Shown: positions 1 through 64,000 of the stretch, in pieces
How the letters are laid out: each line of letters opens with the position of its first letter
Position numbering within the stretch: position 1 is the first letter of the stretch
Assembly: GCF_014203045.1 (NCBI RefSeq)
Contig: NZ_JACHIF010000003.1
Coordinates: forward strand, 62,001-126,000
DNA: 64,000 nucleotides
Direction of reading: 5' to 3'
Source of the DNA: Prosthecobacter dejongeii
Lineage (GTDB): Bacteria; Verrucomicrobiota; Verrucomicrobiia; Verrucomicrobiales; Verrucomicrobiaceae
Position numbers and translations under genes: made by a program
The notes under the pieces: model-generated
Told to the model about the DNA's origin: nothing
What the model saw: only the letters and a program-made list of their open reading frames with translations
Databases searched by the model: none

Positions 1-218
1 ATAGGCCGGGCCAAACGAGCCCCGCCATGCTTGCCGCGCAGGCTTTCCACATAGCCCGCCGTGCGCAATTCAAACAGGATGGCTTCGAGAAATTTGAAGG
101 GCAGGTGCTCCTGCTCAGCGAGGGAGGATACGGAGATCACCCCTTCACCATTGCGGTCAGCGACACCCAGGCGAATCATGGTGCGGAGGGCGTACTCCCC
201 GCGTTTGGTCAGTCTCAT
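1..218 (-). CDS. Rrf2-family transcriptional regulator, partial (3' end outside window)
   Basis: Reading the minus strand from ATG at 218 gives MRLTKRGEYALRTMIRLG and continues through an 'LAEQEHLPFKFLEAIL' helix and 'GYVESLRGKHGGARLARP'. This is the typical N-terminal winged-helix of Rrf2/IscR/CymR regulators: the MRLT-x-x-x-x-YALR start, the recognition helix, and the RG-x-x-GG wing. The C-terminal part, where Fe-S-binding cysteines would lie, is beyond the window edge, so an Fe-S, cysteine or other signal cannot be told apart. It is divergent from ilvC, with 183 bp between the two starts. Confidence 0.85.
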   Translation of the reverse strand, partial: MRLTKRGEYALRTMIRLGVADRNGEGVISVSSLAEQEHLPFKFLEAILFELRTAGYVESLRGKHGGARLARP

Positions 219-401
219 ACCGAGGATGTAGGCCAGAATCTCGACCTCGCAAGTATGGCTTTAAAGGTTGTCAAACCTGCCCTCAGGAGGGCGCTGGGCC
301 GCCGGGGCGCGCTGCACCCGGCCTAACCGTCTGTCAACTCCTCCTTGACCATCCCCCTGTGTTGCACCACTCTGCGCGCCCTCTAACCAGACCCATAACT
401 A

Positions 402-1430
402 ATGCCCGCAAAAATCTACACTGAAAAAGACGCCAGCCTGGCGCCTCTCAAAGGCAAAACCTGCGCCGTGATCGGCTTTGGCTCGCAGGGCCATGCACAC
501 GCCCTGAACCTCAAGGAAAGCGGCGTGAACGTCATCATCGGTCTGTATGCCGGCAGCAAGAGCCGCAAGGTCGCTACCGAAAAAGGCTTCAAAGTTTATG
601 ACACCGCTGAAGCTGTGAAGCTCGCTGACGTCATCTTCGTCGCCGTGCCAGACACCAAAATCGGCGGTGTTTACAAGGCCGACATCGCCCCGAACCTGAC
701 CAAGGGCAAGACCCTCCTCTTCAGCCACGGCTTCGCCATCCATTACAAGACCGTCGTCCCGCCGAAGGATGTGAACGTCATCATGGTCGCCCCGAAAGGC
801 CCAGGCCACATCGTCCGCCGTCAATACACCGAAGGCAAAGGCGTCCCAGGGCTCATCGCCATCTATCAGGACCCTTCCAAAAAATCCAAGCAGATCGCTC
901 TCGCTTGGGCCCACGGCGTGGGTTGCACCCGTGGCGGCGTCATCCAGACCGACTTCAAGGAAGAAACCGAAACCGATCTCTTCGGTGAGCAGACCGTCCT
1001 TTGCGGCGGCACCAGCGCCCTCGTGCAGGCTGGTTTCGAAGTGCTGGTCGAGGCCGGCTACTCCCCTGAAATGGCTTACTTCGAGTGCCTCCATGAGCTC
1101 AAACTCATCGTGGACCTCATGAACGAGTCCGGCATCGCCGGCATGCGTTTCTCCATCTCTGAAACCGCCAAGTGGGGCGACGTCAAAGTCGGTCCAAAGA
1201 TCATTGACGCCAGCGTCAAGAAGCGCATGAAGGCAGCTCTGAAGGAAATTCAGAACGGCAAGTTCGCCAAGGAGTGGATCAAGGAAACCGAAAGCGGTTA
1301 CAAGACCTTCAACAAGCTGCTCAAAGACGGCGAGAAGCACCCGATCGAGAAGACCGGCGCTCGCCTCCGCAGCCTGATGCCATGGATCAAGAAGCGCGAC
1401 TTCAAAGGCCAGCAGGCCAGCTACGAGTGA
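402..1430 (+). CDS. ilvC: Ketol-acid reductoisomerase (class I)
   Basis: Catalyses the Mg2+- and NAD(P)H-dependent alkyl migration and reduction of acetolactate or acetohydroxybutyrate, the second common step of valine, leucine and isoleucine synthesis, in the cytosol. The 342-residue length matches short class I enzymes. The Rossmann motif GFGSQG is at residues 25-30, followed by the cofactor loop GLYAGSKSRKVA. The knotted C-terminal domain is marked by DLFGEQTVLCGG and by 'FECLHELKLIVDL', whose acidic residues bind Mg2+. The gene appears monocistronic and ends at a strong terminator. Synthase and dehydratase genes of the pathway are not in the window. Confidence 0.97.
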   Translation: MPAKIYTEKDASLAPLKGKTCAVIGFGSQGHAHALNLKESGVNVIIGLYAGSKSRKVATEKGFKVYDTAEAVKLADVIFVAVPDTKIGGVYKADIAPNLTKGKTLLFSHGFAIHYKTVVPPKDVNVIMVAPKGPGHIVRRQYTEGKGVPGLIAIYQDPSKKSKQIALAWAHGVGCTRGGVIQTDFKEETETDLFGEQTVLCGGTSALVQAGFEVLVEAGYSPEMAYFECLHELKLIVDLMNESGIAGMRFSISETAKWGDVKVGPKIIDASVKKRMKAALKEIQNGKFAKEWIKETESGYKTFNKLLKDGEKHPIEKTGARLRSLMPWIKKRDFKGQQASYE

Positions 1431-1479
1431 TGAAAGCGGTCGTGAAAAACGGCCCCTCACACCTCTGACAATCTTGAGT

Positions 1480-1508
1480 GCGGGTCCGAAAGGACCCGCG
1501 CTTTTTTT
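1480..1508 (+). terminator. Rho-independent terminator of ilvC
   Basis: A perfect 8-bp stem GCGGGTCC / GGACCCGC with a GAAA tetraloop is followed by GC and seven T residues. It lies 50 bp after the ilvC stop. Confidence 0.93.
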
Positions 1509-1620
1509 GCGCACTGCAGTCCCGTCCCGCACGCGGGACGGTCTAGAAAAGTGTGGTTCTGACTTCAGCGCTCCCACCCCGCTAAAAAAGCACACGGCAG
1601 GGCCAGCCTCAGGACCTCAC

Positions 1621-1815
1621 TCAGGGATCCATCAACTTGAAATCGTCTCTGTAGAGAGCAGGCACCTCCTTCAGTCGCTCCTCTTTGAACCGATCATGAC
1701 TCACGGCGACCGAAACAATGAGCACGGCGGCACCCACCGCCACCACGACCACGAGGGTGATGAGAATTTTGCCCCAAGTGATTCGGCGAGGGGGAGGGGA
1801 GTTTCCGCGAAGCAT
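1621..1815 (-). CDS. Small single-pass membrane protein, unknown function
   Basis: A 64-residue reading frame with a positively charged N-terminus, one clear transmembrane helix (ILITLVVVVAVGAAVLIVSV, about residues 17-36) and a charged tail ending KLMDP. The positive-inside pattern suggests N-in topology. No family is recognised. The position between the ilvC terminator and the divergent phosphodiesterase gene is compatible with an independent small gene. The hydrophobic core argues for a real gene, but the short length keeps confidence moderate. Confidence 0.5.
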   Translation of the reverse strand: MLRGNSPPPRRITWGKILITLVVVVAVGAAVLIVSVAVSHDRFKEERLKEVPALYRDDFKLMDP

Positions 1816-1936
1816 CTAGGAGAATGAAGCAGGAAGACGGAAACATCAAAGATTGATTTCCCCTCGCCTCCTTCCCACGACAGAACTCTCCCAGGCTGGT
1901 TGAAGAATGCCTTTATGATGACCGTACTGTCTGCCC

Positions 1937-3292
1937 ATGATTTTTCGACCTCTCCTCCTGGCCCTTGGTATAACGGCGACGCTTTCTGCGGCAGATAAAG
2001 ACCAGCACGTCGTGCTCATCAGTCTGGATGGCTTCCCCGCCTGGATGTGGAAGGACCCCTCCCTGGCCGTGCCAAATCTGCGCAAGCTCGCCGCCGATGG
2101 CGCGCAGACGCAGGCCATGACCGTCTCCAACCCCTCCATCACCTGGATCAACCACACCACCATGGTCACCGGGGTGAACCCGCGCAAACACGGCGTGCTC
2201 TTCAATGGCCTCCTGGTGCGGGGGGAAGGGAACAAGCCGCCGAAAGTCGAACCTTGGGTGCATAAGAATCGCCTCGTGCATGTGCCCACCCTCTATGACA
2301 TCGCCCACCAGGAAGGCCTCACCACCGCCGAAGTGGACTGGGTGGCCATCAAAGATGCAGAGACCATCACCTGGAGCTTTGAGGAACTGCCGAATGCGGA
2401 CCGCCCTATCGAAAAAGAAATGATCGCCGCCGGGCTGCTGACGGCGGAGCAAATCTCCTGGATGAACCCCGGCCCGCAGCGCAAGAACATGGCCTGGCAT
2501 GACCTCACCTGGACCCTGGCCGCCAGCCACATCCTCAAGACGCACAAGCCTAACTTACTTTTGTACCACACCCTGAATACCGACGGCATGCACCACCGCT
2601 ACGGCCCGGCCAACATGGCCAGCTACACCGCCCTGGCCTACACAGATCGGCTCGTGGGTGACCTCGTGAAAGCCGTGGAAGAAGCCGGGCTGAAGGACAA
2701 GACCACCTTCGTCATCGCCACCGACCACGGCTTCAAAAAAGTCACCCACTACGTCTTCCCCAACGTGGCCCTGAAAAAAGCCGGTTATGCCAAAGCCTTT
2801 GGCAATGCCATCACCCAGTGCGAAGTCGCCGCCATGACCCAGGGCGGCCTCTGCTTCATCTACGTGCTGGACCCCGCCCGCAAAGCCGAGCTACTGCCCA
2901 AGCTCAAAGAACTCTTCGCCGCCACCGAGGGCGTGGACAAGGTGATTGATGGCAACGACGGCCCCACCCTCGGCATGCCCACCCCAGCGGAAAACCAGGG
3001 CATGGGCGACCTCGTGCTGTATGCCAAGGCCGGCTACGCCTTTAACAACGGCGCAGCCGGTGAAGCCGTCACCGGCCCCAGCGTGGACTACGGCGGCACC
3101 CATGGTTACCCAAACACCGACCCCGAACTGGACGGCATCTTCATCGCCTCCGGCAAAGGCATCCAAAAAGGCATCATCCTCCCCCGCATGGCGAATCTCG
3201 ACATCGCCCCCACCATCGCCCGCCTGCTGGACATCACCCTGCCCGCGCCCGATGGCCGCGTGCTGGAAGAAATCTTGGAACCCCGGAAGTGA
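1937..3292 (+). CDS. Secreted alkaline-phosphatase-superfamily phosphodiesterase (NPP type)
   Basis: The 451-residue product starts with a signal peptide (MIFRPLLLALGITATLSA). It carries the metal and nucleophile signatures of nucleotide pyrophosphatase/phosphodiesterases: LISLDGF (metal Asp), NPSITWINHTTMVTG (nucleophile Thr before W-I-N-H, then VTG), NTDGMHHRYGP (Asp and His), ATDHGF (Asp-His) and GGTHGYPNTD (His). Such enzymes hydrolyse phosphodiester or pyrophosphate bonds of nucleotides or lipid head groups outside the cytoplasm with two zinc ions. The exact substrate cannot be told. The gene has no operon partner and its 3' end runs into repeat cluster I. Confidence 0.9.
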   Translation: MIFRPLLLALGITATLSAADKDQHVVLISLDGFPAWMWKDPSLAVPNLRKLAADGAQTQAMTVSNPSITWINHTTMVTGVNPRKHGVLFNGLLVRGEGNKPPKVEPWVHKNRLVHVPTLYDIAHQEGLTTAEVDWVAIKDAETITWSFEELPNADRPIEKEMIAAGLLTAEQISWMNPGPQRKNMAWHDLTWTLAASHILKTHKPNLLLYHTLNTDGMHHRYGPANMASYTALAYTDRLVGDLVKAVEEAGLKDKTTFVIATDHGFKKVTHYVFPNVALKKAGYAKAFGNAITQCEVAAMTQGGLCFIYVLDPARKAELLPKLKELFAATEGVDKVIDGNDGPTLGMPTPAENQGMGDLVLYAKAGYAFNNGAAGEAVTGPSVDYGGTHGYPNTDPELDGIFIASGKGIQKGIILPRMANLDIAPTIARLLDITLPAPDGRVLEEILEPRK

Positions 3293-3319
3293 TTTAAAAA
3301 GGGCAGGGAGGGGCAGGGA

Positions 3320-4350
3320 GAAAGGTAGGGCGCAGGGTCCCCATGCGCAGCAGGGCGGGGGAAGGCCACGTCCGCGAGTACAGTATCCATCACTCTCCGA
3401 GTGATGCGTTCGCCCTAGCACGCCCCGTCCGCCAGTACAGTATCCATCACTCTCCGAGTGATGCCGTCCGCCCCAAAACGCATCGTCCGCCAGTACAGTA
3501 TCCATCACTCTCCGAGTGATGCGTCCGCCCCAGCACGCATCGTCCGCCTCCTCCATCCCGAGCTTCCAAAACCATGCACCGTCCCTCGCCCCGGAGGGGC
3601 GAAAGAAAGGTAGCCGGGGGTGCAGCGAGGCACGAGCGAACCCCCCGGACTCGCGAATAACCAACGATGTGGCAAGAGATGCGCCCTGGAGGGGCGCGAG
3701 AAACGCCCTCGGACCGAGCCGTCCACCCCCGCCACACCTCCAGCCGCGAACACCCCCGACCGGAGCGCGAATATCCTATTCGCCTGACCTTCCCAGCACG
3801 TCCGGACTCCCCCACGCCGTCGTTCGCCCCCTCTCCTCTCTCAGACCGTCCCGCGTGCGGGATGTGACGACATGCTCGGAGTCCTAGAGACGCCCCCCCA
3901 AGATCACTTACGCACGCAAAAGGCGTCCACCCCCTCGCGAACCAGGCATGTCTGGGGCGGACGCATCACTCGGAGAGTGATGGATACTGTACCTGCGGAC
4001 GCAGCCGTTGCCCCACCCCGAGGTGCATCGGGACTCTGCGCCCCACCTTTCCCTGCACCCCCTCGCCCCGGAGGGGCGAAAGCCGTTAGCCGGGGGTGCA
4101 GCGAGGCTTGGCGAGCGAAAAACCCCGGACCCACGCCTAACCAAAAACGCGTCACACCCGCCGCGCCCCGGAGGGGCGCGAGAAACGCCCTCGGACCCAG
4201 CCGTCCACCCCCTCGCGAACCAGGCATGTCTGGGGCGAACGGCATCACTCGGAGAGTGATAGATACTGTACCTGCGGACGTGGCCATTCCCCCACCTCGC
4301 TGCGCATGGGGACCCTGCGCTCGACCTTCGGCCTTGCGCCCCCGCCCCCA
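3320..4350. repeat. Palindromic repeat cluster I
   Basis: About 1 kb without a convincing gene, built from short inverted repeats. The CATCACTC-TCC-GAGTGATG hairpin occurs at 3388, 3445 and 3503, and in the opposite orientation at 3964 and 4243. GCGAATA-TCC-TATTCGC is at 3767-3783. Several CGCCCC-GGA-GGGGCG type hairpins and 'GCCGGGGGTG...CCCCCGG' blocks also occur. The same blocks return at 43.3-44.3 kb and 61.8-63.5 kb. Open frames here overlap on several strands and follow the repeats, so they are treated as spurious. Whether the cluster is mobile or structural is not known. Confidence 0.9.
3365..3541 (+). repeat. Three tandem units of 57-58 bp containing the CATCACTC hairpin
   Basis: The hairpin starts at 3388, 3445 and 3503, giving periods of 57 and 58 bp. 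Each unit reads CGTCCGC-x-AGTACAGTATC, then the hairpin, then GTCCGCCCC or a close variant. All three are in the same orientation, consistent with local tandem amplification. Confidence 0.88.
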
Positions 4351-4359
4351 AAGGCGCTT

Positions 4360-4854
4360 TTACGGAGCGCCGTTGGAGACCGCGTGCATCTTTTGCAGCT
4401 TCAGGATTTCGATGATCTTGCCCTCATCCTTGCCAAAGAAAGCCGCCGTTAGATCCTGGATTTTCACTCCGGGAGGAGGCGAATCGGTAGGCACAAACTT
4501 CAGCTTGATCTCTTTGGAAGGGGCCACTTCATCCTTGCCACCCTTGATGCTCAGGATGGCCTCCACCGGCTTCACTTCCTCCGGTTTCGCGGGGGCCTGC
4601 TGGGCCTGGGTGGCAGGGGCGGCGGCGGCCTCCGGGGCAGCCGCCGGGCGTGGCAGCCAGCGTTTCACCAGGATCACCATTTCCTTTTCATTCAGCACGT
4701 AAAAGTCCACCAGCTGATTGCCCACCTTCACCTCAGTCACCCGCACAGAGCCATCTTCCTTGAGGAAAGCCGTGCCCTTCAGCAGCATCACCGTCTGGTC
4801 ATAGCATGCAGAATCCATTTCGCAAATGGGTACCCTTTTCCAAAAAAGCGACAT
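4360..4854 (-). CDS. Hypothetical protein with central Ala/Pro-rich linker
   Basis: A 164-residue protein. The N-terminal half ('VMLLKGTAFLKEDGSVRVTEVKVG' region) looks like a small beta-rich domain. The middle is rich in Ala, Pro and Gln (about residues 70-95), and the C-terminal part contains IKLKFVP and ends HAVSNGAP. GGGAGGAG lies just before the ATG at 4854, supporting that start; ATGs further in are alternatives. There is no obvious signal peptide or transmembrane segment. No family is recognised. It is flanked by repeat cluster I and an AT-rich intergenic stretch. Confidence 0.6.
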   Translation of the reverse strand: MSLFWKRVPICEMDSACYDQTVMLLKGTAFLKEDGSVRVTEVKVGNQLVDFYVLNEKEMVILVKRWLPRPAAAPEAAAAPATQAQQAPAKPEEVKPVEAILSIKGGKDEVAPSKEIKLKFVPTDSPPPGVKIQDLTAAFFGKDEGKIIEILKLQKMHAVSNGAP

Positions 4855-5127
4855 CTCCTCCCTCAGCCCCCGAGCGCCATCACTCCGGCCTCGCTGACAG
4901 AGCGCGGGTTGTTAATTCGACTAAATTTCCGCACGCCGACGCAGCCCTGCCTACCCACTTGCTTTTACGCAGCGAAAAAATCAATATGACTCGGATATAA
5001 AATGAGAAAATGTGTTGAGACGTGTCCAAGTAAAAAGATTTAAGTTAAATTAAAATAATGCTTTAAGATGAAAAATGAATTTGATAAAAAATAAATTATA
5101 TTTTATCCAATCTTATAAGTATAACCT
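4855..5127. other. AT-rich intergenic region
   Basis: Base composition drops sharply from about 4970 to 5127, with long A/T runs. It separates the divergent genes at 4854 and 5128 and presumably holds the promoter for the secreted-protein block that follows. No consensus -35/-10 pair with correct spacing could be fixed by eye. Confidence 0.5.
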
Positions 5128-6228
5128 ATGAATAAGCTTTACATTAAGCCAATTTTAGCCTTTTCAGCGTTTTTCCTGCCGTCATTTGCACCTGTCTTGG
5201 CCACGAATCTCACGGCGACCAACCTGACGCTGACCAACAGCATGGCTTTCGGCCTTGTTCAGGTAAGTGACGGTGCCACTGGCAATAACACAGCACCTGG
5301 CTTTCGATTAACAGTGGAGCAAGATGCGACCAACGAAACATTTACGAATACAATTTACCATCCTGCGTACACCACCATCGAAGAACAGGTGCAACATGAA
5401 TATGGCTATGTGGAAATAGGAGGTCACTACCAGGATGTTTATGGGTATGGCATCGTTAATTCCTACTGGGTACCGGATGTCACGGAAGATTTAGGTTACT
5501 TCGACGAGAATAACCTATGGGTCTCTGTGCCCACCGTGATGACACCCGGCTACTGGCATGAAGAATGGGGAAATGTCGTCGTTGGGCAGGAATATGTCTC
5601 GGGAACTCAGGTTTGGCAGATCATAAATAGCTATACGACTTCTCAAGAGGTTTACCACGATGCCTACACAGAAACCGAAGAGGTCGTCTATCAGTCCTTT
5701 CTGCGTCCTAAAATCAAACAGGCTGCTACCCGCACGGATGCCAATTGGGTATGGCAGGTGCCAGAGGCCAATAATAATGCAACGACCATGCGGGACATCT
5801 TTGTCCTTTTTGATGGGGGTGTTCGCATTCCCTCCCGCACCGAAGGGGAAGCCATGTCGCTTTTGGCAGACAATCTTACCTATTCACGTGCTGTCCCTGG
5901 AACAGATTTTAACGCCACTCAAGCCATCAAAACCCAGGCTGAAAAACTCGTAGTCACTTCTGACCAAGTCTATACAGATACCGCACGGATTAAAGATGAG
6001 TCCAGCCTAGCGGCGCATGAGTTGACGCTTAGTAACTCTTACACCAGTCCCCAAAATCAAACAACCACCAAGCTTACTCAAGTTAGAGCCGATGGTGCGT
6101 ATTTCGGAGGCATGGTCACTGTAAAAGACAATCTTCATGTCGGAGGCGTCATTCGTGTGGCTGAATCAGGAGATCTGTCCATGGGGATCTATAAAAATGG
6201 GACTCAGCCCACCTCCAATCAACCCTAA
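5128..6228 (+). CDS. Secreted aromatic-rich protein, unknown function
   Basis: The 366-residue product has a signal peptide (MNKLYIKPILAFSAFFLPSF, cleavage probably after VLA). The middle (about residues 75-190) is unusually rich in Tyr, Trp, Glu and Val, with repeated patterns such as PGYWHEEWGNVVVGQEY and EVYHDAYTETEEVVYQ. The C-terminal part resembles fibre-like trailers (YFGGMVTVKDNLHVGGVIRV). It is the first of three same-strand genes for exported proteins in an AT-richer block, 43 bp before the next start, so co-transcription is likely. An adhesin or appendage component is possible but unproven. Confidence 0.75.
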   Translation: MNKLYIKPILAFSAFFLPSFAPVLATNLTATNLTLTNSMAFGLVQVSDGATGNNTAPGFRLTVEQDATNETFTNTIYHPAYTTIEEQVQHEYGYVEIGGHYQDVYGYGIVNSYWVPDVTEDLGYFDENNLWVSVPTVMTPGYWHEEWGNVVVGQEYVSGTQVWQIINSYTTSQEVYHDAYTETEEVVYQSFLRPKIKQAATRTDANWVWQVPEANNNATTMRDIFVLFDGGVRIPSRTEGEAMSLLADNLTYSRAVPGTDFNATQAIKTQAEKLVVTSDQVYTDTARIKDESSLAAHELTLSNSYTSPQNQTTTKLTQVRADGAYFGGMVTVKDNLHVGGVIRVAESGDLSMGIYKNGTQPTSNQP

Positions 6229-6271
6229 TCTATTTTTTGAACGAACGCTTACTGTTTAAAACATATCTCTC

Positions 6272-9049
6272 ATGTCGCTTATCCCCTCCTGGCTCCAGGC
6301 GCTCCGCCGAAATCGCGTGCTGCGCGAGCTTACCACAGGTGTTGTTTTAGCCGTTTTATTAATTGGAGCTCATGCGGAATCTTTACCTTGGCCTTATGCC
6401 CCAACACCTACTTGGTGGACGACTCGGGGCGTTCTATCTCCGGGTGTTGTTCCTGACGACTTTGCAGCGATCAATCAAGGGCAGTTGAAGAATATTGTCT
6501 CAGCCTCCATTGCAGAGATGAATGCAAAGTTAACGGGGGGGGCTGGCCCAGCACTTAATGCCATGGTCAATTCTTGGGCAACCCCATCTTCTCACACCGA
6601 TGACTTTGCTGTTGTGAATCAAGGTCAAGTTAAGGCTGTGGCGCTTCCCATCTATCAAAGGCTCGTGGAAGTGGGTGTTTTCACAGCTCTTCCTGCGTGG
6701 ACAAATTCTTCTTCTAGTGGAACTGATGATTACGCCTTAGCAAACATCGGTCAGGTCAAAAACTTATTCGCCTTCAACCTTCCTGAAGCGCCTACTTTAA
6801 CATTAAAATCTTGGTTCAATCAGCAGTTAGTTTTAGCAAATCAGTTGTCTCCGTTTGGGCTATTAGTGACTGTGACAAATGGAGATGTAACGGTCCCAAA
6901 TGAAAACGTCACTTTCGAGGTTTTTCAAAGTCAGGGAGGCCTTTTGGAGACCACTAATTTGACGGCTAACCCACTGGCGAGCTTAAGCGTTGTCAGTGAT
7001 TCGTCAGGTTTTGCCAAATGCCAGTTTCGTGCGCCTTCTCAACCAAGTTATTGCTGGATTCGTGCCAGTCTTAGCAACGAGCAATCTCAATGGTTCTTAA
7101 TGACGGTTGCAGGAGTCACTGGGCCTTTCCCGAACAATCCTCCTGGCACCACTGGAGTGGACTTTTTACGTGACTCAGACGCCGATGGGATTTCGGACGC
7201 CGAAGAAAACGTCAATGGAAGTGACCCAAAAGACGCCACACAATCCCCGCATCCAGAAAACTTCGTTAAATTCAAGAGTTGGACGGCTTATAAATCTGAT
7301 ATAATTAATGTCTTACGCGTCGTAAAATCTGAGGGGCCTGATGAATGGAATTGCTCACGAAAGACACACAACAATACGACGGTGGTACGAGACGAAAAGT
7401 CAGTCGAAGCCACGCGTCCGAATTTGGATTTAGATCCCTACACACAGCCTGCCTCGGCAGATTGGAAGCTTGATCCTGGCTTTCAACGCTCTTTTCCATC
7501 TAGCCATGTTTTTTCCAACAATCACAATAGTGAGACCAATGATGCCACTAGTAAAATTTTAATTTACTCTTCTCATAAGCTGCAGATTATTTCAGATACT
7601 TTATTGACAAAAGACTACAGCTTACGTTTCGCGGTTTATCGTCAAAGGAGGGAGGGGAGTGTGGTCAAGCCAGAAGTGTATGTTGAGACTGTCCAATTAA
7701 CTTTACCTGCCAATTCACTGGAGGGACAAACAGTCAGTCTGTCCTATGAACCTAAACTCAACTGTAATGACACTTATGTTTTTAAGCCCGTCGAGCCGAT
7801 AAGTGTTGATCGCGTGAGTTTTGAAAGCTCGTTATCTAATGCACAACATCATTTGCGTTCCGACGATGGTAACACTATCTATAAAGCCCCTCATTGGTGG
7901 GATAAAAACCACGATGGGCTGGCGGAGACGGATGAAACGACGGGTGAAAGAAATTACCCCCTTGCATTTAAGCGCGGGAGCCCACTTTCTGTGAAGGTGA
8001 AATTTCACACGAGAGGCATTCTCAATTATAGTTATTATCAGGTGAAGGCGGTCGTCACAGGAGGGCTGACTTTGCCTGAAGTAGAGACCGGCGCTTCCTT
8101 TGATACGGATGGTTGGCTAACTTTGCAGAGCACTCCCTTTGAGCAAAAACTTAACAATACCATTCAGTTCTACAATGGACAGGGAAATAGTGCCTTCACG
8201 ATCCAGTGGCAAGTGAGGGAAGGAGATAGTGGCTCATGGCTAGACGCTGGAACGACCAAACACACCTTTTATATTACTGGTGGCGATCGTCCATCAGGCG
8301 ATGATTATAATTACCTGCCAGAGACATTTCTTAATGTAGCTTGTCGTAATGCACATGGTCTTGGCGACAACCCACAGCAGGTGGTGGATGCTGTCTTTTC
8401 TGAATTTATGGATAGAAAAGTTTGTCGGGTGATTCCGTCAACGGGGAATCCTCAAGCGGATCCGATGGTTTATGCCCACGATGAGGACACTCTTGGATTT
8501 GACTCCATAGTTAATTTTATAGCTTTAGGAAAGGGGCGCTGCGGGCACTGGGCAAATTTATTTTCTGATTGTCTTCGCCTGCACGGCATTAATGAGTCTG
8601 AACAAGTTGTTATAGAGCCGGAAGATCCTAATACCGTTAATAGCATTCCATTTTCGAAGACTAACTGGAGGTTTAAAGATGCTTACGAAAGTAAAGAAGG
8701 CTTCAGTTTATCTCTTTCATATCCCTTTTCTGAAGCTCTATTGTTTATAAACAATTGGGATATTTCTGATGTTTGGAATCCAATACCAAAAACAGCAGTG
8801 CCTGCACAAGGAACTGACAATCCAAGTATGTATTTTGCTGATCATGTTGTTAATAAATTTAATGGTAAAATTTATGATTCTTCTTATGGAGTTAAATTTG
8901 ATAATTTGGTCGATTGGGAGGACTCTGCATTGGCTGCTAGAGGTGCGTGGGCTATTCCTTCTGGCATTAACCGACCGGATTTGTTTTGGATCGAGATAGC
9001 AAATCAACCAAATTCACGTGAAACTTATTCTCGTGAAAATTCAGATTGA
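6272..9049 (+). CDS. Exported protein with GQxK modules, TSP3-like calcium loop and transglutaminase-like core
   Basis: The 925-residue product has a long signal or anchor sequence (hydrophobic at residues 22-36). Three short modules follow: DDFAAINQGQLKN (61-73), DDFAVVNQGQVKA (110-122) and DDYALANIGQVKN (152-164). An Asp-rich loop, DSDADGISDAEEN, resembles a thrombospondin type 3 calcium repeat. The C-terminal region has GRCGHWANLFSDCLRLHG with Cys757, His858 in ADHVVNKFNGKIYDSSYG and Asp869, the arrangement of the transglutaminase/papain-like triad. A protein cross-linking or peptidase role outside the cell is inferred. Codon use is AT-richer than in most of the window. Confidence 0.8.
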   Translation: MSLIPSWLQALRRNRVLRELTTGVVLAVLLIGAHAESLPWPYAPTPTWWTTRGVLSPGVVPDDFAAINQGQLKNIVSASIAEMNAKLTGGAGPALNAMVNSWATPSSHTDDFAVVNQGQVKAVALPIYQRLVEVGVFTALPAWTNSSSSGTDDYALANIGQVKNLFAFNLPEAPTLTLKSWFNQQLVLANQLSPFGLLVTVTNGDVTVPNENVTFEVFQSQGGLLETTNLTANPLASLSVVSDSSGFAKCQFRAPSQPSYCWIRASLSNEQSQWFLMTVAGVTGPFPNNPPGTTGVDFLRDSDADGISDAEENVNGSDPKDATQSPHPENFVKFKSWTAYKSDIINVLRVVKSEGPDEWNCSRKTHNNTTVVRDEKSVEATRPNLDLDPYTQPASADWKLDPGFQRSFPSSHVFSNNHNSETNDATSKILIYSSHKLQIISDTLLTKDYSLRFAVYRQRREGSVVKPEVYVETVQLTLPANSLEGQTVSLSYEPKLNCNDTYVFKPVEPISVDRVSFESSLSNAQHHLRSDDGNTIYKAPHWWDKNHDGLAETDETTGERNYPLAFKRGSPLSVKVKFHTRGILNYSYYQVKAVVTGGLTLPEVETGASFDTDGWLTLQSTPFEQKLNNTIQFYNGQGNSAFTIQWQVREGDSGSWLDAGTTKHTFYITGGDRPSGDDYNYLPETFLNVACRNAHGLGDNPQQVVDAVFSEFMDRKVCRVIPSTGNPQADPMVYAHDEDTLGFDSIVNFIALGKGRCGHWANLFSDCLRLHGINESEQVVIEPEDPNTVNSIPFSKTNWRFKDAYESKEGFSLSLSYPFSEALLFINNWDISDVWNPIPKTAVPAQGTDNPSMYFADHVVNKFNGKIYDSSYGVKFDNLVDWEDSALAARGAWAIPSGINRPDLFWIEIANQPNSRETYSRENSD

Positions 9050-9051
9050 CT

Positions 9052-9879
9052 ATGAATTTTAATATCTTGTCTGCAATCTATTTTTTTAGCTTGTTCCATA
9101 CTTGCATGTTCAGTGCGGAACCAGATAAACAACAAAACCGCATCATATATAAAGATCAGGGAGGTGAACTTCATCAGGTCTATAACAAAGGAACGGGACA
9201 AAATGTTTTTATGTGGGAACCCAAAGGTGAGAAGGCAGAATTGGTTCACGATTTTAGTGGCGGGCGTAAGATAGCTCCAGGCAAATTCTATCGAATGGGA
9301 GATGAATTGGCCGGTATGACGTGCAGTCCTGTGGGTAGCCTAACCTACCATTTGTTTACGCGCACGGCGGAGGGTTGGCGGGAATCCATTTCCACACCTA
9401 CGGGAAGTATTTCGGTATTTTTCAACCATCAGGAATGGATCTCTACGCGTGAAATAAGGACCTATGATCGTCAGGGGAAACGCATGGACTTTGTCGTCAC
9501 AGACATACCTTTGATCCCAAATTCCCCGGACAATAACGCCAAGCTCATTCTCCTTAATGGCCAGCCTTATCATCCTCGTGGCATTGATATGGGAGGAGCT
9601 ATTTGGGACCAGCCATTAGAAAAGATTTTGGCGGATCACGAGGCTCGCTTAAAAGCCGCCAAGGTGAAAGAAGCTCAGAAATCGGTCCCTAAATCTAGCG
9701 AAAAAAATCCCTCATCCGGAAAGCCTGATGCGGCTACCGGGAAGAAAATTCTCCTGCCGGTTTCAGGGCTGGATGCAGAGAGAGGTACGGCTTTCTACTG
9801 GGCCGTGGGCGGTAGTGTCGCGGCGGTTCTCATCCTCGCTTTTTGGGTGAAAAAATCAGGAGGTTCACGAAAGGGTTAA
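9052..9879 (+). CDS. Exported single-domain paralogue of the four-repeat protein at 59.5 kb, C-terminal membrane anchor
   Basis: The start is taken as ATG at 9052; a TTG at 9046 would overlap the upstream stop. It has a signal peptide, then one copy of a domain marked by DQGGELHQVY, GQNVFMWEPKGEKAELVHDF, FYRMGDELAG, SLTYHLFTRTAEGW, VVTDIPL, ILLNGQPYHPRG and AIWDQPLEKILADHEARL. After a Lys/Ser-rich linker, a transmembrane helix (WAVGGSVAAVLILAFWV) and basic tail follow, so the domain should be held on the outer face of a membrane. The same domain occurs four times at 59502-61706. No named family is recognised. It directly follows the transglutaminase-like gene. Confidence 0.8.
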   Translation: MNFNILSAIYFFSLFHTCMFSAEPDKQQNRIIYKDQGGELHQVYNKGTGQNVFMWEPKGEKAELVHDFSGGRKIAPGKFYRMGDELAGMTCSPVGSLTYHLFTRTAEGWRESISTPTGSISVFFNHQEWISTREIRTYDRQGKRMDFVVTDIPLIPNSPDNNAKLILLNGQPYHPRGIDMGGAIWDQPLEKILADHEARLKAAKVKEAQKSVPKSSEKNPSSGKPDAATGKKILLPVSGLDAERGTAFYWAVGGSVAAVLILAFWVKKSGGSRKG

Positions 9880-10087
9880 ATTGGAAAGAGTAGCTTTTTA
9901 AAAGCTCCCTCTCCCACCTTCAAAATAAGATTAGCCGAGAAATTCATCAGTGACCAAAACGAAGGTCAGGCACTTTAGGCATCGGGAGTTAGGCAAAGAC
10001 CCCGCAGTGAACACCCTCCCGCACCCCTTTGGCAATGCCAATCCGGGCACCCAGCGCTCCGGCACACTTAGCCCCCAGACCACGTTC
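9880..10087. other. Intergenic gap between convergent genes
   Basis: Convergent 3' ends. A short AGCTTTTTAAAAGCT palindrome lies about 15 bp after the plus-strand stop and may act as a weak terminator. Nothing else is recognised. Confidence 0.4.
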
Positions 10088-10120
10088 ATAAAAAAGCAGC
10101 CCGCAGGGAAGCGGGCTGCC
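10088..10120 (-). terminator. Rho-independent terminator of the coiled-coil gene cluster
   Basis: On the minus strand, a 9-bp perfect stem GCAGCCCGC / GCGGGCTGC with a six-base loop is followed by a run of T residues (AAAAAA on the plus strand). It lies 30 bp beyond the stop of the 10151-11023 gene. Confidence 0.92.
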
Positions 10121-10150
10121 GTGTGGGGGAAAGGGGGTCTCAGTCGAGCC

Positions 10151-11023
10151 TCAGCGAGTGGTCACCGTGGGGGAGGTGAACTTCTTGCGCTGGATCTCCA
10201 GCACCTTGCGCTTGGAGGTCAGGATGGCGATCTCGCGATCCAGCCGCTGCGCACGGTCTTTCTGCCGATGGCGGTAGGCCGCTGTGCCTGGTTTCAGGTG
10301 CGCATCCATGCCGACGAAAGGCGCATTCTTCGCCTGCTGCAGTTGGTTGATGCGCTTCGTGATCGCATTGATGTGCGTGCCAAAGACCTTCACTTTTTCG
10401 TCGTAGGTCAGCTCCGCGCCAGTCGGCTCCATGGAGATGTTGCTGTATTGAAACTGCTTCGGCGCGCTGTCCTTGAAGCTGGTGGAACTGGTGGCGACCA
10501 CGGTGTCCAGCGCCTGCGTCGTTTCCGGCTCGATGAGGTCCAGACGGAAGTAATCTTTCAAATGCGCTGGCAGGTCCTGGGCGGGGATTTTCAGGATGCC
10601 ATCGCCCGTCTGCACAGAGAGGTTCGTATCGTCAAAGTTCAGCACCTTCGCCGTGCGCAGCACCTTGCCATCGGGCAGTTCTAAGAACTCGATGACACTG
10701 CCACGGGCCGAGCCGCGGCGGGCCTCCACGATGTTTTGATACGCGCGCTTTTGAGTTTCGATGGCGTCATTCAGGGCCACCATCACACTGCGTGCTTCCA
10801 CCAGGGCTTGGTTCGAGTCATAAAGCCGGCGCTGCAGCTCATAGTGCCGCTTCAGCGTCTCTACATAACTGTGGCGGTCCGCCAGAGCGGTCTTGGACAG
10901 GTTCAACTGCCGCCGGGTGGTTTCCCGCACTTGAGACGCCTCCATCTGCTTGTCCTTCAGGTACGTGAAGAAGGAAAAGCCCACGAGAGCCACACAAAAA
11001 AGAATGCCTAGGATGCTCTTCAT
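10151..11023 (-). CDS. Membrane-anchored coiled-coil protein with a beta-rich 'DGK' domain
   Basis: The 290-residue product has an N-terminal hydrophobic helix (ILGILFCVALVGFSFFTYL), long charged coiled-coil stretches (about 30-105 and 215-280), and between them VIEFLELPDGKVLRTAKVLN...DLPAHLKDYFRLD. That middle block matches the C-terminus of the 159-residue protein encoded at 11467-11946 (ELTLLDGRKLAQVRIL...DLPADLRKTLHY). It is the last gene of a four-gene minus-strand group ended by a strong terminator. An envelope-spanning or scaffold role is inferred; the function is unknown. Confidence 0.72.
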   Translation of the reverse strand: MKSILGILFCVALVGFSFFTYLKDKQMEASQVRETTRRQLNLSKTALADRHSYVETLKRHYELQRRLYDSNQALVEARSVMVALNDAIETQKRAYQNIVEARRGSARGSVIEFLELPDGKVLRTAKVLNFDDTNLSVQTGDGILKIPAQDLPAHLKDYFRLDLIEPETTQALDTVVATSSTSFKDSAPKQFQYSNISMEPTGAELTYDEKVKVFGTHINAITKRINQLQQAKNAPFVGMDAHLKPGTAAYRHRQKDRAQRLDREIAILTSKRKVLEIQRKKFTSPTVTTR

Positions 11024-11033
11024 CGGGGGGGAT

Positions 11034-11384
11034 TTATTCGTTGTTCAGCGTGTGCAGGCGGGAGGATTCCTCGCGCAGCATTTGCAGGTAGGTATTCCGG
11101 CTGGCCATGTTCACCTTCAGGTCCAGCAGCTCCGCCTCCACCTTTTGCACATGCTCACTCAGCGGCGGGTAAAAAGGGTCCGTATTCAGGCCGATCTTGG
11201 CCACCGTGGTGGGCGGGAGTTGCGTGCGGTAGTATTCGATGTGCTGATCGTACAGCGGGATCAGGCGATCCACCTCCTGCTTCTCCTGGAGCAGGGAGGC
11301 CGTCTCTGCCTGGATCTGGCGCAGCTCAAAGCAGCTCGTTAGAAAAGGGGTGATGGCCAGCAGCAGCGTGGCCTTCCAGGTCAT
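11034..11384 (-). CDS. Coiled-coil lipoprotein
   Basis: The start is placed at ATG 11384 (MTWKATLLLAITPFLTSC), because this gives a clean lipoprotein signal with lipobox LTSC; the open frame extends further upstream without coding sense. The mature 100-residue part is mostly alpha-helical with heptad-like spacing (AETASLLQEKQEVDRLIPLY, VQKVEAELLDLKVNMASRN). It lies 10 bp before the 10151-11023 gene. It resembles the lipoprotein encoded at 11991-12350 in size and design, including a central 'LPP' motif. Confidence 0.7.
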   Translation of the reverse strand: MTWKATLLLAITPFLTSCFELRQIQAETASLLQEKQEVDRLIPLYDQHIEYYRTQLPPTTVAKIGLNTDPFYPPLSEHVQKVEAELLDLKVNMASRNTYLQMLREESSRLHTLNNE

Positions 11385-11466
11385 GACAGACCTAGGGCGC
11401 GGAGGCAGGGATAAAGTCTGCATGAAAAAGGGGGGAGGGGAGGGGGACTGAAAAAAAGCGAGAGCT

Positions 11467-11946
11467 TCAGGGGTAGTGCAGGGTCTTGCGCAGATCCGCA
11501 GGCAGGTCGCTCGGCAGCAGCTTTTGCACACCACTGGTTAGGCTGATGGAAAGGCCACTGTCTTCGACTTTCAGGATTCGCACTTGAGCAAGTTTCCGGC
11601 CATCCAGCAGCGTCAGTTCCGGGATGATCCGTCCCACCTGCGCCTGGCGGTCGCGGTTGATGATGTCCACACGCTCCTTGCTCAGGCGGCTCAGTGTGTC
11701 CTTCAGCAGGCGTTCTTTTTCCTGGATGGCAGCTATCTCACCGCGCTTCGCCTGCACCTTTTGTTGCAGCTCCAGCAGGCTCACATAGGTCTGCAAGTCC
11801 GCCCGGCGGGTCAGCACATTCTGCTCATAGCCAGGCAGAGTTTGGCTGAGATCGGCGATCTGCTTTTGGCCCTTGGAGTGCTGGTCATAAAGATACCAGC
11901 CACCCACAGCCGCGGCGAAAATCAGTAAGGCAAAAAAGTTTTTCAT
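11467..11946 (-). CDS. Membrane-anchored coiled-coil protein with C-terminal 'DGR' domain
   Basis: The 159-residue product has an N-terminal anchor (FFALLIFAAAVGGWYLY), a coiled coil at about residues 25-100 (ADLQTYVSLLELQQKVQAKR) and a C-terminal block IIPELTLLDGRKLAQVRILK...DLPADLRKTLHY. The last block is shared with the 10151-11023 product. This kind of domain (L-x-DG-R/K ... V-x-x-V ... G ... K-x-x-x-x-DLP) is common at the ends of verrucomicrobial exported proteins, from my recollection, but has no function known to me. It is the second gene of the four-gene group. Confidence 0.72.
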   Translation of the reverse strand: MKNFFALLIFAAAVGGWYLYDQHSKGQKQIADLSQTLPGYEQNVLTRRADLQTYVSLLELQQKVQAKRGEIAAIQEKERLLKDTLSRLSKERVDIINRDRQAQVGRIIPELTLLDGRKLAQVRILKVEDSGLSISLTSGVQKLLPSDLPADLRKTLHYP

Positions 11947-11990
11947 AATCCAAAAAAGAGGTCAAACAAGAACGGAAAAAGCCACCTCCC

Positions 11991-12350
11991 TCACGGGCGG
12001 GCACGCAGGCTGGCCAGCTCCGCTTCCAGGGCCTTCACCGCCGCATTCGTCGCTTCATAGCTCTGGATCGCCTTGCTCAGTTCCTGCTCTCCCATCTTGA
12101 GGTTCTGCTCCAGCAGACCCACCTGCTTACTTGCCAGTTGGGTCGTGGCTACGCTGGGTGGCAGCTTCTCACGCAGGGCCTGCAGCTTCTGGTCCAGGTC
12201 TTGACTTTCCGCACTCAGAGCCGCCATTTTGGCCTCCAGCTCCCGCTTCTGGGCCTGCACCTGAGTGTAGTTGAAGTCCTTGCAGCTCACTACGCTGAGG
12301 CTTAGAAAGACGCAGGCAAAACGGGCGAAAAAGGAGGCGGCTGCATTCAT
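11991..12350 (-). CDS. Coiled-coil lipoprotein
   Basis: The 119-residue product has a signal peptide ending in a lipobox-like VVSC (Cys23). A continuous helix follows (VQAQKRELEAKMAALSAESQ, VGLLEQNLKMGEQELSKAIQ) interrupted by LREKLPPSVATT. It is the first gene of the minus-strand group and pairs with the 11034-11384 lipoprotein. The pattern lipoprotein / anchored coiled coil / lipoprotein / anchored coiled coil suggests duplication of a two-gene module. Confidence 0.7.
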   Translation of the reverse strand: MNAAASFFARFACVFLSLSVVSCKDFNYTQVQAQKRELEAKMAALSAESQDLDQKLQALREKLPPSVATTQLASKQVGLLEQNLKMGEQELSKAIQSYEATNAAVKALEAELASLRARP

Positions 12351-12544
12351 ACAGGGATGCTCAAAGGCTATCAGGAAGCTTAGGGTATGTCAATCGGGGA
12401 TCCATCTATGGAAGTCAAGGTCAGTCATAGATGTGACAGGATTGTTTCCCTCGTCTCTCCGCAGGGCTTGCAATCTGCTGGATCGGCCCGTAAGTCACCT
12501 CCCGCTTCCTTCCTCCAGCGTTTGTTTTCCTGACCTGTTTTCTC

Positions 12545-13345
12545 ATGCCCGACTGGCTCTCCGTTATCTTGCTTGGCATCATCGAAGGTGTTACCGAGTT
12601 CCTCCCCATCTCCTCCACGGGGCATCTTTTGATTCCCCAGACCCTCGGCTGGTTACCTGCCAAAAGTGACCTCTTTAACGTGGTCATCCAGAGTGGGGCC
12701 GTGCTCGCCGTGCTCGCCGTCTTCACCCAGCGGGTAAAGCAGTTAGCCTTCAGCCTCGGCAGCCCAGAGACGCGGGATTACCTGGCCAAATTAGCCGCCG
12801 CTTTCATCCTCACCGCCGCCGGTGGCCTGGTCATCAAAAAGCTGGATGTGGAGCTGCCAGAAACCGTGCCCCCCGTGGCCTGGGCCACCCTCATCGGTGG
12901 CATCATCATCCTCTGGCTGGAGCGCGTGTATCGGGGGAAAGCAGGCACCACTGAGATCACCTGGGTCGTCGTCGCCGCCGTAGCCGCCGCGCAGCTACTC
13001 GCCGCCGTTTTTCCCGGCACCTCCCGCTCCGGGGCCAGCATCATGATGGCCATGGCCTTCGGCATCGCCCGGCCTGCCGCCACCGAGTTCTCCTTCCTCC
13101 TCGGCATCCCCACCCTCATGGCTGCCGGCGGGCTGAAAATCTTTTCCGAGATCAAAGATCACGGCGTGGGTGGCGAAGACTGGTCCATGGTGGCCCTAGG
13201 CACCCTGGTCAGTGCCCTGTCCGCCTTCGTCGTGGTAAAGTGGCTCATCCGTTTCGTGCAGAGCCACACCTTCAATAGCTTTGCCATCTACCGCATCCTC
13301 CTCGGTGCGGGATTGCTGATTTACGCGGCCACACTCAACCACTGA
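12545..13345 (+). CDS. uppP: Undecaprenyl-diphosphatase (BacA/UppP)
   Basis: The 266-residue polytopic inner-membrane enzyme dephosphorylates undecaprenyl pyrophosphate to recycle the carrier lipid for peptidoglycan and other surface glycans, and gives bacitracin resistance. Both family signatures are present: EGVTEFLPISSTGH (residues 14-27, with catalytic Glu and His) and PGTSRSGASIMMAM (about residue 157 onward, with the catalytic Ser/Arg). Length is typical. It is followed after 12 bp by the DUF2062 gene on the same strand. Confidence 0.97.
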   Translation: MPDWLSVILLGIIEGVTEFLPISSTGHLLIPQTLGWLPAKSDLFNVVIQSGAVLAVLAVFTQRVKQLAFSLGSPETRDYLAKLAAAFILTAAGGLVIKKLDVELPETVPPVAWATLIGGIIILWLERVYRGKAGTTEITWVVVAAVAAAQLLAAVFPGTSRSGASIMMAMAFGIARPAATEFSFLLGIPTLMAAGGLKIFSEIKDHGVGGEDWSMVALGTLVSALSAFVVVKWLIRFVQSHTFNSFAIYRILLGAGLLIYAATLNH

Positions 13346-13357
13346 ACCGCCCCCTGA

Positions 13358-13933
13358 ATGGTTGACTTTGCCAAAGGCTACTTTCGCCGCTCCATCTTCA
13401 AGACCTACCGCTTCTTCAAGCATCCCCGGAAGCTGAAGACCAGCCCCATCATGCGCTGGTTTGCCCGTCACTTTTTGGACAAACGCGTGTGGAAGCCCAC
13501 CCAGCACACCTTTGCGGGCGGCATGGCCGTGGGCCTCTTTGTCACCGTGCAGTTGCTGCCCATCCAGATGCCCACCGCTGCCATCCTGGCCGCCATCTTC
13601 CGGGTGAATATCCCCATCGCCATCGCCCTCTGCTGGCTCAGCAATCCCGCCACCCTCGCCCCCATCGGCCTACTGGAAAACTGGATGGGCACCTGGATCA
13701 TGCATAAGTTTGGCGATCCCACCGCCGCCGCTGCCGCCATCGTGGAAGAGCATGAAACGCTGGCTCGCGGCATCCAGTTTGCCAAGGCCATGTTCCTCGG
13801 CGGCGTCTTCCTGGGCGGCGCACTGGCCCCCGTGGGCTACGTCCTCTCTTACCTCACCTGGGGCGCCATTGATCAGTGGAATAAATTCCGCAGGCAGCCC
13901 GACCTGCCGCTGGAAAAAGGCCCCGATGCCTGA
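13358..13933 (+). CDS. DUF2062 membrane protein
   Basis: The 191-residue product contains the DUF2062 pattern: a basic N-terminus (RSIFKTYRFFKHPRKLKTSP), P-x-x-x-A-x-G-x-A-x-G-x-F centred on THTFAGGMAVGLFVTV-like spacing, LPIQMPTAAILAAIFRVNIP, and SNPATLAPI before the second helix. A further C-terminal hydrophobic segment (FLGGVFLGGALAPVGYVLSY) follows. Members are inner-membrane proteins often beside envelope-lipid genes. Here it sits 12 bp after uppP, so a role in envelope synthesis is plausible. Biochemical function is unknown. Confidence 0.88.
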   Translation: MVDFAKGYFRRSIFKTYRFFKHPRKLKTSPIMRWFARHFLDKRVWKPTQHTFAGGMAVGLFVTVQLLPIQMPTAAILAAIFRVNIPIAIALCWLSNPATLAPIGLLENWMGTWIMHKFGDPTAAAAAIVEEHETLARGIQFAKAMFLGGVFLGGALAPVGYVLSYLTWGAIDQWNKFRRQPDLPLEKGPDA

Positions 13934-13986
13934 GCTGGCGACAGCCTGCTCTTGCACAGCCCCGCAGTCCGCGTCATCATCTCCCC

Positions 13987-14310
13987 ATGCCTCGCAGCCG
14001 TCGTGTCCACTTTGACTGCCTCACCGCCATGCGTGCCCTGGGGGAGCCCACACGCTTCGCTTTGGTGCGTTCTTTGTTAGGCGGCCCCCGCTGTGTGAAT
14101 GACCTGTGCGAAGAACTTTCCGCCACCCCTTACAATGCCTCCAAGCACCTCCGCGTGCTGCGCGAGGCCGGATTGATCGAAGTGGAAAAGCACAGCCAGC
14201 AGCGCGTCTATTCCCTGGCGGAGGCCTTCCGCACACGCATGAAACCCGGCACCCAGACGCTGGATCTCGGCTGCTGCCAGTTTCACCTGGACCAGTTTGA
14301 GGAAGCCTAG
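13987..14310 (+). CDS. ArsR/SmtB-like winged-helix regulator
   Basis: The 107-residue product is close to the usual ArsR length. It shows MRALGEPTRFALVRSLLGGP, then CVNDLCEELSATPYNASKHL (helix-turn-helix with the SKHL recognition helix) and VLREAGLIEVEKHSQQRVYS (wing). Two Cys, in CVNDLC, lie near the position of the CxC metal site of ArsR-type sensors but with spacing C-x4-C. A Cys pair, LGCCQFH, and a His occur near the C-terminus. Metal sensing is therefore possible but not shown. The gene lies 53 bp after the DUF2062 gene. Confidence 0.88.
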   Translation: MPRSRRVHFDCLTAMRALGEPTRFALVRSLLGGPRCVNDLCEELSATPYNASKHLRVLREAGLIEVEKHSQQRVYSLAEAFRTRMKPGTQTLDLGCCQFHLDQFEEA

Positions 14311-14341
14311 GCAGCCCTGCCTCCCTTAGCACCCAAAGTTC

Positions 14342-14361
14342 AAGCTGCCTCCATGCAGCTT
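14342..14361. terminator. Possible terminator hairpin after the ArsR-like gene
   Basis: AAGCTGC and GCAGCTT form a 7-bp stem around CTCCAT. Only a short T-containing tail follows, so termination strength is doubtful. Confidence 0.35.
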
Positions 14362-14456
14362 TCACCCAGGTCTGGTAGATCCGCCCCCTGGATCGTTCCT
14401 CCAAAGAATCACGCCAGCGGGCGCGTACTTTCAGCGGCCCTTCTGCCTTCGCCGCT

Positions 14457-15905
14457 ATGATTTCACCTTCACATGTCCGCAGTGCCCTTTTTTCGCTCTT
14501 TTGGTTAGGCTCCAGTTTTGGGCACGCCTCCCAGCTCCACATCGGCGCTGCCACGGTGGACATCACGCCAGACCGGCCAGTGCCTCTGTCTGGCCAGATG
14601 CACACACGCATTTCGGAAAAGCCCGAGACGCCCATCAGCATCACCGCTTTGGCGCTCGAGTCGCGGGAAGGGGACACCGTGCTGGACCAGGCCATCCTGA
14701 TCTCCTGCGACCTCGTGGCCATCCGCGATGGCATCACTCAAAAAGTGCGTGAAAAAGCCCAGGGAAAGATCCCCGGTTTTGATCTCACCAAGCTCGTCCT
14801 CAATGCCACCCACACGCACACCGCCCCCATCACCACCGACGGTGAAAAATACCGCTTTCTGCGCAAAGGCGTCATGAGTGGGGAGGAGTACACCGCCTTC
14901 CTCACGGACCGCATCGTGGAGGCCGCCGTGCAGAGCTGGGCGCAGCGCCAGCCGGGCAAAGTCGGCTGGGGGCAGGGGCAGGCCGTGGTGGCACAAAACC
15001 GCCGCGCCACCTATGCCGATGGCACGGCCAAAATGTATGGCAAAACCAACCTGCCGGACTTTCGCGGCATCGAAGGTTATGAAGACCATCACCTGGATGT
15101 CCTGTTCTTTTGGGACCTGCAGGATCACCTGCTTGTCACCGCGGTGAACGTTCCTTGCCCCTCCCAGGTGGTGGAGGGGCTCAGCGTCATCCATGCGGAT
15201 TTCTGGGACCCCGTGCGCCGTCAGTTGCGTGAGCGCCATGGCGAAAAGCTGCACGTCCTCGCCTGGACCGGTGCGGGTGGGGACCAGGTGCCGCGCCCCA
15301 TGTTTGATCACGCGGCGGAAGAGCGCATGCGCCGCCTCCGGGGGCTCACCCAGCTTGAGGAAATCGCCCGCCGCATCGTGCGGGGCTGGGAGGAAGCTTA
15401 TGAAGTCGCTCAGCTCGATCCCGTCACCGGCGCCCTGCTTTCCCACCGCGTCCAGACCCTGGACCTGCCCTGGCGCAGAGTCACGGAAAAGGAGCTGGCC
15501 GATGCCACCGCCGAGGCCGCCAAGTACCGAGACAATCCCCAGGAACAGTGGCGCTACCTCTGGAATCAGAGCGTGGTGGACCGCCATGAAACCGAAAAGA
15601 AAGGCACCTCCGGCACCTACGCCATGGAGCTGCACGCCCTGCGCCTGGGGGAGGTAGCCATCGCCACGAATCCCTTTGAACTCTTCACCGACTACGGCGT
15701 GCAGATGAAAGCCCGCAGCCCTGCCGTGCAGACCTTCCTCATCCAGCTTGCGGTAAATTCCGGCGGTTACCTCCCCACCCCGCGCGCCGTGGCCGGTGGC
15801 AGTTACAGCGCCATCATCCAGAGCAGCCGCATCGGCCCAGAGGGCGGCCAAGTGCTCGTCGAGCGCACCGTCGAGGCCTTCAACCAACTTTGGCCAGCCA
15901 AGTAA
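14457..15905 (+). CDS. Exported neutral-ceramidase-like hydrolase
   Basis: The 482-residue product has a signal peptide (ALFSLFWLGSSFGHASQ). The N-terminal region matches the neutral/alkaline non-lysosomal ceramidase-like family: IGAATVDITPDRPVPLSGQM, 'ILISCDLVAI', and the zinc-ligand motif NATHTHTAPIT near residues 118-128. Planctomycetes and Verrucomicrobia carry many such proteins, mostly annotated only by domain, so ceramide as substrate is not established. An amidase acting on lipids or other N-acyl compounds is the general prediction. It is monocistronic here. Confidence 0.85.
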   Translation: MISPSHVRSALFSLFWLGSSFGHASQLHIGAATVDITPDRPVPLSGQMHTRISEKPETPISITALALESREGDTVLDQAILISCDLVAIRDGITQKVREKAQGKIPGFDLTKLVLNATHTHTAPITTDGEKYRFLRKGVMSGEEYTAFLTDRIVEAAVQSWAQRQPGKVGWGQGQAVVAQNRRATYADGTAKMYGKTNLPDFRGIEGYEDHHLDVLFFWDLQDHLLVTAVNVPCPSQVVEGLSVIHADFWDPVRRQLRERHGEKLHVLAWTGAGGDQVPRPMFDHAAEERMRRLRGLTQLEEIARRIVRGWEEAYEVAQLDPVTGALLSHRVQTLDLPWRRVTEKELADATAEAAKYRDNPQEQWRYLWNQSVVDRHETEKKGTSGTYAMELHALRLGEVAIATNPFELFTDYGVQMKARSPAVQTFLIQLAVNSGGYLPTPRAVAGGSYSAIIQSSRIGPEGGQVLVERTVEAFNQLWPAK

Positions 15906-15958
15906 TCCCTCCCCCTTGAGGCACATCTTTGAAAGAAACCACAACCTTCGCGGGTTTT

Positions 15959-15978
15959 ATTTGCCACTTTGCGCAAAT
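15959..15978. promoter_or_regulatory. Inverted repeat upstream of the metal GTPase gene
   Basis: ATTTGC (15959-15964) and GCAAAT (15973-15978) are perfect inverted copies eight bases apart, about 60 bp upstream of the COG0523 start. This could be an operator. It does not match the classical Zur consensus as I know it, so the regulator is open. Confidence 0.3.
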
Positions 15979-16036
15979 TAAATAGCCCCCCTGCGGTGAC
16001 ACTTGCGCACCTGCGTCCCTTGCTTCAAAAGAGCCC

Positions 16037-17155
16037 ATGCCTACCAAAGCACGTTACATCATGATCGGCGGCTTCCTCGGAGCCGGAAAGACCACCACGG
16101 TGGGTCGCCTGGCGCGCCACCTCACGGACCAGGGGCTGCGCGTAGGCCTCATCACCAATGATCAGGCCGGCGGGCTGGTGGATACCAAGCTCCTGCGCGG
16201 CCAAGGCTACGCCACCGAGGAGATCGCTGGCGGCTGCTTCTGCTGCCGGTTCAATACCCTGGTGGATGCGGCTAACAAATTGTCTGACCAATCCAAGCCC
16301 GACGTTTTCATTGCCGAGCCCGTCGGCAGTTGCACGGATCTCGTCGCCACTGTCACCTATCCCCTCCGCCGCATGTATGGGGATGCCTTCACCATCGCCC
16401 CCCTCAGTGTCCTGGTGGACCCCGTGCGGGCGCGCCGCGTCTTCGGCCTGGATGCCGGCGGCACCTTTTCAAACAAGGTCGCCTACATTTTCAAAAAACA
16501 GCTCGAAGAGGCCGACATCATCGTCATCAGCAAGAGCGACCTCATCGGCCAAACCGAGCGTGAGGAACTGCGCGCTGTGCTGGAGCGGGAGTTCCCCCTG
16601 GCCCGCATCGTCACCGCCTCACCCCGGGAGGAAACCGGCCTCGCAGACCTCTTTGTCCAGCTCATGACAGATGAGCAGGCGCGCCGCAATCCCATGGCCG
16701 TGGACTACGAAGTTTATGCCGATGGCGAGGCTCTGCTGGGCTGGCTGAATGCCACCGTCACCCTGAAAGCCACGGAGGAATTCGAGGCCAATGACTTCCT
16801 CCGCGCCCTCGCCACAGACGTGCAGCAGCGCCTGCAAAAAGACGGCACCGAGATCGCCCACTTCAAAATGACTTACAGCCCGGATGACGGCATCGCCGGG
16901 GAGCTGGCCTCCATCAATCTGGTGCGCAGTGACTACATCCCTGAGCTCGGCATGGAACTGGATGAACCCAGCGAAGGCGGTCAGCTCATCGTCAACCTCC
17001 GGGCCGAAGCCGACCCCGCCACCCTCATGCATGCCGTGCAGGCCGGCCTCACCGCCACCGCCGCCCAGTTCCCCACCCTCACCGCCAAGCTGGAGCATGA
17101 AGAACACTTCCGCCCTGGCAAACCCACCCCCACTCACCGGGACGGCAACCAGTAG
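16037..17155 (+). CDS. COG0523 (CobW/Zng-type) metal-chaperone GTPase
   Basis: The 372-residue G3E GTPase has a Walker A GGFLGAGKTT at residues 11-20, the family's metal site GGCFCC (Cys67, Cys69, Cys70, the CxCC motif), and a guanine-specificity segment VISKSDLIG near residue 167. A CobW C-terminal domain follows. COG0523 proteins deliver or allocate metals, often zinc or cobalt, to target proteins using GTP. The gene converges with a TonB-dependent receptor only 38 bp away, which suggests a shared metal theme. Cobalamin genes are absent from the window, so cobW is not assigned. Confidence 0.92.
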   Translation: MPTKARYIMIGGFLGAGKTTTVGRLARHLTDQGLRVGLITNDQAGGLVDTKLLRGQGYATEEIAGGCFCCRFNTLVDAANKLSDQSKPDVFIAEPVGSCTDLVATVTYPLRRMYGDAFTIAPLSVLVDPVRARRVFGLDAGGTFSNKVAYIFKKQLEEADIIVISKSDLIGQTEREELRAVLEREFPLARIVTASPREETGLADLFVQLMTDEQARRNPMAVDYEVYADGEALLGWLNATVTLKATEEFEANDFLRALATDVQQRLQKDGTEIAHFKMTYSPDDGIAGELASINLVRSDYIPELGMELDEPSEGGQLIVNLRAEADPATLMHAVQAGLTATAAQFPTLTAKLEHEEHFRPGKPTPTHRDGNQ

Positions 17156-17193
17156 AGTGGGGCAGGGCAGGGGGAGAGGGACGGTGGAAGGCT

Positions 17194-19257
17194 TTAAAAC
17201 CGGTAGGTCACGCGGAAGCGGAACATGCGCGGCTCCACGGGGTGAAAGTGCACGTCATTCACCGCTACGGCTTCGTTTGGTAGCTGGCTCTCATAGGCGT
17301 ATTCGATGTCGTTATCCGCACGATTGAGGATGTTCAGGCAATCCACGGCGGCTTCCCAGTTCTTGCGGCGGTAGCCCACGGTGCCATTCACCATGAAGCT
17401 TTCGCGCCCTTCGATCCGCCCGGTTTCTTCCAGCGGACGCCCGGTGAAGGCACGCACGCGCACGCCGGTGAACCAGCCATCCGCATTGCCCTGGGCACCC
17501 AGGGTGAAACCGCCGCTGAACATGACGGGCACGCTGTTAGGGATGCGGTCGGCATTGCCACTGTCCTTCAGGCGGGCGTAGGTCATGGCCACCTCGGCAT
17601 CCGCGCTGAACCACTGGTTAGGCCGCCAGTAGGTGGCTAGCTCCACTCCGTAGCGCTCAGAGCCGGGGCCGGGTTCATTTGTGCCGGCATCGCCCACGTA
17701 GATGAGTTCGCTGTCACTCTGCAGCCAAAAGAGCGCCAGGGTGGTGGTCAGTTCAGGAATGGCCTGGGTGCGCAGGCCGATCTCTGCGCCCATGGTGCGC
17801 ACGAGGGGGTCTGCCTGGAGGGAGCGGGCCGTCACGCCACGGGCATCGTTGCTGTGGAAGCCGGTGCCGAAGTTCAGGTACAGCTCCGTCTCATGCCAGG
17901 GGCCAAAGATGGCGCTGAATTTCGGGCTGATGATGCCTGCCCACTCGGCGTCTTCGCCATTCACGGTGCTCTGGAGTGAATCGAAGTAATACAGATCTCC
18001 GCGCAGGCCCAGAACAGTGCGGAACCACGGTGTCCAGCGGTTCACCATTTCGCCATACAGACCGGCGCTGCCTTCCCAAATGTCATCCTCGCGGGTGGTG
18101 ACGAAGCGTTTGCGGTTGCGGGTCTGGTAAAGGCCGATGCCGTTGATGAGGTCATGCCGAGTCTGGAAACCGAGGGTGAGATCCGACTTGATGCCGAAGA
18201 GGTCCCGGTCTTCCCAGGTGCGGGAAACTTGACCGCCGAAGACCCAGCGTTTTTCTGACTGCTCAAACTGGTCTCCCTGAGGCCCCTGGGTGAAGTAGGT
18301 GAAATTGGAAAAAAGGCCGAGCGAGTAGTAAATGCCGTAGAGATTGGCGCGGGTGACCACGTCGTCATCGCGGTGCTCATAGGCCATGTTCAGGCTGTAA
18401 CGCTCACTGTCGCCACCGGCGCTGGGGTCCAGCGTGGAGAAGCGATCCAGCGTGCCATTGATGACCGCGCGGCGGGGAATCTGGTCCGTGCTGACCCAGC
18501 TCCCGCGATAGCCCATGAAGGTGATGGAAAATTTGTTATCCTCATCCCCTTTGAAGTAGCGCAGGAGGCCGTTCCAGCGATTGAACTCCTCCGCCTGTTG
18601 CCAAGGGCCATCGTAATAATTGTATTCCAAACCGTAGGTTAGGCCTTGCTGCATGCCCTGCTGCTCAGCCGCCACGATGGGGAGGGTGCCAGCGATGAGG
18701 GCGCGGTAATAATTGTACTCGCCGAACTCCAGTCGCAGGATGTTTTCCGGCATCGTGTCCCACAGGAGGAAGTTGGCACTGCCAGCGGTGGAGAGGTCGC
18801 CATCCGCCGCAGTGTAGGTGCCCTTGGCGTAGTCAATGGCCTGCACCAGCTCGGGGATGACGGGGTTTAAATCCGTGTAGCCTTGGCCGTGGGCATGGGT
18901 GCGCATGTTCAGCGGCATGCCATCCAGGCTGATGGAGAAGTCCGTGCCGTGATCCAGATTGAACCCACGCAGGAAGTATTGGTTGGCCTTTCCCCCGCCT
19001 GCGTGCTGGGTGATGATGACGCCGGGGATGGTCTCCAGGATTTCACCGCGACGCATCAGCGGGCGGGACATGAAGTCCTCCTGCGTGGCGCGGCCTTTGG
19101 AGGCGCCATCAGTGGTGCCGAGGAGGTTGCTGGCTTTTCCCACCACGATGATTTCGGGCAGGGTAGGGGTATCTTCTGGGGCGGCTTCTTGAGCCGTGGC
19201 GGTGCTGGCGAAGACGAGGGCCAGCAGGGCCTTGGAAAGGGGACGGGAGAGTGACAT
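17194..19257 (-). CDS. TonB-dependent outer-membrane receptor (FecA-like), possible metal or metallophore uptake
   Basis: The start is set at ATG 19257 (MSLSRPLSKALLALVFASTA) because this gives a signal peptide; the frame extends upstream to 19374. The 687-residue product has a TonB-box-like PEIIVVG, a plug domain (RGEILETIPGVIITQHAGGG, YFLRGFNLDHGTDFSISLDG, MPLNMRTHAHGQGYTDLN) and a long beta-barrel ending in VTYRF, with terminal Phe as expected for BAM recognition. His-rich segments (RTHAHGQG, NDVHFHP) fit metal binding. The convergent COG0523 GTPase supports zinc or a similar metal as cargo, by inference only. Confidence 0.9.
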   Translation of the reverse strand: MSLSRPLSKALLALVFASTATAQEAAPEDTPTLPEIIVVGKASNLLGTTDGASKGRATQEDFMSRPLMRRGEILETIPGVIITQHAGGGKANQYFLRGFNLDHGTDFSISLDGMPLNMRTHAHGQGYTDLNPVIPELVQAIDYAKGTYTAADGDLSTAGSANFLLWDTMPENILRLEFGEYNYYRALIAGTLPIVAAEQQGMQQGLTYGLEYNYYDGPWQQAEEFNRWNGLLRYFKGDEDNKFSITFMGYRGSWVSTDQIPRRAVINGTLDRFSTLDPSAGGDSERYSLNMAYEHRDDDVVTRANLYGIYYSLGLFSNFTYFTQGPQGDQFEQSEKRWVFGGQVSRTWEDRDLFGIKSDLTLGFQTRHDLINGIGLYQTRNRKRFVTTREDDIWEGSAGLYGEMVNRWTPWFRTVLGLRGDLYYFDSLQSTVNGEDAEWAGIISPKFSAIFGPWHETELYLNFGTGFHSNDARGVTARSLQADPLVRTMGAEIGLRTQAIPELTTTLALFWLQSDSELIYVGDAGTNEPGPGSERYGVELATYWRPNQWFSADAEVAMTYARLKDSGNADRIPNSVPVMFSGGFTLGAQGNADGWFTGVRVRAFTGRPLEETGRIEGRESFMVNGTVGYRRKNWEAAVDCLNILNRADNDIEYAYESQLPNEAVAVNDVHFHPVEPRMFRFRVTYRF

Positions 19258-19383
19258 GAAAAGAGAATGAAAAGAGTGCGCAGAGCGGTGGAATACCGGT
19301 GCAGGTGCTGAGAGTGACCTGGGAGACAGGCCATGTGTATGACGAGACGGGCCATGCTGCGAAGGCAGGGTCACGTGCTCACA

Positions 19384-19800
19384 TCAGCAACTCCGTGGCG
19401 GCGGCAGCGGCGGTGCCTGGGCACGGCGGTGAGGCACGGGATCATGCCCGGCCCCGGTGGGGATTTTCAGCACGGCAGGTCGCCGCCAGCCCGGCTGGGC
19501 AAAGTCATTCAGCGCCCAGAGTTTGCTCTTGCTGTCTTTCAGCTTCGCAGGCGCAGGGCCGTGCGGTTTCACCGGCGGCTGCAGGCCTTCATCTGCGGAC
19601 CAAGTCCACTCCCCAGCACTGAGGGCGGCTGCACCTTCCAGATTTTCCAGCGTGTGGGTGACGCTCTGGGCGAGTGTCATCTCCCGGTCTGCCATGAGGC
19701 GCGTGACCATCATCAGGCCGCCCAACACCAAAGGCCCGCCCAGCAGTTGAAACAGGGCGAGCAGGTATAGGAGACGGGCATGTCGCAGCAGGACGGCCAT
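19384..19800 (-). CDS. Small membrane-anchored hypothetical protein
   Basis: The 138-residue frame has one hydrophobic segment near the N-terminus (LLYLLALFQLLGGPLVLGG) followed by a Pro/Lys-rich soluble part with WTWSADEG and WALNDFAQPGW, ending in a Pro/Arg tail. It lies upstream of the TonB receptor on the same strand, 126 bp apart, and could be part of the same unit. No family is recognised. High-GC frames can be open by chance, so this is a moderate call. Confidence 0.45.
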   Translation of the reverse strand: MAVLLRHARLLYLLALFQLLGGPLVLGGLMMVTRLMADREMTLAQSVTHTLENLEGAAALSAGEWTWSADEGLQPPVKPHGPAPAKLKDSKSKLWALNDFAQPGWRRPAVLKIPTGAGHDPVPHRRAQAPPLPPPRSC

Positions 19801-19859
19801 TTAAGAGCGCATCCTGACGAAGAGAGGCCACCTGTGCAAGCACCAGATGTGTCACGCCC

Positions 19860-22800
19860 TCACTGAGGCCGCAGCAACACGCTGCCAGAAAGGATGGGCG
19901 TGGCCACCGGGCCGCCGGGGCTGGGCAGGGCGGGCAGCAGGAAGTAACCGACACCGCGATAATTCACCCCCTCCCGAATCAGCAGGCCCTGGAGGGTGAC
20001 GCTGCGTTTGATTTCCTTTGCCCCAGCGCTGGGCGCATCCGTGAGGGTGAAGCTGCCACTGAGCAGGCCCGTGGTCACGACGGCGGAGAGGCGCGTGGCG
20101 GCGGGATTGCTCGCAGGGGCAAAGGCGGTGATCTTGCTTTTCAGGGCGATGTTCAGGTCTTGATCAGGATTGTCTGAGGTGGTTTCGATCTCGGCAAAGT
20201 CGAATTCCACACGCCCATTTTGCACCCCGGCCTGGAGGTTTAAGATCACGTCCGTAGGGCCCACCGGCGGCACATGCCGTGCCCCCACAGCCTCCAGCGG
20301 CACGGGATCTTCCTCGGGCGTGCCAGGCAGGCCGAAGCCAGCCTTGTACAGCCGCGCGGAGGCCAGTGCGCTGGCCGGACGTGTCCAGGTGAGCGCGCCC
20401 GTGACGGTGTTGTCATCCGGGTCATTTAGCATCTCAGGGTCCAGCGTCAGCAGGCCTAACAAACTGCCCTTCACCGGAGTGGTGTAGAGGGCCTGATACA
20501 TCAGCACCTCCCCCTGCGGGCCTAGCACGGAGGCGCAGGTGAATTTTTCCCCATCCGCCGTGCGACCCGCAGCGATGAGCTTGCCATCTGCCAGAGGCGT
20601 GAAGGAGCCGTAACCCCACCCCTGCGGCACATCCGCATCACCCGTTAGGCCGCTGGCCTCTTTCAGCCGCAGGCCAAAGGTATGCAGGCCCTGGAAGGCG
20701 GAGGCAGCAGGGCCTTTAGCATTCCATTTCTGATGCCAAGCCGTGAGCGGCACCTGCTGGCCGGAGGCGGCCACGCTGGCCTGGGTGAGGCGGTGATTCG
20801 CAAAGTCCACCTCAAACGTCAGCGTGAGCGGAGCTGGCAGCGGCTTGCCGGGAGGCTGGATCTGCACCTGGCCGAATGGCAGCGCGGCACCGCCGGAGAC
20901 CAGCGTTAACTGGCCTTTGAAGGGCATCTTCACACTGCCCTGGGTGAGGCTACCGCTGAACCCACCCAGGCTGGTGAGGGTGAGGTCTAGCCGCTGGCCT
21001 AACCTTTGATTGACCACGGCATGACGCTCAGCCAAACCGACGTAGGCTCCCGCCAGGCCCGTGGGGTAGGGCTCGATGGTGATCGTCTGGCGGCTTTGCC
21101 CAGAGCCCACGCCATTGGTCGCGATCAGCAAGACCTCCTCATAGGTGCCAGGCTTCGTGGGGATGCCGGTGATTTCGCCCGTCTTGGCATTCACCTTCAG
21201 GCCTGGGGGCAGATTTTTGGCCGCGTAAGAGAGTGGGGTTTTGTGCACCAATTCACTGGTGCGAATGACGTGGTAAAAGGAGCCCCCCACGATGCCCTCT
21301 TTCAGATTTTGAGTGGCATTCACGATGGGGACATCGTGGTAAATGCGCAGGTGCGTGGTGGCCCCCGCCGTGGCGGTGCTGTCCCCGGTTTTCACCTCAC
21401 ACACGTAGGTGCCACTCTGGGCTGTGAGGAGGTTTTTGAGCGTTAAGCTGGGGGTGAATTTACCCATGAGATTGGGGCCTTCTTCCAAGCTGGGGCCGCC
21501 GACTTTTTTCCATTCGTACTGAAGGTTAGGCCCTGCGGCCTTGGCGGTGAGGGTCACGGCTTTCCTTTCCTGGAGGGCCAGTGTTTTTTCACTATCCTCC
21601 ACCACGGCAAGGCGGGCCGCAGAGCTATCCAGCGAGGAGACGGGCTGCCCCCCAGTGACATGGACGGTGTAGGTGCCAGCATCCGTCAATTGGGTGCTGG
21701 TAAAGGTGAGACTGGCCCCGGTGGCCCCTGGGACCGGGCGGCTATTTTTCCGCCAGAGGTAACTCTGCACGTCAGGCCCTGCCGTGACGCTGAGGGTGGC
21801 GGTGCTGCCCAGTTTCACCACCTGGCTGCGCGGTGGAAGGGCGATGCTCAGGGCATTCGAGCCTTGCCCACTGAGGCTGATGAGGAAGGGGCTTTCGTCC
21901 GGGTCATTGCTCAGCACCCGCAGCGTGGCCGTGCGTGCGCCTGTGGCCTGGGGGGCAAAGGTGAGCGGCACCTGCATCTCCCCACCGGCACCCAGAGTGC
22001 TGCTGGCGAGACTGCCGACCGTGAAATCTGCCGCGTGTGTGCCGGTGACTTCCACCGCCAGACTGGTGAGATTTTCCGTCCCGGAGTTTTGAATGATGAG
22101 GGTCTGCGTGGCACTGGTGCCGACGCCCACACTTTGAAAAGCCAGGCTGGCCGCGCCCGGAACGAAGGCGGGCTGGGACGGCAGCAGGAGCGTGATGTCC
22201 ACCGGGGGCAGTTGAGCATTCACCTCCAGCGGCAGGCTGAAGGGCCACGTGCGACCTGAGATGATCGGCCTAACCGAAAGTAAATAACGCCCCGTCGCCG
22301 GTGGGGTGAACTGAAAGCCCGTCTGCCCGGGAGTGACTGCTGCCACCACGCCGCTGGTGGCATCCAGCACCTGGCTGAAGGTCACCTCATCCACATACCA
22401 GCCCAGAGCGGCATCCGTACCGGGGAAAAAATCTCCCCCCTGCACCTCATAGTTAAAGCGGATCTGGACGTGCTTTCCCACAAAAGCCGCGAGGGACACC
22501 GTGCGGAGCTGGAAGGACGCCTCTCCAGCCACGCTGCTCTGGCCGCTGGGCGTGGCCCCAGGTTGGGCGTAAACATCCACCCAGTGAGTGCCGCCATCGG
22601 CGGTGACCTGCACTTTGGCCACCTGGTTTTCCGTGGCGAAGCGGAGGCGGCTGCGGAAGCTCATCTGGCCACCGGCTTGCACCACAAAGGTCTCCGGGTA
22701 GGTGAGCCGCTCCGCCGTGTAGGCCACTTCAGGATGCGTCAGCCGATACGCGGCCGTGCCTGCGTGCTTCACCGTGGTGGAGCGCGGGCTGTACGTGCCC

Positions 22801-23879
22801 GTGGTGGCCTGGGTGACACGGGTCAAACTCTCCGCACCATCATTCGCGGCTGCCTGGGGGGCCAGCGCCTCCCACTGATACGCGGTGGCCCCCGTCACGG
22901 CGGGGAAGGTGTAAGCCGCCGCTGTGCCCGCCAGCGGCGCGACCGACCCCGTAGGCAGGGGCGAGACAAAGGCAGGCTTAAAGTCCACCTTCACATTGGC
23001 TCCGCCGACAATGTTTGCCTGCGCGGTTGCATTGGCCCCCAGGCCGGAAAAAGTCACCGTGCGGTTGGCATTCGCCGTGGGCACCGGCACGGCATAGCCG
23101 CCTGAGTTTGCCGTGATGGCATGGAAGCTGGAGCCTGCCACATTCACGGTTAGGCCACCGATGCCCTCACCCAGATCATAAAAGTCATTGCCATTCAGGT
23201 CATAAAAGGCCACGCCCGTGACGTAGGCCAGGCTGCTCACTTGACTGCCAAAATTTTGCGTCACCAGTTGCGGCCCCACCCCCTGCTGCGTGGTGGCATT
23301 GAAATTCGTGCCTTTCAGCACACCGATGCCGACTTCACGAAAGTCACCATGGATGCTTTCGCGGTGGCCGCGTGGGTCCTGCATGCCATCGTTATCGCCG
23401 TCGTTTCCCCAGTCCACCTGGAAGCCCGCATGGCCATGGAAGACGGATTGGGAAAAGGAAAACACATTTTCCCCCAGCGCCGTGAAGGGGTAACCCACCC
23501 GGATCACACGATCTCCCAGGTCATCTCCATTGCTGCTGGTGTGCCCCTGAAAGGCATGGTCCAGCATGTCCTGTGTGTGCCCGCGTGCCATCTGGGTAAG
23601 CTGGGCATTCATGGCCAAAGGCGGGCGCACGGGCAGCGCGGCAAATTCCTGAAGCATCAGCGGGACATCCACCTGAAAGCCATCCATGGCAGCCCGCACG
23701 GCCTCATCCGTGGTGGCGGCCAGGCGCTGGCCCTCTGCGGTGGGATTGGCCCGGCCACGGTTGATCATCTCTAGGTAAAGCTGCTCCTCATCCGTCGGTG
23801 CGCCCGTGGAATACAGCGTGGTCCCCTGCGCCCATGCAGATGAGGCCAGGGCGAGAGTCAGGAGCAGGGCAGCTTTCAT
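19860..23879 (-). CDS. Very large secreted CAP/SCP-domain protein with Ig-like modules
   Basis: The 1339-residue product has a signal peptide (MKAALLLTLALASSAWA). Residues about 30-210 form a CAP (SCP/PR-1) domain: YLEMINRGRANP, MARGHTQDMLDH, GENVFSFSQ, HRESIHGDFREVGIG. Next come an SdrD-like/dockerin-type linker (FYDLNGNDFYDLGEGIGG), an abnormal-spindle/choice-of-anchor type domain (LAFQSVGVGTSATQTLIIQN), two Ig-like domains (SYLWRKNSRPVPGATG; YEWKKVGGPS), a putative-Ig domain (LPPGLKVNAKTGEITGIPTK) and a C-terminal beta-rich region. That last region shares a pattern (RSVTLQG-L...GYFLLPALP...LSGSV) with the N-terminal part of the FGE-domain protein encoded at 47730. It is an extracellular protein; CAP activity is unknown. 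Confidence 0.85.
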   Translation of the reverse strand: MKAALLLTLALASSAWAQGTTLYSTGAPTDEEQLYLEMINRGRANPTAEGQRLAATTDEAVRAAMDGFQVDVPLMLQEFAALPVRPPLAMNAQLTQMARGHTQDMLDHAFQGHTSSNGDDLGDRVIRVGYPFTALGENVFSFSQSVFHGHAGFQVDWGNDGDNDGMQDPRGHRESIHGDFREVGIGVLKGTNFNATTQQGVGPQLVTQNFGSQVSSLAYVTGVAFYDLNGNDFYDLGEGIGGLTVNVAGSSFHAITANSGGYAVPVPTANANRTVTFSGLGANATAQANIVGGANVKVDFKPAFVSPLPTGSVAPLAGTAAAYTFPAVTGATAYQWEALAPQAAANDGAESLTRVTQATTGTYSPRSTTVKHAGTAAYRLTHPEVAYTAERLTYPETFVVQAGGQMSFRSRLRFATENQVAKVQVTADGGTHWVDVYAQPGATPSGQSSVAGEASFQLRTVSLAAFVGKHVQIRFNYEVQGGDFFPGTDAALGWYVDEVTFSQVLDATSGVVAAVTPGQTGFQFTPPATGRYLLSVRPIISGRTWPFSLPLEVNAQLPPVDITLLLPSQPAFVPGAASLAFQSVGVGTSATQTLIIQNSGTENLTSLAVEVTGTHAADFTVGSLASSTLGAGGEMQVPLTFAPQATGARTATLRVLSNDPDESPFLISLSGQGSNALSIALPPRSQVVKLGSTATLSVTAGPDVQSYLWRKNSRPVPGATGASLTFTSTQLTDAGTYTVHVTGGQPVSSLDSSAARLAVVEDSEKTLALQERKAVTLTAKAAGPNLQYEWKKVGGPSLEEGPNLMGKFTPSLTLKNLLTAQSGTYVCEVKTGDSTATAGATTHLRIYHDVPIVNATQNLKEGIVGGSFYHVIRTSELVHKTPLSYAAKNLPPGLKVNAKTGEITGIPTKPGTYEEVLLIATNGVGSGQSRQTITIEPYPTGLAGAYVGLAERHAVVNQRLGQRLDLTLTSLGGFSGSLTQGSVKMPFKGQLTLVSGGAALPFGQVQIQPPGKPLPAPLTLTFEVDFANHRLTQASVAASGQQVPLTAWHQKWNAKGPAASAFQGLHTFGLRLKEASGLTGDADVPQGWGYGSFTPLADGKLIAAGRTADGEKFTCASVLGPQGEVLMYQALYTTPVKGSLLGLLTLDPEMLNDPDDNTVTGALTWTRPASALASARLYKAGFGLPGTPEEDPVPLEAVGARHVPPVGPTDVILNLQAGVQNGRVEFDFAEIETTSDNPDQDLNIALKSKITAFAPASNPAATRLSAVVTTGLLSGSFTLTDAPSAGAKEIKRSVTLQGLLIREGVNYRGVGYFLLPALPSPGGPVATPILSGSVLLRPQ

Positions 23880-24003
23880 GCTATATTATCCTCTACCCCA
23901 CCTTTCCGGCAAGGTATCAGTTAGGCACTGGGCGGGGCAGGGGATCGGGCTACGGCGTCCCACTTGCAGGCCCCCATTCATCCTCATTCGCCCCCTTCTA
24001 TCC

Positions 24004-24024
24004 TGGGCCTCTGCCGCAGGCCCA
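24004..24024. terminator. Possible hairpin after galE
   Basis: TGGGCCT (24004-24010) pairs with AGGCCCA (24018-24024) around a seven-base loop, just beyond the galE stop. There is no T-run, so a terminator role is uncertain. Confidence 0.3.
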
Positions 24025-24029
24025 TCCCC

Positions 24030-25037
24030 TCACTCCGCGTAGTGGCCTTTTTTGGGGCCGGTCATCCAGTTCCAGGCGCTTTGGATGTGCTCGCGCGGGT
24101 CCTGGTGCTGGGCTTCCCAGCCGAGCAGGGCCTTCGCTTTCGCCGGTTGGCAGATGAGTTCGGGCGGGTCGCCGGCGCGGCGTGGGCCGTAGCTCACCGG
24201 GATGCTTTTGCCCGTCACAGCCTGGGCGGTCTGGATGATCTCATTCACGCTGAAACCGCGCCCGGTACCCAGGTTCACGGCCTCGGTGCTGCCACCGCCG
24301 CGCAGGTAGCCCAGGGCCAGAGCGTGGGCGCTGGCCAGATCATTGACATGGATGTAGTCGCGGATGCAGGTGCCATCGGGCGTCGGGTAGTCCGTGCCAA
24401 AAACGGTGATGTCCGCGATCTCCCCCGCCGCCGCCATGAGGATGCGCGGGATGAGGTGCGTCTCAGGATCGTGATCCTCGCCGATCTGGCCTTCCGGGTC
24501 GCAGCCGCTGGCGTTGAAGTAGCGGAGGAATACCGACTTCAGGCCCCAGGCATGGTCGCAGTCCCGCAGCACCCGCTCCAGCATCCACTTGCTGGCGCCA
24601 TACGGGTTCACCGGGGCCTGTGGATGGCTCTCATCCATGGGCACATGCACGGGATTGCCATAGGTGGCGCAGGTGGAGGAAAAAATGAAACGGCGGCAGC
24701 CATGGCGCTGCATCGCCTCCAGCAGCACCAGCGGGGCGGCCAAGTTATTGCGGTAGTATTTCAGCGGGTCCGTCACCGATTCCCCCACATAGGCGTAAGC
24801 GGCAAAGTGCAGCACGGCCTCCGGCTGGTGATCGCAGAAGATCTGGTCCACCAGCTCCGCATCGCTCATGTCACCATGGATGAAGGTGACCTGATCCAGC
24901 GGCAGGGCCTCACGATGGCCAAAGACCAAATTGTCCAGCACCACCAGGCGCTCCCCCTGGGCCAGGAGATGCTTCACCGTGTGTGAGCCGATGTAGCCTG
25001 CGCCACCGGTGATCAAAAGAGTGCCTTGGGATGCCAT
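24030..25037 (-). CDS. galE: UDP-glucose 4-epimerase
   Basis: The 335-residue extended short-chain dehydrogenase interconverts UDP-glucose and UDP-galactose using bound NAD. The Rossmann motif TGGAGYIGSH is at residues 10-19. The catalytic set is SSTCATYG (Ser/Thr near 121-122) with Tyr146 and Lys150 in NPYGASKWM. KYYRNNLA and DGTCIRDYIHVNDLA are typical GalE signatures. Product sugars would feed surface polysaccharide or galactose use. It is divergent from the oxidoreductase gene with about 100 bp between starts. Confidence 0.95.
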   Translation of the reverse strand: MASQGTLLITGGAGYIGSHTVKHLLAQGERLVVLDNLVFGHREALPLDQVTFIHGDMSDAELVDQIFCDHQPEAVLHFAAYAYVGESVTDPLKYYRNNLAAPLVLLEAMQRHGCRRFIFSSTCATYGNPVHVPMDESHPQAPVNPYGASKWMLERVLRDCDHAWGLKSVFLRYFNASGCDPEGQIGEDHDPETHLIPRILMAAAGEIADITVFGTDYPTPDGTCIRDYIHVNDLASAHALALGYLRGGGSTEAVNLGTGRGFSVNEIIQTAQAVTGKSIPVSYGPRRAGDPPELICQPAKAKALLGWEAQHQDPREHIQSAWNWMTGPKKGHYAE

Positions 25038-25137
25038 GACGTGCCCTTAGCCATCGCTCAGGCAGACTGCAATACCAAATCCGGTGACTTTATCGCAGTT
25101 GACCGCCGCTTTCCCCCTCGCTAGCCTCGCCATCTCT

Positions 25138-26295
25138 ATGGAAACCGTCAGACTCGGCATCGTTGGACTCGGCAACATGGGCAAGGCCCATCTCGCAAAC
25201 ATTCGCGCCGGCAAAGTGCCCGGACTGCGCGTCACCGCCATGTGCGAAAGCGTGGGCACCCTGCCTGCGCAGTTGGAGGGGGAACAGCCCTTCACGGACG
25301 TGAGCGCCATGATCAAGTCCGGCCGCATTGATGCCATCCTCATCTGCACCCCCCATTTCAGCCACACCACCATCGGCATCGAGGCCCTACAAAACGGCCT
25401 CCACGTCCTCGTGGAAAAGCCCATCTCGGTGCATAAGGCCGACTGCGAGCGCCTCATCGCCGCGCACACGGACAAGAGCAAAATCTTTGCCGCCATGTTC
25501 AACATGCGCACGAACGCCTGCTTCAAAAAGGTGAAGGACCTCATTGATAGCGGTGAGCTGGGCCAGATCCGCCGCGTGCACTGGGAAGTGACCAACTGGT
25601 TCCGCACCAACTACTACTACGCCACCGGCGGCTGGCGCGGCACCTGGAAGGGTGAAGGCGGCGGCGTGCTGATGAACCAGTGCCCTCACAATCTGGACCT
25701 CTTCCAGTGGATGTTCGGTGTGCCGAAGACCGTGCGCGGCTTCTGCCAGTTCGGGCGTTTTCATGAGATCGAGGTGGAAGACGATGTCACCGCCGTGATG
25801 CAGTATGAAAACGGCACCACCGCCACCTTTGTCACCTCCACTGGCGAGGCCCCAGGCGTGAACAAACTGGAAATCTCCGCTGAAAATGGCCGCCTCACCG
25901 TCACGGACGGCGCCAAGATCCACTTCCAGCGCAATCGCCAGCCCATGAGCAAATTCTGCATGGAGGCGGAGGCCGCCTTCGCCATGCCTGAAAGCTGGCA
26001 CATCGAGATCCCCGTGGCGGAAAGCGGCGGTCAGCACGTGGAAATCCTGCAAAACTTCACCAACGCCATCCTCAAAGGTGAAAAACTCCTCAGCCCTGCT
26101 GAAGAAGGCATCCACAGCGTGGAGCTGGCCAATGCCATCCTCCTCAGCACCTGGCAGGACAAAGCTATCGAGCTGCCCATGAGCGCCGCTGACTATGAGC
26201 GTATCCTCATTGAAAAAGGCGAGGCCAGCACCTTCCAGAAGACCAAAGTGGTGGCGAAAGCCAGCGCGGACGACTTCGCGAAGAGCTTCCGCTAA
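25138..26295 (+). CDS. Gfo/Idh/MocA family NAD(P)-dependent oxidoreductase
   Basis: The start is taken at ATG 25138 (METVRLGIVGLGNMGKAHLA), which places the Rossmann motif GIVGLGNMG next to the N-terminus; the upstream extension looks non-coding. The 385-residue product has the conserved EKPISVHKADCE (EKP motif, dinucleotide and catalytic Lys) and a C-terminal alpha/beta substrate domain with GGGVLMNQCPHNLDLFQWMFG, where His is the usual catalytic residue. Family members oxidise or reduce sugars, inositols or their derivatives. The substrate is not predictable here. Confidence 0.92.
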   Translation: METVRLGIVGLGNMGKAHLANIRAGKVPGLRVTAMCESVGTLPAQLEGEQPFTDVSAMIKSGRIDAILICTPHFSHTTIGIEALQNGLHVLVEKPISVHKADCERLIAAHTDKSKIFAAMFNMRTNACFKKVKDLIDSGELGQIRRVHWEVTNWFRTNYYYATGGWRGTWKGEGGGVLMNQCPHNLDLFQWMFGVPKTVRGFCQFGRFHEIEVEDDVTAVMQYENGTTATFVTSTGEAPGVNKLEISAENGRLTVTDGAKIHFQRNRQPMSKFCMEAEAAFAMPESWHIEIPVAESGGQHVEILQNFTNAILKGEKLLSPAEEGIHSVELANAILLSTWQDKAIELPMSAADYERILIEKGEASTFQKTKVVAKASADDFAKSFR

Positions 26296-26300
26296 ACCCC

Positions 26301-26318
26301 GCACCGTGTGAACGGTGC
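26301..26318. terminator. Short hairpin after the oxidoreductase gene
   Basis: GCACCG and CGGTGC form a 6-bp stem around TGTGAA, 5 bp beyond the stop. It lacks a T-run, so it is a weak candidate. Confidence 0.35.
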
Positions 26319-26562
26319 CGCCCTCTCTCACCACTCCACGCCAGGTTCCCGGCCCCCCGCCGCTCCTGCGCGTGGAGTTTTTAATTCCGGGCACACCCTT
26401 CTCCCAGGAGAGCCCGCAGGCAGGCGAAGAAAAAGTCACCCTCAGGATATCTCTAAAGAAACACAGACCTGCTTCGTTAACCCCATCCCTCCCCCCTTTT
26501 TTACCCCGTCTCGAAACCGCAGTTGTCCACCGCGCGTATCGTGGCAACATCCCCCACCACCT

Positions 26563-26901
26563 ATGCCCCTCGCCGCTTACCATCTTCTCCACATCCTAGG
26601 TCTCATCCTCGTGTACATCGGCTTCGGCGCGCTGCTATCCAATGACAGCGCCAAGTCCGCCATGAAGTGGCACGGCACCGGCTTGGTCATCAGCCTCGTC
26701 TCCGGCTTTGGCATGCTGGCCAAAATGGGCCTCTTCAGCGCCCTGCCTACCTGGGTCTATGTGAAACTGGCCCTCTGGCTGGTCCTCGGTTTCCTCCCCG
26801 TCTTGGCCAAGCGCCGCGTGGTGAAGCCCTCCCTCATCATCGTCATCGCCGCCCTCATCGGCGTGTTCATGGGTTACCTGGGCTACACCAAGTCGCTCTA
26901 A
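26563..26901 (+). CDS. Small four-helix membrane protein
   Basis: The start is placed at ATG 26563 (MPLAAYHLLHILGLILVYIG); upstream sequence in frame lacks protein character. The 112-residue product has four hydrophobic helices: YHLLHILGLILVYIGFGALL, HGTGLVISLVSGFGMLA, YVKLALWLVLGFLPVLA and LIIVIAALIGVFMGYLGY. The N-terminal HLLHILG and KWHG pattern vaguely resembles SirB-type small membrane proteins, but I would not assign that. Function is unknown; the hydrophobic periodicity makes it a credible gene. Confidence 0.75.
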   Translation: MPLAAYHLLHILGLILVYIGFGALLSNDSAKSAMKWHGTGLVISLVSGFGMLAKMGLFSALPTWVYVKLALWLVLGFLPVLAKRRVVKPSLIIVIAALIGVFMGYLGYTKSL

Positions 26902-26930
26902 GGTTTCGCCCCATTTAGCCGCTTTCTAAA

Positions 26931-26959
26931 ACGCACGAAGTGGTCACCGCTTCGTGCGT
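26931..26959. promoter_or_regulatory. Perfect 10-bp inverted repeat
   Basis: ACGCACGAAG (26931-26940) and CTTCGTGCGT (26950-26959) flank TGGTCACCG. It lies 30 bp after the small membrane protein gene and 200 bp before the peptidase gene. No T-run follows on either strand, so it may be an operator, an RNA hairpin or a weak terminator. Confidence 0.55.
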
Positions 26960-27159
26960 ATAGATCGGTTTCCAAAAAGATGGTCCGATTGAAAAGGCGG
27001 GCGCGGTGGGATGAGTGGCAAGGCAAGAGCGCAGGCTGCTATCTTGACGATAACAGCCAAGTCCCGCTTGCGGTGACCGCCAATCGTCCCACCCCGTCGC
27101 CGCTTTTCGGACAAGATTTTTGGAAATCGGTCTATTTTTTCCAGCCCCGGCCCTTCGTC

Positions 27160-29262
27160 ATGAAAACGCCCCTCTTTTGCCTCATGTCCACCGCCCTCTT
27201 TGCCCAGCCTCTGCCGTACCCGGAAACCCGCCAGGACCCCGCCATTTCCGATGACTACCACGGCACGAAGGTGGCAGATCCCTACCGCTGGCTGGAAGAT
27301 GACAACAGCGAGGAAACCAAGGCCTGGGTCACCGCGCAAAACGCCGTCACCTTCCCCTACCTGCACCAGCTCCCCAAACGGGCCGAGCTGCGCGCACGCC
27401 TGGAAAAACTCTGGAACTACGAGCGCGTGGGCGTGCCCTTTGAAGAAGGCGGCCACTGGTTTTTCAATCGCAACTCCGGCCTGCAAAACCAGAGCGTGCT
27501 CTACGTCACCGAAGACCTGGGAAAAGAACCACGCCTTTTGTTAGACCCGAACACCCTTTCCACCGATGGCACCACCTCCCTCACGGAGACCGCCCCCAGC
27601 CCCGATGGCAAATTCCTCGTCTATGGCCTGTCCAAAGCCGGCAGTGACTGGCAGGAATTTCGCGTCAAAGACATCGCTACCGGCCAGGACAGTGCGGACG
27701 TGCTGGAGTGGATCAAATTCAGCGGGGCCTCCTGGGCCAAAGACAGCCGCGGTTTCTACTACAGCCGTTACCCGCAGCCGAAAGAAGGCGCAGCCCTGAC
27801 CGAGGCGAACAAGAACCAAAAAGTCTATTTCCACCAGCTCGGCACCCCGCAGGCCGAAGACCGCCTGGTCTATGAACGCCCCGACCAACCCGACTGGGGC
27901 CTGCACGCCTACGTCACCGATGACGGCCATTACCTCACCTTCAGCGTCACGGAAGGCACCGATCCGAAGAAGCGCATCTTCTACCAAGACCTCACCCAGC
28001 CTGGAGCCAAGGTGGTGGAGCTGCTCAATGACTTCGATGCCGCTTACAGCTTTGTGGACAACGTCGGCCCCGTCTTCTACTTCCACACGAATCTCGACGC
28101 CCCGCGCTACCGCGTCATCGCCATTGATGTCACCAAACCCGAGCGTGCCAACTGGCGCGAGATCCTGCCCCAGACCGAGGATAAACTCGACGGCGTCTCC
28201 ATCGTCGGCGGCCAGATCCTGGCGGAATACCTCAAAGATGCCCGTTCAGACATGCGCGCCTATGATTTGGACGGCAAGCTCATCCGCGCCATCCAGCTCC
28301 CCGGCATCGGCACCATCGGTGGCTTTAACGGTCGCCGTAGCGATACCTTCACCCACTACGCCTTCACCAGCTTCACCACGCCCGGGGCCATCTACCGTTA
28401 CGACATCGCCACCGGACAGAGCAGCCTTTATCGCCAGCCGAAGGTGGACTTTGACGGCAGCCAGTATGAGACCAAGCAGATCTTTGCCACCAGCAAAGAC
28501 GGCACCCGCGTGCCCATGTTCATCGTCCATAAAAAAGGCCTGAAGCTGGATGGCAACAACGCCACCCTCCTCTACGGCTACGGCGGGTTTAACATCAGCC
28601 TCACCCCCGGCTTCTCCATCGGCCGCACCGTCTGGTTAGAAATGGGCGGCGTCTATGCCATGGCCAACCTGCGCGGCGGCGGTGAATACGGCGCCGACTG
28701 GCACCGCGCCGGGACCAAGCTGACCAAACAGAACGTCTTCGATGACTTCATCGCCTGTGCTCAGCATCTCCAAAAAGAAGGTTATACCTCGCCCAAAAAA
28801 CTCGCCATCATGGGCGGCAGCAATGGCGGCCTCCTCGTCGGCGCCTGCATGGCCCAGCGGCCCGAGCTCTTCGGCGCGGCCCTGCCCGCCGTGGGCGTCA
28901 TGGACATGCTGCGCTTTCACCTCTTCACCATCGGCTGGGCCTGGAAAAGCGACTACGGCAGCAGCGAAAAGGCCGATGAATTCAAAGCCCTTTACGCCTA
29001 CTCCCCGCTGCACAATCTGAAGCCCGGCACCCGCTACCCCGCCACCCTCATCACCACGGCGGACCACGATGACCGCGTGGTGCCCGCGCACAGCTTCAAA
29101 TTCGCCGCCCGCCTCCAGGCCTGCCAGGCCAAAGACGGCCCCCCCGTCCTCATCCGCATCGAAACTAGCGCCGGCCACGGCGCCGGCACCGCCCTGAAAA
29201 AAGTCATCGAAGAAACCGCCGACGAATGGGCCTTCCTCCATCAAGTGCTGGAGATGGAGTGA
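27160..29262 (+). CDS. Prolyl oligopeptidase (S9A serine peptidase), exported
   Basis: The start is set at ATG 27160 (MKTPLFCLMSTALFAQPLPY), giving a short signal peptide and the usual PYPETRQDP opening of prolyl oligopeptidases. The 700-residue product has an N-terminal seven-bladed beta-propeller and a C-terminal alpha/beta hydrolase domain with the nucleophile motif GGSNGG (Ser554), an Asp in TADHDDRVVPAHS and a His in TSAGHGAG. These enzymes cleave short peptides after proline and exclude folded proteins. An exported copy could process peptides in the periplasm before uptake by the peptide transporter found further along. Confidence 0.95.
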   Translation: MKTPLFCLMSTALFAQPLPYPETRQDPAISDDYHGTKVADPYRWLEDDNSEETKAWVTAQNAVTFPYLHQLPKRAELRARLEKLWNYERVGVPFEEGGHWFFNRNSGLQNQSVLYVTEDLGKEPRLLLDPNTLSTDGTTSLTETAPSPDGKFLVYGLSKAGSDWQEFRVKDIATGQDSADVLEWIKFSGASWAKDSRGFYYSRYPQPKEGAALTEANKNQKVYFHQLGTPQAEDRLVYERPDQPDWGLHAYVTDDGHYLTFSVTEGTDPKKRIFYQDLTQPGAKVVELLNDFDAAYSFVDNVGPVFYFHTNLDAPRYRVIAIDVTKPERANWREILPQTEDKLDGVSIVGGQILAEYLKDARSDMRAYDLDGKLIRAIQLPGIGTIGGFNGRRSDTFTHYAFTSFTTPGAIYRYDIATGQSSLYRQPKVDFDGSQYETKQIFATSKDGTRVPMFIVHKKGLKLDGNNATLLYGYGGFNISLTPGFSIGRTVWLEMGGVYAMANLRGGGEYGADWHRAGTKLTKQNVFDDFIACAQHLQKEGYTSPKKLAIMGGSNGGLLVGACMAQRPELFGAALPAVGVMDMLRFHLFTIGWAWKSDYGSSEKADEFKALYAYSPLHNLKPGTRYPATLITTADHDDRVVPAHSFKFAARLQACQAKDGPPVLIRIETSAGHGAGTALKKVIEETADEWAFLHQVLEME

Positions 29263-29342
29263 AGCCCGTTAACGAAACAGCAAGCGTTCAAGTCGTCTTC
29301 CATCCAGATGACTTGAAGCTGCTGAAACTTCTCCACTTTAAA

Positions 29343-31175
29343 CTAATCAATCAAACTATCCCGAAAAGCTTGGAACCGTGGGTCATTCCGCACTCGGTCG
29401 AAGTCCTTGTCATTGTCCAATTTACTTTTCGCTGCTTTGGAGTTGAGCTTCCTCCAAGACTCAAGCCAGAAAAGTGTCGTTTCAACTTCACCTTTCAGTC
29501 CAGACAGACAGGCTAGATTATATATAATAATAGGATCGTCAGCCTTGATCGCCAAGGCTTCTTGAAACTTTTCTTCTGCGTGATCCAAGAGTTTTTTGTT
29601 TTCAGTCCCCTCTTTAATTTGCGACCATGCCAATAGTGCGGTCCCCCAATTATTGAGGGCTATATACTTATTAGATGTGATCGCCAGCGCTTGTTTGTGT
29701 TTTTCCTCTGCTCGACGAAACAGTTCATCAGCCTCGCTTCCCACTTTTGTTGTAGCCCAAGCTGAAAGTGCTGCCCCCCAATTGCCTAAGGCTTCCTGAA
29801 AATCAGGCTTGAGCAGAATGGACCGGTGGTACTTGCCTTCCATTTCTTGGAAGACCGCTACATCGCCTCTTCTCCTCGCTTCCTCTGTATCTAAAGCATC
29901 TGCCCATGCAAGCCATGACTCGGCTGCATATTCATCTGTTGGAGCCAAATTGATGTCCAACATCCTAATCTGCTTTTGCAACGAATCAGGCAGACCTGAT
30001 TGCGGTAAAAAGCGAATCGGAAAAACGGTTTCCAGTTGTCCTGTCGAAACGGCGATTCGAGTCATTCGTTTCAGCAAATCGTTGCCGTCCCATTCAGGGT
30101 CTCCGTTGCTCTTGTTTCCTTTAGGCCGAATGAGACGATGCACTGAGGCTCTTAACTGTTCGTTAGAATCTCCCACCATGGCCATGACACGATCCGCTAA
30201 GGTGGAATATTCCATGGCGAGGTATTCATCGGGATAATCCCGGATAAAGATCGTCTCCATCAGGGCCATCTGAGGATGGTATGAGAGTCTAAGAGGAGCG
30301 AGGCCAATCTGTTTCTTCAAGACCTCCATCCGGTCTTTCTTATATGTCATCTCTCCGCCGGGAACAGGTGACGCGACTAAAAGCGTGGGTTTTGGTCCCA
30401 GTGTGGCAGGGCCTGGCTCGGGACTGCCTAGCGGGTCCGCCTCATCCCAAACATCGTCTTCGCCCGAACGCTGCTGCGGTTTCAAGCCCACAAAATTCAG
30501 GAAGTTCAGCGTGCCCGTAATGTTTTGGTCATTGAGGCCTGACAAGACAACGAGACGGTCCGACAAAGGTCCCACACATAGCCCCCCCACTTCGGTAAAG
30601 CCTGTGCGACTATCCACCAGAATGTAGTCGTAGCCTGTCGGTTCAGGTTCCGTCCCTTCCTCCTGCCAGGGATGATTGAAGGAAAAACGGTGATTGCGGA
30701 GCACGGCGCGCAACAGATCGCTGGAGTCAAAAATTTGCTGGGCCGACAGACTCGGGAGATTGAGCGCACTCAGTCTGGCCGCGTAGTTCCGTGACTCATC
30801 TGCCGCCAGCACATCCAGACGTGCCCTCGCGGCGCGAGGATGTTTAGGCTCGGCATAATGCTCAACATCCACGGAATGCAAAAAGGACTCTAATAGAAGC
30901 GGGGGAAGCTCTGGTGGTGTGCCTGCCGGAGCGTCGCGCACCGATTGAACGACGGCAGCCAGAACATCCACCACATCTCCCTGAGATTTCGTTGGAAGTA
31001 ACTCACCAGTACGGTTTAAAAACCCACTGGCCCCAGGAGCCTCAAGGTCTAGATCCACGACTAAAACATGGCGACCTCGCGCATGCAGGTAGTAGGCCGT
31101 ATTCAGCACCGCCATGCTGCGCCCCACGCCGCCTTTGTAGCTGTAAAAAGTAAAAACCCGAGGCTGAAAGTTCAT
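29343..31175 (-). CDS. KGGVGR-motif P-loop ATPase with C-terminal TPRs
   Basis: The start is taken at ATG 31175 (MNFQPRVFTFYSYKGGVGRS), because it forms an ATGA overlap with the upstream stop. The 610-residue product has a MinD/ParA-like deviant Walker A, KGGVGRS (residues 14-20), with Arg where ParA proteins have Lys, then VLVVDLDLEAPG and VDSRTGFTEVGG. The C-terminal 180 residues contain tetratricopeptide-like repeats (ALGNWGAALSAWA, ALNNWGTALLAWSQ, YNLACLSGL). KGGVGR ATPases are known from predicted NTP-dependent conflict or signalling systems. It is the last of three coupled genes in an AT-richer block. Confidence 0.85.
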   Translation of the reverse strand: MNFQPRVFTFYSYKGGVGRSMAVLNTAYYLHARGRHVLVVDLDLEAPGASGFLNRTGELLPTKSQGDVVDVLAAVVQSVRDAPAGTPPELPPLLLESFLHSVDVEHYAEPKHPRAARARLDVLAADESRNYAARLSALNLPSLSAQQIFDSSDLLRAVLRNHRFSFNHPWQEEGTEPEPTGYDYILVDSRTGFTEVGGLCVGPLSDRLVVLSGLNDQNITGTLNFLNFVGLKPQQRSGEDDVWDEADPLGSPEPGPATLGPKPTLLVASPVPGGEMTYKKDRMEVLKKQIGLAPLRLSYHPQMALMETIFIRDYPDEYLAMEYSTLADRVMAMVGDSNEQLRASVHRLIRPKGNKSNGDPEWDGNDLLKRMTRIAVSTGQLETVFPIRFLPQSGLPDSLQKQIRMLDINLAPTDEYAAESWLAWADALDTEEARRRGDVAVFQEMEGKYHRSILLKPDFQEALGNWGAALSAWATTKVGSEADELFRRAEEKHKQALAITSNKYIALNNWGTALLAWSQIKEGTENKKLLDHAEEKFQEALAIKADDPIIIYNLACLSGLKGEVETTLFWLESWRKLNSKAAKSKLDNDKDFDRVRNDPRFQAFRDSLID

Positions 31176-31843
31176 GCGGCAATGCAAGAAGGATTACTGG
31201 CGTTAGAACGCATGGATTTTCTGATCCCGATTCCTTGCATCGAGCTGGCTCCTGCTTGAGGGCGAACCTGCTCAGGAGCCAATTTTTCACGAACTAGCTT
31301 CTCAAATTCTGCCGCTGCGATGAGTTCTGTGGCAATGTATTGAGTGAAAGCGAAACGCTTCAAATCGCCCATTTGCAGTTCAGCCTGTCCCAGAATAATC
31401 AGGGGATCGAGATGATTGGGATTCATGGCCCGAGAAATAGCAGCCGCATCACAAGCCGCCTTCCAGTCTTGTTCCGCGAGCTTCTCTTTTGCCAACGTCA
31501 AATGGCGGTCGAAAATCTTTTGAAATTCGCTCTTCACCTTGGATTTACGATCATACGCCACTTCGCCCTTATCGTTAACCCAAAGGTCATGATTAGGCTG
31601 TCCCTGAAAGGCCTTCGCTAGCCGTGTTACCTGTTGGCGAGCCTCGAAAGCGTCCAACTCATCCAGGGTTGAAAGATTGCCTTTAAACACTTCATCCGAA
31701 ACGAGGCAGAAGGGAGGCATGATGACCAAATCCGGCGTCTGGCGGCTTTGAAAAATAGGCGCCAGGATACGCGGCAATGGCTCGGCCTCCAGCACGCTGG
31801 AAAAGCCGATGATATCGAGGTCGTGGAGAGACCAGTGCGTCAT
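31172..31843 (-). CDS. Middle protein of the KGGVGR operon, unknown, helical repeat-like
   Basis: The 223-residue product begins THWSLHDLDIIGFSSVLEAE and contains LDELDAFEARQQVTRLAKAF. The C-terminal part reads like a TPR unit or pair (WKAACDAAAISRAMNPNHLD, PLIILGQAELQMGDLKR). No catalytic motif is visible. Both ends overlap the neighbours by four bases (ATGA), showing translational coupling with the upstream 291-residue gene and the downstream ATPase. A TPR adaptor linking the two is a reasonable guess but not evidence-based beyond the repeat-like sequence. Confidence 0.7.
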   Translation of the reverse strand: MTHWSLHDLDIIGFSSVLEAEPLPRILAPIFQSRQTPDLVIMPPFCLVSDEVFKGNLSTLDELDAFEARQQVTRLAKAFQGQPNHDLWVNDKGEVAYDRKSKVKSEFQKIFDRHLTLAKEKLAEQDWKAACDAAAISRAMNPNHLDPLIILGQAELQMGDLKRFAFTQYIATELIAAAEFEKLVREKLAPEQVRPQAGASSMQGIGIRKSMRSNASNPSCIAA

Positions 31844-32715
31844 GAATTTATATACTCCTCAATGAAGTTAATGCAGGATTCACGGATTGCATAAAAAGAA
31901 TCGACTTGATCAGGGTCGGCTGAATATCGCTCGATACGAACGCCTAAGGCATGCAGCGAGCTGAGTTCGGCGATCTGTTTTTCATGGCCATTTTTGACAA
32001 AAACGGCCAGTAAATGTGGAGGCTGAAGTGGTACCCTCTGAGGGATACGCACCTCAAAGGTGCTGGTCCGCCGATCACCGCCAGAAATTCCAAAAGGATG
32101 CAAACGTTGCTCTAAACAATGACAGGCAAACGCCTCAACATTTTGCAGATAAGCCTGCGGCGTAGCCGCGTAATGAGAAATAAGCGCAGCCAAAAGCTGT
32201 CTGTATTCTGGAACAGGCAATTCGTGATTCCTAACAAAGTCCACGCCATCAAGGTAAGGGGCCGGAGCAGGAACCCGTGAGGCAAAAGCGCCAGAGTCAA
32301 AAGGAGTCGCCACACCTTTACCGGAGTGATCGTGTTCCAGAGAATGCACAAATAGAAATCCGCATTCCGTGGTGGGATAGGCAAATGTCCCCAAGTAGAA
32401 AAACACGTCATCCGTCGTGCCCATGAGAGCCTCTGCAGCACCAATCCTTTTGCCGACTACGGCTTGAGACAGCAGGGCTTCACTCTGTAAAATAACTTTG
32501 AGAGTGCCTACATTACAGCCATGCGTCAGAGGCATTTGTAAGCTCCAGTGCCTCGCTGCCAGAGATTGTTTTTCCGTAATCGCACAATGCGGCAGGATTC
32601 CCTGAAGGAGACGATCCAGATTTGTTTGATGAGATGAAAGTACGGACATCTGGGATACGACAGAAAGAAACTTTTCAAACAATGAGCGATCCGTCAAACA
32701 TAATCCTAGTCCCAC
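31840..32715 (-). CDS. First protein of the KGGVGR operon, unknown, possible enzyme or effector
   Basis: The 291-residue frame starts with GTG at 32715; ATG 32647-32649 (MSVLSSHQTNLDRLLQGI) is an alternative. It contains THGCNVGTLKVILQSEALLS, DDVFFYLGTFAYPTTECGF, GVATPFDSGAF and RRTSTFEVRIPQRVPL. The pattern H..G...LK.IL.S..L.S recalls the entry motif of ADP-ribosyltransferase-fold proteins such as DarT, with a later Glu in FEVRIP. This is a visual resemblance only. It is the promoter-proximal gene of the operon, and codon use is AT-richer than in ssb, which is divergent. Confidence 0.7.
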   Translation of the reverse strand: MGLGLCLTDRSLFEKFLSVVSQMSVLSSHQTNLDRLLQGILPHCAITEKQSLAARHWSLQMPLTHGCNVGTLKVILQSEALLSQAVVGKRIGAAEALMGTTDDVFFYLGTFAYPTTECGFLFVHSLEHDHSGKGVATPFDSGAFASRVPAPAPYLDGVDFVRNHELPVPEYRQLLAALISHYAATPQAYLQNVEAFACHCLEQRLHPFGISGGDRRTSTFEVRIPQRVPLQPPHLLAVFVKNGHEKQIAELSSLHALGVRIERYSADPDQVDSFYAIRESCINFIEEYINS

Positions 32716-32859
32716 CCGCTATAGCGTATGCGGTCCACCCGGAGGCGGGCCTCTCAAGCATGAGCTAGGACATCATGCAGCTTTGCAACTGGATTTTGGT
32801 ATTCCCGAATCACAAAAAAGGTTGCTGCAAACTTGGCTGGCTGGATAAGGTGAGGGGAT

Positions 32860-33474
32860 ATGGCCTCGCTCAATAAAGTCATGCTCATCGGCAATCTCAC
32901 CCGCGACCCGGAGGTGCGTTACACGCCCAAAGGCAGTGCGGTCTGTGACATGGCCATTGCCGTCAATCGGCGTTACCTCACGGAAAGTGGCGAACGCCAG
33001 GAAGAAGTGACTTACCTGGACATCGTCCTCTGGGGCAAGCAGGCCGAGCTCGCGGGCCAGTTCCTGGCCAAGGGCCGCTCCGTCTTCATCGAAGGTCGCC
33101 TGCAGATGGATACCTGGGAAGACAAGGCCACGGGCCAAAAGCGCAGCAAGATCAAGATCGTGGCTGAGAACATGCAGTTCCTGGACAGCAAAGGCGGTGC
33201 CCCCGGCGGTGGCGGTGGTGGCGGCGGGAACTATGGCAATGATGAAGAGGGCTACAGCGCACCTCCTCCCCAGCAGCGTCGCCCAGCGGGTGGCGGTGGC
33301 GGCGGTTACGGGGGCAACTCCGGCGGCGGGTATGGTGGTGGTGGCGGCGGCGGTTACCAACAGCGCCCGGCTGCCCAGCAGCGTCCTCCCCAGCGCCAGG
33401 CCCCTGCCCAGCAGGATGACTTCGGTGAGGGCCCCATCACCGATGGCATGGAAGACGACGACATTCCGTTTTAA
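32860..33474 (+). CDS. ssb: Single-stranded DNA-binding protein
   Basis: The 204-residue product has a standard N-terminal OB fold (SLNKVMLIGNLTRDPEVRYT, FLAKGRSVFIEGRLQMDTWE), a long Gly-rich linker (about residues 112-185) with GGGGGYGGNSGGGYGGG-type runs and Pro/Gln segments, and the acidic tip EDDDIPF. That tip recruits replication and repair partners such as RecO, PriA and exonuclease I. It protects single-stranded DNA as tetramers. It is transcribed away from the KGGVGR operon, with about 145 bp between starts. Confidence 0.97.
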   Translation: MASLNKVMLIGNLTRDPEVRYTPKGSAVCDMAIAVNRRYLTESGERQEEVTYLDIVLWGKQAELAGQFLAKGRSVFIEGRLQMDTWEDKATGQKRSKIKIVAENMQFLDSKGGAPGGGGGGGGNYGNDEEGYSAPPPQQRRPAGGGGGGYGGNSGGGYGGGGGGGYQQRPAAQQRPPQRQAPAQQDDFGEGPITDGMEDDDIPF

Positions 33475-33483
33475 GATTTCCCT

Positions 33484-33505
33484 GGGGGGTAACGCCCCCG
33501 GTTTT
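33484..33505 (+). terminator. Probable terminator of ssb
   Basis: A G-run (33484-33489) pairs with CCCCC (33494-33498 or so) across GTAACG-like loop bases, followed by GGTTTT. It lies 10 bp after the ssb stop. Confidence 0.55.
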
Positions 33506-33642
33506 CATCTTCAGCGGCCCCGCAGTGTGCCAGCTTTGCGCATCCTGCTGCCGCATTTGTCCGGGCTCTAGGAAGGCGGCGCTTCAGGCGTTGATGGAGG
33601 TATGCAGGCACACTCAAACCCGTGCCGCGCGCCCCACACACC

Positions 33643-33873
33643 ATGAAAGCTCTACTGCCCATCCTCCTGCTCACCTGTGTCAGCCTCACCGCTGTTTTTG
33701 CAAAGGGCGGCCCGCCCATCAATGACGTCTGCCCTGTGGATGGCAAAGCCGCCCGAGTGATCTACCGGATTTTTGAAGAGAAAGGTCCCGTCATTTTCTG
33801 CTGCGCCACCTGCCTGGACACCTACCGGAAAAACCCCAACCGCTTCACCGTGAAACCAAAGGCGGAAAAGTAG
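33643..33873 (+). CDS. Small exported TRASH/YHS-like metal-binding protein
   Basis: The start is taken at ATG 33643 (MKALLPILLLTCVSLTAVFA), giving a signal peptide. The mature 55-residue part contains DVCPVDGKAAR, then FCCATCLDTYRKNPNRF. The Cys of CPVDGK and the CxxC pair before a Tyr-Arg-Lys-Asn-Pro helix match the YHS/TRASH zinc-ribbon-like pattern used to bind or sense copper or heavy metals. It stands alone between ssb and repeat family B. Metal identity is not predictable. Confidence 0.8.
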   Translation: MKALLPILLLTCVSLTAVFAKGGPPINDVCPVDGKAARVIYRIFEEKGPVIFCCATCLDTYRKNPNRFTVKPKAEK

Positions 33874-33889
33874 AGCTAGGGATGGTGGA

Positions 33890-34310
33890 GGGGGATTGAG
33901 GGTGGAGGACTCGTTTAAGAGAAAAGGGCACCCTTTTGCGAACGAGGTTCTGCGTGCTGCGACCACCCCTCACCTTAGCCTCTCCCCACGCGAGCGCGGG
34001 GAGAGGGAACGCGCTTTTGGCAGCTCCTAATGATAGACCGAACGAGGAGTGGATTTAAAAGCGAACGACGGCGGTTTGGTCTTCCGTGGACGGAGTCGAA
34101 AAGACATCCCCCTCGCCCCAGGAACTGGGGAGAGGGCCAGGGGTGAGGGGCGGTGGAAGGTGAGGTCAGGGTGGAGGTGTCGTTTGAGAGAAAAGGGCAC
34201 CCTTCTGCGAACAACATCCCGCGTGCTACGCCCCCCCCTCACCTGGGCCTTTCGCTTCGCGGCTTCGCAACCCCGCAAGCGGGGAAAGGGAACGCGTTTT
34301 TGGGGAACTC
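33890..34310. repeat. Repeat family B, two tandem copies (about 269-bp period)
   Basis: The block GAGAAAAGGGCACCCTT occurs at about 33920 and again at about 34189, 269 bp apart, each followed by a degenerate GCGAAC...GTGCT-x-CG tail. Between them lies GATTTAAAAGCGAACGACGG (from 34052) plus GGTTTGGTCTTCCGTG. Embedded hairpins include CTCCCC/GGGGAG, CCCCAG-GAA-CTGGGG and CCCCGC-AA-GCGGGG. The same modules reappear at 59.2-59.5 kb. No gene is credible inside. It separates the convergent TRASH-protein and oppF genes. Confidence 0.88.
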
Positions 34311-34396
34311 TGGATGGATGAGCGAGCGAAGACTGATTGAGAACGAAGGATCACCGATCACCCTTCAGCGAATGGAGTCTAGACAGCGCCTCTTGC

Positions 34397-35371
34397 TCAC
34401 TCTCCGGTGCAGCAGGGGCAGGGCTGCACCCAGTGGCCGGGGGTGATTTCTTTCAAGCTCAGGTCCATGCCCACGCTGTCTTTCCACCGGGGGTGGCCCA
34501 TGCGGTGGCCGAAGGCGCAGCCAGCAGGGGGATTGATGGGGGAGGGCACGTCCCCTTGCAGCAGGGAGCGCGGGCGGCGCAGGGCGGGATCCGGCACAGG
34601 GATGGCATCCAGCAGGGCGCGGGTGTAGGCGTGCAGAGGCCGGCGGTAAAGCGTCTCCGCCGGGGCCAGTTCGACGATCTTGCCCAGGTACATCACGGCG
34701 ACGCGGTCGCTCATGTGCTTCACCACGCTGAGCCCGTGGGCGATGAAGAGGTAGCTCAGGCCCATCTGCCGCTGGAGGTCTAACAAAAGGTTCAGCACCT
34801 GACTCTGCACCGAGACATCGAGCGCAGAGACGGGCTCGTCACAGACGATGAGTTTGGGCTTCAGGGCGATGGCGCGGGCGATGCCGATGCGCTGGCGCTG
34901 GCCGCCGGAAAACTCGAAGGGGAAACGATCGCTGGCGGTGGTGGGCAGGCCGACTTTGTCCAGCAGATCCGCCACCCAGGCGCGGCGTTCTTCTTTGCTG
35001 CCCAGTTTTTGGACGATGAAGGGCTCCTCCAAAATATCGCGCACCGTGTGGCGCGGGTTCAGGGATTCCGCGGGATCTTGGAAGATCATCTGCATGTGCC
35101 GGCGGGTGGGGCGGAGCTGGCCCATGCTGGCGGTGGTGATGTCTTGCCCTTCAAAGTGGACGCTGCCGCCCGTGGGTTTCAGCAGGCGCACGATGCTTTT
35201 GCCGAGCGTGGTTTTGCCACAGCCAGATTCACCGACGAGGCCCAGGGTCTCCCCCGCGGCCAGGGAAAAGCTGACGCCATCCACGGCTTTGCAAGAGGCC
35301 ACAGAGCGCCGCAGCAGACCGCCACGGACGGGGAAATGCTGCTGGAGGTTTTGAACGGTGAGGAGGCTCAT
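34397..35371 (-). CDS. oppF: Oligopeptide ABC transporter ATP-binding protein (OppF/DppF type)
   Basis: The 324-residue ATPase has Walker [14 protein letters not shown], signature [16 protein letters not shown] and Walker [15 protein letters not shown]-terminal oligopeptide-transporter extension includes [13 protein letters not shown] with the conserved Cys of the Opp/Dpp Fe-S or C-terminal motif. It would pair with the OppD-type subunit encoded at 35831. It is the promoter-distal gene of the transporter unit, separated from oppD by the hicBA pair rather than adjacent to it. Confidence 0.95.
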
Positions 35372-35374
35372 GAA

Positions 35375-35581
35375 TTAAAGATCGCTTTCTTTGAGATCGG
35401 CAGTTTTCATTAGGGCACGCAGGAGGCCGATCTTTAAAGTTTCGTTGCCATGAACAGGGATCACCAAAGGGCCGGTTTTGTCCGCATGCTTGAAGATGTG
35501 ATGGCTGCCATTGACACGAGCCAGGGACCAGCCGTGAGCCTGGACGATTTTGACAAGCTGTTTACCGCTGATGAGTTTCAC
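35375..35581 (-). CDS. hicA: HicA-family toxin (mRNA interferase)
   Basis: The 68-residue product shows the HicA/YcfA dsRBD-like pattern: ISGKQLVKIVQAHGWSLARV, the active-site segment NGSHHIFKH with His, then PLVIPVHGNETLKIGLLRAL. HicA toxins cleave mRNA, and cognate HicB neutralises them. The start overlaps the end of the HicB-like gene by four bases (35578-35581), so the order is antitoxin then toxin. It ends three bases before the oppF start, so it is embedded in the transporter transcription unit. Confidence 0.9.
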   Translation of the reverse strand: MKLISGKQLVKIVQAHGWSLARVNGSHHIFKHADKTGPLVIPVHGNETLKIGLLRALMKTADLKESDL

Positions 35582-35781
35582 ACGTTCACCAGCATGGGTT
35601 GAGCGTCAGCATCGTCTATTTCCTGCTCAGCATCTGCCAGAAACCATCCTTGGATGGCCTCGGCGAGCCGCAACCGAAGTTGATCCAGCGTCTCCGCCTG
35701 AGTGAAGCAACCCGGCAACGAGGGCACTTCAGCCCAATAGCCGCCTTCTTCAGCAGGATGAACAATGGCTTTAACGGTCAT
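35578..35781 (-). CDS. hicB: HicB-family antitoxin
   Basis: The 67-residue product has the partial RNase H-fold pattern of HicB: AIVHPAEEGGYWAEVPSLPG, CFTQAETLDQLRLRLAEAIQ, then an acidic tail (AEQEIDDADAQ). It lacks an added C-terminal DNA-binding domain, so autoregulation by this short form is less certain. It overlaps hicA by 4 bp and lies 49 bp after the oppD stop. Confidence 0.9.
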   Translation of the reverse strand: MTVKAIVHPAEEGGYWAEVPSLPGCFTQAETLDQLRLRLAEAIQGWFLADAEQEIDDADAQPMLVNV

Positions 35782-35830
35782 GAGAATAAAATAAGCGATT
35801 GAGGTCCGATTTCAAGGGGCATGCTCCAGC

Positions 35831-36817
35831 TCACGCGACGCAGATGGGGCAGTTTTCTACCCAATGGTTAGGCGAGATTTCAACGAAGGCGGGCCGCACG
35901 CTCAGGTGCGTGTCCGTGTGGGGGCGGCCAGAGCGGGTGGCGAAGCGGCAGCCGGGGCGGAAGTCGGCAATGCCAGGCACGTTTCCTGGGATGGCTTTCA
36001 GCAGGGTCTTGGGCGTGCTGTCCAGGCGCGGGATGCTTTCCAGCAGACCCTGGGTATAGGCATGGCGCGGGCGGGCAAAGAGCTCGTGCACGCTGGCGCG
36101 CTCGACGATGCGGCCCGCATACATGACGGCGACTTCATCACACACCTCCGCGATGACGCCGAGGTCATGGGTGATGAGGATGACGCTCATGCCCATTTCC
36201 TGCTGGAGATCGGCGATGAGTTTGAGGATCTGCGCCTGCACGGTGACATCCAGCGCCGTGGTCGGCTCGTCAGCGATGAGGAGCTTCGGTTTATTGATGA
36301 GCGCCATGGCGATCATGATGCGCTGGCGCATGCCGCCGCTGAGCTGGTGCGGGTATTCGCCCAGGCGGGTCTCGGGCGCGGGGATGCGGACTTTTTTCAT
36401 CATGTCCACACTGCGGCTCAGCACCTCAGCCTTGCTGCATTGCGTGTGCAAAAGGATGGCCTCAGCAAGCTGGCGACCGACCGTTTGCACGGGGTTCAGG
36501 GCGGTCATGGGCTCCTGAAAAATCATGCTGATCTCGTTGCCCCGGATGGCCTGCATTTGCTCCAGCGGCAGACTCACCAGGTCCTGCCCCTCAAAGCGGA
36601 TGCTGCCGCTGAGGATCTGGCCGTGGGGCTGGGGCAGCAGGCGGGTGATGGAAAAGGCGGTGACGCTTTTGCCACAGCCAGATTCGCCGACGATGCCCAG
36701 CGTCTTGCCACGCGGCACGTCAAAGGAGATGCCGTCCACGGCGGTCATGCGCCCGGCATCGGTGTCAAAGGCCGTAACGAGGTTTTCGACCTGGAGGATG
36801 GAGTCGTCGTTGCTCAT
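35831..36817 (-). CDS. oppD: Oligopeptide ABC transporter ATP-binding protein (OppD/DppD type)
   Basis: The 328-residue ATPase has Walker [15 protein letters not shown]-loop [12 protein letters not shown], signature [15 protein letters not shown], Walker [13 protein letters not shown] and the switch His in LITHDLG. The C-terminal Opp/Dpp extension contains [11 protein letters not shown]. It overlaps the solute-binding-protein gene by 4 bp (ATGA), so it is translationally coupled to it. Confidence 0.95.
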
Positions 36818-38799
36818 CGGGGTTTTACAAAGGAGTCATGCACCTGCAGGGATTCACCGTAGTCACGCCCTTCTTTCCGGGCCTCCTGCGTTTCGCGTTT
36901 GAGGTCTTCATCAATCCAGAACATGCGGGCATCCAGCGGCATCTGGCTGTGAAAGGCGTTCCCCGTTTTCGGCCAGCGCAGCCAGCGCCAGCTAAAGTAG
37001 CGGTAGTTGGAGGATTCCCACAGCGGGATGGTATTCGCCCGGTCATGGATGAGCTGGGAGAGCTGCCAGGAAAGCTGCTGCACTTCCTCCTCTGTGGCGG
37101 CTTTGCGGTGGCGGTCTATGATGGAGTCCAGCGCTGGGTCCGCCGTCATGGTCATGTTGTTCGTATCCACCACCACCGTGCGTTTGCCATCGGGCCCGGT
37201 CTTGTAGGCATTGTCACTGTGGTAATCATCCCAGAAACGCGGGTAAGGCGGCTGCGCACCAAAACCGGCGAGGCCTAACTCATGATTCTTCTGGTTCAGT
37301 TTTTTGTAGAGCTGGGTGGTATCCAGTCCCTCCACGATGATCTCCAGCCCGGCCTTTTTAGCCTCCTCCTTCAGCCGCAGCATAATGGGGGTGATGGTGC
37401 CGGAATTGAAGGTGGTGAGGGTGAAGGAAAGGCGCTTGCCGCTGGCATTCATGAGGATGCCATCCGGCCCAGGTTGGGTATAACCAGCTTTAGCGAAATG
37501 CTCGCGCGCCTTCACCACATCAAAAGGCCGGGCTTTGACGGCAGGATTGGTGAATTTGCCAAAACCGGCCTCGGTGGTGTTCATGCGGGTCTTGTCACCA
37601 CGGAAGTCCACATCCAGCACCTTTTGCAGGTTCATGGCGTAGTTGATGCCGATGCGCAGGTCCAGATTGTCCAGCGGCGGTTTGCTTTCATTGATGCGGA
37701 TGCCCCAGCTCACTTGAGGGAACTCGTTGTAGAAGATGTGGCGCTCGATGTAGCCTTTGTAGATCTCGGGGATCTCCGCCTTGTCATACCAGTAGCGCGG
37801 CAGGCCAGCGATGAAGAAGTCGAGCTGGCCCTGGCGGAAAAGTTCAAAGGCCTTGTCCTGACTGGCGATGATGCGGTAGTCCATGGCGTCCACATTGTAG
37901 ATGTAGCGGAAGTGTTTTTTATCCCGCGCCCACCAGTTTTTCACGCGGTGAATGGTGATGCGGCGGCCGCGTTTCACATCTGCTTTGGGATCGAAATCAT
38001 AGGCCCCAGTGGTGGGGGATTTCCGCCACTGGTAGCGGGCAGGGAAGTCCTGACCGAACTCCTTGTAAAACTTCCGCGACATGGGCTGCACGTCCGTCAC
38101 CTTCCACATGGGATCCGGGTAGTTTTCCTTGAGCGTGTAGGAAAGGGTGTGGTCATCGTACTTGGTGATGCTCTTGAATTCTTTGCTGTAATAGTCGTTA
38201 TACCAGGGGTCCTGGATGTGCGGACTCAGCATGATGTAGAAGGTCATGAAGAAGTCCTCCACCGTGACGGGCGTGCCATCGGAGAAGGTGAGTTTGGGAT
38301 CGAGCCGAAAGTAAACCGTCTTCTTGTCAGCAGAGTAAGCCCACGCATCCGCCATGCCAGGGATCCAGGCATCTTGGTCGGGATGGCGGGGGGCCATCCA
38401 GATCATCACCTGGTCATGATGCTCACCACGGAAAGTGCCGCTGGCATCCGGGCCCACGACGCGGTAGGTGGCGGGAAAGGTGGGGTGGTAGTCGTGAAAG
38501 GTGCCGCCTTTTTTCGCCGCAGGATCGCCAAATTCAGGCACATCCGCGCCCGTTTCCCACTTCAGATCCGTGGGCAGATCCGCCGGGGTTTTCCACTGAA
38601 ACAGCTCCGGTTTGGACTTCCAAAAAGCCTCCACCTCCGCCGTGTTGTCATAGGGGGGAAAGCGGTCGTCGGTGGACTCGGAACAGGCGCTGAAAAACAG
38701 GCCCAGGCAGGCAGCCAAAAGCCCACAGGCCAGGGCACGCGCCCATGGTGGACAGGCGTGCGAGGGCAGCGGTTGAGGAACAGGCAAAAGGGGACTCAT
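36814..38799 (-). CDS. Peptide ABC transporter substrate-binding lipoprotein (SBP family 5)
   Basis: The 661-residue product has an unusually long N-terminus before a lipoprotein signal ([18 protein letters not shown], lipidated Cys near residue 39). The large size and features such as [40 protein letters not shown] and [20 protein letters not shown] fit the YejA-like large branch of family 5 binding proteins. It overlaps the permease gene upstream by one base (TGATG) and oppD downstream by four. It would deliver peptides to the transporter from the periplasmic face. Confidence 0.92.
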
Positions 38800-40316
38800 C
38801 AGCGATAGGTCGTGAATTTTTTCGGGTCGAAGGCCTCACGGATGGCTTCACCCACGAAGGTGACCAAAATGAGCACGGTGGTCATGGCCACAAACGCGCT
38901 GGCCACGATCCACGGATAGTTAAAATCCTCCGTGCCTTCCCGCAGCAGGCGGCCCCAGCTAGGCTCCTCCGGCGGCAGGCCAAAGCCGAGGAAGTCCAGC
39001 GCGGCTAGGGAGCTGATGATGGCTGCCACCTCAAAGGGAGCCAGCGTGACCAAGATGGCGATGCTGTTTGGCAAAATGTGGCGGAAGATCACACGGCTGG
39101 TGCTGGCCCCTAGCAGGCGGGCGGAGGCCACGTAGTCACGGGCCTTTTCTTTATAGGCAGCGGTGCGGATGTACATCGTCGTGCCCATCCAGCTAAAGGC
39201 CGAGATGATGAGCACCAGCATGAACAGGGTGGGGCTGATGATGGAACTGATGATGAGGATGATGAACAAAAAGGGCAGCACGGACCAGATCTCGATCAGG
39301 CGAGAACCGATGATGTCATACAGCCCACCGAAGTAACCCAGGGTGCCGCCGACAATGACGCCCACCACAAAGACAATGGTGACGAACAAAACGGAGGCGA
39401 TGATGGCCTGCTGCCAACCGCCAAAGAGGATGGCCAGCACATCCCCACCGGAGGAAGTGGTGCCGAGAAAATGCTGATGCGTGGTGGAGGGCGGCGAAGG
39501 CGGATAAATGGCCGCGTATAGCGTGGGCGCGGTCTGCGCATCCAGCGCGGGGATCTTGCCATTCGTGTAGTCTGTGTAGGCCTGGCGCTGGCCTTTCTCA
39601 TAGGTGGCCTTTTCCACCTGCTCCCCGGCCAGGTCCCAGCCGCGCAGCTCGCCGTGGCGCTGGCCCTGGCGGAAGACGATCTCCTGGCGCTTCTGCTCCG
39701 GCTTGTCTTTAAAGACGGTGTAGGCACGGCCATTGAAGGGCTGGCTGGAGCCCGTTTCATAGATGAGGCCGCCGCGCTCCTCCATGATGGCGATGGTCTC
39801 GGACGTGTCCAATTTCGCATCGTAGGGCACCGGTGGCATCAGCACCCAGTTGGCAGATTTTTCCTCGCGAAATTTCAGCTTCAGCTCGCGGTAGTCCGTC
39901 TCACTTTCTTCACTGCCGCCAAAGGTGGTGGCGGGCAGCACCTTTGTCACAAAGGGAAAGTAAAGCTTCCCCTCATAACTGACGATGAGGGCGCGCTTGC
40001 CCACCAGCAACCCATCCAGCGAGCCTAGCAGTACCAGCACCAGGAGGAGGAGGAAGGAGACGTAGCCCCGGCGGATGGCCTTGAATCGGCGCAACTGTTT
40101 CAGCGTGAGCGGGCTGAACTGCCACTGGCGCGGCCCGCGCAGCAGCCACACCCCGGCCAGCAGGCACAGGCCCAGCAGGACCCAGCCCACCGCGGCAGTG
40201 GAGAGGAAGGGGATTTTAAAAACAGGCACACTCAGACCCGCGAGGCGAAAGCCCCCGCTCAGGAGTGTGTACAATGCCAGCAGGGTGCCAAGGATGCGCG
40301 GTGACATGTTATTCAA
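38799..40316 (-). CDS. Peptide ABC transporter permease (OppC/YejE type) with enlarged N-terminal region
   Basis: The 505-residue product is longer than the usual 300-350. The N-terminus has several hydrophobic helices (ILGTLLALYTLLSGGFRLAG, VGWVLLGLCLLAGVWLL, VSFLLLLVLVLLGSLDGLLV) and a soluble region (about 120-285) with an EKATYEKGQRQAYTDY-type segment. The C-terminal permease core contains LGTTSSGGDVLAILFGG and ARLLGASTSRVIFRHILPNS, the EAA-like coupling motif. It overlaps the OppB-type gene by 8 bp. Large YejE-type permeases have a comparable extra periplasmic section. Confidence 0.92.
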   Translation of the reverse strand: MNNMSPRILGTLLALYTLLSGGFRLAGLSVPVFKIPFLSTAAVGWVLLGLCLLAGVWLLRGPRQWQFSPLTLKQLRRFKAIRRGYVSFLLLLVLVLLGSLDGLLVGKRALIVSYEGKLYFPFVTKVLPATTFGGSEESETDYRELKLKFREEKSANWVLMPPVPYDAKLDTSETIAIMEERGGLIYETGSSQPFNGRAYTVFKDKPEQKRQEIVFRQGQRHGELRGWDLAGEQVEKATYEKGQRQAYTDYTNGKIPALDAQTAPTLYAAIYPPSPPSTTHQHFLGTTSSGGDVLAILFGGWQQAIIASVLFVTIVFVVGVIVGGTLGYFGGLYDIIGSRLIEIWSVLPFLFIILIISSIISPTLFMLVLIISAFSWMGTTMYIRTAAYKEKARDYVASARLLGASTSRVIFRHILPNSIAILVTLAPFEVAAIISSLAALDFLGFGLPPEEPSWGRLLREGTEDFNYPWIVASAFVAMTTVLILVTFVGEAIREAFDPKKFTTYR

Positions 40317-41589
40317 AACGGATGCGCGGATCTGTAAGCGCGACGAGGAAATCTGACAGGATGTTGCCGACCATGAGGACCATGACTTGCACGACGAGGA
40401 TGCCCATGACTAGGGGGTAATCACGATCCAAAATGCTGTTGTAACTCAGGAGTCCAAAGCCGTTGATTTCGAAGATCATTTCAATGAGCACCGAGCCCGC
40501 GACAAAGATGGAAACGATATGCCCCAGCGTGGTCGCTACTGGGATCAGGGAATTGCGCAGCGCATGCACCAGCACGGCCCTTTTAAAGCCAGCCCCCTTG
40601 GCCACCGCCGTGCGCACATAGTCAGCGGCCAGATTGTCCATGAGGTTGTTTTTCATCAGCATGGTGAGGAAGGCAAAAGACCCCACCATGTAGCAGACCA
40701 GAGGCAGAAAGGCATGATGCAGCACATCCCACACCTGCGCGCCGAAGGTCAGTTCCTCAAAGTTATCTCCCACAAACCCGCCCGTGGGAAACCACCCCGC
40801 ACGAGCGGCGAGGAACACCACCAAGACACTGGCTAAGACAAAGCCAGGAATCGAATAACCCACAAAAATGAGGACCGAGGTCGTATTGTCCAGCACCGTG
40901 CGGTGTTTGATGGCCTTTAAGATGCCCAGCGGGATGCAGACAAGGTAAGTGAGCAGGGAGGTGGCCAGCCCGTAAAAGATGGAGATGGGCATGCGCTCCA
41001 GCACCATGTCCCACACATACAGATTGTAGCGGGTGGAGATGCCCAGATTTCCCTGGAAGAGGCCGCTGTACTCCGTGCGGTAGATCTGCACACGCTGCTT
41101 CTCCTTTTCCACCTTCGTGTGCCAGGGTTTCAGGTCCTCGGCATCCGCTCCGCTCAGTACCCCATCTGGGGTGAGGGTGGCCTGGGTGATACGGTAGGCA
41201 TTGTTGGGCTGCCATTCCGCCCGTGGCAGCAGCCTGCGCAGCGTCACCGGAGCCTCGGTTTTGCCCGCTTCAAATTTCACAAACTGCTTGTCCATCTGCG
41301 CCGGGATGAACCCCAGCCAGGCGAGGTAGGCGGGAAAAAAAGGGCGATCAAAACCGTAGTAGGCCGCCACCGCATCTTTCTGCTCCTCCGTCAGGGAGGC
41401 CCCGGCATTTTTCATGCCCCGGTCCCCCTGCATGGAGGCTTTTTGCATGGCCGCCTCCAGCGGTCCACCGGGGGTGATGCGGGTGATGAAAAACACCACC
41501 ATCGTCGCCCCGATGAGCGTCGGGAAGATGAGCAGAAAACGGCGGAGGAAATAGTCGCGCATGAGAAAGACAAACAGACTGTCAGACAT
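40309..41589 (-). CDS. Peptide ABC transporter permease (OppB/YejB type)
   Basis: The start is taken at ATG 41589 (MSDSLFVFLMRDYFLRRFLL); a GTG two codons earlier is possible. The product of about 426 residues has the N-terminal helix LLIFPTLIGATMVVFFITR, a periplasmic region (about 55-190), the ISTRYNLYVWDMVLERMPIS entry typical of OppB, and the coupling motif VAKGAGFKRAVLVHALRNS. It is the first gene of the minus-strand unit oppB-oppC-SBP-oppD-hicB-hicA-oppF, divergent from a second binding-protein gene. Confidence 0.93.
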   Translation of the reverse strand: MSDSLFVFLMRDYFLRRFLLIFPTLIGATMVVFFITRITPGGPLEAAMQKASMQGDRGMKNAGASLTEEQKDAVAAYYGFDRPFFPAYLAWLGFIPAQMDKQFVKFEAGKTEAPVTLRRLLPRAEWQPNNAYRITQATLTPDGVLSGADAEDLKPWHTKVEKEKQRVQIYRTEYSGLFQGNLGISTRYNLYVWDMVLERMPISIFYGLATSLLTYLVCIPLGILKAIKHRTVLDNTTSVLIFVGYSIPGFVLASVLVVFLAARAGWFPTGGFVGDNFEELTFGAQVWDVLHHAFLPLVCYMVGSFAFLTMLMKNNLMDNLAADYVRTAVAKGAGFKRAVLVHALRNSLIPVATTLGHIVSIFVAGSVLIEMIFEINGFGLLSYNSILDRDYPLVMGILVVQVMVLMVGNILSDFLVALTDPRIRFE

Positions 41590-41652
41590 ACGCACGTGGG
41601 AGACAAGGAATTGTGTGGTTTTTCATCCCACCAGGGTCAAGATGCCGCCGTC

Positions 41653-43293
41653 ATGAGCTGGATCTACCGTATCATCGCCCTCGCAGCCCTCATCGCCGGG
41701 TTGGTGACCTTTCACCAGTCCCGCAGCCACCGGCCCACGCGCACCTCCGCCGCCACGGCCCAGGGCATCCTCATTTTGGGCAATGGATCTGAACCGGAAA
41801 CGATGGACCCGCAACTGGCCACGGGCTCCCCAGAGCATCACCTCTTCGATGCGCTCTTCGAAGGCCTGGTGGCCACCACTGTGGAGGATCCGGATGCGAA
41901 TGGCCCAGGCGTGGCCACGCACTGGGAGACACCGGACTTCATCACCTGGACCTTTCACCTGCGCCTCGAGGCGAAGTGGAGCGATGGCACTCCGCTGACG
42001 GCGCGGGATTTCCTCTTCTCCTTTCAGCGCATCCTTTCGCCGGATCTCGCCGCCCCTTACGCCCCCATGCTCTACCCCATGCTGAATGCCGAGGAGTACA
42101 ATAAAGGCACGGTCAAAGACTTCACTCAGGTGGGGGCGAAGGCGCTGGGTGACCACACCCTGCAGATCATCCTCAAAGGCCCGGCCCCCTACCTGCCCTC
42201 CATGCTGAAGCACTACTCCTGGCACCCGGTGCCGCAGCACGTCATCGAGCGCTTTGGCAAGATGACCGATAAAGACACGCCCTGGACCCGCGTGGGCAAC
42301 TTGGTGGGCAATGGCCCCTTTCAACTCAAGGAATGGCGCTACACCCACTCCATCACGGTGGAGCGCAATCCCCACTACTGGGACGCTGCGACGGTGAAGC
42401 TGAATGCGATCCAGTTCATCCCCATCGTCAGCGATGCCACGGAGGAGCGTGCCTTTCGCGATGGCCAGATCCACGTGACCAACACGGTGCCGCTTTCCAA
42501 GCTGGACCACTACCGCACCAAAGAGCCCCAGGTCTTCCATGCGGATCCCATGCTGGGCACCTACTTTTACCGCATCAACGTCACCCGCCCGCCCTTCAAT
42601 GACCCCCGCGTGCGCAAAGCCCTGGTGCTGGCGGTGGATCAGCAGGCCCTCATCCAAAACGTCCTGCGCGGAGGGCAAAAGCCCGCGCTCGGCTTCACCC
42701 CCTCCGGCGCCGGCGAAGGCTACGTGAGCCCCGGCCAAATCAAGTACGACCCCGCCGAAGCCCGCCGCCTGCTGGCTGAGGCCGGCTTCCCCAATGGCCA
42801 AGGCTTCCCCAAATTCGACATCCTCATCAACACCATGGAGTCTCACCGCACCGTGGGCGAAGCCATCCAGGAAATGTGGAAAAAGAACCTCAACATCCCC
42901 GCCGGTGTGCTGAACCAGGACTGGGGCGTCTATCTGGAAAACCAGCGAAAGCTGGACTACCAAATCTGCCGCGCTGGGTGGGTGGGCGATTACCTGGACC
43001 CCTACACCTTCCTCAGCATCTGGCAAAAGGGCGATGGCAACAACAACACCGGCTGGAGCCACCCCCGCTACGATGAACTCATGCAGGCCTCCCTGCGCGA
43101 AGGCGATCGCCAAAAGCGCTTAGCCCTGCTGGCCGAAGCTGAAACCCTGCTGCTGGAGGAACTGCCCATGATCCCCCTCTACTACTACGTGCGCAACCAC
43201 CTCAGCCGCCCCGAAGTGCGCGGCCTCAAATCCTCCCTCCTGGAACACCGCTGCTACAAAGCCGTGTCTCTGGACGCATCATTGGTTAGGTGA
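41653..43293 (+). CDS. oppA: Peptide ABC transporter substrate-binding protein (OppA/SBP family 5)
   Basis: The start is set at ATG 41653 (MSWIYRIIALAALIAGLVTF), giving a signal or anchor sequence; upstream frame overlaps the divergent permease gene. The 546-residue product shows the family signatures GNGSEPETMDPQLATG, ALFEGLVATT, RLEAKWSDGTPLTARDFLFS and GNLVGNGPFQLKEW. It lies 63 bp from, and divergent to, the transporter unit that already has its own larger binding protein. It may provide a second substrate range. The stop codon forms the first bases of an 8-bp tandem repeat. Confidence 0.95.
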   Translation: MSWIYRIIALAALIAGLVTFHQSRSHRPTRTSAATAQGILILGNGSEPETMDPQLATGSPEHHLFDALFEGLVATTVEDPDANGPGVATHWETPDFITWTFHLRLEAKWSDGTPLTARDFLFSFQRILSPDLAAPYAPMLYPMLNAEEYNKGTVKDFTQVGAKALGDHTLQIILKGPAPYLPSMLKHYSWHPVPQHVIERFGKMTDKDTPWTRVGNLVGNGPFQLKEWRYTHSITVERNPHYWDAATVKLNAIQFIPIVSDATEERAFRDGQIHVTNTVPLSKLDHYRTKEPQVFHADPMLGTYFYRINVTRPPFNDPRVRKALVLAVDQQALIQNVLRGGQKPALGFTPSGAGEGYVSPGQIKYDPAEARRLLAEAGFPNGQGFPKFDILINTMESHRTVGEAIQEMWKKNLNIPAGVLNQDWGVYLENQRKLDYQICRAGWVGDYLDPYTFLSIWQKGDGNNNTGWSHPRYDELMQASLREGDRQKRLALLAEAETLLLEELPMIPLYYYVRNHLSRPEVRGLKSSLLEHRCYKAVSLDASLVR

Positions 43294-43330
43294 GGGTGTG
43301 AGGGTGTGAGGGTGTGAGGGTGTGAGGGTG
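43291..43330 (+). repeat. Microsatellite: five perfect copies of TGAGGGTG
   Basis: Forty bases of exact 8-bp repeats begin with the TGA stop codon of the oppA-like gene and continue into a TGGTGTGGGG tail. Because the stop is the first repeat unit, changes in copy number would not alter the protein. Confidence 0.95.
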
Positions 43331-44340
43331 TGGTGTGGGGGCGGACGAGCGTTTCTCGCGCCCCTCCGGGGCGCGGGGAACAGCCACGCCCGCAAGTACA
43401 GTATTCATCACTCTCCGAGTGATGCGTTCGCCCCAAACAGGATAGTCCGCCCCCTCCGATGCCGGAGGCATCGCAGCCGATAGCCAGGGGTGAGTGAGTC
43501 CCGCTTGCGGGACGAACGCACCCCTGGTGAGGTCAAGCACACCCGCACTCAAGGTCGCATCCTGGAAGGATGCCAGCAATGTCGCCGATTCCACCCACCT
43601 CGAAAGGGTGCAATCGGCCTTTCTCGCGCCCCTCCAGGACGCAGTGGGTGTGTGGACGCGCTTTTTGTTAGGCGGCAGTCCGGGGGTTTCGCTCGTGCCT
43701 CGCCGCACCCCCGGCTACCTTTCTTTCGCCCCTCCAGGGCGGGGAGGTGCAAGGGGGCGAACGAAGCTTCTCTGGGGCGGACGCATCACTCGGAGAGTGA
43801 TGAATACTGTACTGGCGGACGTGGCCCTTCCCCCACCTCGCTGCGCATGGGGACCATGCGCTCGACCTTCCCTTGCACCCCCGCCCCGGAGGGGCGAAAG
43901 AAGAATAGCCGGGGGTGGAGCGAGGCTTGGCGAGCGAGAACCCCCCCGGACCTGCGAATAACCAAAAGCGTGTCAAAAAAAAGTGCCCTGGAGGGGCGCG
44001 AGAAACGCACTCGCACCGAGACGTCCGCCCCTCCACGCCTCCGACACCGAAGGCCCGCCGACGGAGCGCGAATATCCTATTCGCCTAACCTTCCCAGCGC
44101 GCCCGGAACCCTTCACGCCGCCGTTCGCCCTCGCGAACGAAGCTTGTCTGGGGCGGACGCATCACTCGGAGAGTGATTCATCCTGTACTTGCGGACATGG
44201 CTGTTCCCCCACCTCGCTGTGCCTGGGGACCATGCGCTCGACCATCCCTTGCACCCTCCTCGCCCCAGAGGGGCGCGAGAAACACATTCGGACAAAGAAG
44301 GAGGGCTGTAAGCCCTCACTCCTTGCCCTCACTCCTGGAA
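43331..44340. repeat. Palindromic repeat cluster II
   Basis: This gene-free 1 kb lies between the convergent oppA-like and tatC genes. CATCACTC-TCC-GAGTGATG starts at 43406; opposite-orientation copies start at 43784 and 44160, the last with one base changed. GCGAATA-TCC-TATTCGC is at 44068-44084. CGCCCC/GGGGCG hairpins with TCC or GGA apices and CCGGGGGT...CCCCCGG blocks fill the rest. Block order and junction sequences match parts of clusters I and III. Open frames here are treated as spurious. Confidence 0.9.
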
Positions 44341-44344
44341 GGAA

Positions 44345-45511
44345 TCACAAGGGGGGATTGCCGCTGCGGGATTCATCCTCGCGGGCGAGCTCCTCGGTGC
44401 TTTTTTCGGTCTTGGGGGGGCTGGGGGGAGACTCGGGTTCGGGGTCGTCGTCAATGCCTGGGACGGAGCCTTGATCCTCGCCTTCGTCCAGGGGTTCATC
44501 CATGGAGACGGTCTTTGGGGCCTTTTCGATTTCAGGCGGTGGGGCGGAGGGCACGGCGCGTGGTTTTTGATACTCGTCGTCTTCGTCTTTTTCGTCCTCG
44601 GAGAACCAGGGGTTGTAGTTCTCGTTGTCCCATTCATCGCCGCTGTCTTTTTCCAGTTCCTGGCGGTCTTTTTCCAGCTCGGCGTAGTACTCAGGGTAGG
44701 CTTCCTTGTCCTTCTTCTCCATGAAGTAGGCGAGGGTCACACAGATGGCATAGAGCACATACAGCGGCCCAGACATGAGCATGAGGGTGAGCACATCCGG
44801 TGTCGGCGTGATGATGGCGGCAAACAAGGTGATGGCCACGATGGCATGCCGCCAGGTGGACTTCATGATGCGGAAGTTCAGGAAATCCAGCTTCACCAGC
44901 GCCATGACGATGATGGGCAGCTCAAAGGCGATGCCGAAGACGAGGATGAACCGGGTGGTGAAGGTGACGTATTCATTCAGTGCCCACATCTGGTTAGCCC
45001 CGACGGAGGCGGCGAACTCAGAGAAGAAGACCAAGGCCCGTGGCAGCACCACCCAATACGCAAAGCAGGCCCCGCCGAGAAAGAGCCCGGTGCCGATGGC
45101 GATGGCGGGGAAGATGAGTTTCTTCTCGTTCGCTTTCAGCCCGGGGAGGATGAACTGGAGCACGAAGATGAGCAGCAGGGGGAAGGAGGCGATGACGGCG
45201 GCGATCAAGGAGACGTTCACCGCCATCATGAAGGGCCCGGCCACGTCAATGTTGATGAGCAGCTTTCTCGCGGCCTCAATGTCCGGCGCGAAGCCCGCCA
45301 GCACCATGGGGTAGAGCAGGATGTTAAACAGCTCCTTGTAGAAAACGAAGGAGATGATGGTGGCCCCGACGAGGGTCATGCCCATGCGCACGAGCATGGT
45401 GCGCAGGTCGTCCAGGTGGTCGAGGAAGGGTTTTTCCTCATCCTCCTTGTTCAGGTTCATCGCGACTTTTTCGCGGACTTTGAAGACTTTATTCAGGATG
45501 CCTTGCCACAT
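44345..45511 (-). CDS. tatC: Twin-arginine translocase subunit TatC with long acidic C-terminal tail
   Basis: TatC is the polytopic core that recognises twin-arginine signal peptides and, with TatA/B, exports folded proteins. The conserved start FLDHLDDLRTMLVRMGMTL is present, and six hydrophobic helices follow, including LVFFSEFAASVGANQMWALNEY and FILVFGIAFELPIIVMAL. An internal ATG at 45460 (MNLNKEDEEKPF) is an alternative start. The product is 388 residues versus about 250 usually: the last 130 residues are a hydrophilic tail rich in Asp, Glu and Pro. No tatA or tatB is nearby. Confidence 0.93.
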   Translation of the reverse strand: MWQGILNKVFKVREKVAMNLNKEDEEKPFLDHLDDLRTMLVRMGMTLVGATIISFVFYKELFNILLYPMVLAGFAPDIEAARKLLINIDVAGPFMMAVNVSLIAAVIASFPLLLIFVLQFILPGLKANEKKLIFPAIAIGTGLFLGGACFAYWVVLPRALVFFSEFAASVGANQMWALNEYVTFTTRFILVFGIAFELPIIVMALVKLDFLNFRIMKSTWRHAIVAITLFAAIITPTPDVLTLMLMSGPLYVLYAICVTLAYFMEKKDKEAYPEYYAELEKDRQELEKDSGDEWDNENYNPWFSEDEKDEDDEYQKPRAVPSAPPPEIEKAPKTVSMDEPLDEGEDQGSVPGIDDDPEPESPPSPPKTEKSTEELAREDESRSGNPPL

Positions 45512-45546
45512 ATCAGGTGAAAGTTTGGGGGGGTTAGCTCAACGCC

Positions 45547-46173
45547 TCAAATCGTTCCCTTGGCCGCCATCCGCGCGAATAAGGCCAGTGTCAGAGCGTT
45601 GGTGATCTCATTGGCAGCGATCATCCTCCGCAGTTCTTCTGCACTGACTAAACGCACGTCGCTGATGTGCTCGCTTCCATCCGGTTCTGGACGGCTGACG
45701 ACGCACACGGGCTTCGCTTGAAAGAGGTAAACGTGCTCGTCGGTGAATCCTTGCGAAGGAAGAAACCAACCGAGCGGTTCCAGGGTGCCGCCGGCCTCCA
45801 GGGCGTAGCCGGTTTCCTCATGAAGTTCACGCAGGGCGGTATTCACCACGATGTCGGGCGTGATGTCTGCCACGGGCACGTCAATCTGCCCGGCGGGAAA
45901 TTCCCACAGGGTCTGCTGCACGGGCACGCGCTCCTGAGAGATGAGGACAAAGAGACCATCCGCCGTCATGGGGGCCAGGGCCACGGCGGCTTTGCGCTGC
46001 ACGACCAGCCAGGGCACGGGCTTTTCATGGCGGTGGGGCGTCAGGCACTCCACGCGGTCCACGCTGATGTGGGGATTGTCAAAAAGGCGCGTGGAACTGA
46101 CTTTTTGCCAGCCATCCCGGTCTTCCACCTTAAACAGGGGGAAGCTAGGTGCAGGGATGGTGGCCGTACTCAT
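45547..46173 (-). CDS. Nudix hydrolase (ADP-ribose pyrophosphatase-like)
   Basis: The 208-residue product has the nudix box as ALRELHEETGYALEAGG, preceded by LWEFPAGQIDVPVAD, the E-F-P-A-G motif typical of ADP-sugar pyrophosphatases. It would hydrolyse ADP-ribose or a related nucleoside diphosphate compound with Mg2+. The N-terminal part (KVSSTRLFDNPHISVDRVEC) fits the dimer swap region of that group. It overlaps the end of argH by four bases (ATGA), indicating co-expression, though no pathway link to arginine is evident. Confidence 0.9.
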   Translation of the reverse strand: MSTATIPAPSFPLFKVEDRDGWQKVSSTRLFDNPHISVDRVECLTPHRHEKPVPWLVVQRKAAVALAPMTADGLFVLISQERVPVQQTLWEFPAGQIDVPVADITPDIVVNTALRELHEETGYALEAGGTLEPLGWFLPSQGFTDEHVYLFQAKPVCVVSRPEPDGSEHISDVRLVSAEELRRMIAANEITNALTLALFARMAAKGTI

Positions 46174-47537
46174 TCGCTGAGGGCCTCCTTCCAGAAGGTG
46201 ATCTGCGCGGCGACATTCTGCGGGGAAGGGGCGCCGATGCCTTTGCGGGCGGCGAGGGCGGTTTCCAGATTCAGGCAGTCAAAAAGATCCGCTTCAAAGG
46301 CTGGGGAAAAGGCCTGGTATTGAGCCAAGGGAATGTCCGCAAAGGCCACTTTCTCCGCCAGGGAATGGGCGACGAGTTTGCCGATGACTTCGTGCGCCTG
46401 GCGGAAGGGCACGCCGTGATTCACGAGGTAGTCGGCCAGGTCGGTGGCCAGCAGCATGGGGTCGCTGGTGGCGGCACGGGTGCGGGCTTCATTCACCTCC
46501 ATGCCGGAGATCATTTCCGCAAAGACGGCGAGCGCGGCTTTGATCGTATCCAGCGAGTCAAACAGGGGCTCTTTGTCCTCCTGCATGTCGCGATTGTAGG
46601 TCATGGGCAGGCCTTTGAGCAGGGTGAGCAGCGCCATGAGATTCCCCACCAGGCGGCCAGATTTTCCACGCGTCAGCTCGGCCACGTCCGGGTTCTTTTT
46701 CTGCGGCATCAGGCTGGAGCCGGTGGTGTGGGCATCGCTGAGGGTGACAAAGCCAAATTCGGCACTGCACCAGAGGATGATGTCCTCACTCAGGCGGGAC
46801 AGATGCACGCCGCAGAGGGCGATGGAAAACAGCACCTCAGCGGCGAAGTCGCGATCACTCACGGCATCCATGCTGTTTTGGGAAACGGTGTCAAAGTCCA
46901 GCAGGCTGGCCACGTATTCGCGATCCAGGATGATGGTGGAACCCGCGAGGGCACCGGAGCCCAGGGGCATGACATTGAGGCGATCGTTCGCATCCAGCAG
47001 GCGCTGGGCATCGCGCTCCAGCATCTCCACATAAGCGAGGAGGTGGTGGGCGAAGAGGACGGGCTGACCCCGCTGAAGGTGAGTGTAACCCGGCACCACG
47101 GCAGGACCGGCGCGGTCAGCGGCCTCCACCAGTGAGCGCTGGAGATCGGCCACAAGGTCCACGATCTCCACGACGGCATCGCGGGTGTAGAGGCGCACGT
47201 CCGTGGCGACTTGGTCATTGCGACTGCGGGCGGTGTGCAGCTTCGCCCCGGCGGGGCCGATGCGGCGAGTCAGCTCAGACTCGATGTTCATGTGGACGTC
47301 TTCGAGGGAGGTCTTGAACTCGAAGTTTCTGGCTTCGATCTCGGCGCGGATTTCCAAAAGACCTTTTTCGATGGCCGCCTGCTCCTCCGCCGTGAGGATG
47401 CCCGCTTTCAGCAGGCCTTTGGAATGGGCGATGGACCCACGGATATCGTGAGCGAACAGCCTCCAGTCAAAGGATACGGATTCGCCATAACTCTGGACGA
47501 GCTGGCTGGTTTCTTGAGCAAAGCGGCCTTTCCACAT
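46170..47537 (-). CDS. argH: Argininosuccinate lyase
   Basis: Catalyses the last step of arginine synthesis, cleaving argininosuccinate to arginine and fumarate. The start is placed at ATG 47537 (MWKGRFAQETSQLVQSYGES), which matches the usual WGGRF-like opening; the longer frame to 47636 adds an implausible leader. The 455-residue length is typical. The fumarase/aspartase superfamily signature GSSLMPQKKNP with the flexible catalytic Ser loop is present, as are HTARSRNDQVATDVRLY and GYTHLQRGQPV. It is followed by the overlapping nudix gene. Other arg genes are not in the window. Confidence 0.97.
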   Translation of the reverse strand: MWKGRFAQETSQLVQSYGESVSFDWRLFAHDIRGSIAHSKGLLKAGILTAEEQAAIEKGLLEIRAEIEARNFEFKTSLEDVHMNIESELTRRIGPAGAKLHTARSRNDQVATDVRLYTRDAVVEIVDLVADLQRSLVEAADRAGPAVVPGYTHLQRGQPVLFAHHLLAYVEMLERDAQRLLDANDRLNVMPLGSGALAGSTIILDREYVASLLDFDTVSQNSMDAVSDRDFAAEVLFSIALCGVHLSRLSEDIILWCSAEFGFVTLSDAHTTGSSLMPQKKNPDVAELTRGKSGRLVGNLMALLTLLKGLPMTYNRDMQEDKEPLFDSLDTIKAALAVFAEMISGMEVNEARTRAATSDPMLLATDLADYLVNHGVPFRQAHEVIGKLVAHSLAEKVAFADIPLAQYQAFSPAFEADLFDCLNLETALAARKGIGAPSPQNVAAQITFWKEALSE

Positions 47538-47729
47538 AAACAGGGGGCGGAGAGTAGCGGCAATGCGCGCGGGTGCAACCCTGGAGCCATCATGGATGCA
47601 AGACTCCGCCACCGAGCGAAAAGCAACATCGGGCAAAACGCCAAATGAGGTGAAGCCGGAAGGGCCGCAGGAACCTACGAAACTAAAAACATTGCTGGAA
47701 TCAGACCTGAAAATTCGCTATAGCCGCTT

Positions 47730-49946
47730 ATGCTCTCTCGGCGCATTCTCACTCAAAGCCTGGCTTGTTGGCTGTTCTCCCAAGCTTACACCTCGACTCA
47801 AGCCCTCATCGAAGAAACTCCCCGCCTGGAAGCAGGGGTGTATGAAGGCATCGTCTCCCGCAACAGTTTCCTGGATGGAGGCTTAGGTCTGGGCGGTAAG
47901 CTGGATCTGCTGGTCACCTCCACCGGTAGCCTGACGGGTAAGCTGTTGTTTGATGGCACCACCCTGCGCTTCAGCGGAGATCAAGAACCTTCGGAAGCCG
48001 ACCCAACCGCGCTGAGATTCACGCTGGGGAAAGGCAAACGCGGTCCCGTTTTGACACTGGAGATCACCCAGGACTCCTTTTCAGGCGAACCCTATTTCCG
48101 GCTGATCACGGGGGATGAGACCTCCGCCACGATCCAGGTGCAGAAACGCGTGACGAACCTGGCGGAAGTGGGAGAGCGGCTGGAAGGTGCCTACACCTGG
48201 AGCCTGAATCCCGGCTTTAGAAAGCCTAAGGGAGCCACCGTTCTTGAAGAAGGCGAAGGGAGACTGCCCGTGCCTGAGGGCTACGGATTCATGACCGCGC
48301 GGGTGCTGAAGACTGGCCTGCTGCGCTGGAGCGGTAAATTGGCCGATGGAACAGCCGTGACAGGCAGCGGCTACCTCACCGAAAGCTCCTCACGCCGATT
48401 CGTCGAGGGTTTTTCGAGCTACGCAGCGGCCTGGCATCAGGTGCTCTACAGGGGCAAGGGCTCCGTGCAGGGCTGGTTTGACCTCTATGATGAGAGATTT
48501 GACGAGGGCCGGAGCAAGGGTGACGTCTTCGTGGAAGGCTACCTGGACTGGAAGAAACTGAAGGTTTCCGATGCCTTTTACATCCGCAATTACCGCGATG
48601 GCTTCCCCCTGCATGAGCTGGACGTGAGAGGCGGTAAGTATGAGCGCCCAGCGGCAGGCGAGTTAGTCATGGATCTGGCTAACGGCCCGAACAATGCACA
48701 GTTGACCGTCGAAGGTGCAGGCATGCCCTCCCCCGTCATCAATCTGCTGACGGTGACGGCCCAGAATAAGGCCATCTTCTCCCTCATGAATGAAGGTTAC
48801 CCAGTGACGAAGCTGAACTTTCAGCCCACGACGGGGACCTTCAGCGGCACCTTGCTTTTCAAGGACATCAGCCCTCGCCTGCCCACGAACTCCATCGAGC
48901 GTTCCGTGCGCTTTCAGGGGGTCCTGCTCTCACGCAGCTCCACGGGTGCAGGTTTCTTCATGCTCGGTCAACTGCCCACAGACGGCCCACCGCCTACCAC
49001 GATGCGCTATTCCCCCGAGCTTTCGGGCCGCGTGGAGATCCGCGAAGCATTCTTCCCTGAGTCCCAGGGTTTCGTGCACATCCCAGGCGGGGAATTTCAG
49101 ATGGGCAATGCCTACAATGAAGGCAATACCCATGAACGGCCCGTGCATCCTGTCTATGTGAGCCCCTTCTACATCCAGGCCAAGGAAACCACCAAGTCCC
49201 AGTGGGATGTGGTGTATAAGTGGGCCCTGAAGCATGGTTACACCTTCGACAACGCCGGCGTGGGCCGCGCGGCCAACCATCCGGTCGTTTATGTCAACTG
49301 GTATGACGCCGTGAAATGGTGCAATGCCCGCAGTGAAATGGAAGGGCTGACCCCCTGCTACCGCGTGAGGAATAACTCGGGCCCAGACACTGTGTACCGC
49401 ACAGGTCAGGTGAGCGATACACTCAGCTACGTGGTCTGGCTGGCGAATGGCTACCGCCTGCCGACGGAAGCTGAGTGGGAAAAAGCCGCCCGTGGGGGGC
49501 CGGAAGGAAGGCGCTTTCCGTTTGGGGATTTCATTGATTTCAGCCTCGCCAATTATTACGCCTTCCCTGGAAATGGGACTTTTGACCTGGCTGAAAAGGA
49601 AGGTTTCCACCCGGTGTTTGGCTACAACGTGGCTTACCGGGCGCCGTATCTGGGCACAAGTCCGGTGGGCTCATTTTTTGCCAACGGCTACGGCCTGTAT
49701 GACGTGATCGGCAATGCCAGCGAGCACTGCTGGGACGTCTTCAAAAGCAACGCCTACAGCGCGCAAGGTCCCTTCAATGACCCTCGCGGCCCAGATTCCA
49801 GTTGGGATAAAAACCCACGTGTTCTTCGCGGAGGTAACTTCTCCTCCAATGACCGCGTGTCGAGCCGCGGGCAAGCGGACCAAGACTTCACCTACAATTA
49901 CATCGGCTTCCGCACGGTGAGATACCTGCAAGGCGAGGATAACTAA
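47730..49946 (+). CDS. Exported FGE-sulfatase (SUMF1/EgtB/PvdO) domain protein with beta-rich N-terminal region
   Basis: The 738-residue product has a signal peptide (ILTQSLACWLFSQAYTSTQA). Residues about 35-430 form a beta-rich region with YEGIVSRNSFLDGG, SIERSVRFQGVLLSRS and GFFMLGQLPTDGP, similar in pattern to the C-terminus of the CAP protein at 19860. From about residue 447 comes a formylglycine-generating-enzyme-like domain: VHIPGGEFQMGNAYNEGN, VSPFYIQAKETTKSQWDVV, NHPVVYVNWYDAVKWCNARS, YRLPTEAEWEKAARGG and RGGNFSSNDRVSSRGQ...GFR. Many such domains are non-catalytic binding modules, so sulfatase activation is not claimed. A strong terminator follows. Confidence 0.9.
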   Translation: MLSRRILTQSLACWLFSQAYTSTQALIEETPRLEAGVYEGIVSRNSFLDGGLGLGGKLDLLVTSTGSLTGKLLFDGTTLRFSGDQEPSEADPTALRFTLGKGKRGPVLTLEITQDSFSGEPYFRLITGDETSATIQVQKRVTNLAEVGERLEGAYTWSLNPGFRKPKGATVLEEGEGRLPVPEGYGFMTARVLKTGLLRWSGKLADGTAVTGSGYLTESSSRRFVEGFSSYAAAWHQVLYRGKGSVQGWFDLYDERFDEGRSKGDVFVEGYLDWKKLKVSDAFYIRNYRDGFPLHELDVRGGKYERPAAGELVMDLANGPNNAQLTVEGAGMPSPVINLLTVTAQNKAIFSLMNEGYPVTKLNFQPTTGTFSGTLLFKDISPRLPTNSIERSVRFQGVLLSRSSTGAGFFMLGQLPTDGPPPTTMRYSPELSGRVEIREAFFPESQGFVHIPGGEFQMGNAYNEGNTHERPVHPVYVSPFYIQAKETTKSQWDVVYKWALKHGYTFDNAGVGRAANHPVVYVNWYDAVKWCNARSEMEGLTPCYRVRNNSGPDTVYRTGQVSDTLSYVVWLANGYRLPTEAEWEKAARGGPEGRRFPFGDFIDFSLANYYAFPGNGTFDLAEKEGFHPVFGYNVAYRAPYLGTSPVGSFFANGYGLYDVIGNASEHCWDVFKSNAYSAQGPFNDPRGPDSSWDKNPRVLRGGNFSSNDRVSSRGQADQDFTYNYIGFRTVRYLQGEDN

Positions 49947-49956
49947 AAGAACTTTT

Positions 49957-49999
49957 AGAAAAGGGGTGGCTTTGATTTTTTTCAAAGCCACCCCTTTTT
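49957..49999 (+). terminator. Strong Rho-independent terminator of the FGE-domain gene
   Basis: AAGGGGTGGCTTTGA pairs perfectly with TCAAAGCCACCCCTT across a six- to seven-base T loop. The structure ends in a T-run and is preceded by A residues, so it could work in both directions. It starts about 12 bp after the stop codon. Confidence 0.96.
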
Positions 50000-50677
50000 G
50001 TTTGCCCGCGAAGCCGCGCTGGGGGGGCGAGGGGTTTTCCATCTGCAAGTTTCCATAGTGGCCAGCCGAGTGCTCATGAGCTGCACTCCCATGGGTGACG
50101 GGGGGATGAAGTCTATCTGGGTGAAATGGACTCCTGGATTTGCGAGGGCGGGGTAGGGCCTCATGATTTTTGGGGAATCGCCTTCGCTAGCTTGGGCGTA
50201 AAAGCCTGAGTTTATGCAGTATAAAATTTACTATTTAGGATAAGATCTTAAATTTTATAGTGCATTAACTTTTTCTGAGCCTGCTAGTAATCTTCCATTT
50301 ATAGCAGAGTAATACTTATCTGGTAAGGAAAATTAACTTGGCGAACTCTGCCTTTTTGAGGGGCTCAGCACCAGTTGTTTTCTGCTCTCCCTTTTGAGTT
50401 TTTAAGGCTGGTTCTTCGCAAATCTACCTGCGGCTCATTTCGCATCGAATTATGAAATTTCCCTCTTTCTGCCCTTTCTCACTGCCGGCGTGCTGCCCTT
50501 TTGGGCGGCCAAATCTCTGCGCTGCAAACGCTCACTGAATGCCTTGGGCTGAAACTAGAAAACTTTATGAACATGTCCCTGCTTGCTTTTCTTCCCCGTT
50601 TGACACGCCAGAAGCTGTCTCCCTGCGGTGTCTCTGCCCCCCAGCTCCAGGCCATTGAACTACGGCGGTGGAGAGCG
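50000..50677. other. AT-rich intergenic region upstream of the giant secreted protein gene
   Basis: About 680 bp without a convincing gene. The middle (50205-50460) is clearly AT-rich and contains a long inverted repeat (separate entry). It presumably holds the promoter and leader of the 4-kb gene. A TTG-initiated extension of that gene begins at 50501 and an ATG option at 50567, so the last part could be translated. No RNA family could be recognised by eye. Confidence 0.5.
50211..50268. promoter_or_regulatory. Long AT-rich inverted repeat (20-base arms)
   Basis: The left arm at 50211-50230 and right arm at 50249-50268 are inverted copies with 18 of 20 positions matching. The centre, ATAAAATTTA / TAAATTTTAT, is perfect, and the loop is 18 bases. 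It lies about 410 bp upstream of the chosen start of the giant secreted protein gene. It could be a regulator site or an RNA stem-loop. Confidence 0.7.
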
Positions 50678-53600
50678 ATGATCCATCTGCCGGTCTTTTT
50701 AGCGGTCTTATTACCCCTGAGTCTCCAGGCCTACGTCGTTTCAGGCACCTACACGGGCAATGGAACGAGCCAGACGGTGTCTCTTGGTTTCCAGCCGAGT
50801 GTCGTGATCGTTAAAGACGGCACTTCAGGGATCACGACGCCTGCGGCGACGCCGATGCAGATCCGCACATCCACGATGAGTCTAACCAAAGATATGGGGC
50901 AAAGCACTGCCAGTTCCACCACCGGGACGGACCGCATCACGGCCTTCACAGCGACGGGATTCACGGTGGGGGCAAGCCTGCACGTGAATAACAACGGGCG
51001 TACTTTTCATTACTTGGCCTTGAGCACGACGCCGGGAGAGATTGTGGTGGGCACCTACACTGGCAACGGAGTGGACAACCGCAACATCACTGGACTGGGC
51101 TTTCAGCCGGACATGGTGATGACGATGTATGAGGGCACCGCGAATGCCGTCTTTCGCACAGTGGACATGCCTACCGATAAGTGCCTGCCATGGCTGGATG
51201 GGCCGGTGCTTAACGGTTTGCAAAGCTTCGTGGCGGATGGTTTCCAGGTGGGAACAGATGCCTCCGTGAATACCAATGGGACGGGTTATCACTACATCGC
51301 CTGCAAACATGTGACGGGCAAATTCATCACGGGCACCTACATCGGCAACAACCTGGATCGTAACATCACGGGTCTAGGTTTTCAGCCAGAGGCGGTCTTC
51401 ATTCGCCTCATGAAAGACGCAGCACCGCAACCGACGGGGGGGGTGAAATTTGGCTCGACTGGCACAGGCAACTCGACGTTGCTGACGACCGCGACCAACA
51501 GCACCACGAACGTGATCACGAGTCTGCTGGCCGATGGGTTCGGGCTGAGTGGAGCCTCTAACCGTGTGAATTGGGATACCTACCCCAATTATTATTTCGC
51601 TTTTGAAAGGGAGGAGGCGGGCTCTGTCGTGGTCCCCACAGTGGCCTCGCCGACGAGCACGGCGGTGACGAGCAATAGCGCGACTCTCGGGGGCAGCATC
51701 ACGGCCACGGGTGGGGCAAATGCCACGGCACGCGGGGTGGTGTATGCGCTGACTTCCCAGAATCCGAATCCGGAGATCGGTGGCGCGAATGTCACCGTGC
51801 TCACAGAGAGCGGCAGCTTCAGCACCGGGGCCTTCACGCGGAATGCCACCAGCCTGGCCGCGAGCAGTGGCTACAGCTACAAAGCCTACGCCACGAACAG
51901 CGCCGGCACCAGCTACAGCAGCGTGGGCACCTTCACCACCACAGCCGCTACGGCCACGATCATCTTCAACGCCTCCACGGGCATCTCCGGCTCGGTGGTG
52001 ACGGATGGCCAAGGTGGCTCCAACGATGTATCAAACATCGCGCTGCAGTTTTCCGCCAAAGGGGCGGATGGGACGACGGACCTGCCGATGACTTACGAGC
52101 CCAATATCTATCCGGGGGCGAATGGCATCGCTGGGGGCTACAACAGCAGCAGCATCCAGTCGGTCTTCAAAATCAAAAGCTCTTCCACGGCCACCAACTT
52201 CACGATGAGTTCGATCTTCATCGTGGACTACGGTGGCGTGGCGGGGGATCTGCTGAGAATTGAGGCCTTTGACGATGGGGTGAGCGCGGGCTTCATCACT
52301 TATCAAGTCTCCGGTGCTCCGTGGTATGCCACGGTGGATCTGGCTGGACTGGGGGGAACGAAGTTCGTGGACATTGATGAAGTGCGCATCACGGGAAATG
52401 GCGGCGTCAATATGTACATCGCGGTGAACAATGTCACGATCTCAGGCGTCACCACTTCGGCCTCCACGACCACGGTTTCTTCTCTGGTACGGGCGAATGC
52501 GACGCCGAGCAATCTCAACACGGTGAACTGGACGCTCACCTTTGGCAGTGCCGTGACCGGGGTAACCGCCAGCAATTTCACCCTCGGCGGCACCAGCACC
52601 GGGGCTGCGGTGGGAACACCGAGCACGGCCAATGCGGGCCTGAGCTGGACGGTGCCCGTGACCACGGGCACGGATGGCACGCTGCTCCTGCGCTTGGACA
52701 ATGATGCGGGCATCTCGTCCGATGTCACCACCACGCTGCCTTTTGTGGGTGAAACCTACACCGTGGATAAAACCGCGCCAGATACCAGCATCACAGCAAA
52801 CCCGGCACTGCTGACGACCAGCACCAGTGCCAGCTTCAGCTTCACGGGCAGCGATGCAGGCAGTGGGGTGGCCAGTTATCAGGTGAAGCTGGATACCGCC
52901 AGTTTCGCCACAGGCACGAGCCCGACTGCCTACACCAGCCTGGCAGATGGCAGCCACACCTTCCAGGTGCGGGCGGTGGATGCGGCGGGCAATGTGGATG
53001 CCAGCCCGGCGAGCTACACGTGGAATTCCTCCGCCCCCATCACACCGGAGCCCGTGCCCACCACGCTGGGGGATGTCGTCTCGGCAGGCTCTGCACCGGG
53101 GGAAGATGGCAGCACGAACATCGGCGACTTTGGCGTCTTGCGCCGGGGTGGCTTCCTGGCGGAAAATGGGCACCTCGCCTTCCCAGGCACGCTGGAGATC
53201 GGCACGGGGAGCCCGGCGGTGACTTTGGCCAGTTCCTCAGGTCTGTGGAAGACGGCAGGGGGAAATTTATTTCTGCTCGCCCGCAGTGGCACCACGGTGC
53301 CGGATGTGGCAGCCGCTCAGTTTTCCACCTTGCCAGAGGTCCCAGGCATCAGCGCCGGGGGACATGTGAGTTTCCTGGGCACGCTGAACATCGGCACGGG
53401 CGGAGTGACCGCAGACAATGACACGGGCCTGTGGAGCGAGCTGGGCGGCACGGGACTGAATCTGCTGCTGCGTGAGGATGATGATGTGCCAGGCCTGGCC
53501 GGGGTGAAGGTGGCCAAATTTGCCTCCGGTGCCTACGCCACCGCCACCACGGGAGCCAGCACCGGGCAGGCCGCTTTCTCCGTGACCTACAAAGGCAGCA

Positions 53601-54595
53601 GCACTAAAACGGCGCTGCTGCGTGCCAGCATCAGCGGCGCGGTGACCACCATCAGCGTCATCGCTACGGAGGGTGAAGACGCCCCCGGAACGGCGGTGGA
53701 CTTCGCCAACCTGGCGGGCAGCTACTCCGACCCCGGCCGCATGGATAGCACGGGGAACTTTGTCTTTTCCGCCATCACCACTCCCGGCAACAAAGAAGGC
53801 CTGTGGTATCAAACTGTGGCAGGAACGACCACGAAGGTGATCTTTTCCGGCGAGACCGCACCGGGCACCTCCGGAGCCACTTTCCTGAAAGTGTATCGCC
53901 CATCCATCGGCAGCGGGGGCATCATCGCCTTCCGTGCCTCTTTGAATGCCAATGGGGACAACAGCACCAGCACCCGCAATGACGGCATCTGGCGGGGAGA
54001 TGCGGCCAACCCGGCTAGCCTGACCTGCATCCTGCGGCGGGGTGATGACAGCAGCGTGGTCTCCAACCTCCCCGTGGGAACCCGCGTGGGCAATCCCTGG
54101 GGCGGCTGGCTGACCCCTAGCAACCGTGGGGCCTGGAAAGCCTGGCTGGACACGAATGGCGACTTTACCAGCGCCGCACCGACGGATCGCCACGCCATCT
54201 ACACTGACCTCTCCGGTGCCATGCAGCTCGCGGTGACCGTGAATGATGCCGCACCTGGCACGGCAGGGGCGACCTTCAGCGGCTTTGACCTCCCGGTGGT
54301 GGGTGGGGACAATCAGTACGCTTTCATCGGCAACCTCGCCGGCGGCGATACCGTGCCAGAGAATAACCAAGGCCTGTGGAAAAGTGCCCCGAATGGGGGC
54401 GCACTCACCCTAGCCCTGCGAAAAGGCGATGCCGTGGCCACGAGCGAAGGCAGCAAGACAGTCAGCAAGATTGACCTGCCAGGTTCTCTCCAGACGGACC
54501 GCCGCTGGGAACAGCCTGTCATGGATAACACCGGGCGCATGGTGGTTTACATCACCTTCACGGATGGCAGCACCAGCCAGATCATCGTGCCGTAA
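50678..54595 (+). CDS. Giant secreted multi-domain protein (three GTYTGNG repeats, Ig/FN3-like and DUF7453-like modules)
   Basis: The start is chosen at ATG 50678 because GGTGGAG precedes it and MIHLPVFLAVLLPLSLQAYV forms a signal peptide; 50567 (ATG) and 50501 (TTG) are longer options. The product is about 1305 residues. Three tandem units follow: VVSGTYTGNGTSQTVSLGFQ, VVGTYTGNGVDNRNITGLGF and ITGTYIGNNLDRNITGLGFQ. Then come an FN3-like module (TAVTSNSATLGGSITATGG), an Ig-like module (YQVKLDTASFATGTSPTAYT, VDAAGNVDASP) and repeated LLLREDDDVPGLAGVKVAKF / ILRRGDDSSVVSNLPVGT units resembling DUF7453. It is most likely a surface or extracellular structural or binding protein. Confidence 0.82.
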   Translation: MIHLPVFLAVLLPLSLQAYVVSGTYTGNGTSQTVSLGFQPSVVIVKDGTSGITTPAATPMQIRTSTMSLTKDMGQSTASSTTGTDRITAFTATGFTVGASLHVNNNGRTFHYLALSTTPGEIVVGTYTGNGVDNRNITGLGFQPDMVMTMYEGTANAVFRTVDMPTDKCLPWLDGPVLNGLQSFVADGFQVGTDASVNTNGTGYHYIACKHVTGKFITGTYIGNNLDRNITGLGFQPEAVFIRLMKDAAPQPTGGVKFGSTGTGNSTLLTTATNSTTNVITSLLADGFGLSGASNRVNWDTYPNYYFAFEREEAGSVVVPTVASPTSTAVTSNSATLGGSITATGGANATARGVVYALTSQNPNPEIGGANVTVLTESGSFSTGAFTRNATSLAASSGYSYKAYATNSAGTSYSSVGTFTTTAATATIIFNASTGISGSVVTDGQGGSNDVSNIALQFSAKGADGTTDLPMTYEPNIYPGANGIAGGYNSSSIQSVFKIKSSSTATNFTMSSIFIVDYGGVAGDLLRIEAFDDGVSAGFITYQVSGAPWYATVDLAGLGGTKFVDIDEVRITGNGGVNMYIAVNNVTISGVTTSASTTTVSSLVRANATPSNLNTVNWTLTFGSAVTGVTASNFTLGGTSTGAAVGTPSTANAGLSWTVPVTTGTDGTLLLRLDNDAGISSDVTTTLPFVGETYTVDKTAPDTSITANPALLTTSTSASFSFTGSDAGSGVASYQVKLDTASFATGTSPTAYTSLADGSHTFQVRAVDAAGNVDASPASYTWNSSAPITPEPVPTTLGDVVSAGSAPGEDGSTNIGDFGVLRRGGFLAENGHLAFPGTLEIGTGSPAVTLASSSGLWKTAGGNLFLLARSGTTVPDVAAAQFSTLPEVPGISAGGHVSFLGTLNIGTGGVTADNDTGLWSELGGTGLNLLLREDDDVPGLAGVKVAKFASGAYATATTGASTGQAAFSVTYKGSSTKTALLRASISGAVTTISVIATEGEDAPGTAVDFANLAGSYSDPGRMDSTGNFVFSAITTPGNKEGLWYQTVAGTTTKVIFSGETAPGTSGATFLKVYRPSIGSGGIIAFRASLNANGDNSTSTRNDGIWRGDAANPASLTCILRRGDDSSVVSNLPVGTRVGNPWGGWLTPSNRGAWKAWLDTNGDFTSAAPTDRHAIYTDLSGAMQLAVTVNDAAPGTAGATFSGFDLPVVGGDNQYAFIGNLAGGDTVPENNQGLWKSAPNGGALTLALRKGDAVATSEGSKTVSKIDLPGSLQTDRRWEQPVMDNTGRMVVYITFTDGSTSQIIVP

Positions 54596-54751
54596 GACCT
54601 TGATCCCTAGCCGTCGGCATTTGCCCCCCCGAAGAGGAAATTCTAGGGGGAGGAATGCGACGGCGCGGCGGGTGTGAGTGACGGGCGGATGGCAGCGCGT
54701 GCAAGGCTACTCCCCCCATGCCATACGTTTTTCCTGCGGAACTTTTCCGGC

Positions 54752-55957
54752 TTACTCAGCATCGGGCCGCTGGCCGATGGTGGCGGGGATTTCAGCCGGT
54801 TCACCGCCACGGACGATGGTCAGTTTCACCTCCGTCCCGGGGGCGAAGGCGCGGATGAGCTTGAGCAAATCTCCGGGAGTGCGGAAGGTGCGGCCATTGA
54901 GGGCGGTGATGACGTCTCCCACCACGAGGCCGGCGCGGGCAGCGGGGGACTGCGGGTCCAGATCCGTGATGTAGGCCCCGAGGGTAACGACCCCGCCCAA
55001 GGTGGCCTCCACGCGCACGGGCTCGGCATTCAGTTCCAGGCCCAGGTAGCCCATGCCTGCGACGGCGGCGGGCCCGCCCTTGGCCTGGGTGCGGATGGCT
55101 TCCACCACCATTTTGGCATCGTTCGCAGGCACGGCCAGGCCCACGCCCTGCCAGGCGCGCACGTTTTCATCGCCCCGGTAGATGGCCACGTTGATGCCGA
55201 TGATCTGGCCGAAGATGTTCACCAGCGGGCCGCCGGAGTTGCCCGGGTTGATGACTGTATCGGTCTGTAAGTAGTCCAGTTGGCTGTCGCTGAGGTGGCG
55301 ATCTCGGGCGCTGATGATGCCCTGGGTCACGGTGCCGCTGAGACCAAAGGGATTTCCCACGGCAAAGACGAGCTGCCCCACGCGGGCTTCGTCGGAATTG
55401 GCAAAGGCCAGGGCAGGAAAGTCCTTTTTGCCGCCTTCGATCTTCAAAAGTGCGATGTCGCGCTCGCGATGCGCCCCCAGCACCCGGGCGGGGTACTGCT
55501 GGTTATCATTCGTGGTCACGATGACCTCGCTCACATCGGCGATGACGTGGTAGTTCGTCACCACGTGGCCCTCTTTAGAAATGATGGCCCCGGAGCCCAG
55601 GCCGGGGATGATCTGCGCGCGGCCACTGACCAGGCCGAAGAATGGGTGCCAGGCTGTCTGCCCCCGGCGCACGGTCTTGGTGGTCACACTGACCACGCTG
55701 GGCAGCACGGCGGCGGAGAGTTTGGAAAACTCGTCATTCATCGCGCTCAGCACCTTCACGTCTCCCAGGTCCAGCTTCGGGGCTGTGGGGGCGGTGAAAG
55801 CGGCCTCGGAGGAGCCTGCGGCGGCGGCTGCGGGGCGCTCTCCACGCAGGTAATTCAGCAGTCCGTAGCCGTCTTCCCCACGTCTCCAGATGGAAAAGAC
55901 CAGGGTGGCGACCAGGAAAACAGTGATGGCAAAAACGAGGCGGCGGAGGGTTTCCAT
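54752..55957 (-). CDS. HtrA/Deg-type periplasmic serine protease with one PDZ domain
   Basis: The start is taken at ATG 55957 (METLRRLVFAITVFLVATLV), which gives an N-terminal membrane anchor; the frame extends upstream through the sigma-gene terminator. The 401-residue product has the trypsin-like triad His137 (VVTNYHVIAD), Asp167 (RERDIALLK) and Ser241 (NPGNSGGPLV), then one PDZ domain (YLGLELNAEPVRV...AGLVVGDVITALNGR). The single PDZ and the N-terminal anchor fit the DegS/HhoA-like layout. It acts in envelope protein quality control or stress signalling. Confidence 0.95.
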   Translation of the reverse strand: METLRRLVFAITVFLVATLVFSIWRRGEDGYGLLNYLRGERPAAAAAGSSEAAFTAPTAPKLDLGDVKVLSAMNDEFSKLSAAVLPSVVSVTTKTVRRGQTAWHPFFGLVSGRAQIIPGLGSGAIISKEGHVVTNYHVIADVSEVIVTTNDNQQYPARVLGAHRERDIALLKIEGGKKDFPALAFANSDEARVGQLVFAVGNPFGLSGTVTQGIISARDRHLSDSQLDYLQTDTVINPGNSGGPLVNIFGQIIGINVAIYRGDENVRAWQGVGLAVPANDAKMVVEAIRTQAKGGPAAVAGMGYLGLELNAEPVRVEATLGGVVTLGAYITDLDPQSPAARAGLVVGDVITALNGRTFRTPGDLLKLIRAFAPGTEVKLTIVRGGEPAEIPATIGQRPDAE

Positions 55958-56021
55958 GAGGGTTTGTTTAAGATGCGTGGTCCCCGCCGCTTGGCAAGGG
56001 GGCACGGGGCGGCAGCAAGCC

Positions 56022-56058
56022 TAAAAAAGAAACAGGCGCACCTGGGAGGGTGCGCCTG
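56022..56058 (-). terminator. Rho-independent terminator of the sigma factor gene
   Basis: On the minus strand, CAGGCGCACC pairs perfectly with GGTGCGCCTG around a six-base loop, followed by TTTCTTTTTT. It lies about 30 bp after the sigma factor stop and 65 bp before the HtrA-type start, separating the two same-strand genes. Confidence 0.95.
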
Positions 56059-56088
56059 CAAAAGTTCGACAAAATCGTTTGTCGAGGT

Positions 56089-56682
56089 TTAGGCCATGCG
56101 TGGCTTCACCAGCGCCTCCAGGCGATTCACGCCCCGGCGGATGCGGGCCTTGATGGTGCCCAGGGGCTCATTCAGCCGCTCCGCCACTTCGGCCTGGGTG
56201 AGACCGCTGAAGTAAGCGAGGTGAATGGCTTCCCGCTGGTCGTCGTTCAGCTTCGCCACAGCGCGCTGCACGATGCCGTCACGCTCTTTTTCCTGGAGGA
56301 TTTCCAGCCCGGATTCTTCAAATTCGAATTGGAGCTTTTTGTTCTCAGACTCGAAGTCGTCATTCAGGCGGGAGCGGCGCTGCTTCGACCGGATGCGGTC
56401 AATGGCGCGGTTGCGGGCCATGGTGGTCAGCCAGGTCAGGGGCTTGCCTTTGCGGGGCTCATAAAGGTGGGCTTTGTTCCAGAGCTGGACCAGGACTTCC
56501 TGCATGACGTCTTCGGTGTCATGGTGGTCGTTCAGCACGTTGGAAATGGCCGCGAAGATGAGGCCGGAGTATTTTTTGTAAAAGAGCTGGAAAGCTTCTG
56601 AATCACGTTCAGCGATTCGCTGGATCAACTGAATGTCCTCTTGAATCTGACGCTCTAACTCGATGTCGATTGTTTCAGTCAT
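56089..56682 (-). CDS. ECF-like sigma-70 family RNA polymerase sigma factor
   Basis: The start is placed at ATG 56682 (MTETIDIELERQIQEDIQLI); the longer frame to 56757 has a less plausible leader. The 197-residue product has region 2 (FQLFYKKYSGLIFAAISNVL, HDTEDVMQEVLVQLWNKA, WLTTMARNRAIDRIRSKQRR) and region 4 (LNDDQREAIHLAYFSGLTQA, EVAERLNEPLGTIKARIRRG). Regions 1.1 and 3 are absent, as in ECF factors. No anti-sigma gene is adjacent: the next gene on the strand, after a terminator, is the HtrA-type protease. Target genes are unknown. Confidence 0.93.
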   Translation of the reverse strand: MTETIDIELERQIQEDIQLIQRIAERDSEAFQLFYKKYSGLIFAAISNVLNDHHDTEDVMQEVLVQLWNKAHLYEPRKGKPLTWLTTMARNRAIDRIRSKQRRSRLNDDFESENKKLQFEFEESGLEILQEKERDGIVQRAVAKLNDDQREAIHLAYFSGLTQAEVAERLNEPLGTIKARIRRGVNRLEALVKPRMA

Positions 56683-56786
56683 TTTGTTGGGGGGTTCAAT
56701 GTTGGACGCCTCTTTCACAGTGTTATTCCAGACATGGACAAAAAAGGGTTTGTTCAATCATTTGTCAATAATTTGTCGAATATTTC

Positions 56787-56814
56787 TGTCTAACTTGTAT
56801 ATATTGTCTAACTT
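56787..56814. promoter_or_regulatory. Direct repeat TGTCTAACTT x2 upstream of the sigma factor gene
   Basis: Two identical 10-base copies start at 56787 and 56805, 18 bp apart, inside an AT-rich stretch with further TTTGTC motifs at about 56760-56777. On the minus strand they read AAGTTAGACA. They lie 105-130 bp upstream of the chosen sigma factor start and could bind a regulator or form part of the promoter. Confidence 0.5.
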
Positions 56815-56913
56815 TGAGGCGCTTGGACGTCGAATGTTCAAGGTTAGATCGTCCCACCTGGACTTCTTGGTTCCCTGAGGAAGGTAGAGGCTGAAAAGGA
56901 GCCGCTTTCCCCG

Positions 56914-59178
56914 TCACTCCGCATGCACCCGCACCCAGGTGCTGTGCGTCTCCTGCGTGAGCGGGGCCGTGGCGTGGAAGGTGTGGCTGCCTGGGGTGAG
57001 GTCCACATACGGCTGGCCAGCCTGGGTCTGGATGCGCAGGGTCTCACAGGTCCACTGCACCTCACCGGGGAAAGTGGTCTCTAGCAGCAGGCGGCGGCCG
57101 CCCAGGGGTAGGTCGGCATCCAGGTGGATGACGGTGCCGGGGATGGGGTGGGAGATGCGCCAGGGGCGGGCGTTTGTCGAACTTTCGACGGTAACGAGGT
57201 CCCCCATCCAGTTATCCGCACTGCGCGCCCACGCGGCATATTCCGGGCGCAGCAGGGCGCGGCCCCGGGCATCGTAGTCCGCAGCGCTGGCGGCCGGCGG
57301 CTGGTGGGCCTGCTGGAAGAGCTCCTCCCGGCTCACCCGGGCGGGAGGGGACTGGGGCGTGAGGCGCTTGCCCGTACGGGGATCAATGCGGGCGCGCACC
57401 AGACCGGGCGTGTCCGGGTACCAGGTCACGCCAAAACGCGCCTGCAAATCCAGGAACACATCCCGCCAGATGGGAGCCGCCCCGGTCACGCCTGAGACCT
57501 GCTGCATGGGCGAGTTGTCGAAGTTTCCTGCCCACACGCCCACGGTGTACTCCGGGGTGTAGCCCACGCACCAGTTATCCCGATACGCCGTACTGGTGCC
57601 CGTTTTCACCGCTGCGGGAAATGGCAGGCGCAGGGGAGACTGCATGCCAAAGGTGAGCTGGCGCGCCTGATTGTCTGCCAAAACATCCGCCAGGATGGCG
57701 CACGGGCCCGCCGTAAACAGCCGCTGCGGCGGGGCGGGGGAGGCCTCCAGCAGCAGGGACCAGGGCTGTGCCAGCCCCAGGCGTGCTAGGCAGGCGTAGG
57801 CATTCGCCAACTCCAGCAGGCGCACAGGTGCATTGCCCAGTGTGAGGCCCAGGCCGTAGTGCTCTGCAGGCTCGGTGAGGGTGGTGAGGCCTAACGAATG
57901 AAGCGTGTCTAAAAGCACCTCCGCCCCGCCGATGCGGTGCAGCACCTTCACCGCGGAGATGTTCAGGCTATTGCCCAGCGCCTGCCGATACGTGACCGGG
58001 CCGTAAAGTTTGTGCGCGTAATTTTCTGGCCGGTAGGTCCCCGTGGGCGTGGGATACTCGATGGGTAAATCCGCCACGATGCTGGCCGCCGTATCCCCCC
58101 GCTCCAGCGCCAGGAGGTAGGTGAAGGGCTTGATGGCAGAGCCGGGTGAATGAGGCACCCACGCGCCATTGATCTGCCCGCCCTCTTCCGCCAGGAAATC
58201 GCGCGAGCCCGCCAGCGCCAGCACCTGCCCGGTGGAGTTTTCCACCACCACCACCGCCGCCTGGGTGACATGGCGTTCCTTGAGCGACCGCAGCCGCTGC
58301 GTGATGATCGTTTCCACCTGCCGCTGCAGGGCCGCATGCAGCGTGGTGCGTGTCACCTCCCCCTGCGGCGCACGGCGCAGCATGTCCACCGCATGGGGCG
58401 CGGCAAAGCCGCCGTGAAAACGCTGCAGCTTCAGCGGCTCCACCCGGGCCACGCGGAGCTGCTCCTCCGTCAGCCAGCCCAGGGTGTGCATCTTCGCCAG
58501 GATGCGCTGCTGCCGGGGCTGGAGGGCGGCGAGGTGGCGAAAGGGATTGTATCGCGTGGGCGACTGAGGGATGGCGGCCAGCAGGGCGCACTCGGCCGGG
58601 GTGAGATCTTGCAAAGGTTTGTCAAAGTACCCCTGCGCCGCGCTGGCGCAGCCCGTCAGCAGATTGCCATAACTGATGCGGTTCACATACGCCGCCAGCA
58701 CCTCCTCCTTGGTCCAGCGCATGGCCAGGTGGCGGGCCTGCAGCGCCTCCACCGCCTTCACCCACCAGCCACGCTGGCCTGCACGCGCGGCGGTGACCTT
58801 GATGAGCTGCTGGTGCAAGGTGGAGGCCCCGGAGACGATGCGCCCACGGCGTGCATTGTCCCACGCCGCTCTTGCCGTGGCCAGCAGGTCCACCCCACCA
58901 TGGTCAAAGAAACGTTTGTCCTCCGCCGCCAGCGTGGCCTGGATGAGGAGCGGGGGGATTTCCTCATAACGCAGCACCTGCACCACCCGGTCGCCCTGGG
59001 CCGTCAGCAGCACCCGCAGGGGCTGCCCCTCCCGCGAAAGGTAACGTGGCGAAGCCTGCTGCGGGGCCCGCAGCGCCTCAGGCAGCGGCAGCAGCCACGG
59101 CAGCCCAAACCACCCCGCTAAAACCAAAGCAAGAGCAGCGAGCAGCGAAAACAGCAGACGTTTGAGCCAGCGTGGCAT
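56914..59178 (-). CDS. pbpC: Penicillin-binding protein 1C
   Basis: The start is taken at ATG 59178 (MPRWLKRLLFSLLAALALVL), giving a short cytoplasmic basic part and one membrane anchor. The 754-residue bifunctional enzyme has a glycosyltransferase domain with AAEDKRFFDHGG (catalytic Glu86) and ASTLHQQLIKV. A transpeptidase domain follows with Ser347 in PGSAIKPFTY, SLN in GNSLNISAV and KTGTS. The C-terminal BiPBP_C-type beta domain (GTVIHLDADLPLGGRRLLLE) is specific to PBP1C. It builds or remodels peptidoglycan on the periplasmic face. No alpha-2-macroglobulin gene, its frequent partner, is adjacent. Confidence 0.95.
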   Translation of the reverse strand: MPRWLKRLLFSLLAALALVLAGWFGLPWLLPLPEALRAPQQASPRYLSREGQPLRVLLTAQGDRVVQVLRYEEIPPLLIQATLAAEDKRFFDHGGVDLLATARAAWDNARRGRIVSGASTLHQQLIKVTAARAGQRGWWVKAVEALQARHLAMRWTKEEVLAAYVNRISYGNLLTGCASAAQGYFDKPLQDLTPAECALLAAIPQSPTRYNPFRHLAALQPRQQRILAKMHTLGWLTEEQLRVARVEPLKLQRFHGGFAAPHAVDMLRRAPQGEVTRTTLHAALQRQVETIITQRLRSLKERHVTQAAVVVVENSTGQVLALAGSRDFLAEEGGQINGAWVPHSPGSAIKPFTYLLALERGDTAASIVADLPIEYPTPTGTYRPENYAHKLYGPVTYRQALGNSLNISAVKVLHRIGGAEVLLDTLHSLGLTTLTEPAEHYGLGLTLGNAPVRLLELANAYACLARLGLAQPWSLLLEASPAPPQRLFTAGPCAILADVLADNQARQLTFGMQSPLRLPFPAAVKTGTSTAYRDNWCVGYTPEYTVGVWAGNFDNSPMQQVSGVTGAAPIWRDVFLDLQARFGVTWYPDTPGLVRARIDPRTGKRLTPQSPPARVSREELFQQAHQPPAASAADYDARGRALLRPEYAAWARSADNWMGDLVTVESSTNARPWRISHPIPGTVIHLDADLPLGGRRLLLETTFPGEVQWTCETLRIQTQAGQPYVDLTPGSHTFHATAPLTQETHSTWVRVHAE

Positions 59179-59239
59179 GGGTGAAAAAGTGGGAAAGGCA
59201 GCATGCCTTTTCTCCCGCAAAGAACATGCTTCCCCGCGA

Positions 59240-59500
59240 ATCACAAGGCTGCACGTGGGGGGGAGGGGGAGGCGTTTGGGGAAGCTCTTCATGAAAGGGC
59301 GAACGAGGGTTGATTTAAAAGCGAACGACGGCGGTTTGGTCTTCCGTGAACGGAGTCGAAAAGATATCTCCCCTCGCCCCGCTTGCGGGGAGCAGGGCCA
59401 GGGGTGAGGGGGCGGTGGAATGGTCTCGGGGGTGGAGTACAGAGGAGTCGTTTGAGAGAAAAGGGCACCCTTCTGCGAACAACATCCCGTGTGCTGCGAC
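59240..59500. repeat. Repeat family B, third copy
   Basis: GATTTAAAAGCGAACGACGG from 59322 and the following GGTTTGGTCTTCCGTG match the copy at 34052 almost exactly. GAGAAAAGGGCACCCTTCTG with the ACAACATCCCG tail at about 59457-59490 matches the second copy near 34189. A CCCCGC-TT-GCGGGG hairpin is included. This fills the gap between pbpC and the four-repeat protein gene. Confidence 0.88.
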
Positions 59501-59501
59501 C

Positions 59502-61706
59502 TCAGTGCGGCTGGAAGGGCTGGCCGTTGAGAGTCAGGCGTTTTTCGGTCTGGATTTCTGCCTCGGGGTGCAGAGGCTCATCTGTCACCACCCACTCACG
59601 GGCGGGCTCGCCCGGCAGCAGGATCTTCCGCAGGCCTGTCATTTGCAGCCCTTGCAGGGGGATGCGCGAGCCCAGGTGGGCATGCAGGGTTTCTCCCCAC
59701 AAACCGTGATCGCGTGTGAACAAACGATACGTTAGGCCGCCGTGAAGATTTTGCGTGAGACTGGCGATTCGGTCCCCCTCCTCATGCACTTCGTGGAAGG
59801 CGGGGCCGTGGAGTGCTTCGTAGCCGCTGCTGAGATCGCGCACCAGTTCCCTCTTCCCACCCCGAGGCTGCCACATGAGCAGGCTGAAGCCGGTGTGCAG
59901 ATTTTCCAAGTGATGCAGTTCCCCATCGTCATCGTGATAAAGGACTTTTTGCACTTGCTGGTTAGGCCCAGCGCTGCTTTTCGGCGGTGCCGCAGCGGCC
60001 CGGCGCGCATGCTCGTCGGCCAAGATCTTTTCCAGAGGCTCATCCCAGATGGCGGCTCCTATTTCAGTCCCTTGAGGATGATAAGGCTGGCCGTTGCAGA
60101 GGATGAGCCGCGCCTTACTTTCTGGGAACAGGGGAGTCAGCGGAATGTCCGTCACGACGAAGTCCAGGCGTTTTCCTGGGTAGTCATAGGCCAGGATTTT
60201 CCGGATGGAGATCCACTTTAGAACTTTAAAAGCGTTAATGCTTCCCATGGGAGAGCGAATGACTTCCTCCCAGTGACCGTTTTTGCGGGTGAATAGGTGG
60301 TAGGTCAGGCTGCCTTCAGGACTGCCGGTGTAGCCTGCGAACTCATCCCCCTGACGGTAAAAGGCATCGGGCGAGGCCCCAAGCTCCGCGCTGAAATCAT
60401 GCACCAGCTCCGAGGGCCCTTCTTTGGGGTACCACACGATGGCACTGAACTGGGTGCCGCCATTGTAGAGCGTCCTCAGTTCTCCCGTGTCATCTTGATA
60501 GATGACGCGACTCTCTTGTTTGTTAGGCTGGGGGTGCCGCGGCGGCGGGGCGGTCGCGGCCTTGCGCGCAGCGTGATCGGCCAAGATCTTTTCCAAAGGT
60601 TGATCCCAGATGGCCCTGCCGTTTCCGAGACCTTTCGGTTTAAAGGGCTGGCCATTGAGGAGGGCCAGTTTCTCCAGCAGGTGATCTGAATCTGGATCCA
60701 GCGGCAGATCCGTGATGACGAGCTCCCAAGGGTTTCCCTGACTGTCCTCCACCGCCAGCGTCCGGGTGCCCGTCATTTTCATGTCCCAGAGGCCCCCGCT
60801 TCCACCCAGGGGAGAGGTGGCGGTTTCCTTCCAGCCGGTGGCGGTGCGGGTGAATAAACGGTAGGTGATGCTGCCGATGGCATCGCCCGTCCAACCGCCG
60901 ATCTCATCCCCCTCGCGATAAAAGCCGCCGGGAGCTGTTCCGGAATCAGGGCTAAAGTCGCGCACGATTTCCCGCTTCCCTTGTTTTGGCTGCCAGACGT
61001 AGAGGTTATAGCCTGTTCCCAGGTTAAACTGGTGGTGGAGCTCTCCGTCCGCATTTTGGTACAGCAGGCGGTCTTGTTGTTTGTTAGGCCCGAGGGGTGG
61101 CTTCGGTGGGACTGCGGCCTTTAATCGGGCTTCGTGGTCCGCGAGGATCTTTTCCAGGGACTGGTCCCCTAGTGGGCCTCCTCCGACTTGCCATTGGTAG
61201 GGTTGGCCATTCATCAAGAGCAGCCGAGAAAGCCCTTCGAACTGGCCTGGGTTCAAGGGGATGTCCGTGACCATGAATAGCTGTTTTTGGCCATCTCGGC
61301 CTTTCGTCTGGAGCTTCCGCAGAGCTTTGATTTTCACCGCACGCGAGTAGGAGAAGCCTGGCAAGTAGGTGCGAATGACCTCCTTCCATCCCTCTGCATC
61401 TCGGGTGAAGAGGTGATACGTGATTCCTCCCGGTGGGTCGCCCGTGAGAGCGGCGAACTGATCCCCCTCGCGATAAAATTCGCCCGGAGCACCCCCATAT
61501 TCCTGGCTGAAGTCGTGGACGATTTCACGCTCCCCCTGTTTCGGCTGCCAGACGTAGAGATTCTGGCGCGGTTCCTTTTGGTAGATTTGGATCAACTCCC
61601 CGCCCTCATCTTGGTAACGGATGTGTTCCTCCGCCCTGGCATTGAGGCTGAAAAGCATCCCGGCGAGGAGGGCCCAAAGGGATGCAGGGAGGGCAGCACG
61701 TTTCAT
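59502..61706 (-). CDS. Secreted protein with four tandem copies of an undescribed ~170-residue domain
   Basis: The 734-residue product has a signal peptide (ALPASLWALLAGMLFSLNARA). Four repeats follow, about residues 27-196, 212-384, 400-570 and 585-734. Each has D-x-GEL near the start, L-Y-V-W-Q-P-K-x-G-x-R-E-(I/L)-V-x-D-F, FYREGD, Y-(H/R)-L-F-T-R, VVTD-x-PL and LNGQP. The first three end in EKILADH plus a Pro-rich linker containing PNKQ or PNQQ. The fourth lacks the EKILADH end. The product at 9052 carries one such domain plus a membrane anchor. No family is recognised; a binding or adhesive role is only a guess. Confidence 0.85.
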   Translation of the reverse strand: MKRAALPASLWALLAGMLFSLNARAEEHIRYQDEGGELIQIYQKEPRQNLYVWQPKQGEREIVHDFSQEYGGAPGEFYREGDQFAALTGDPPGGITYHLFTRDAEGWKEVIRTYLPGFSYSRAVKIKALRKLQTKGRDGQKQLFMVTDIPLNPGQFEGLSRLLLMNGQPYQWQVGGGPLGDQSLEKILADHEARLKAAVPPKPPLGPNKQQDRLLYQNADGELHHQFNLGTGYNLYVWQPKQGKREIVRDFSPDSGTAPGGFYREGDEIGGWTGDAIGSITYRLFTRTATGWKETATSPLGGSGGLWDMKMTGTRTLAVEDSQGNPWELVITDLPLDPDSDHLLEKLALLNGQPFKPKGLGNGRAIWDQPLEKILADHAARKAATAPPPRHPQPNKQESRVIYQDDTGELRTLYNGGTQFSAIVWYPKEGPSELVHDFSAELGASPDAFYRQGDEFAGYTGSPEGSLTYHLFTRKNGHWEEVIRSPMGSINAFKVLKWISIRKILAYDYPGKRLDFVVTDIPLTPLFPESKARLILCNGQPYHPQGTEIGAAIWDEPLEKILADEHARRAAAAPPKSSAGPNQQVQKVLYHDDDGELHHLENLHTGFSLLMWQPRGGKRELVRDLSSGYEALHGPAFHEVHEEGDRIASLTQNLHGGLTYRLFTRDHGLWGETLHAHLGSRIPLQGLQMTGLRKILLPGEPAREWVVTDEPLHPEAEIQTEKRLTLNGQPFQPH

Positions 61707-63470
61707 CGGGATTTGATGGAATTTTGACCATGCTGCCAGAGGGCCGTGCCCCTGCCAATCTTGTTTTGAAGGCCGGGAAAATGAAGCGAGTTAAATCCTC
61801 GCGCTCCGTCGTCGGGCCTGCTGTGTCGGAGGTGTGGAGGGGCGAACGTCTCGGTTCGAGGGCGTTTCTCGCGCCCCTCCAGGGCGCACCCCTTGCGACA
61901 CCTTTGGTTATTCCGCCCATCCGGGGGTTCCCGCTCGCCAAGCCTCGCTCCACCCCCGGCTATTCTTCTTTCGCCCCTCCGGGGTGGAGGAACAGCCATG
62001 TCGGCAAGTGCAGTATTCATCACTCTCCGAGTGATGTGTTCGCCCCAGCCAAGCCACGTTCGCCATGAAGCGTGCGCCTCTTGCGTGCGCAAGTGATCTT
62101 GGAGGACGCGGCTAGGACTCCGGGCGCGCTGGGAAGGTTAGGCGAATAGGATATTCGCGCTCCGTCGGCGGGCCTTCGGTGTCGGAGGTGTAGAGGGGCG
62201 GACGTCTCGGTCCGAGGGCGTTTCTCGCGCCCCTCCAGGGCGCATCTTTTGCGACACCTTTGGTTATTTCGTGCATCCGGGGGTTCCCGCTCGCCAAGCC
62301 TCGCTCCACCCCCGGCTATTCTTCTTTCGCCCCTCCGGGGCGGAGGAGCAGCCATGTCGGCAAGTACAGTATTCATCACTCTCCGAGTGATGCGTCCGCC
62401 CCAGCCAAGCCACGTTCGCCATGAAGCGTGCGCCTCTTGCGTGCGCAAGTGATCTTGGAGGACGCGGCTAGGACTCCGGGCGCGCTGGGAAGGTTAGGCG
62501 AATAGGATATTCGCGCTCCGTCGGCGGGCCTTCGGTGTCGGAGGTGTAGAGGGGCGGACGTCTCGGTCCGAGGGCGTTTCTCGCGCCCCTCCAGGGCGCA
62601 CCTCTTGCGACACCTTTGGTTATTTCGTGCATCCGGGGGTTCCCGCTCGCCAAGCCTCGCTCCACCCCCGGCTATTCTTCTTTCGCCCCTCTGGGGCGAG
62701 GAGGCTTCGTTCTCAGTACAGTATTCATCACTCTCCGAGTGATGCGTCCGCCCCATAGCGCATCGTTCGCCTGTCCCGCGATTGCTGGATCTCGCGTGCC
62801 GTGTTCTGCTTCCTCGCGTCCCGCGCCTGCGGGATCACACCCCCGTCCGCTGAGGCCAGGATGGCCTCACTCCTTGAGCCCAACCCCGTCCGCCCCCTCG
62901 CCTCACCACGCGGCGCATGGGGACCCTGCGCCCGACCTTTCCCCCTTTTGCCCCCCGCCCCGGAGGGGCGAAACAACAATAGCCGGGGGTGAAGGTGCGC
63001 AGCACCGAGAACCCCCGGACCTGCGCCTAACCAAAAACGCGTCCACACACCCGCAGCGCCCTGGAGGGGCGCGAGAAAGGCCGATTGCACCCTTTCGAGG
63101 TGGGTGGAATCGGCGACACGGCTGGCATCCTTCCAGGATGCGACCCTGAGAGAGGGGGCTTTTTGGGCTACCAGGGGTGATGCCTCCGGCATCGGTGGAG
63201 GCGTACCATCCAGTTTGGGGCGAACGCATCACTCGGAGAGTGATGAATACTGTACTGCCGCTGACGACCTCACATACCCCCCGTGGCTCCACCCTGCTGC
63301 GCATGGGCACCCTGCGCCCGACCTTTCCCCCCTTTGCCCCGCGCCCCGGAGGGGCGAAAGAAGAATAGCCGGGGGTACAGCGAGGCACGAGCGAAACCCC
63401 CGGTCCCTGCCTAACCAATAACGCGTCCTCTCGCTGCGCCCTGGAGGGGCGCGAGAAACGCTCGTCCGCC
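61707..63470. repeat. Palindromic repeat cluster III
   Basis: About 1.7 kb without a credible gene. CATCACTC-TCC-GAGTGATG hairpins are at 62018, 62374 and 62726, with an opposite copy at 63227. GCGAATA-GGA-TATTCGC is at 62142-62158 and 62498-62514. CGCCCC-TCC-GGGGCG hairpins and CCGGGGG blocks recur throughout. It contains the 356-bp tandem array listed separately; its right part (62.8-63.47 kb) matches pieces of cluster II, including the CTTTCGAGGTGGGTGGAATC junction near 63094. Confidence 0.9.
61801..62760. repeat. Tandem array of a 356-bp composite unit (2.7 copies)
   Basis: The marker GCGCTCCGTC starts at 61801, 62157 and 62513, exactly 356 bp apart each time. Copies 2 and 3 are near-identical until copy 3 breaks off after the CATCACTC hairpin near 62760. 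Copy 1 has more differences. Each unit holds, in order, a CTCGG/CCGAG palindrome, a GCGCCC/GGGCGC hairpin, a CCGGGGG block, a CGCCCC/GGGGCG hairpin, the CATCACTC hairpin and a GCGAATA hairpin. Confidence 0.93.
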
Positions 63471-63855
63471 CATTTGACCCCCCAAAACCCCCGACGCCAC
63501 TCTTCTTCCTGTCCAAGAGCCCCCCACCTTCACCGCTACACACTCGGGAAAGGCAGGCGACCTTTCTCCTTTCTCTTTGCCCGCCTGGCATCTCCACGCT
63601 TTTGAGGCTTCTCAACAGCAGGTCAGCGCCTCTCTTAGGCCTTCCGATAGGCTCTTCCAAAATCGTGCAAATGGCCGAATGCGAACCGCAATACTCGCGC
63701 ATTCGGGGCCAAGAGAGGGTCAACCTTTGCTTCTAAAAGTGATGGTGATTACGATAAGTGGATTCATCATGAGGGCTAGACCTCAGGCCACGGGTCCTTA
63801 CAAACTCCTTACTTGAGAGCTTCTTAGTCGGGGGCGTTAAAAGCGTAATTGAATT
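63471..63855. other. Intergenic region upstream of the right-hand Rrf2 gene
   Basis: No gene is recognised. An inverted repeat, CCGAATGCG (63675-63683) and CGCATTCGG (63698-63706), lies 150 bp upstream of the Rrf2 start. The last 60 bp are AT-rich and probably contain the promoter. Confidence 0.5.
63675..63706. promoter_or_regulatory. 9-bp inverted repeat upstream of the Rrf2 gene
   Basis: CCGAATGCG and CGCATTCGG are perfect inverted copies with a 14-base spacer. It could be an operator or the terminator stem of an unseen transcript; no T-run is present. Confidence 0.5.
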
Positions 63856-64000
63856 ATGCGTTTAAGCCTCTTTTCAGACTATTCCCTCAGAGTATTGCTG
63901 TTCGGTGCCGTGAAGGGAGGGGCATTTCCCCTGCATGAAGTGGCGGATGCGTATAATATTTCTCGGCATCACTTGGTGAAGGTGGTCAATAATCTCACCA
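63856..64000 (+). CDS. Rrf2-family regulator, NsrR-like, partial (3' end outside window)
   Basis: From ATG 63856 the frame reads MRLSLFSDYSLRVLLFGAVK and continues HEVADAYNISRHHLVKVVNN. This is the N-terminal winged helix of Rrf2 proteins and is closest in pattern to the nitric-oxide sensor NsrR (F-x-DY-x-LR-x-L start and an A-x-x-Y-x-I-S-x-x-H-L-V-K-V-V-x-x-L helix). The Cys cluster for the Fe-S centre would be beyond the window. It differs clearly from the other Rrf2 gene at the left edge. Confidence 0.9.
   Translation, partial: MRLSLFSDYSLRVLLFGAVKGGAFPLHEVADAYNISRHHLVKVVNNLT

Follow-up and report, generated by a model that had tools for sequence, protein, structure and literature searches.

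HicAB/HicBA modules are type II toxin-antitoxin (TA) systems, and, in the available text of a review (PMC11594946), HicB antitoxins without a DNA-binding domain are described as common, the hicBA gene order is reported to occur as well, and His24 is the residue named for BpsHicA. Location of an addictive module within a housekeeping operon also has precedents. As far as the accessible text of PMC2701414 goes, an MNT-HEPN module lies within the lysine biosynthesis operon of Thermus thermophilus HB8 and is missing from strain HB27, and the part of PMC10273834 at hand reports PabI-type restriction-modification genes inserted in the his and glutamate operons of Helicobacter and Campylobacter. Searches of the open-licence PMC literature yielded no account of TA genes located between oppD and oppF, nor of a slot of this kind in Verrucomicrobiaceae.

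The window, that is, the whole stretch of 64,000 nucleotides of Prosthecobacter dejongeii DNA that was analysed, carries an Opp-type peptide ABC transporter made up of two permeases, a substrate-binding protein (SBP) and two oligo_HPY ATPases encoded on one strand (Table 1). Its subfamily was left unassigned by NCBIfam, as no listed model reached its cut-off for the operon proteins; the nearest models were microcin C YejB and Opp4B for the OppB-like protein and the microcin C permease PRK15021 for the OppC-like protein, all of them below cut-off. The two ATPase genes, otherwise in direct contact, are separated here by a hicBA pair. In the minus-strand order oppD, hicB, hicA, oppF, the first two genes are 49 bp apart, hicB and hicA overlap by 4 bp, and 3 bp separate hicA from oppF. 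All seven genes (oppB, oppC, SBP, oppD, hicB, hicA and oppF) share the minus strand, so that the strand order is unbroken by hicBA. These distances and the common strand agree exactly with those given in the initial annotation, and its claim that a transporter operon is interrupted is borne out by the nearest relative found (G033), in which oppD and oppF overlap by 4 bp. Thus, the pair interrupts an otherwise contiguous opp operon.

Table 1. Positions in the window of the opp operon genes, the hicBA pair and the sequences next to them.
Feature	Position	Strand	Assignment and remarks
oppB-like permease gene	40309..41595	-	BPD_transp_1 (Pfam); first of five transporter genes
oppC-like permease gene	38799..40316	-	BPD_transp_1 (Pfam)
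Substrate-binding protein (SBP) gene	36814..38799	-	SBP_bac_5 (Pfam)
oppD, ABC ATPase	35831..36817	-	ABC_tran + oligo_HPY (Pfam)
Promoter-like site TTGAAA-16-TATTTT	35788..35815	-	consensus scan; second hexamer ends 6 nt before hicB ATG
hicB antitoxin gene	35578..35781	-	67 aa, ATG start; toxin-binding domain only
hicA toxin gene	35375..35581	-	68 aa, GTG start; overlaps hicB end by 4 bp
hicA-oppF gap	35372..35374	-	3 bp
oppF, ABC ATPase	34397..35371	-	ABC_tran + oligo_HPY (Pfam)

Both small proteins were recognised by Pfam. HicA matched HicA_toxin (PF07927) with 70 bits (cut-off 27) over profile positions 1-58 of 58, and HicB matched HicB_lk_antitox (PF15919) with 31.6 bits (cut-off 27) over positions 3-56 of 123, as well as UPF0150 with 35.6 bits (cut-off 27.3); neither protein matched NCBIfam. 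These are the single PF07927 match and the single PF15919 match in the genome (6.0 Mb, 96% complete). The catalytic His of HicA is present: the first His of its GSHH motif (His27) corresponds in the alignment to a position occupied by Ala in the structure chains 4c26 and 6g26, which we take to be His24 mutants. The two genes form the adjacent, co-directional, overlapping pair expected of such a module. The fold predicted for HicB consists of three strands and one long helix (mean pLDDT 75, below 50 for residues 56-67), and the best PDB matches of the model were HicB antitoxins, with a best E of 1.3e-3 and none at E <=0.001. A DNA-binding domain for autorepression is absent from HicB, as judged by its 67 aa, the match to the N-terminal part of PF15919 only and the model; since this domain is commonly missing, it was not counted as defining for HicBA. 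Comparison with the copies of another junction (G041) gave dN of 0.064-0.074 and dS of 0.58-0.65, indicating that hicB and hicA are under constraint. The pair is an ordinary member of its family. A plasmid or viral origin of the HicA of the window was considered and rejected, as the three plasmid records matched (E up to 1e-8) are all below 49% identity and the only locus found among viral contigs shows 43%.

A consensus scan of positions 34200-37000 (2.8 kb) revealed one sigma-70-like site, against 0.4 expected, located in the oppD-hicB gap. The same scan found no promoter directly before oppF, nor was a terminator found there, terminator-like sites inside oppF being near chance (4 found, 2.7 expected); a separate promoter or terminator before oppF was rejected on these grounds. 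The layout of the hicB site, with TTGAA starting at -34/-35 and TANNNT ending 6 nt before the ATG, a definition made only after inspection of the leaders, precedes 2 of the 16,982 ATGs present in 464 kb of this genome, one of them being that of hicB. It fits four of the five carriers of hicBA of the window type (type 1) that have a leader, the window included, while G055 is without the last T. Hexamers at -15 to -12 before 291 crude gene starts (24 versus about 9 expected) were also considered as a general leaderless signal in the genome, a candidate that was dismissed because the enrichment is weak and was picked after seeing the profile. The promoter argument does not carry over to inserts with the order hicAB, because the toxin gene comes first there.

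Transcription starting at the putative promoter would give hicB almost no leader and, if the promoter works, would also read into oppF, 3 bp past hicA. The proposal of the initial annotation that oppF expression is tied to the TA promoter is hence plausible, given that the sole sigma-70-like site lies in the oppD-hicB gap, and a promoter shared by hicBA and oppF may be envisaged. According to this arrangement, a small promoter of its own would drive hicB, giving a transcript with hardly any leader or none, in addition to read-through from the opp operon; translation of hicA would be coupled to that of hicB, and oppF would be translated by re-initiation just past hicA. Because it lacks a DNA-binding domain, HicB would be unable to autorepress in the usual way, and the module would ride on the transcription of the host operon. 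HicA is predicted to be an mRNA-cleaving toxin held by HicB.

To place the pair in a wider frame, 80 junction regions were fetched, 65 of which, together with the window, gave both oppD and oppF (66 resolved junctions), the other 15 being cut by a contig end or without match. Fifty-five of the resolved junctions constitute the family set and the remaining 11 lie outside the family. The relatives are mostly draft metagenome genomes; the named ones, found through their SBP, include Prosthecobacter, Brevifollis, Verrucomicrobium and other Verrucomicrobiaceae records, with a few differently labelled. The uninterrupted operon sought in related genomes, as the initial annotation had recommended, was found at 34 of the 55 family junctions, 33 with an identical 4-bp ATGA overlap, in which the oppD stop overlaps the oppF ATG, and one (G059) with a 17-bp gap. 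The nearest relative found is among them: its SBP is 96% identical, dS is 0.15 for oppD and 0.26 for oppF, both genes are intact and overlap in ATGA, and no HicA match was obtained. With these 34 family genomes empty at the junction and another 15 filled differently, the data contradict the idea that loss of the TA pair would be difficult without damage to the transporter.

The other 21 family junctions are occupied by inserts of about 270-740 bp belonging to distinct types; one or two members of each were searched with Pfam, further HicA proteins were found by search and the other labels were read from translations. Six carry hicBA of the window type (G000, which is the window, G041, G031, G055, G062 and G026), including a decayed copy (G026) whose hicA has an in-frame stop, whose leader is lost and whose hicB follows oppD by only 2 bp. 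Five carry hicAB (G047, G013, G005, G015 and G025); in G025, no stop separates the hicA frame from the frame upstream of it (open frame of 368 aa) and the OppD frame enters the insert. One junction (G040) is composite, with a short type-1 hicB followed by hicA-hicB. A small ORF together with a Kinase-PolyVal gene occupies seven junctions, and the small ORF by itself two. Outside the 55, an apparent further hicBA case was seen in G054, where hicA-oppF lies at a contig start (split contig), and an apparent further small-ORF case in G045, at a contig end. No TA-like gene was seen at the 11 resolved junctions outside the family, of which G098 and G088 were not read for ORFs and have the oppD stop not placed, and G108 has a 576-bp gap coded as empty without Pfam search. 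Thus, one oppD/oppF junction is used repeatedly by distinct TA-like modules.

The third insert type contains the Kinase-PolyVal domain (PF18762), identified with Pfam for G053 and by search for G017, and is found between oppD and oppF at loci L084, L085, L094, L103, L112, L123 and L134. In all seven, the OppD frame continues without stop into the Kinase-PolyVal gene, and a conserved small ORF of about 57 codons overlaps the Kinase-PolyVal frame in another frame. That the two form a toxin-antitoxin pair is a guess; possibly, the kinase and the ~57-aa ORF represent an undescribed TA-like pair with a dual-coding overlap. Thirty Kinase-PolyVal loci were fetched, one of which (L228) was left out; among the 29 examined, 14 without the kinase motif by pattern, the small-ORF partner was present at one, the oppD/oppF copy of G017. 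Counts from the kinase search are low, as it missed junction copies visible by translation, e.g., in G016, G023 and G024.

The remaining junctions of the operon are less often interrupted than oppD/oppF. Among the named loci plus the window, inserts longer than 200 bp were found at 0/34 oppB/oppC, 4/38 oppC/SBP, 0/37 SBP/oppD and 13/32 oppD/oppF junctions (Fisher p 0.005 for oppD/oppF versus oppC/SBP); the genomes in this control are largely the same as the 55, L179 was left out and the named loci do not include G051. Of the four oppC/SBP inserts, three are ~700 bp long and the fourth (L182, 206 bp) belongs to a distant locus; two of the ~700-bp inserts were searched and contain UPF0175 and a gene below the DUF3368 cut-off (scores 25.2 and 25.0 versus 27.3). 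UPF0175 + DUF3368/PIN-like pairs were located between oppC and SBP at L146 (~5270-5990), L171 (~5259-5989) and L148 (~1759-2489, judged by similarity). Between the SBP gene and oppD, L134 (G051) holds a 125-aa gene of the 23S_rRNA_IVP family, and L152 (~7880-7986) and L148 (~4430-4534) hold ~100 bp of GC-rich sequence with inverted repeats seen by eye, perhaps an interspersed palindromic element.

A search for HicA in 40 family genomes placed 7 of 78 matches at oppD/oppF (summed from the search table after comparison of match positions). As the junction was chosen because the window is occupied, the case of the window has to be set aside, which leaves 6 of 77, far above expectation for one junction among thousands (308 crude ORFs of at least 150 aa per 464 kb). 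The same search returned HicA matches shortly downstream of oppF, on the operon strand, in G031 (C18:33798-33971), G047 (C37:111541-111714) and G030 (C60:53983-54057, a weak fragment). At two other loci (L043 in G032 and L048 in G047), hicBA lies directly 5' of another gene, presumably a dihydroxyacid dehydratase gene from the way its start reads; together with related HicA copies in G025 and G026, these loci may mark a second recurrent TA place.

When insert state was mapped on an OppD/OppF tree, 19 changes were required, against a mean of 20.3 for shuffled labels (as low in 31 of 200), so the state of the junction is close to random with respect to kinship. Coding junctions as occupied or empty gave 15 changes, at least 8 of them forced by well-supported branches of this tree, which was built by a quick method, combines two OppD lineages and includes a sequence (G015) filling only 36% of columns. 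The hicBA copies of the window and G041 share a homologous leader and show pS of 0.40-0.43 versus 0.52 in the flanks; being about as diverged as the flanks, they may predate the split of the window genome from G033. The most economical reading of these sequences for this small clade would be that the common ancestor had the module and that G033 and G042 lost it cleanly, although transfer is also possible. A 10-bp direct repeat that includes the oppD/oppF overlap flanks the insert of G041; no other insert showed a clear direct repeat at both ends. Duplication of the overlap would explain both that the two genes stay intact and that the module exits cleanly, which we offer as a suggestion only.

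Taken together, these results favour, with a probability of roughly 70%, a complete and selectively maintained type II HicBA module at the oppD/oppF overlap, a site of recurrent insertion in a family of Verrucomicrobiaceae type. There it would persist as a hitchhiker of the addiction type, not as a component of peptide uptake, and could be cleanly lost. The recent one-off insertion with the transporter held hostage, which had been the initial idea, agrees with the uninterrupted junction and missing HicA match of the nearest relative, but is improbable and largely refuted, because a module of this kind, with its leader homologous to that of the window, occupies the same place in G041 and because empty junctions are common. 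Even less credence is due to an adaptive regulator of peptide import in which HicB and HicA adjust oppF expression: oppF lies next to hicA and an internal promoter-like site is available, but HicB is without a DNA-binding domain, most relatives have nothing at this junction and the other occupants are of other kinds, so that we regard it as very improbable.

A more serious competitor is the presence of hicBA at oppD/oppF in the family ancestor, followed by vertical inheritance with many losses and replacements instead of lineage-specific insertion. The leader and the synonymous divergence common to the window and G041 speak for it, as does the composite junction of G040, which looks as if hicAB had replaced the hicA of an older hicBA, and a single origin of the type-1 HicA borne at the site was not rejected (AU p 0.118). 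Nevertheless, the site copies do not form a group in the best HicA tree, type-1 hicBA has to change 5 or 6 times on the OppD/OppF tree, according to the coding of G040, the same point is occupied by distinct modules, and the junctions resolved outside the family, with the scope given above, held no TA-like gene; hence we consider it rather unlikely. The alternative raised against its own reading by the initial annotation, that hicBA is ancestral at this place, thus holds in part, in that the G041 copy is about as diverged as its flanks, and fails in part, since occupancy is patchy across the family and distinct modules share the place. It is also conceivable, at clearly less than even odds, that no targeting exists and that TA modules land at random, the oppD/oppF overlap being very tolerant since the OppD C-terminus and the OppF start bear insertions. 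No integrase or transposase, terminal repeats or general target duplication was seen at the inserts (ORFs read; one or two members per type searched), other junctions are also filled (oppC/SBP, and SBP/oppD in G051), and the OppD frame extends into the insert in all kinase-type cases and in G025, in accordance with mere tolerance. However, the bias within the operon and the several module types demand one unusually tolerant junction.

A stronger version of recurrent insertion treats the 4-bp overlap as a dedicated docking slot, where distinct TA-like modules (hicBA, hicAB, small ORF + Kinase-PolyVal) would be captured by a precise mechanism that duplicates the overlap, leaving the flanking genes intact, with modules competing for the place and being released cleanly. 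We put this forward tentatively, as doubtful on present evidence; if true, related species would carry alternative alleles of one TA locus. The recurrent, losable insertion favoured above bears on how TA modules without a transposase spread and on whether they burden or protect neighbouring genes. Because one short junction exists in empty, filled and refilled form across dozens of related genomes, events of gain, loss and replacement can be counted there, and matched pairs, such as the empty junction of G033 and the filled one of the window, are usable for effects on the operon. The turnover at the junction speaks against protection of a TA pair from loss by its location in a useful operon.

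Compared with other HicAB/HicBA type II systems, the pair of the window has the same HicA_toxin and HicB-like domains and the same overlapping gene arrangement, as far as the review text cited above (PMC11594946) describes them, but its position is within a transporter operon, where the same junction also serves other small modules. Likewise, the junction copies of Kinase-PolyVal proteins, which have the same domain as other members, differ in the overlapping conserved small ORF and in the frame running on from OppD. The MNT-HEPN module of Thermus is, in the available account (PMC2701414), also a TA-type module in a housekeeping operon that is missing from a close relative; it concerns one module in one strain pair, whereas several module types across a family are found at oppD/oppF. 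The PabI-type systems, for which the accessible portion of PMC10273834 states that different modules compete for the niche, are addictive modules in operons as well, but they are restriction systems and not TA, in other operons and another phylum. Because addictive-module insertions in operons are already known, the oppD/oppF junction constitutes a variant rather than a new kind; what is unusual is that one stop-start overlap is used again and again by distinct TA-like modules across a bacterial family.
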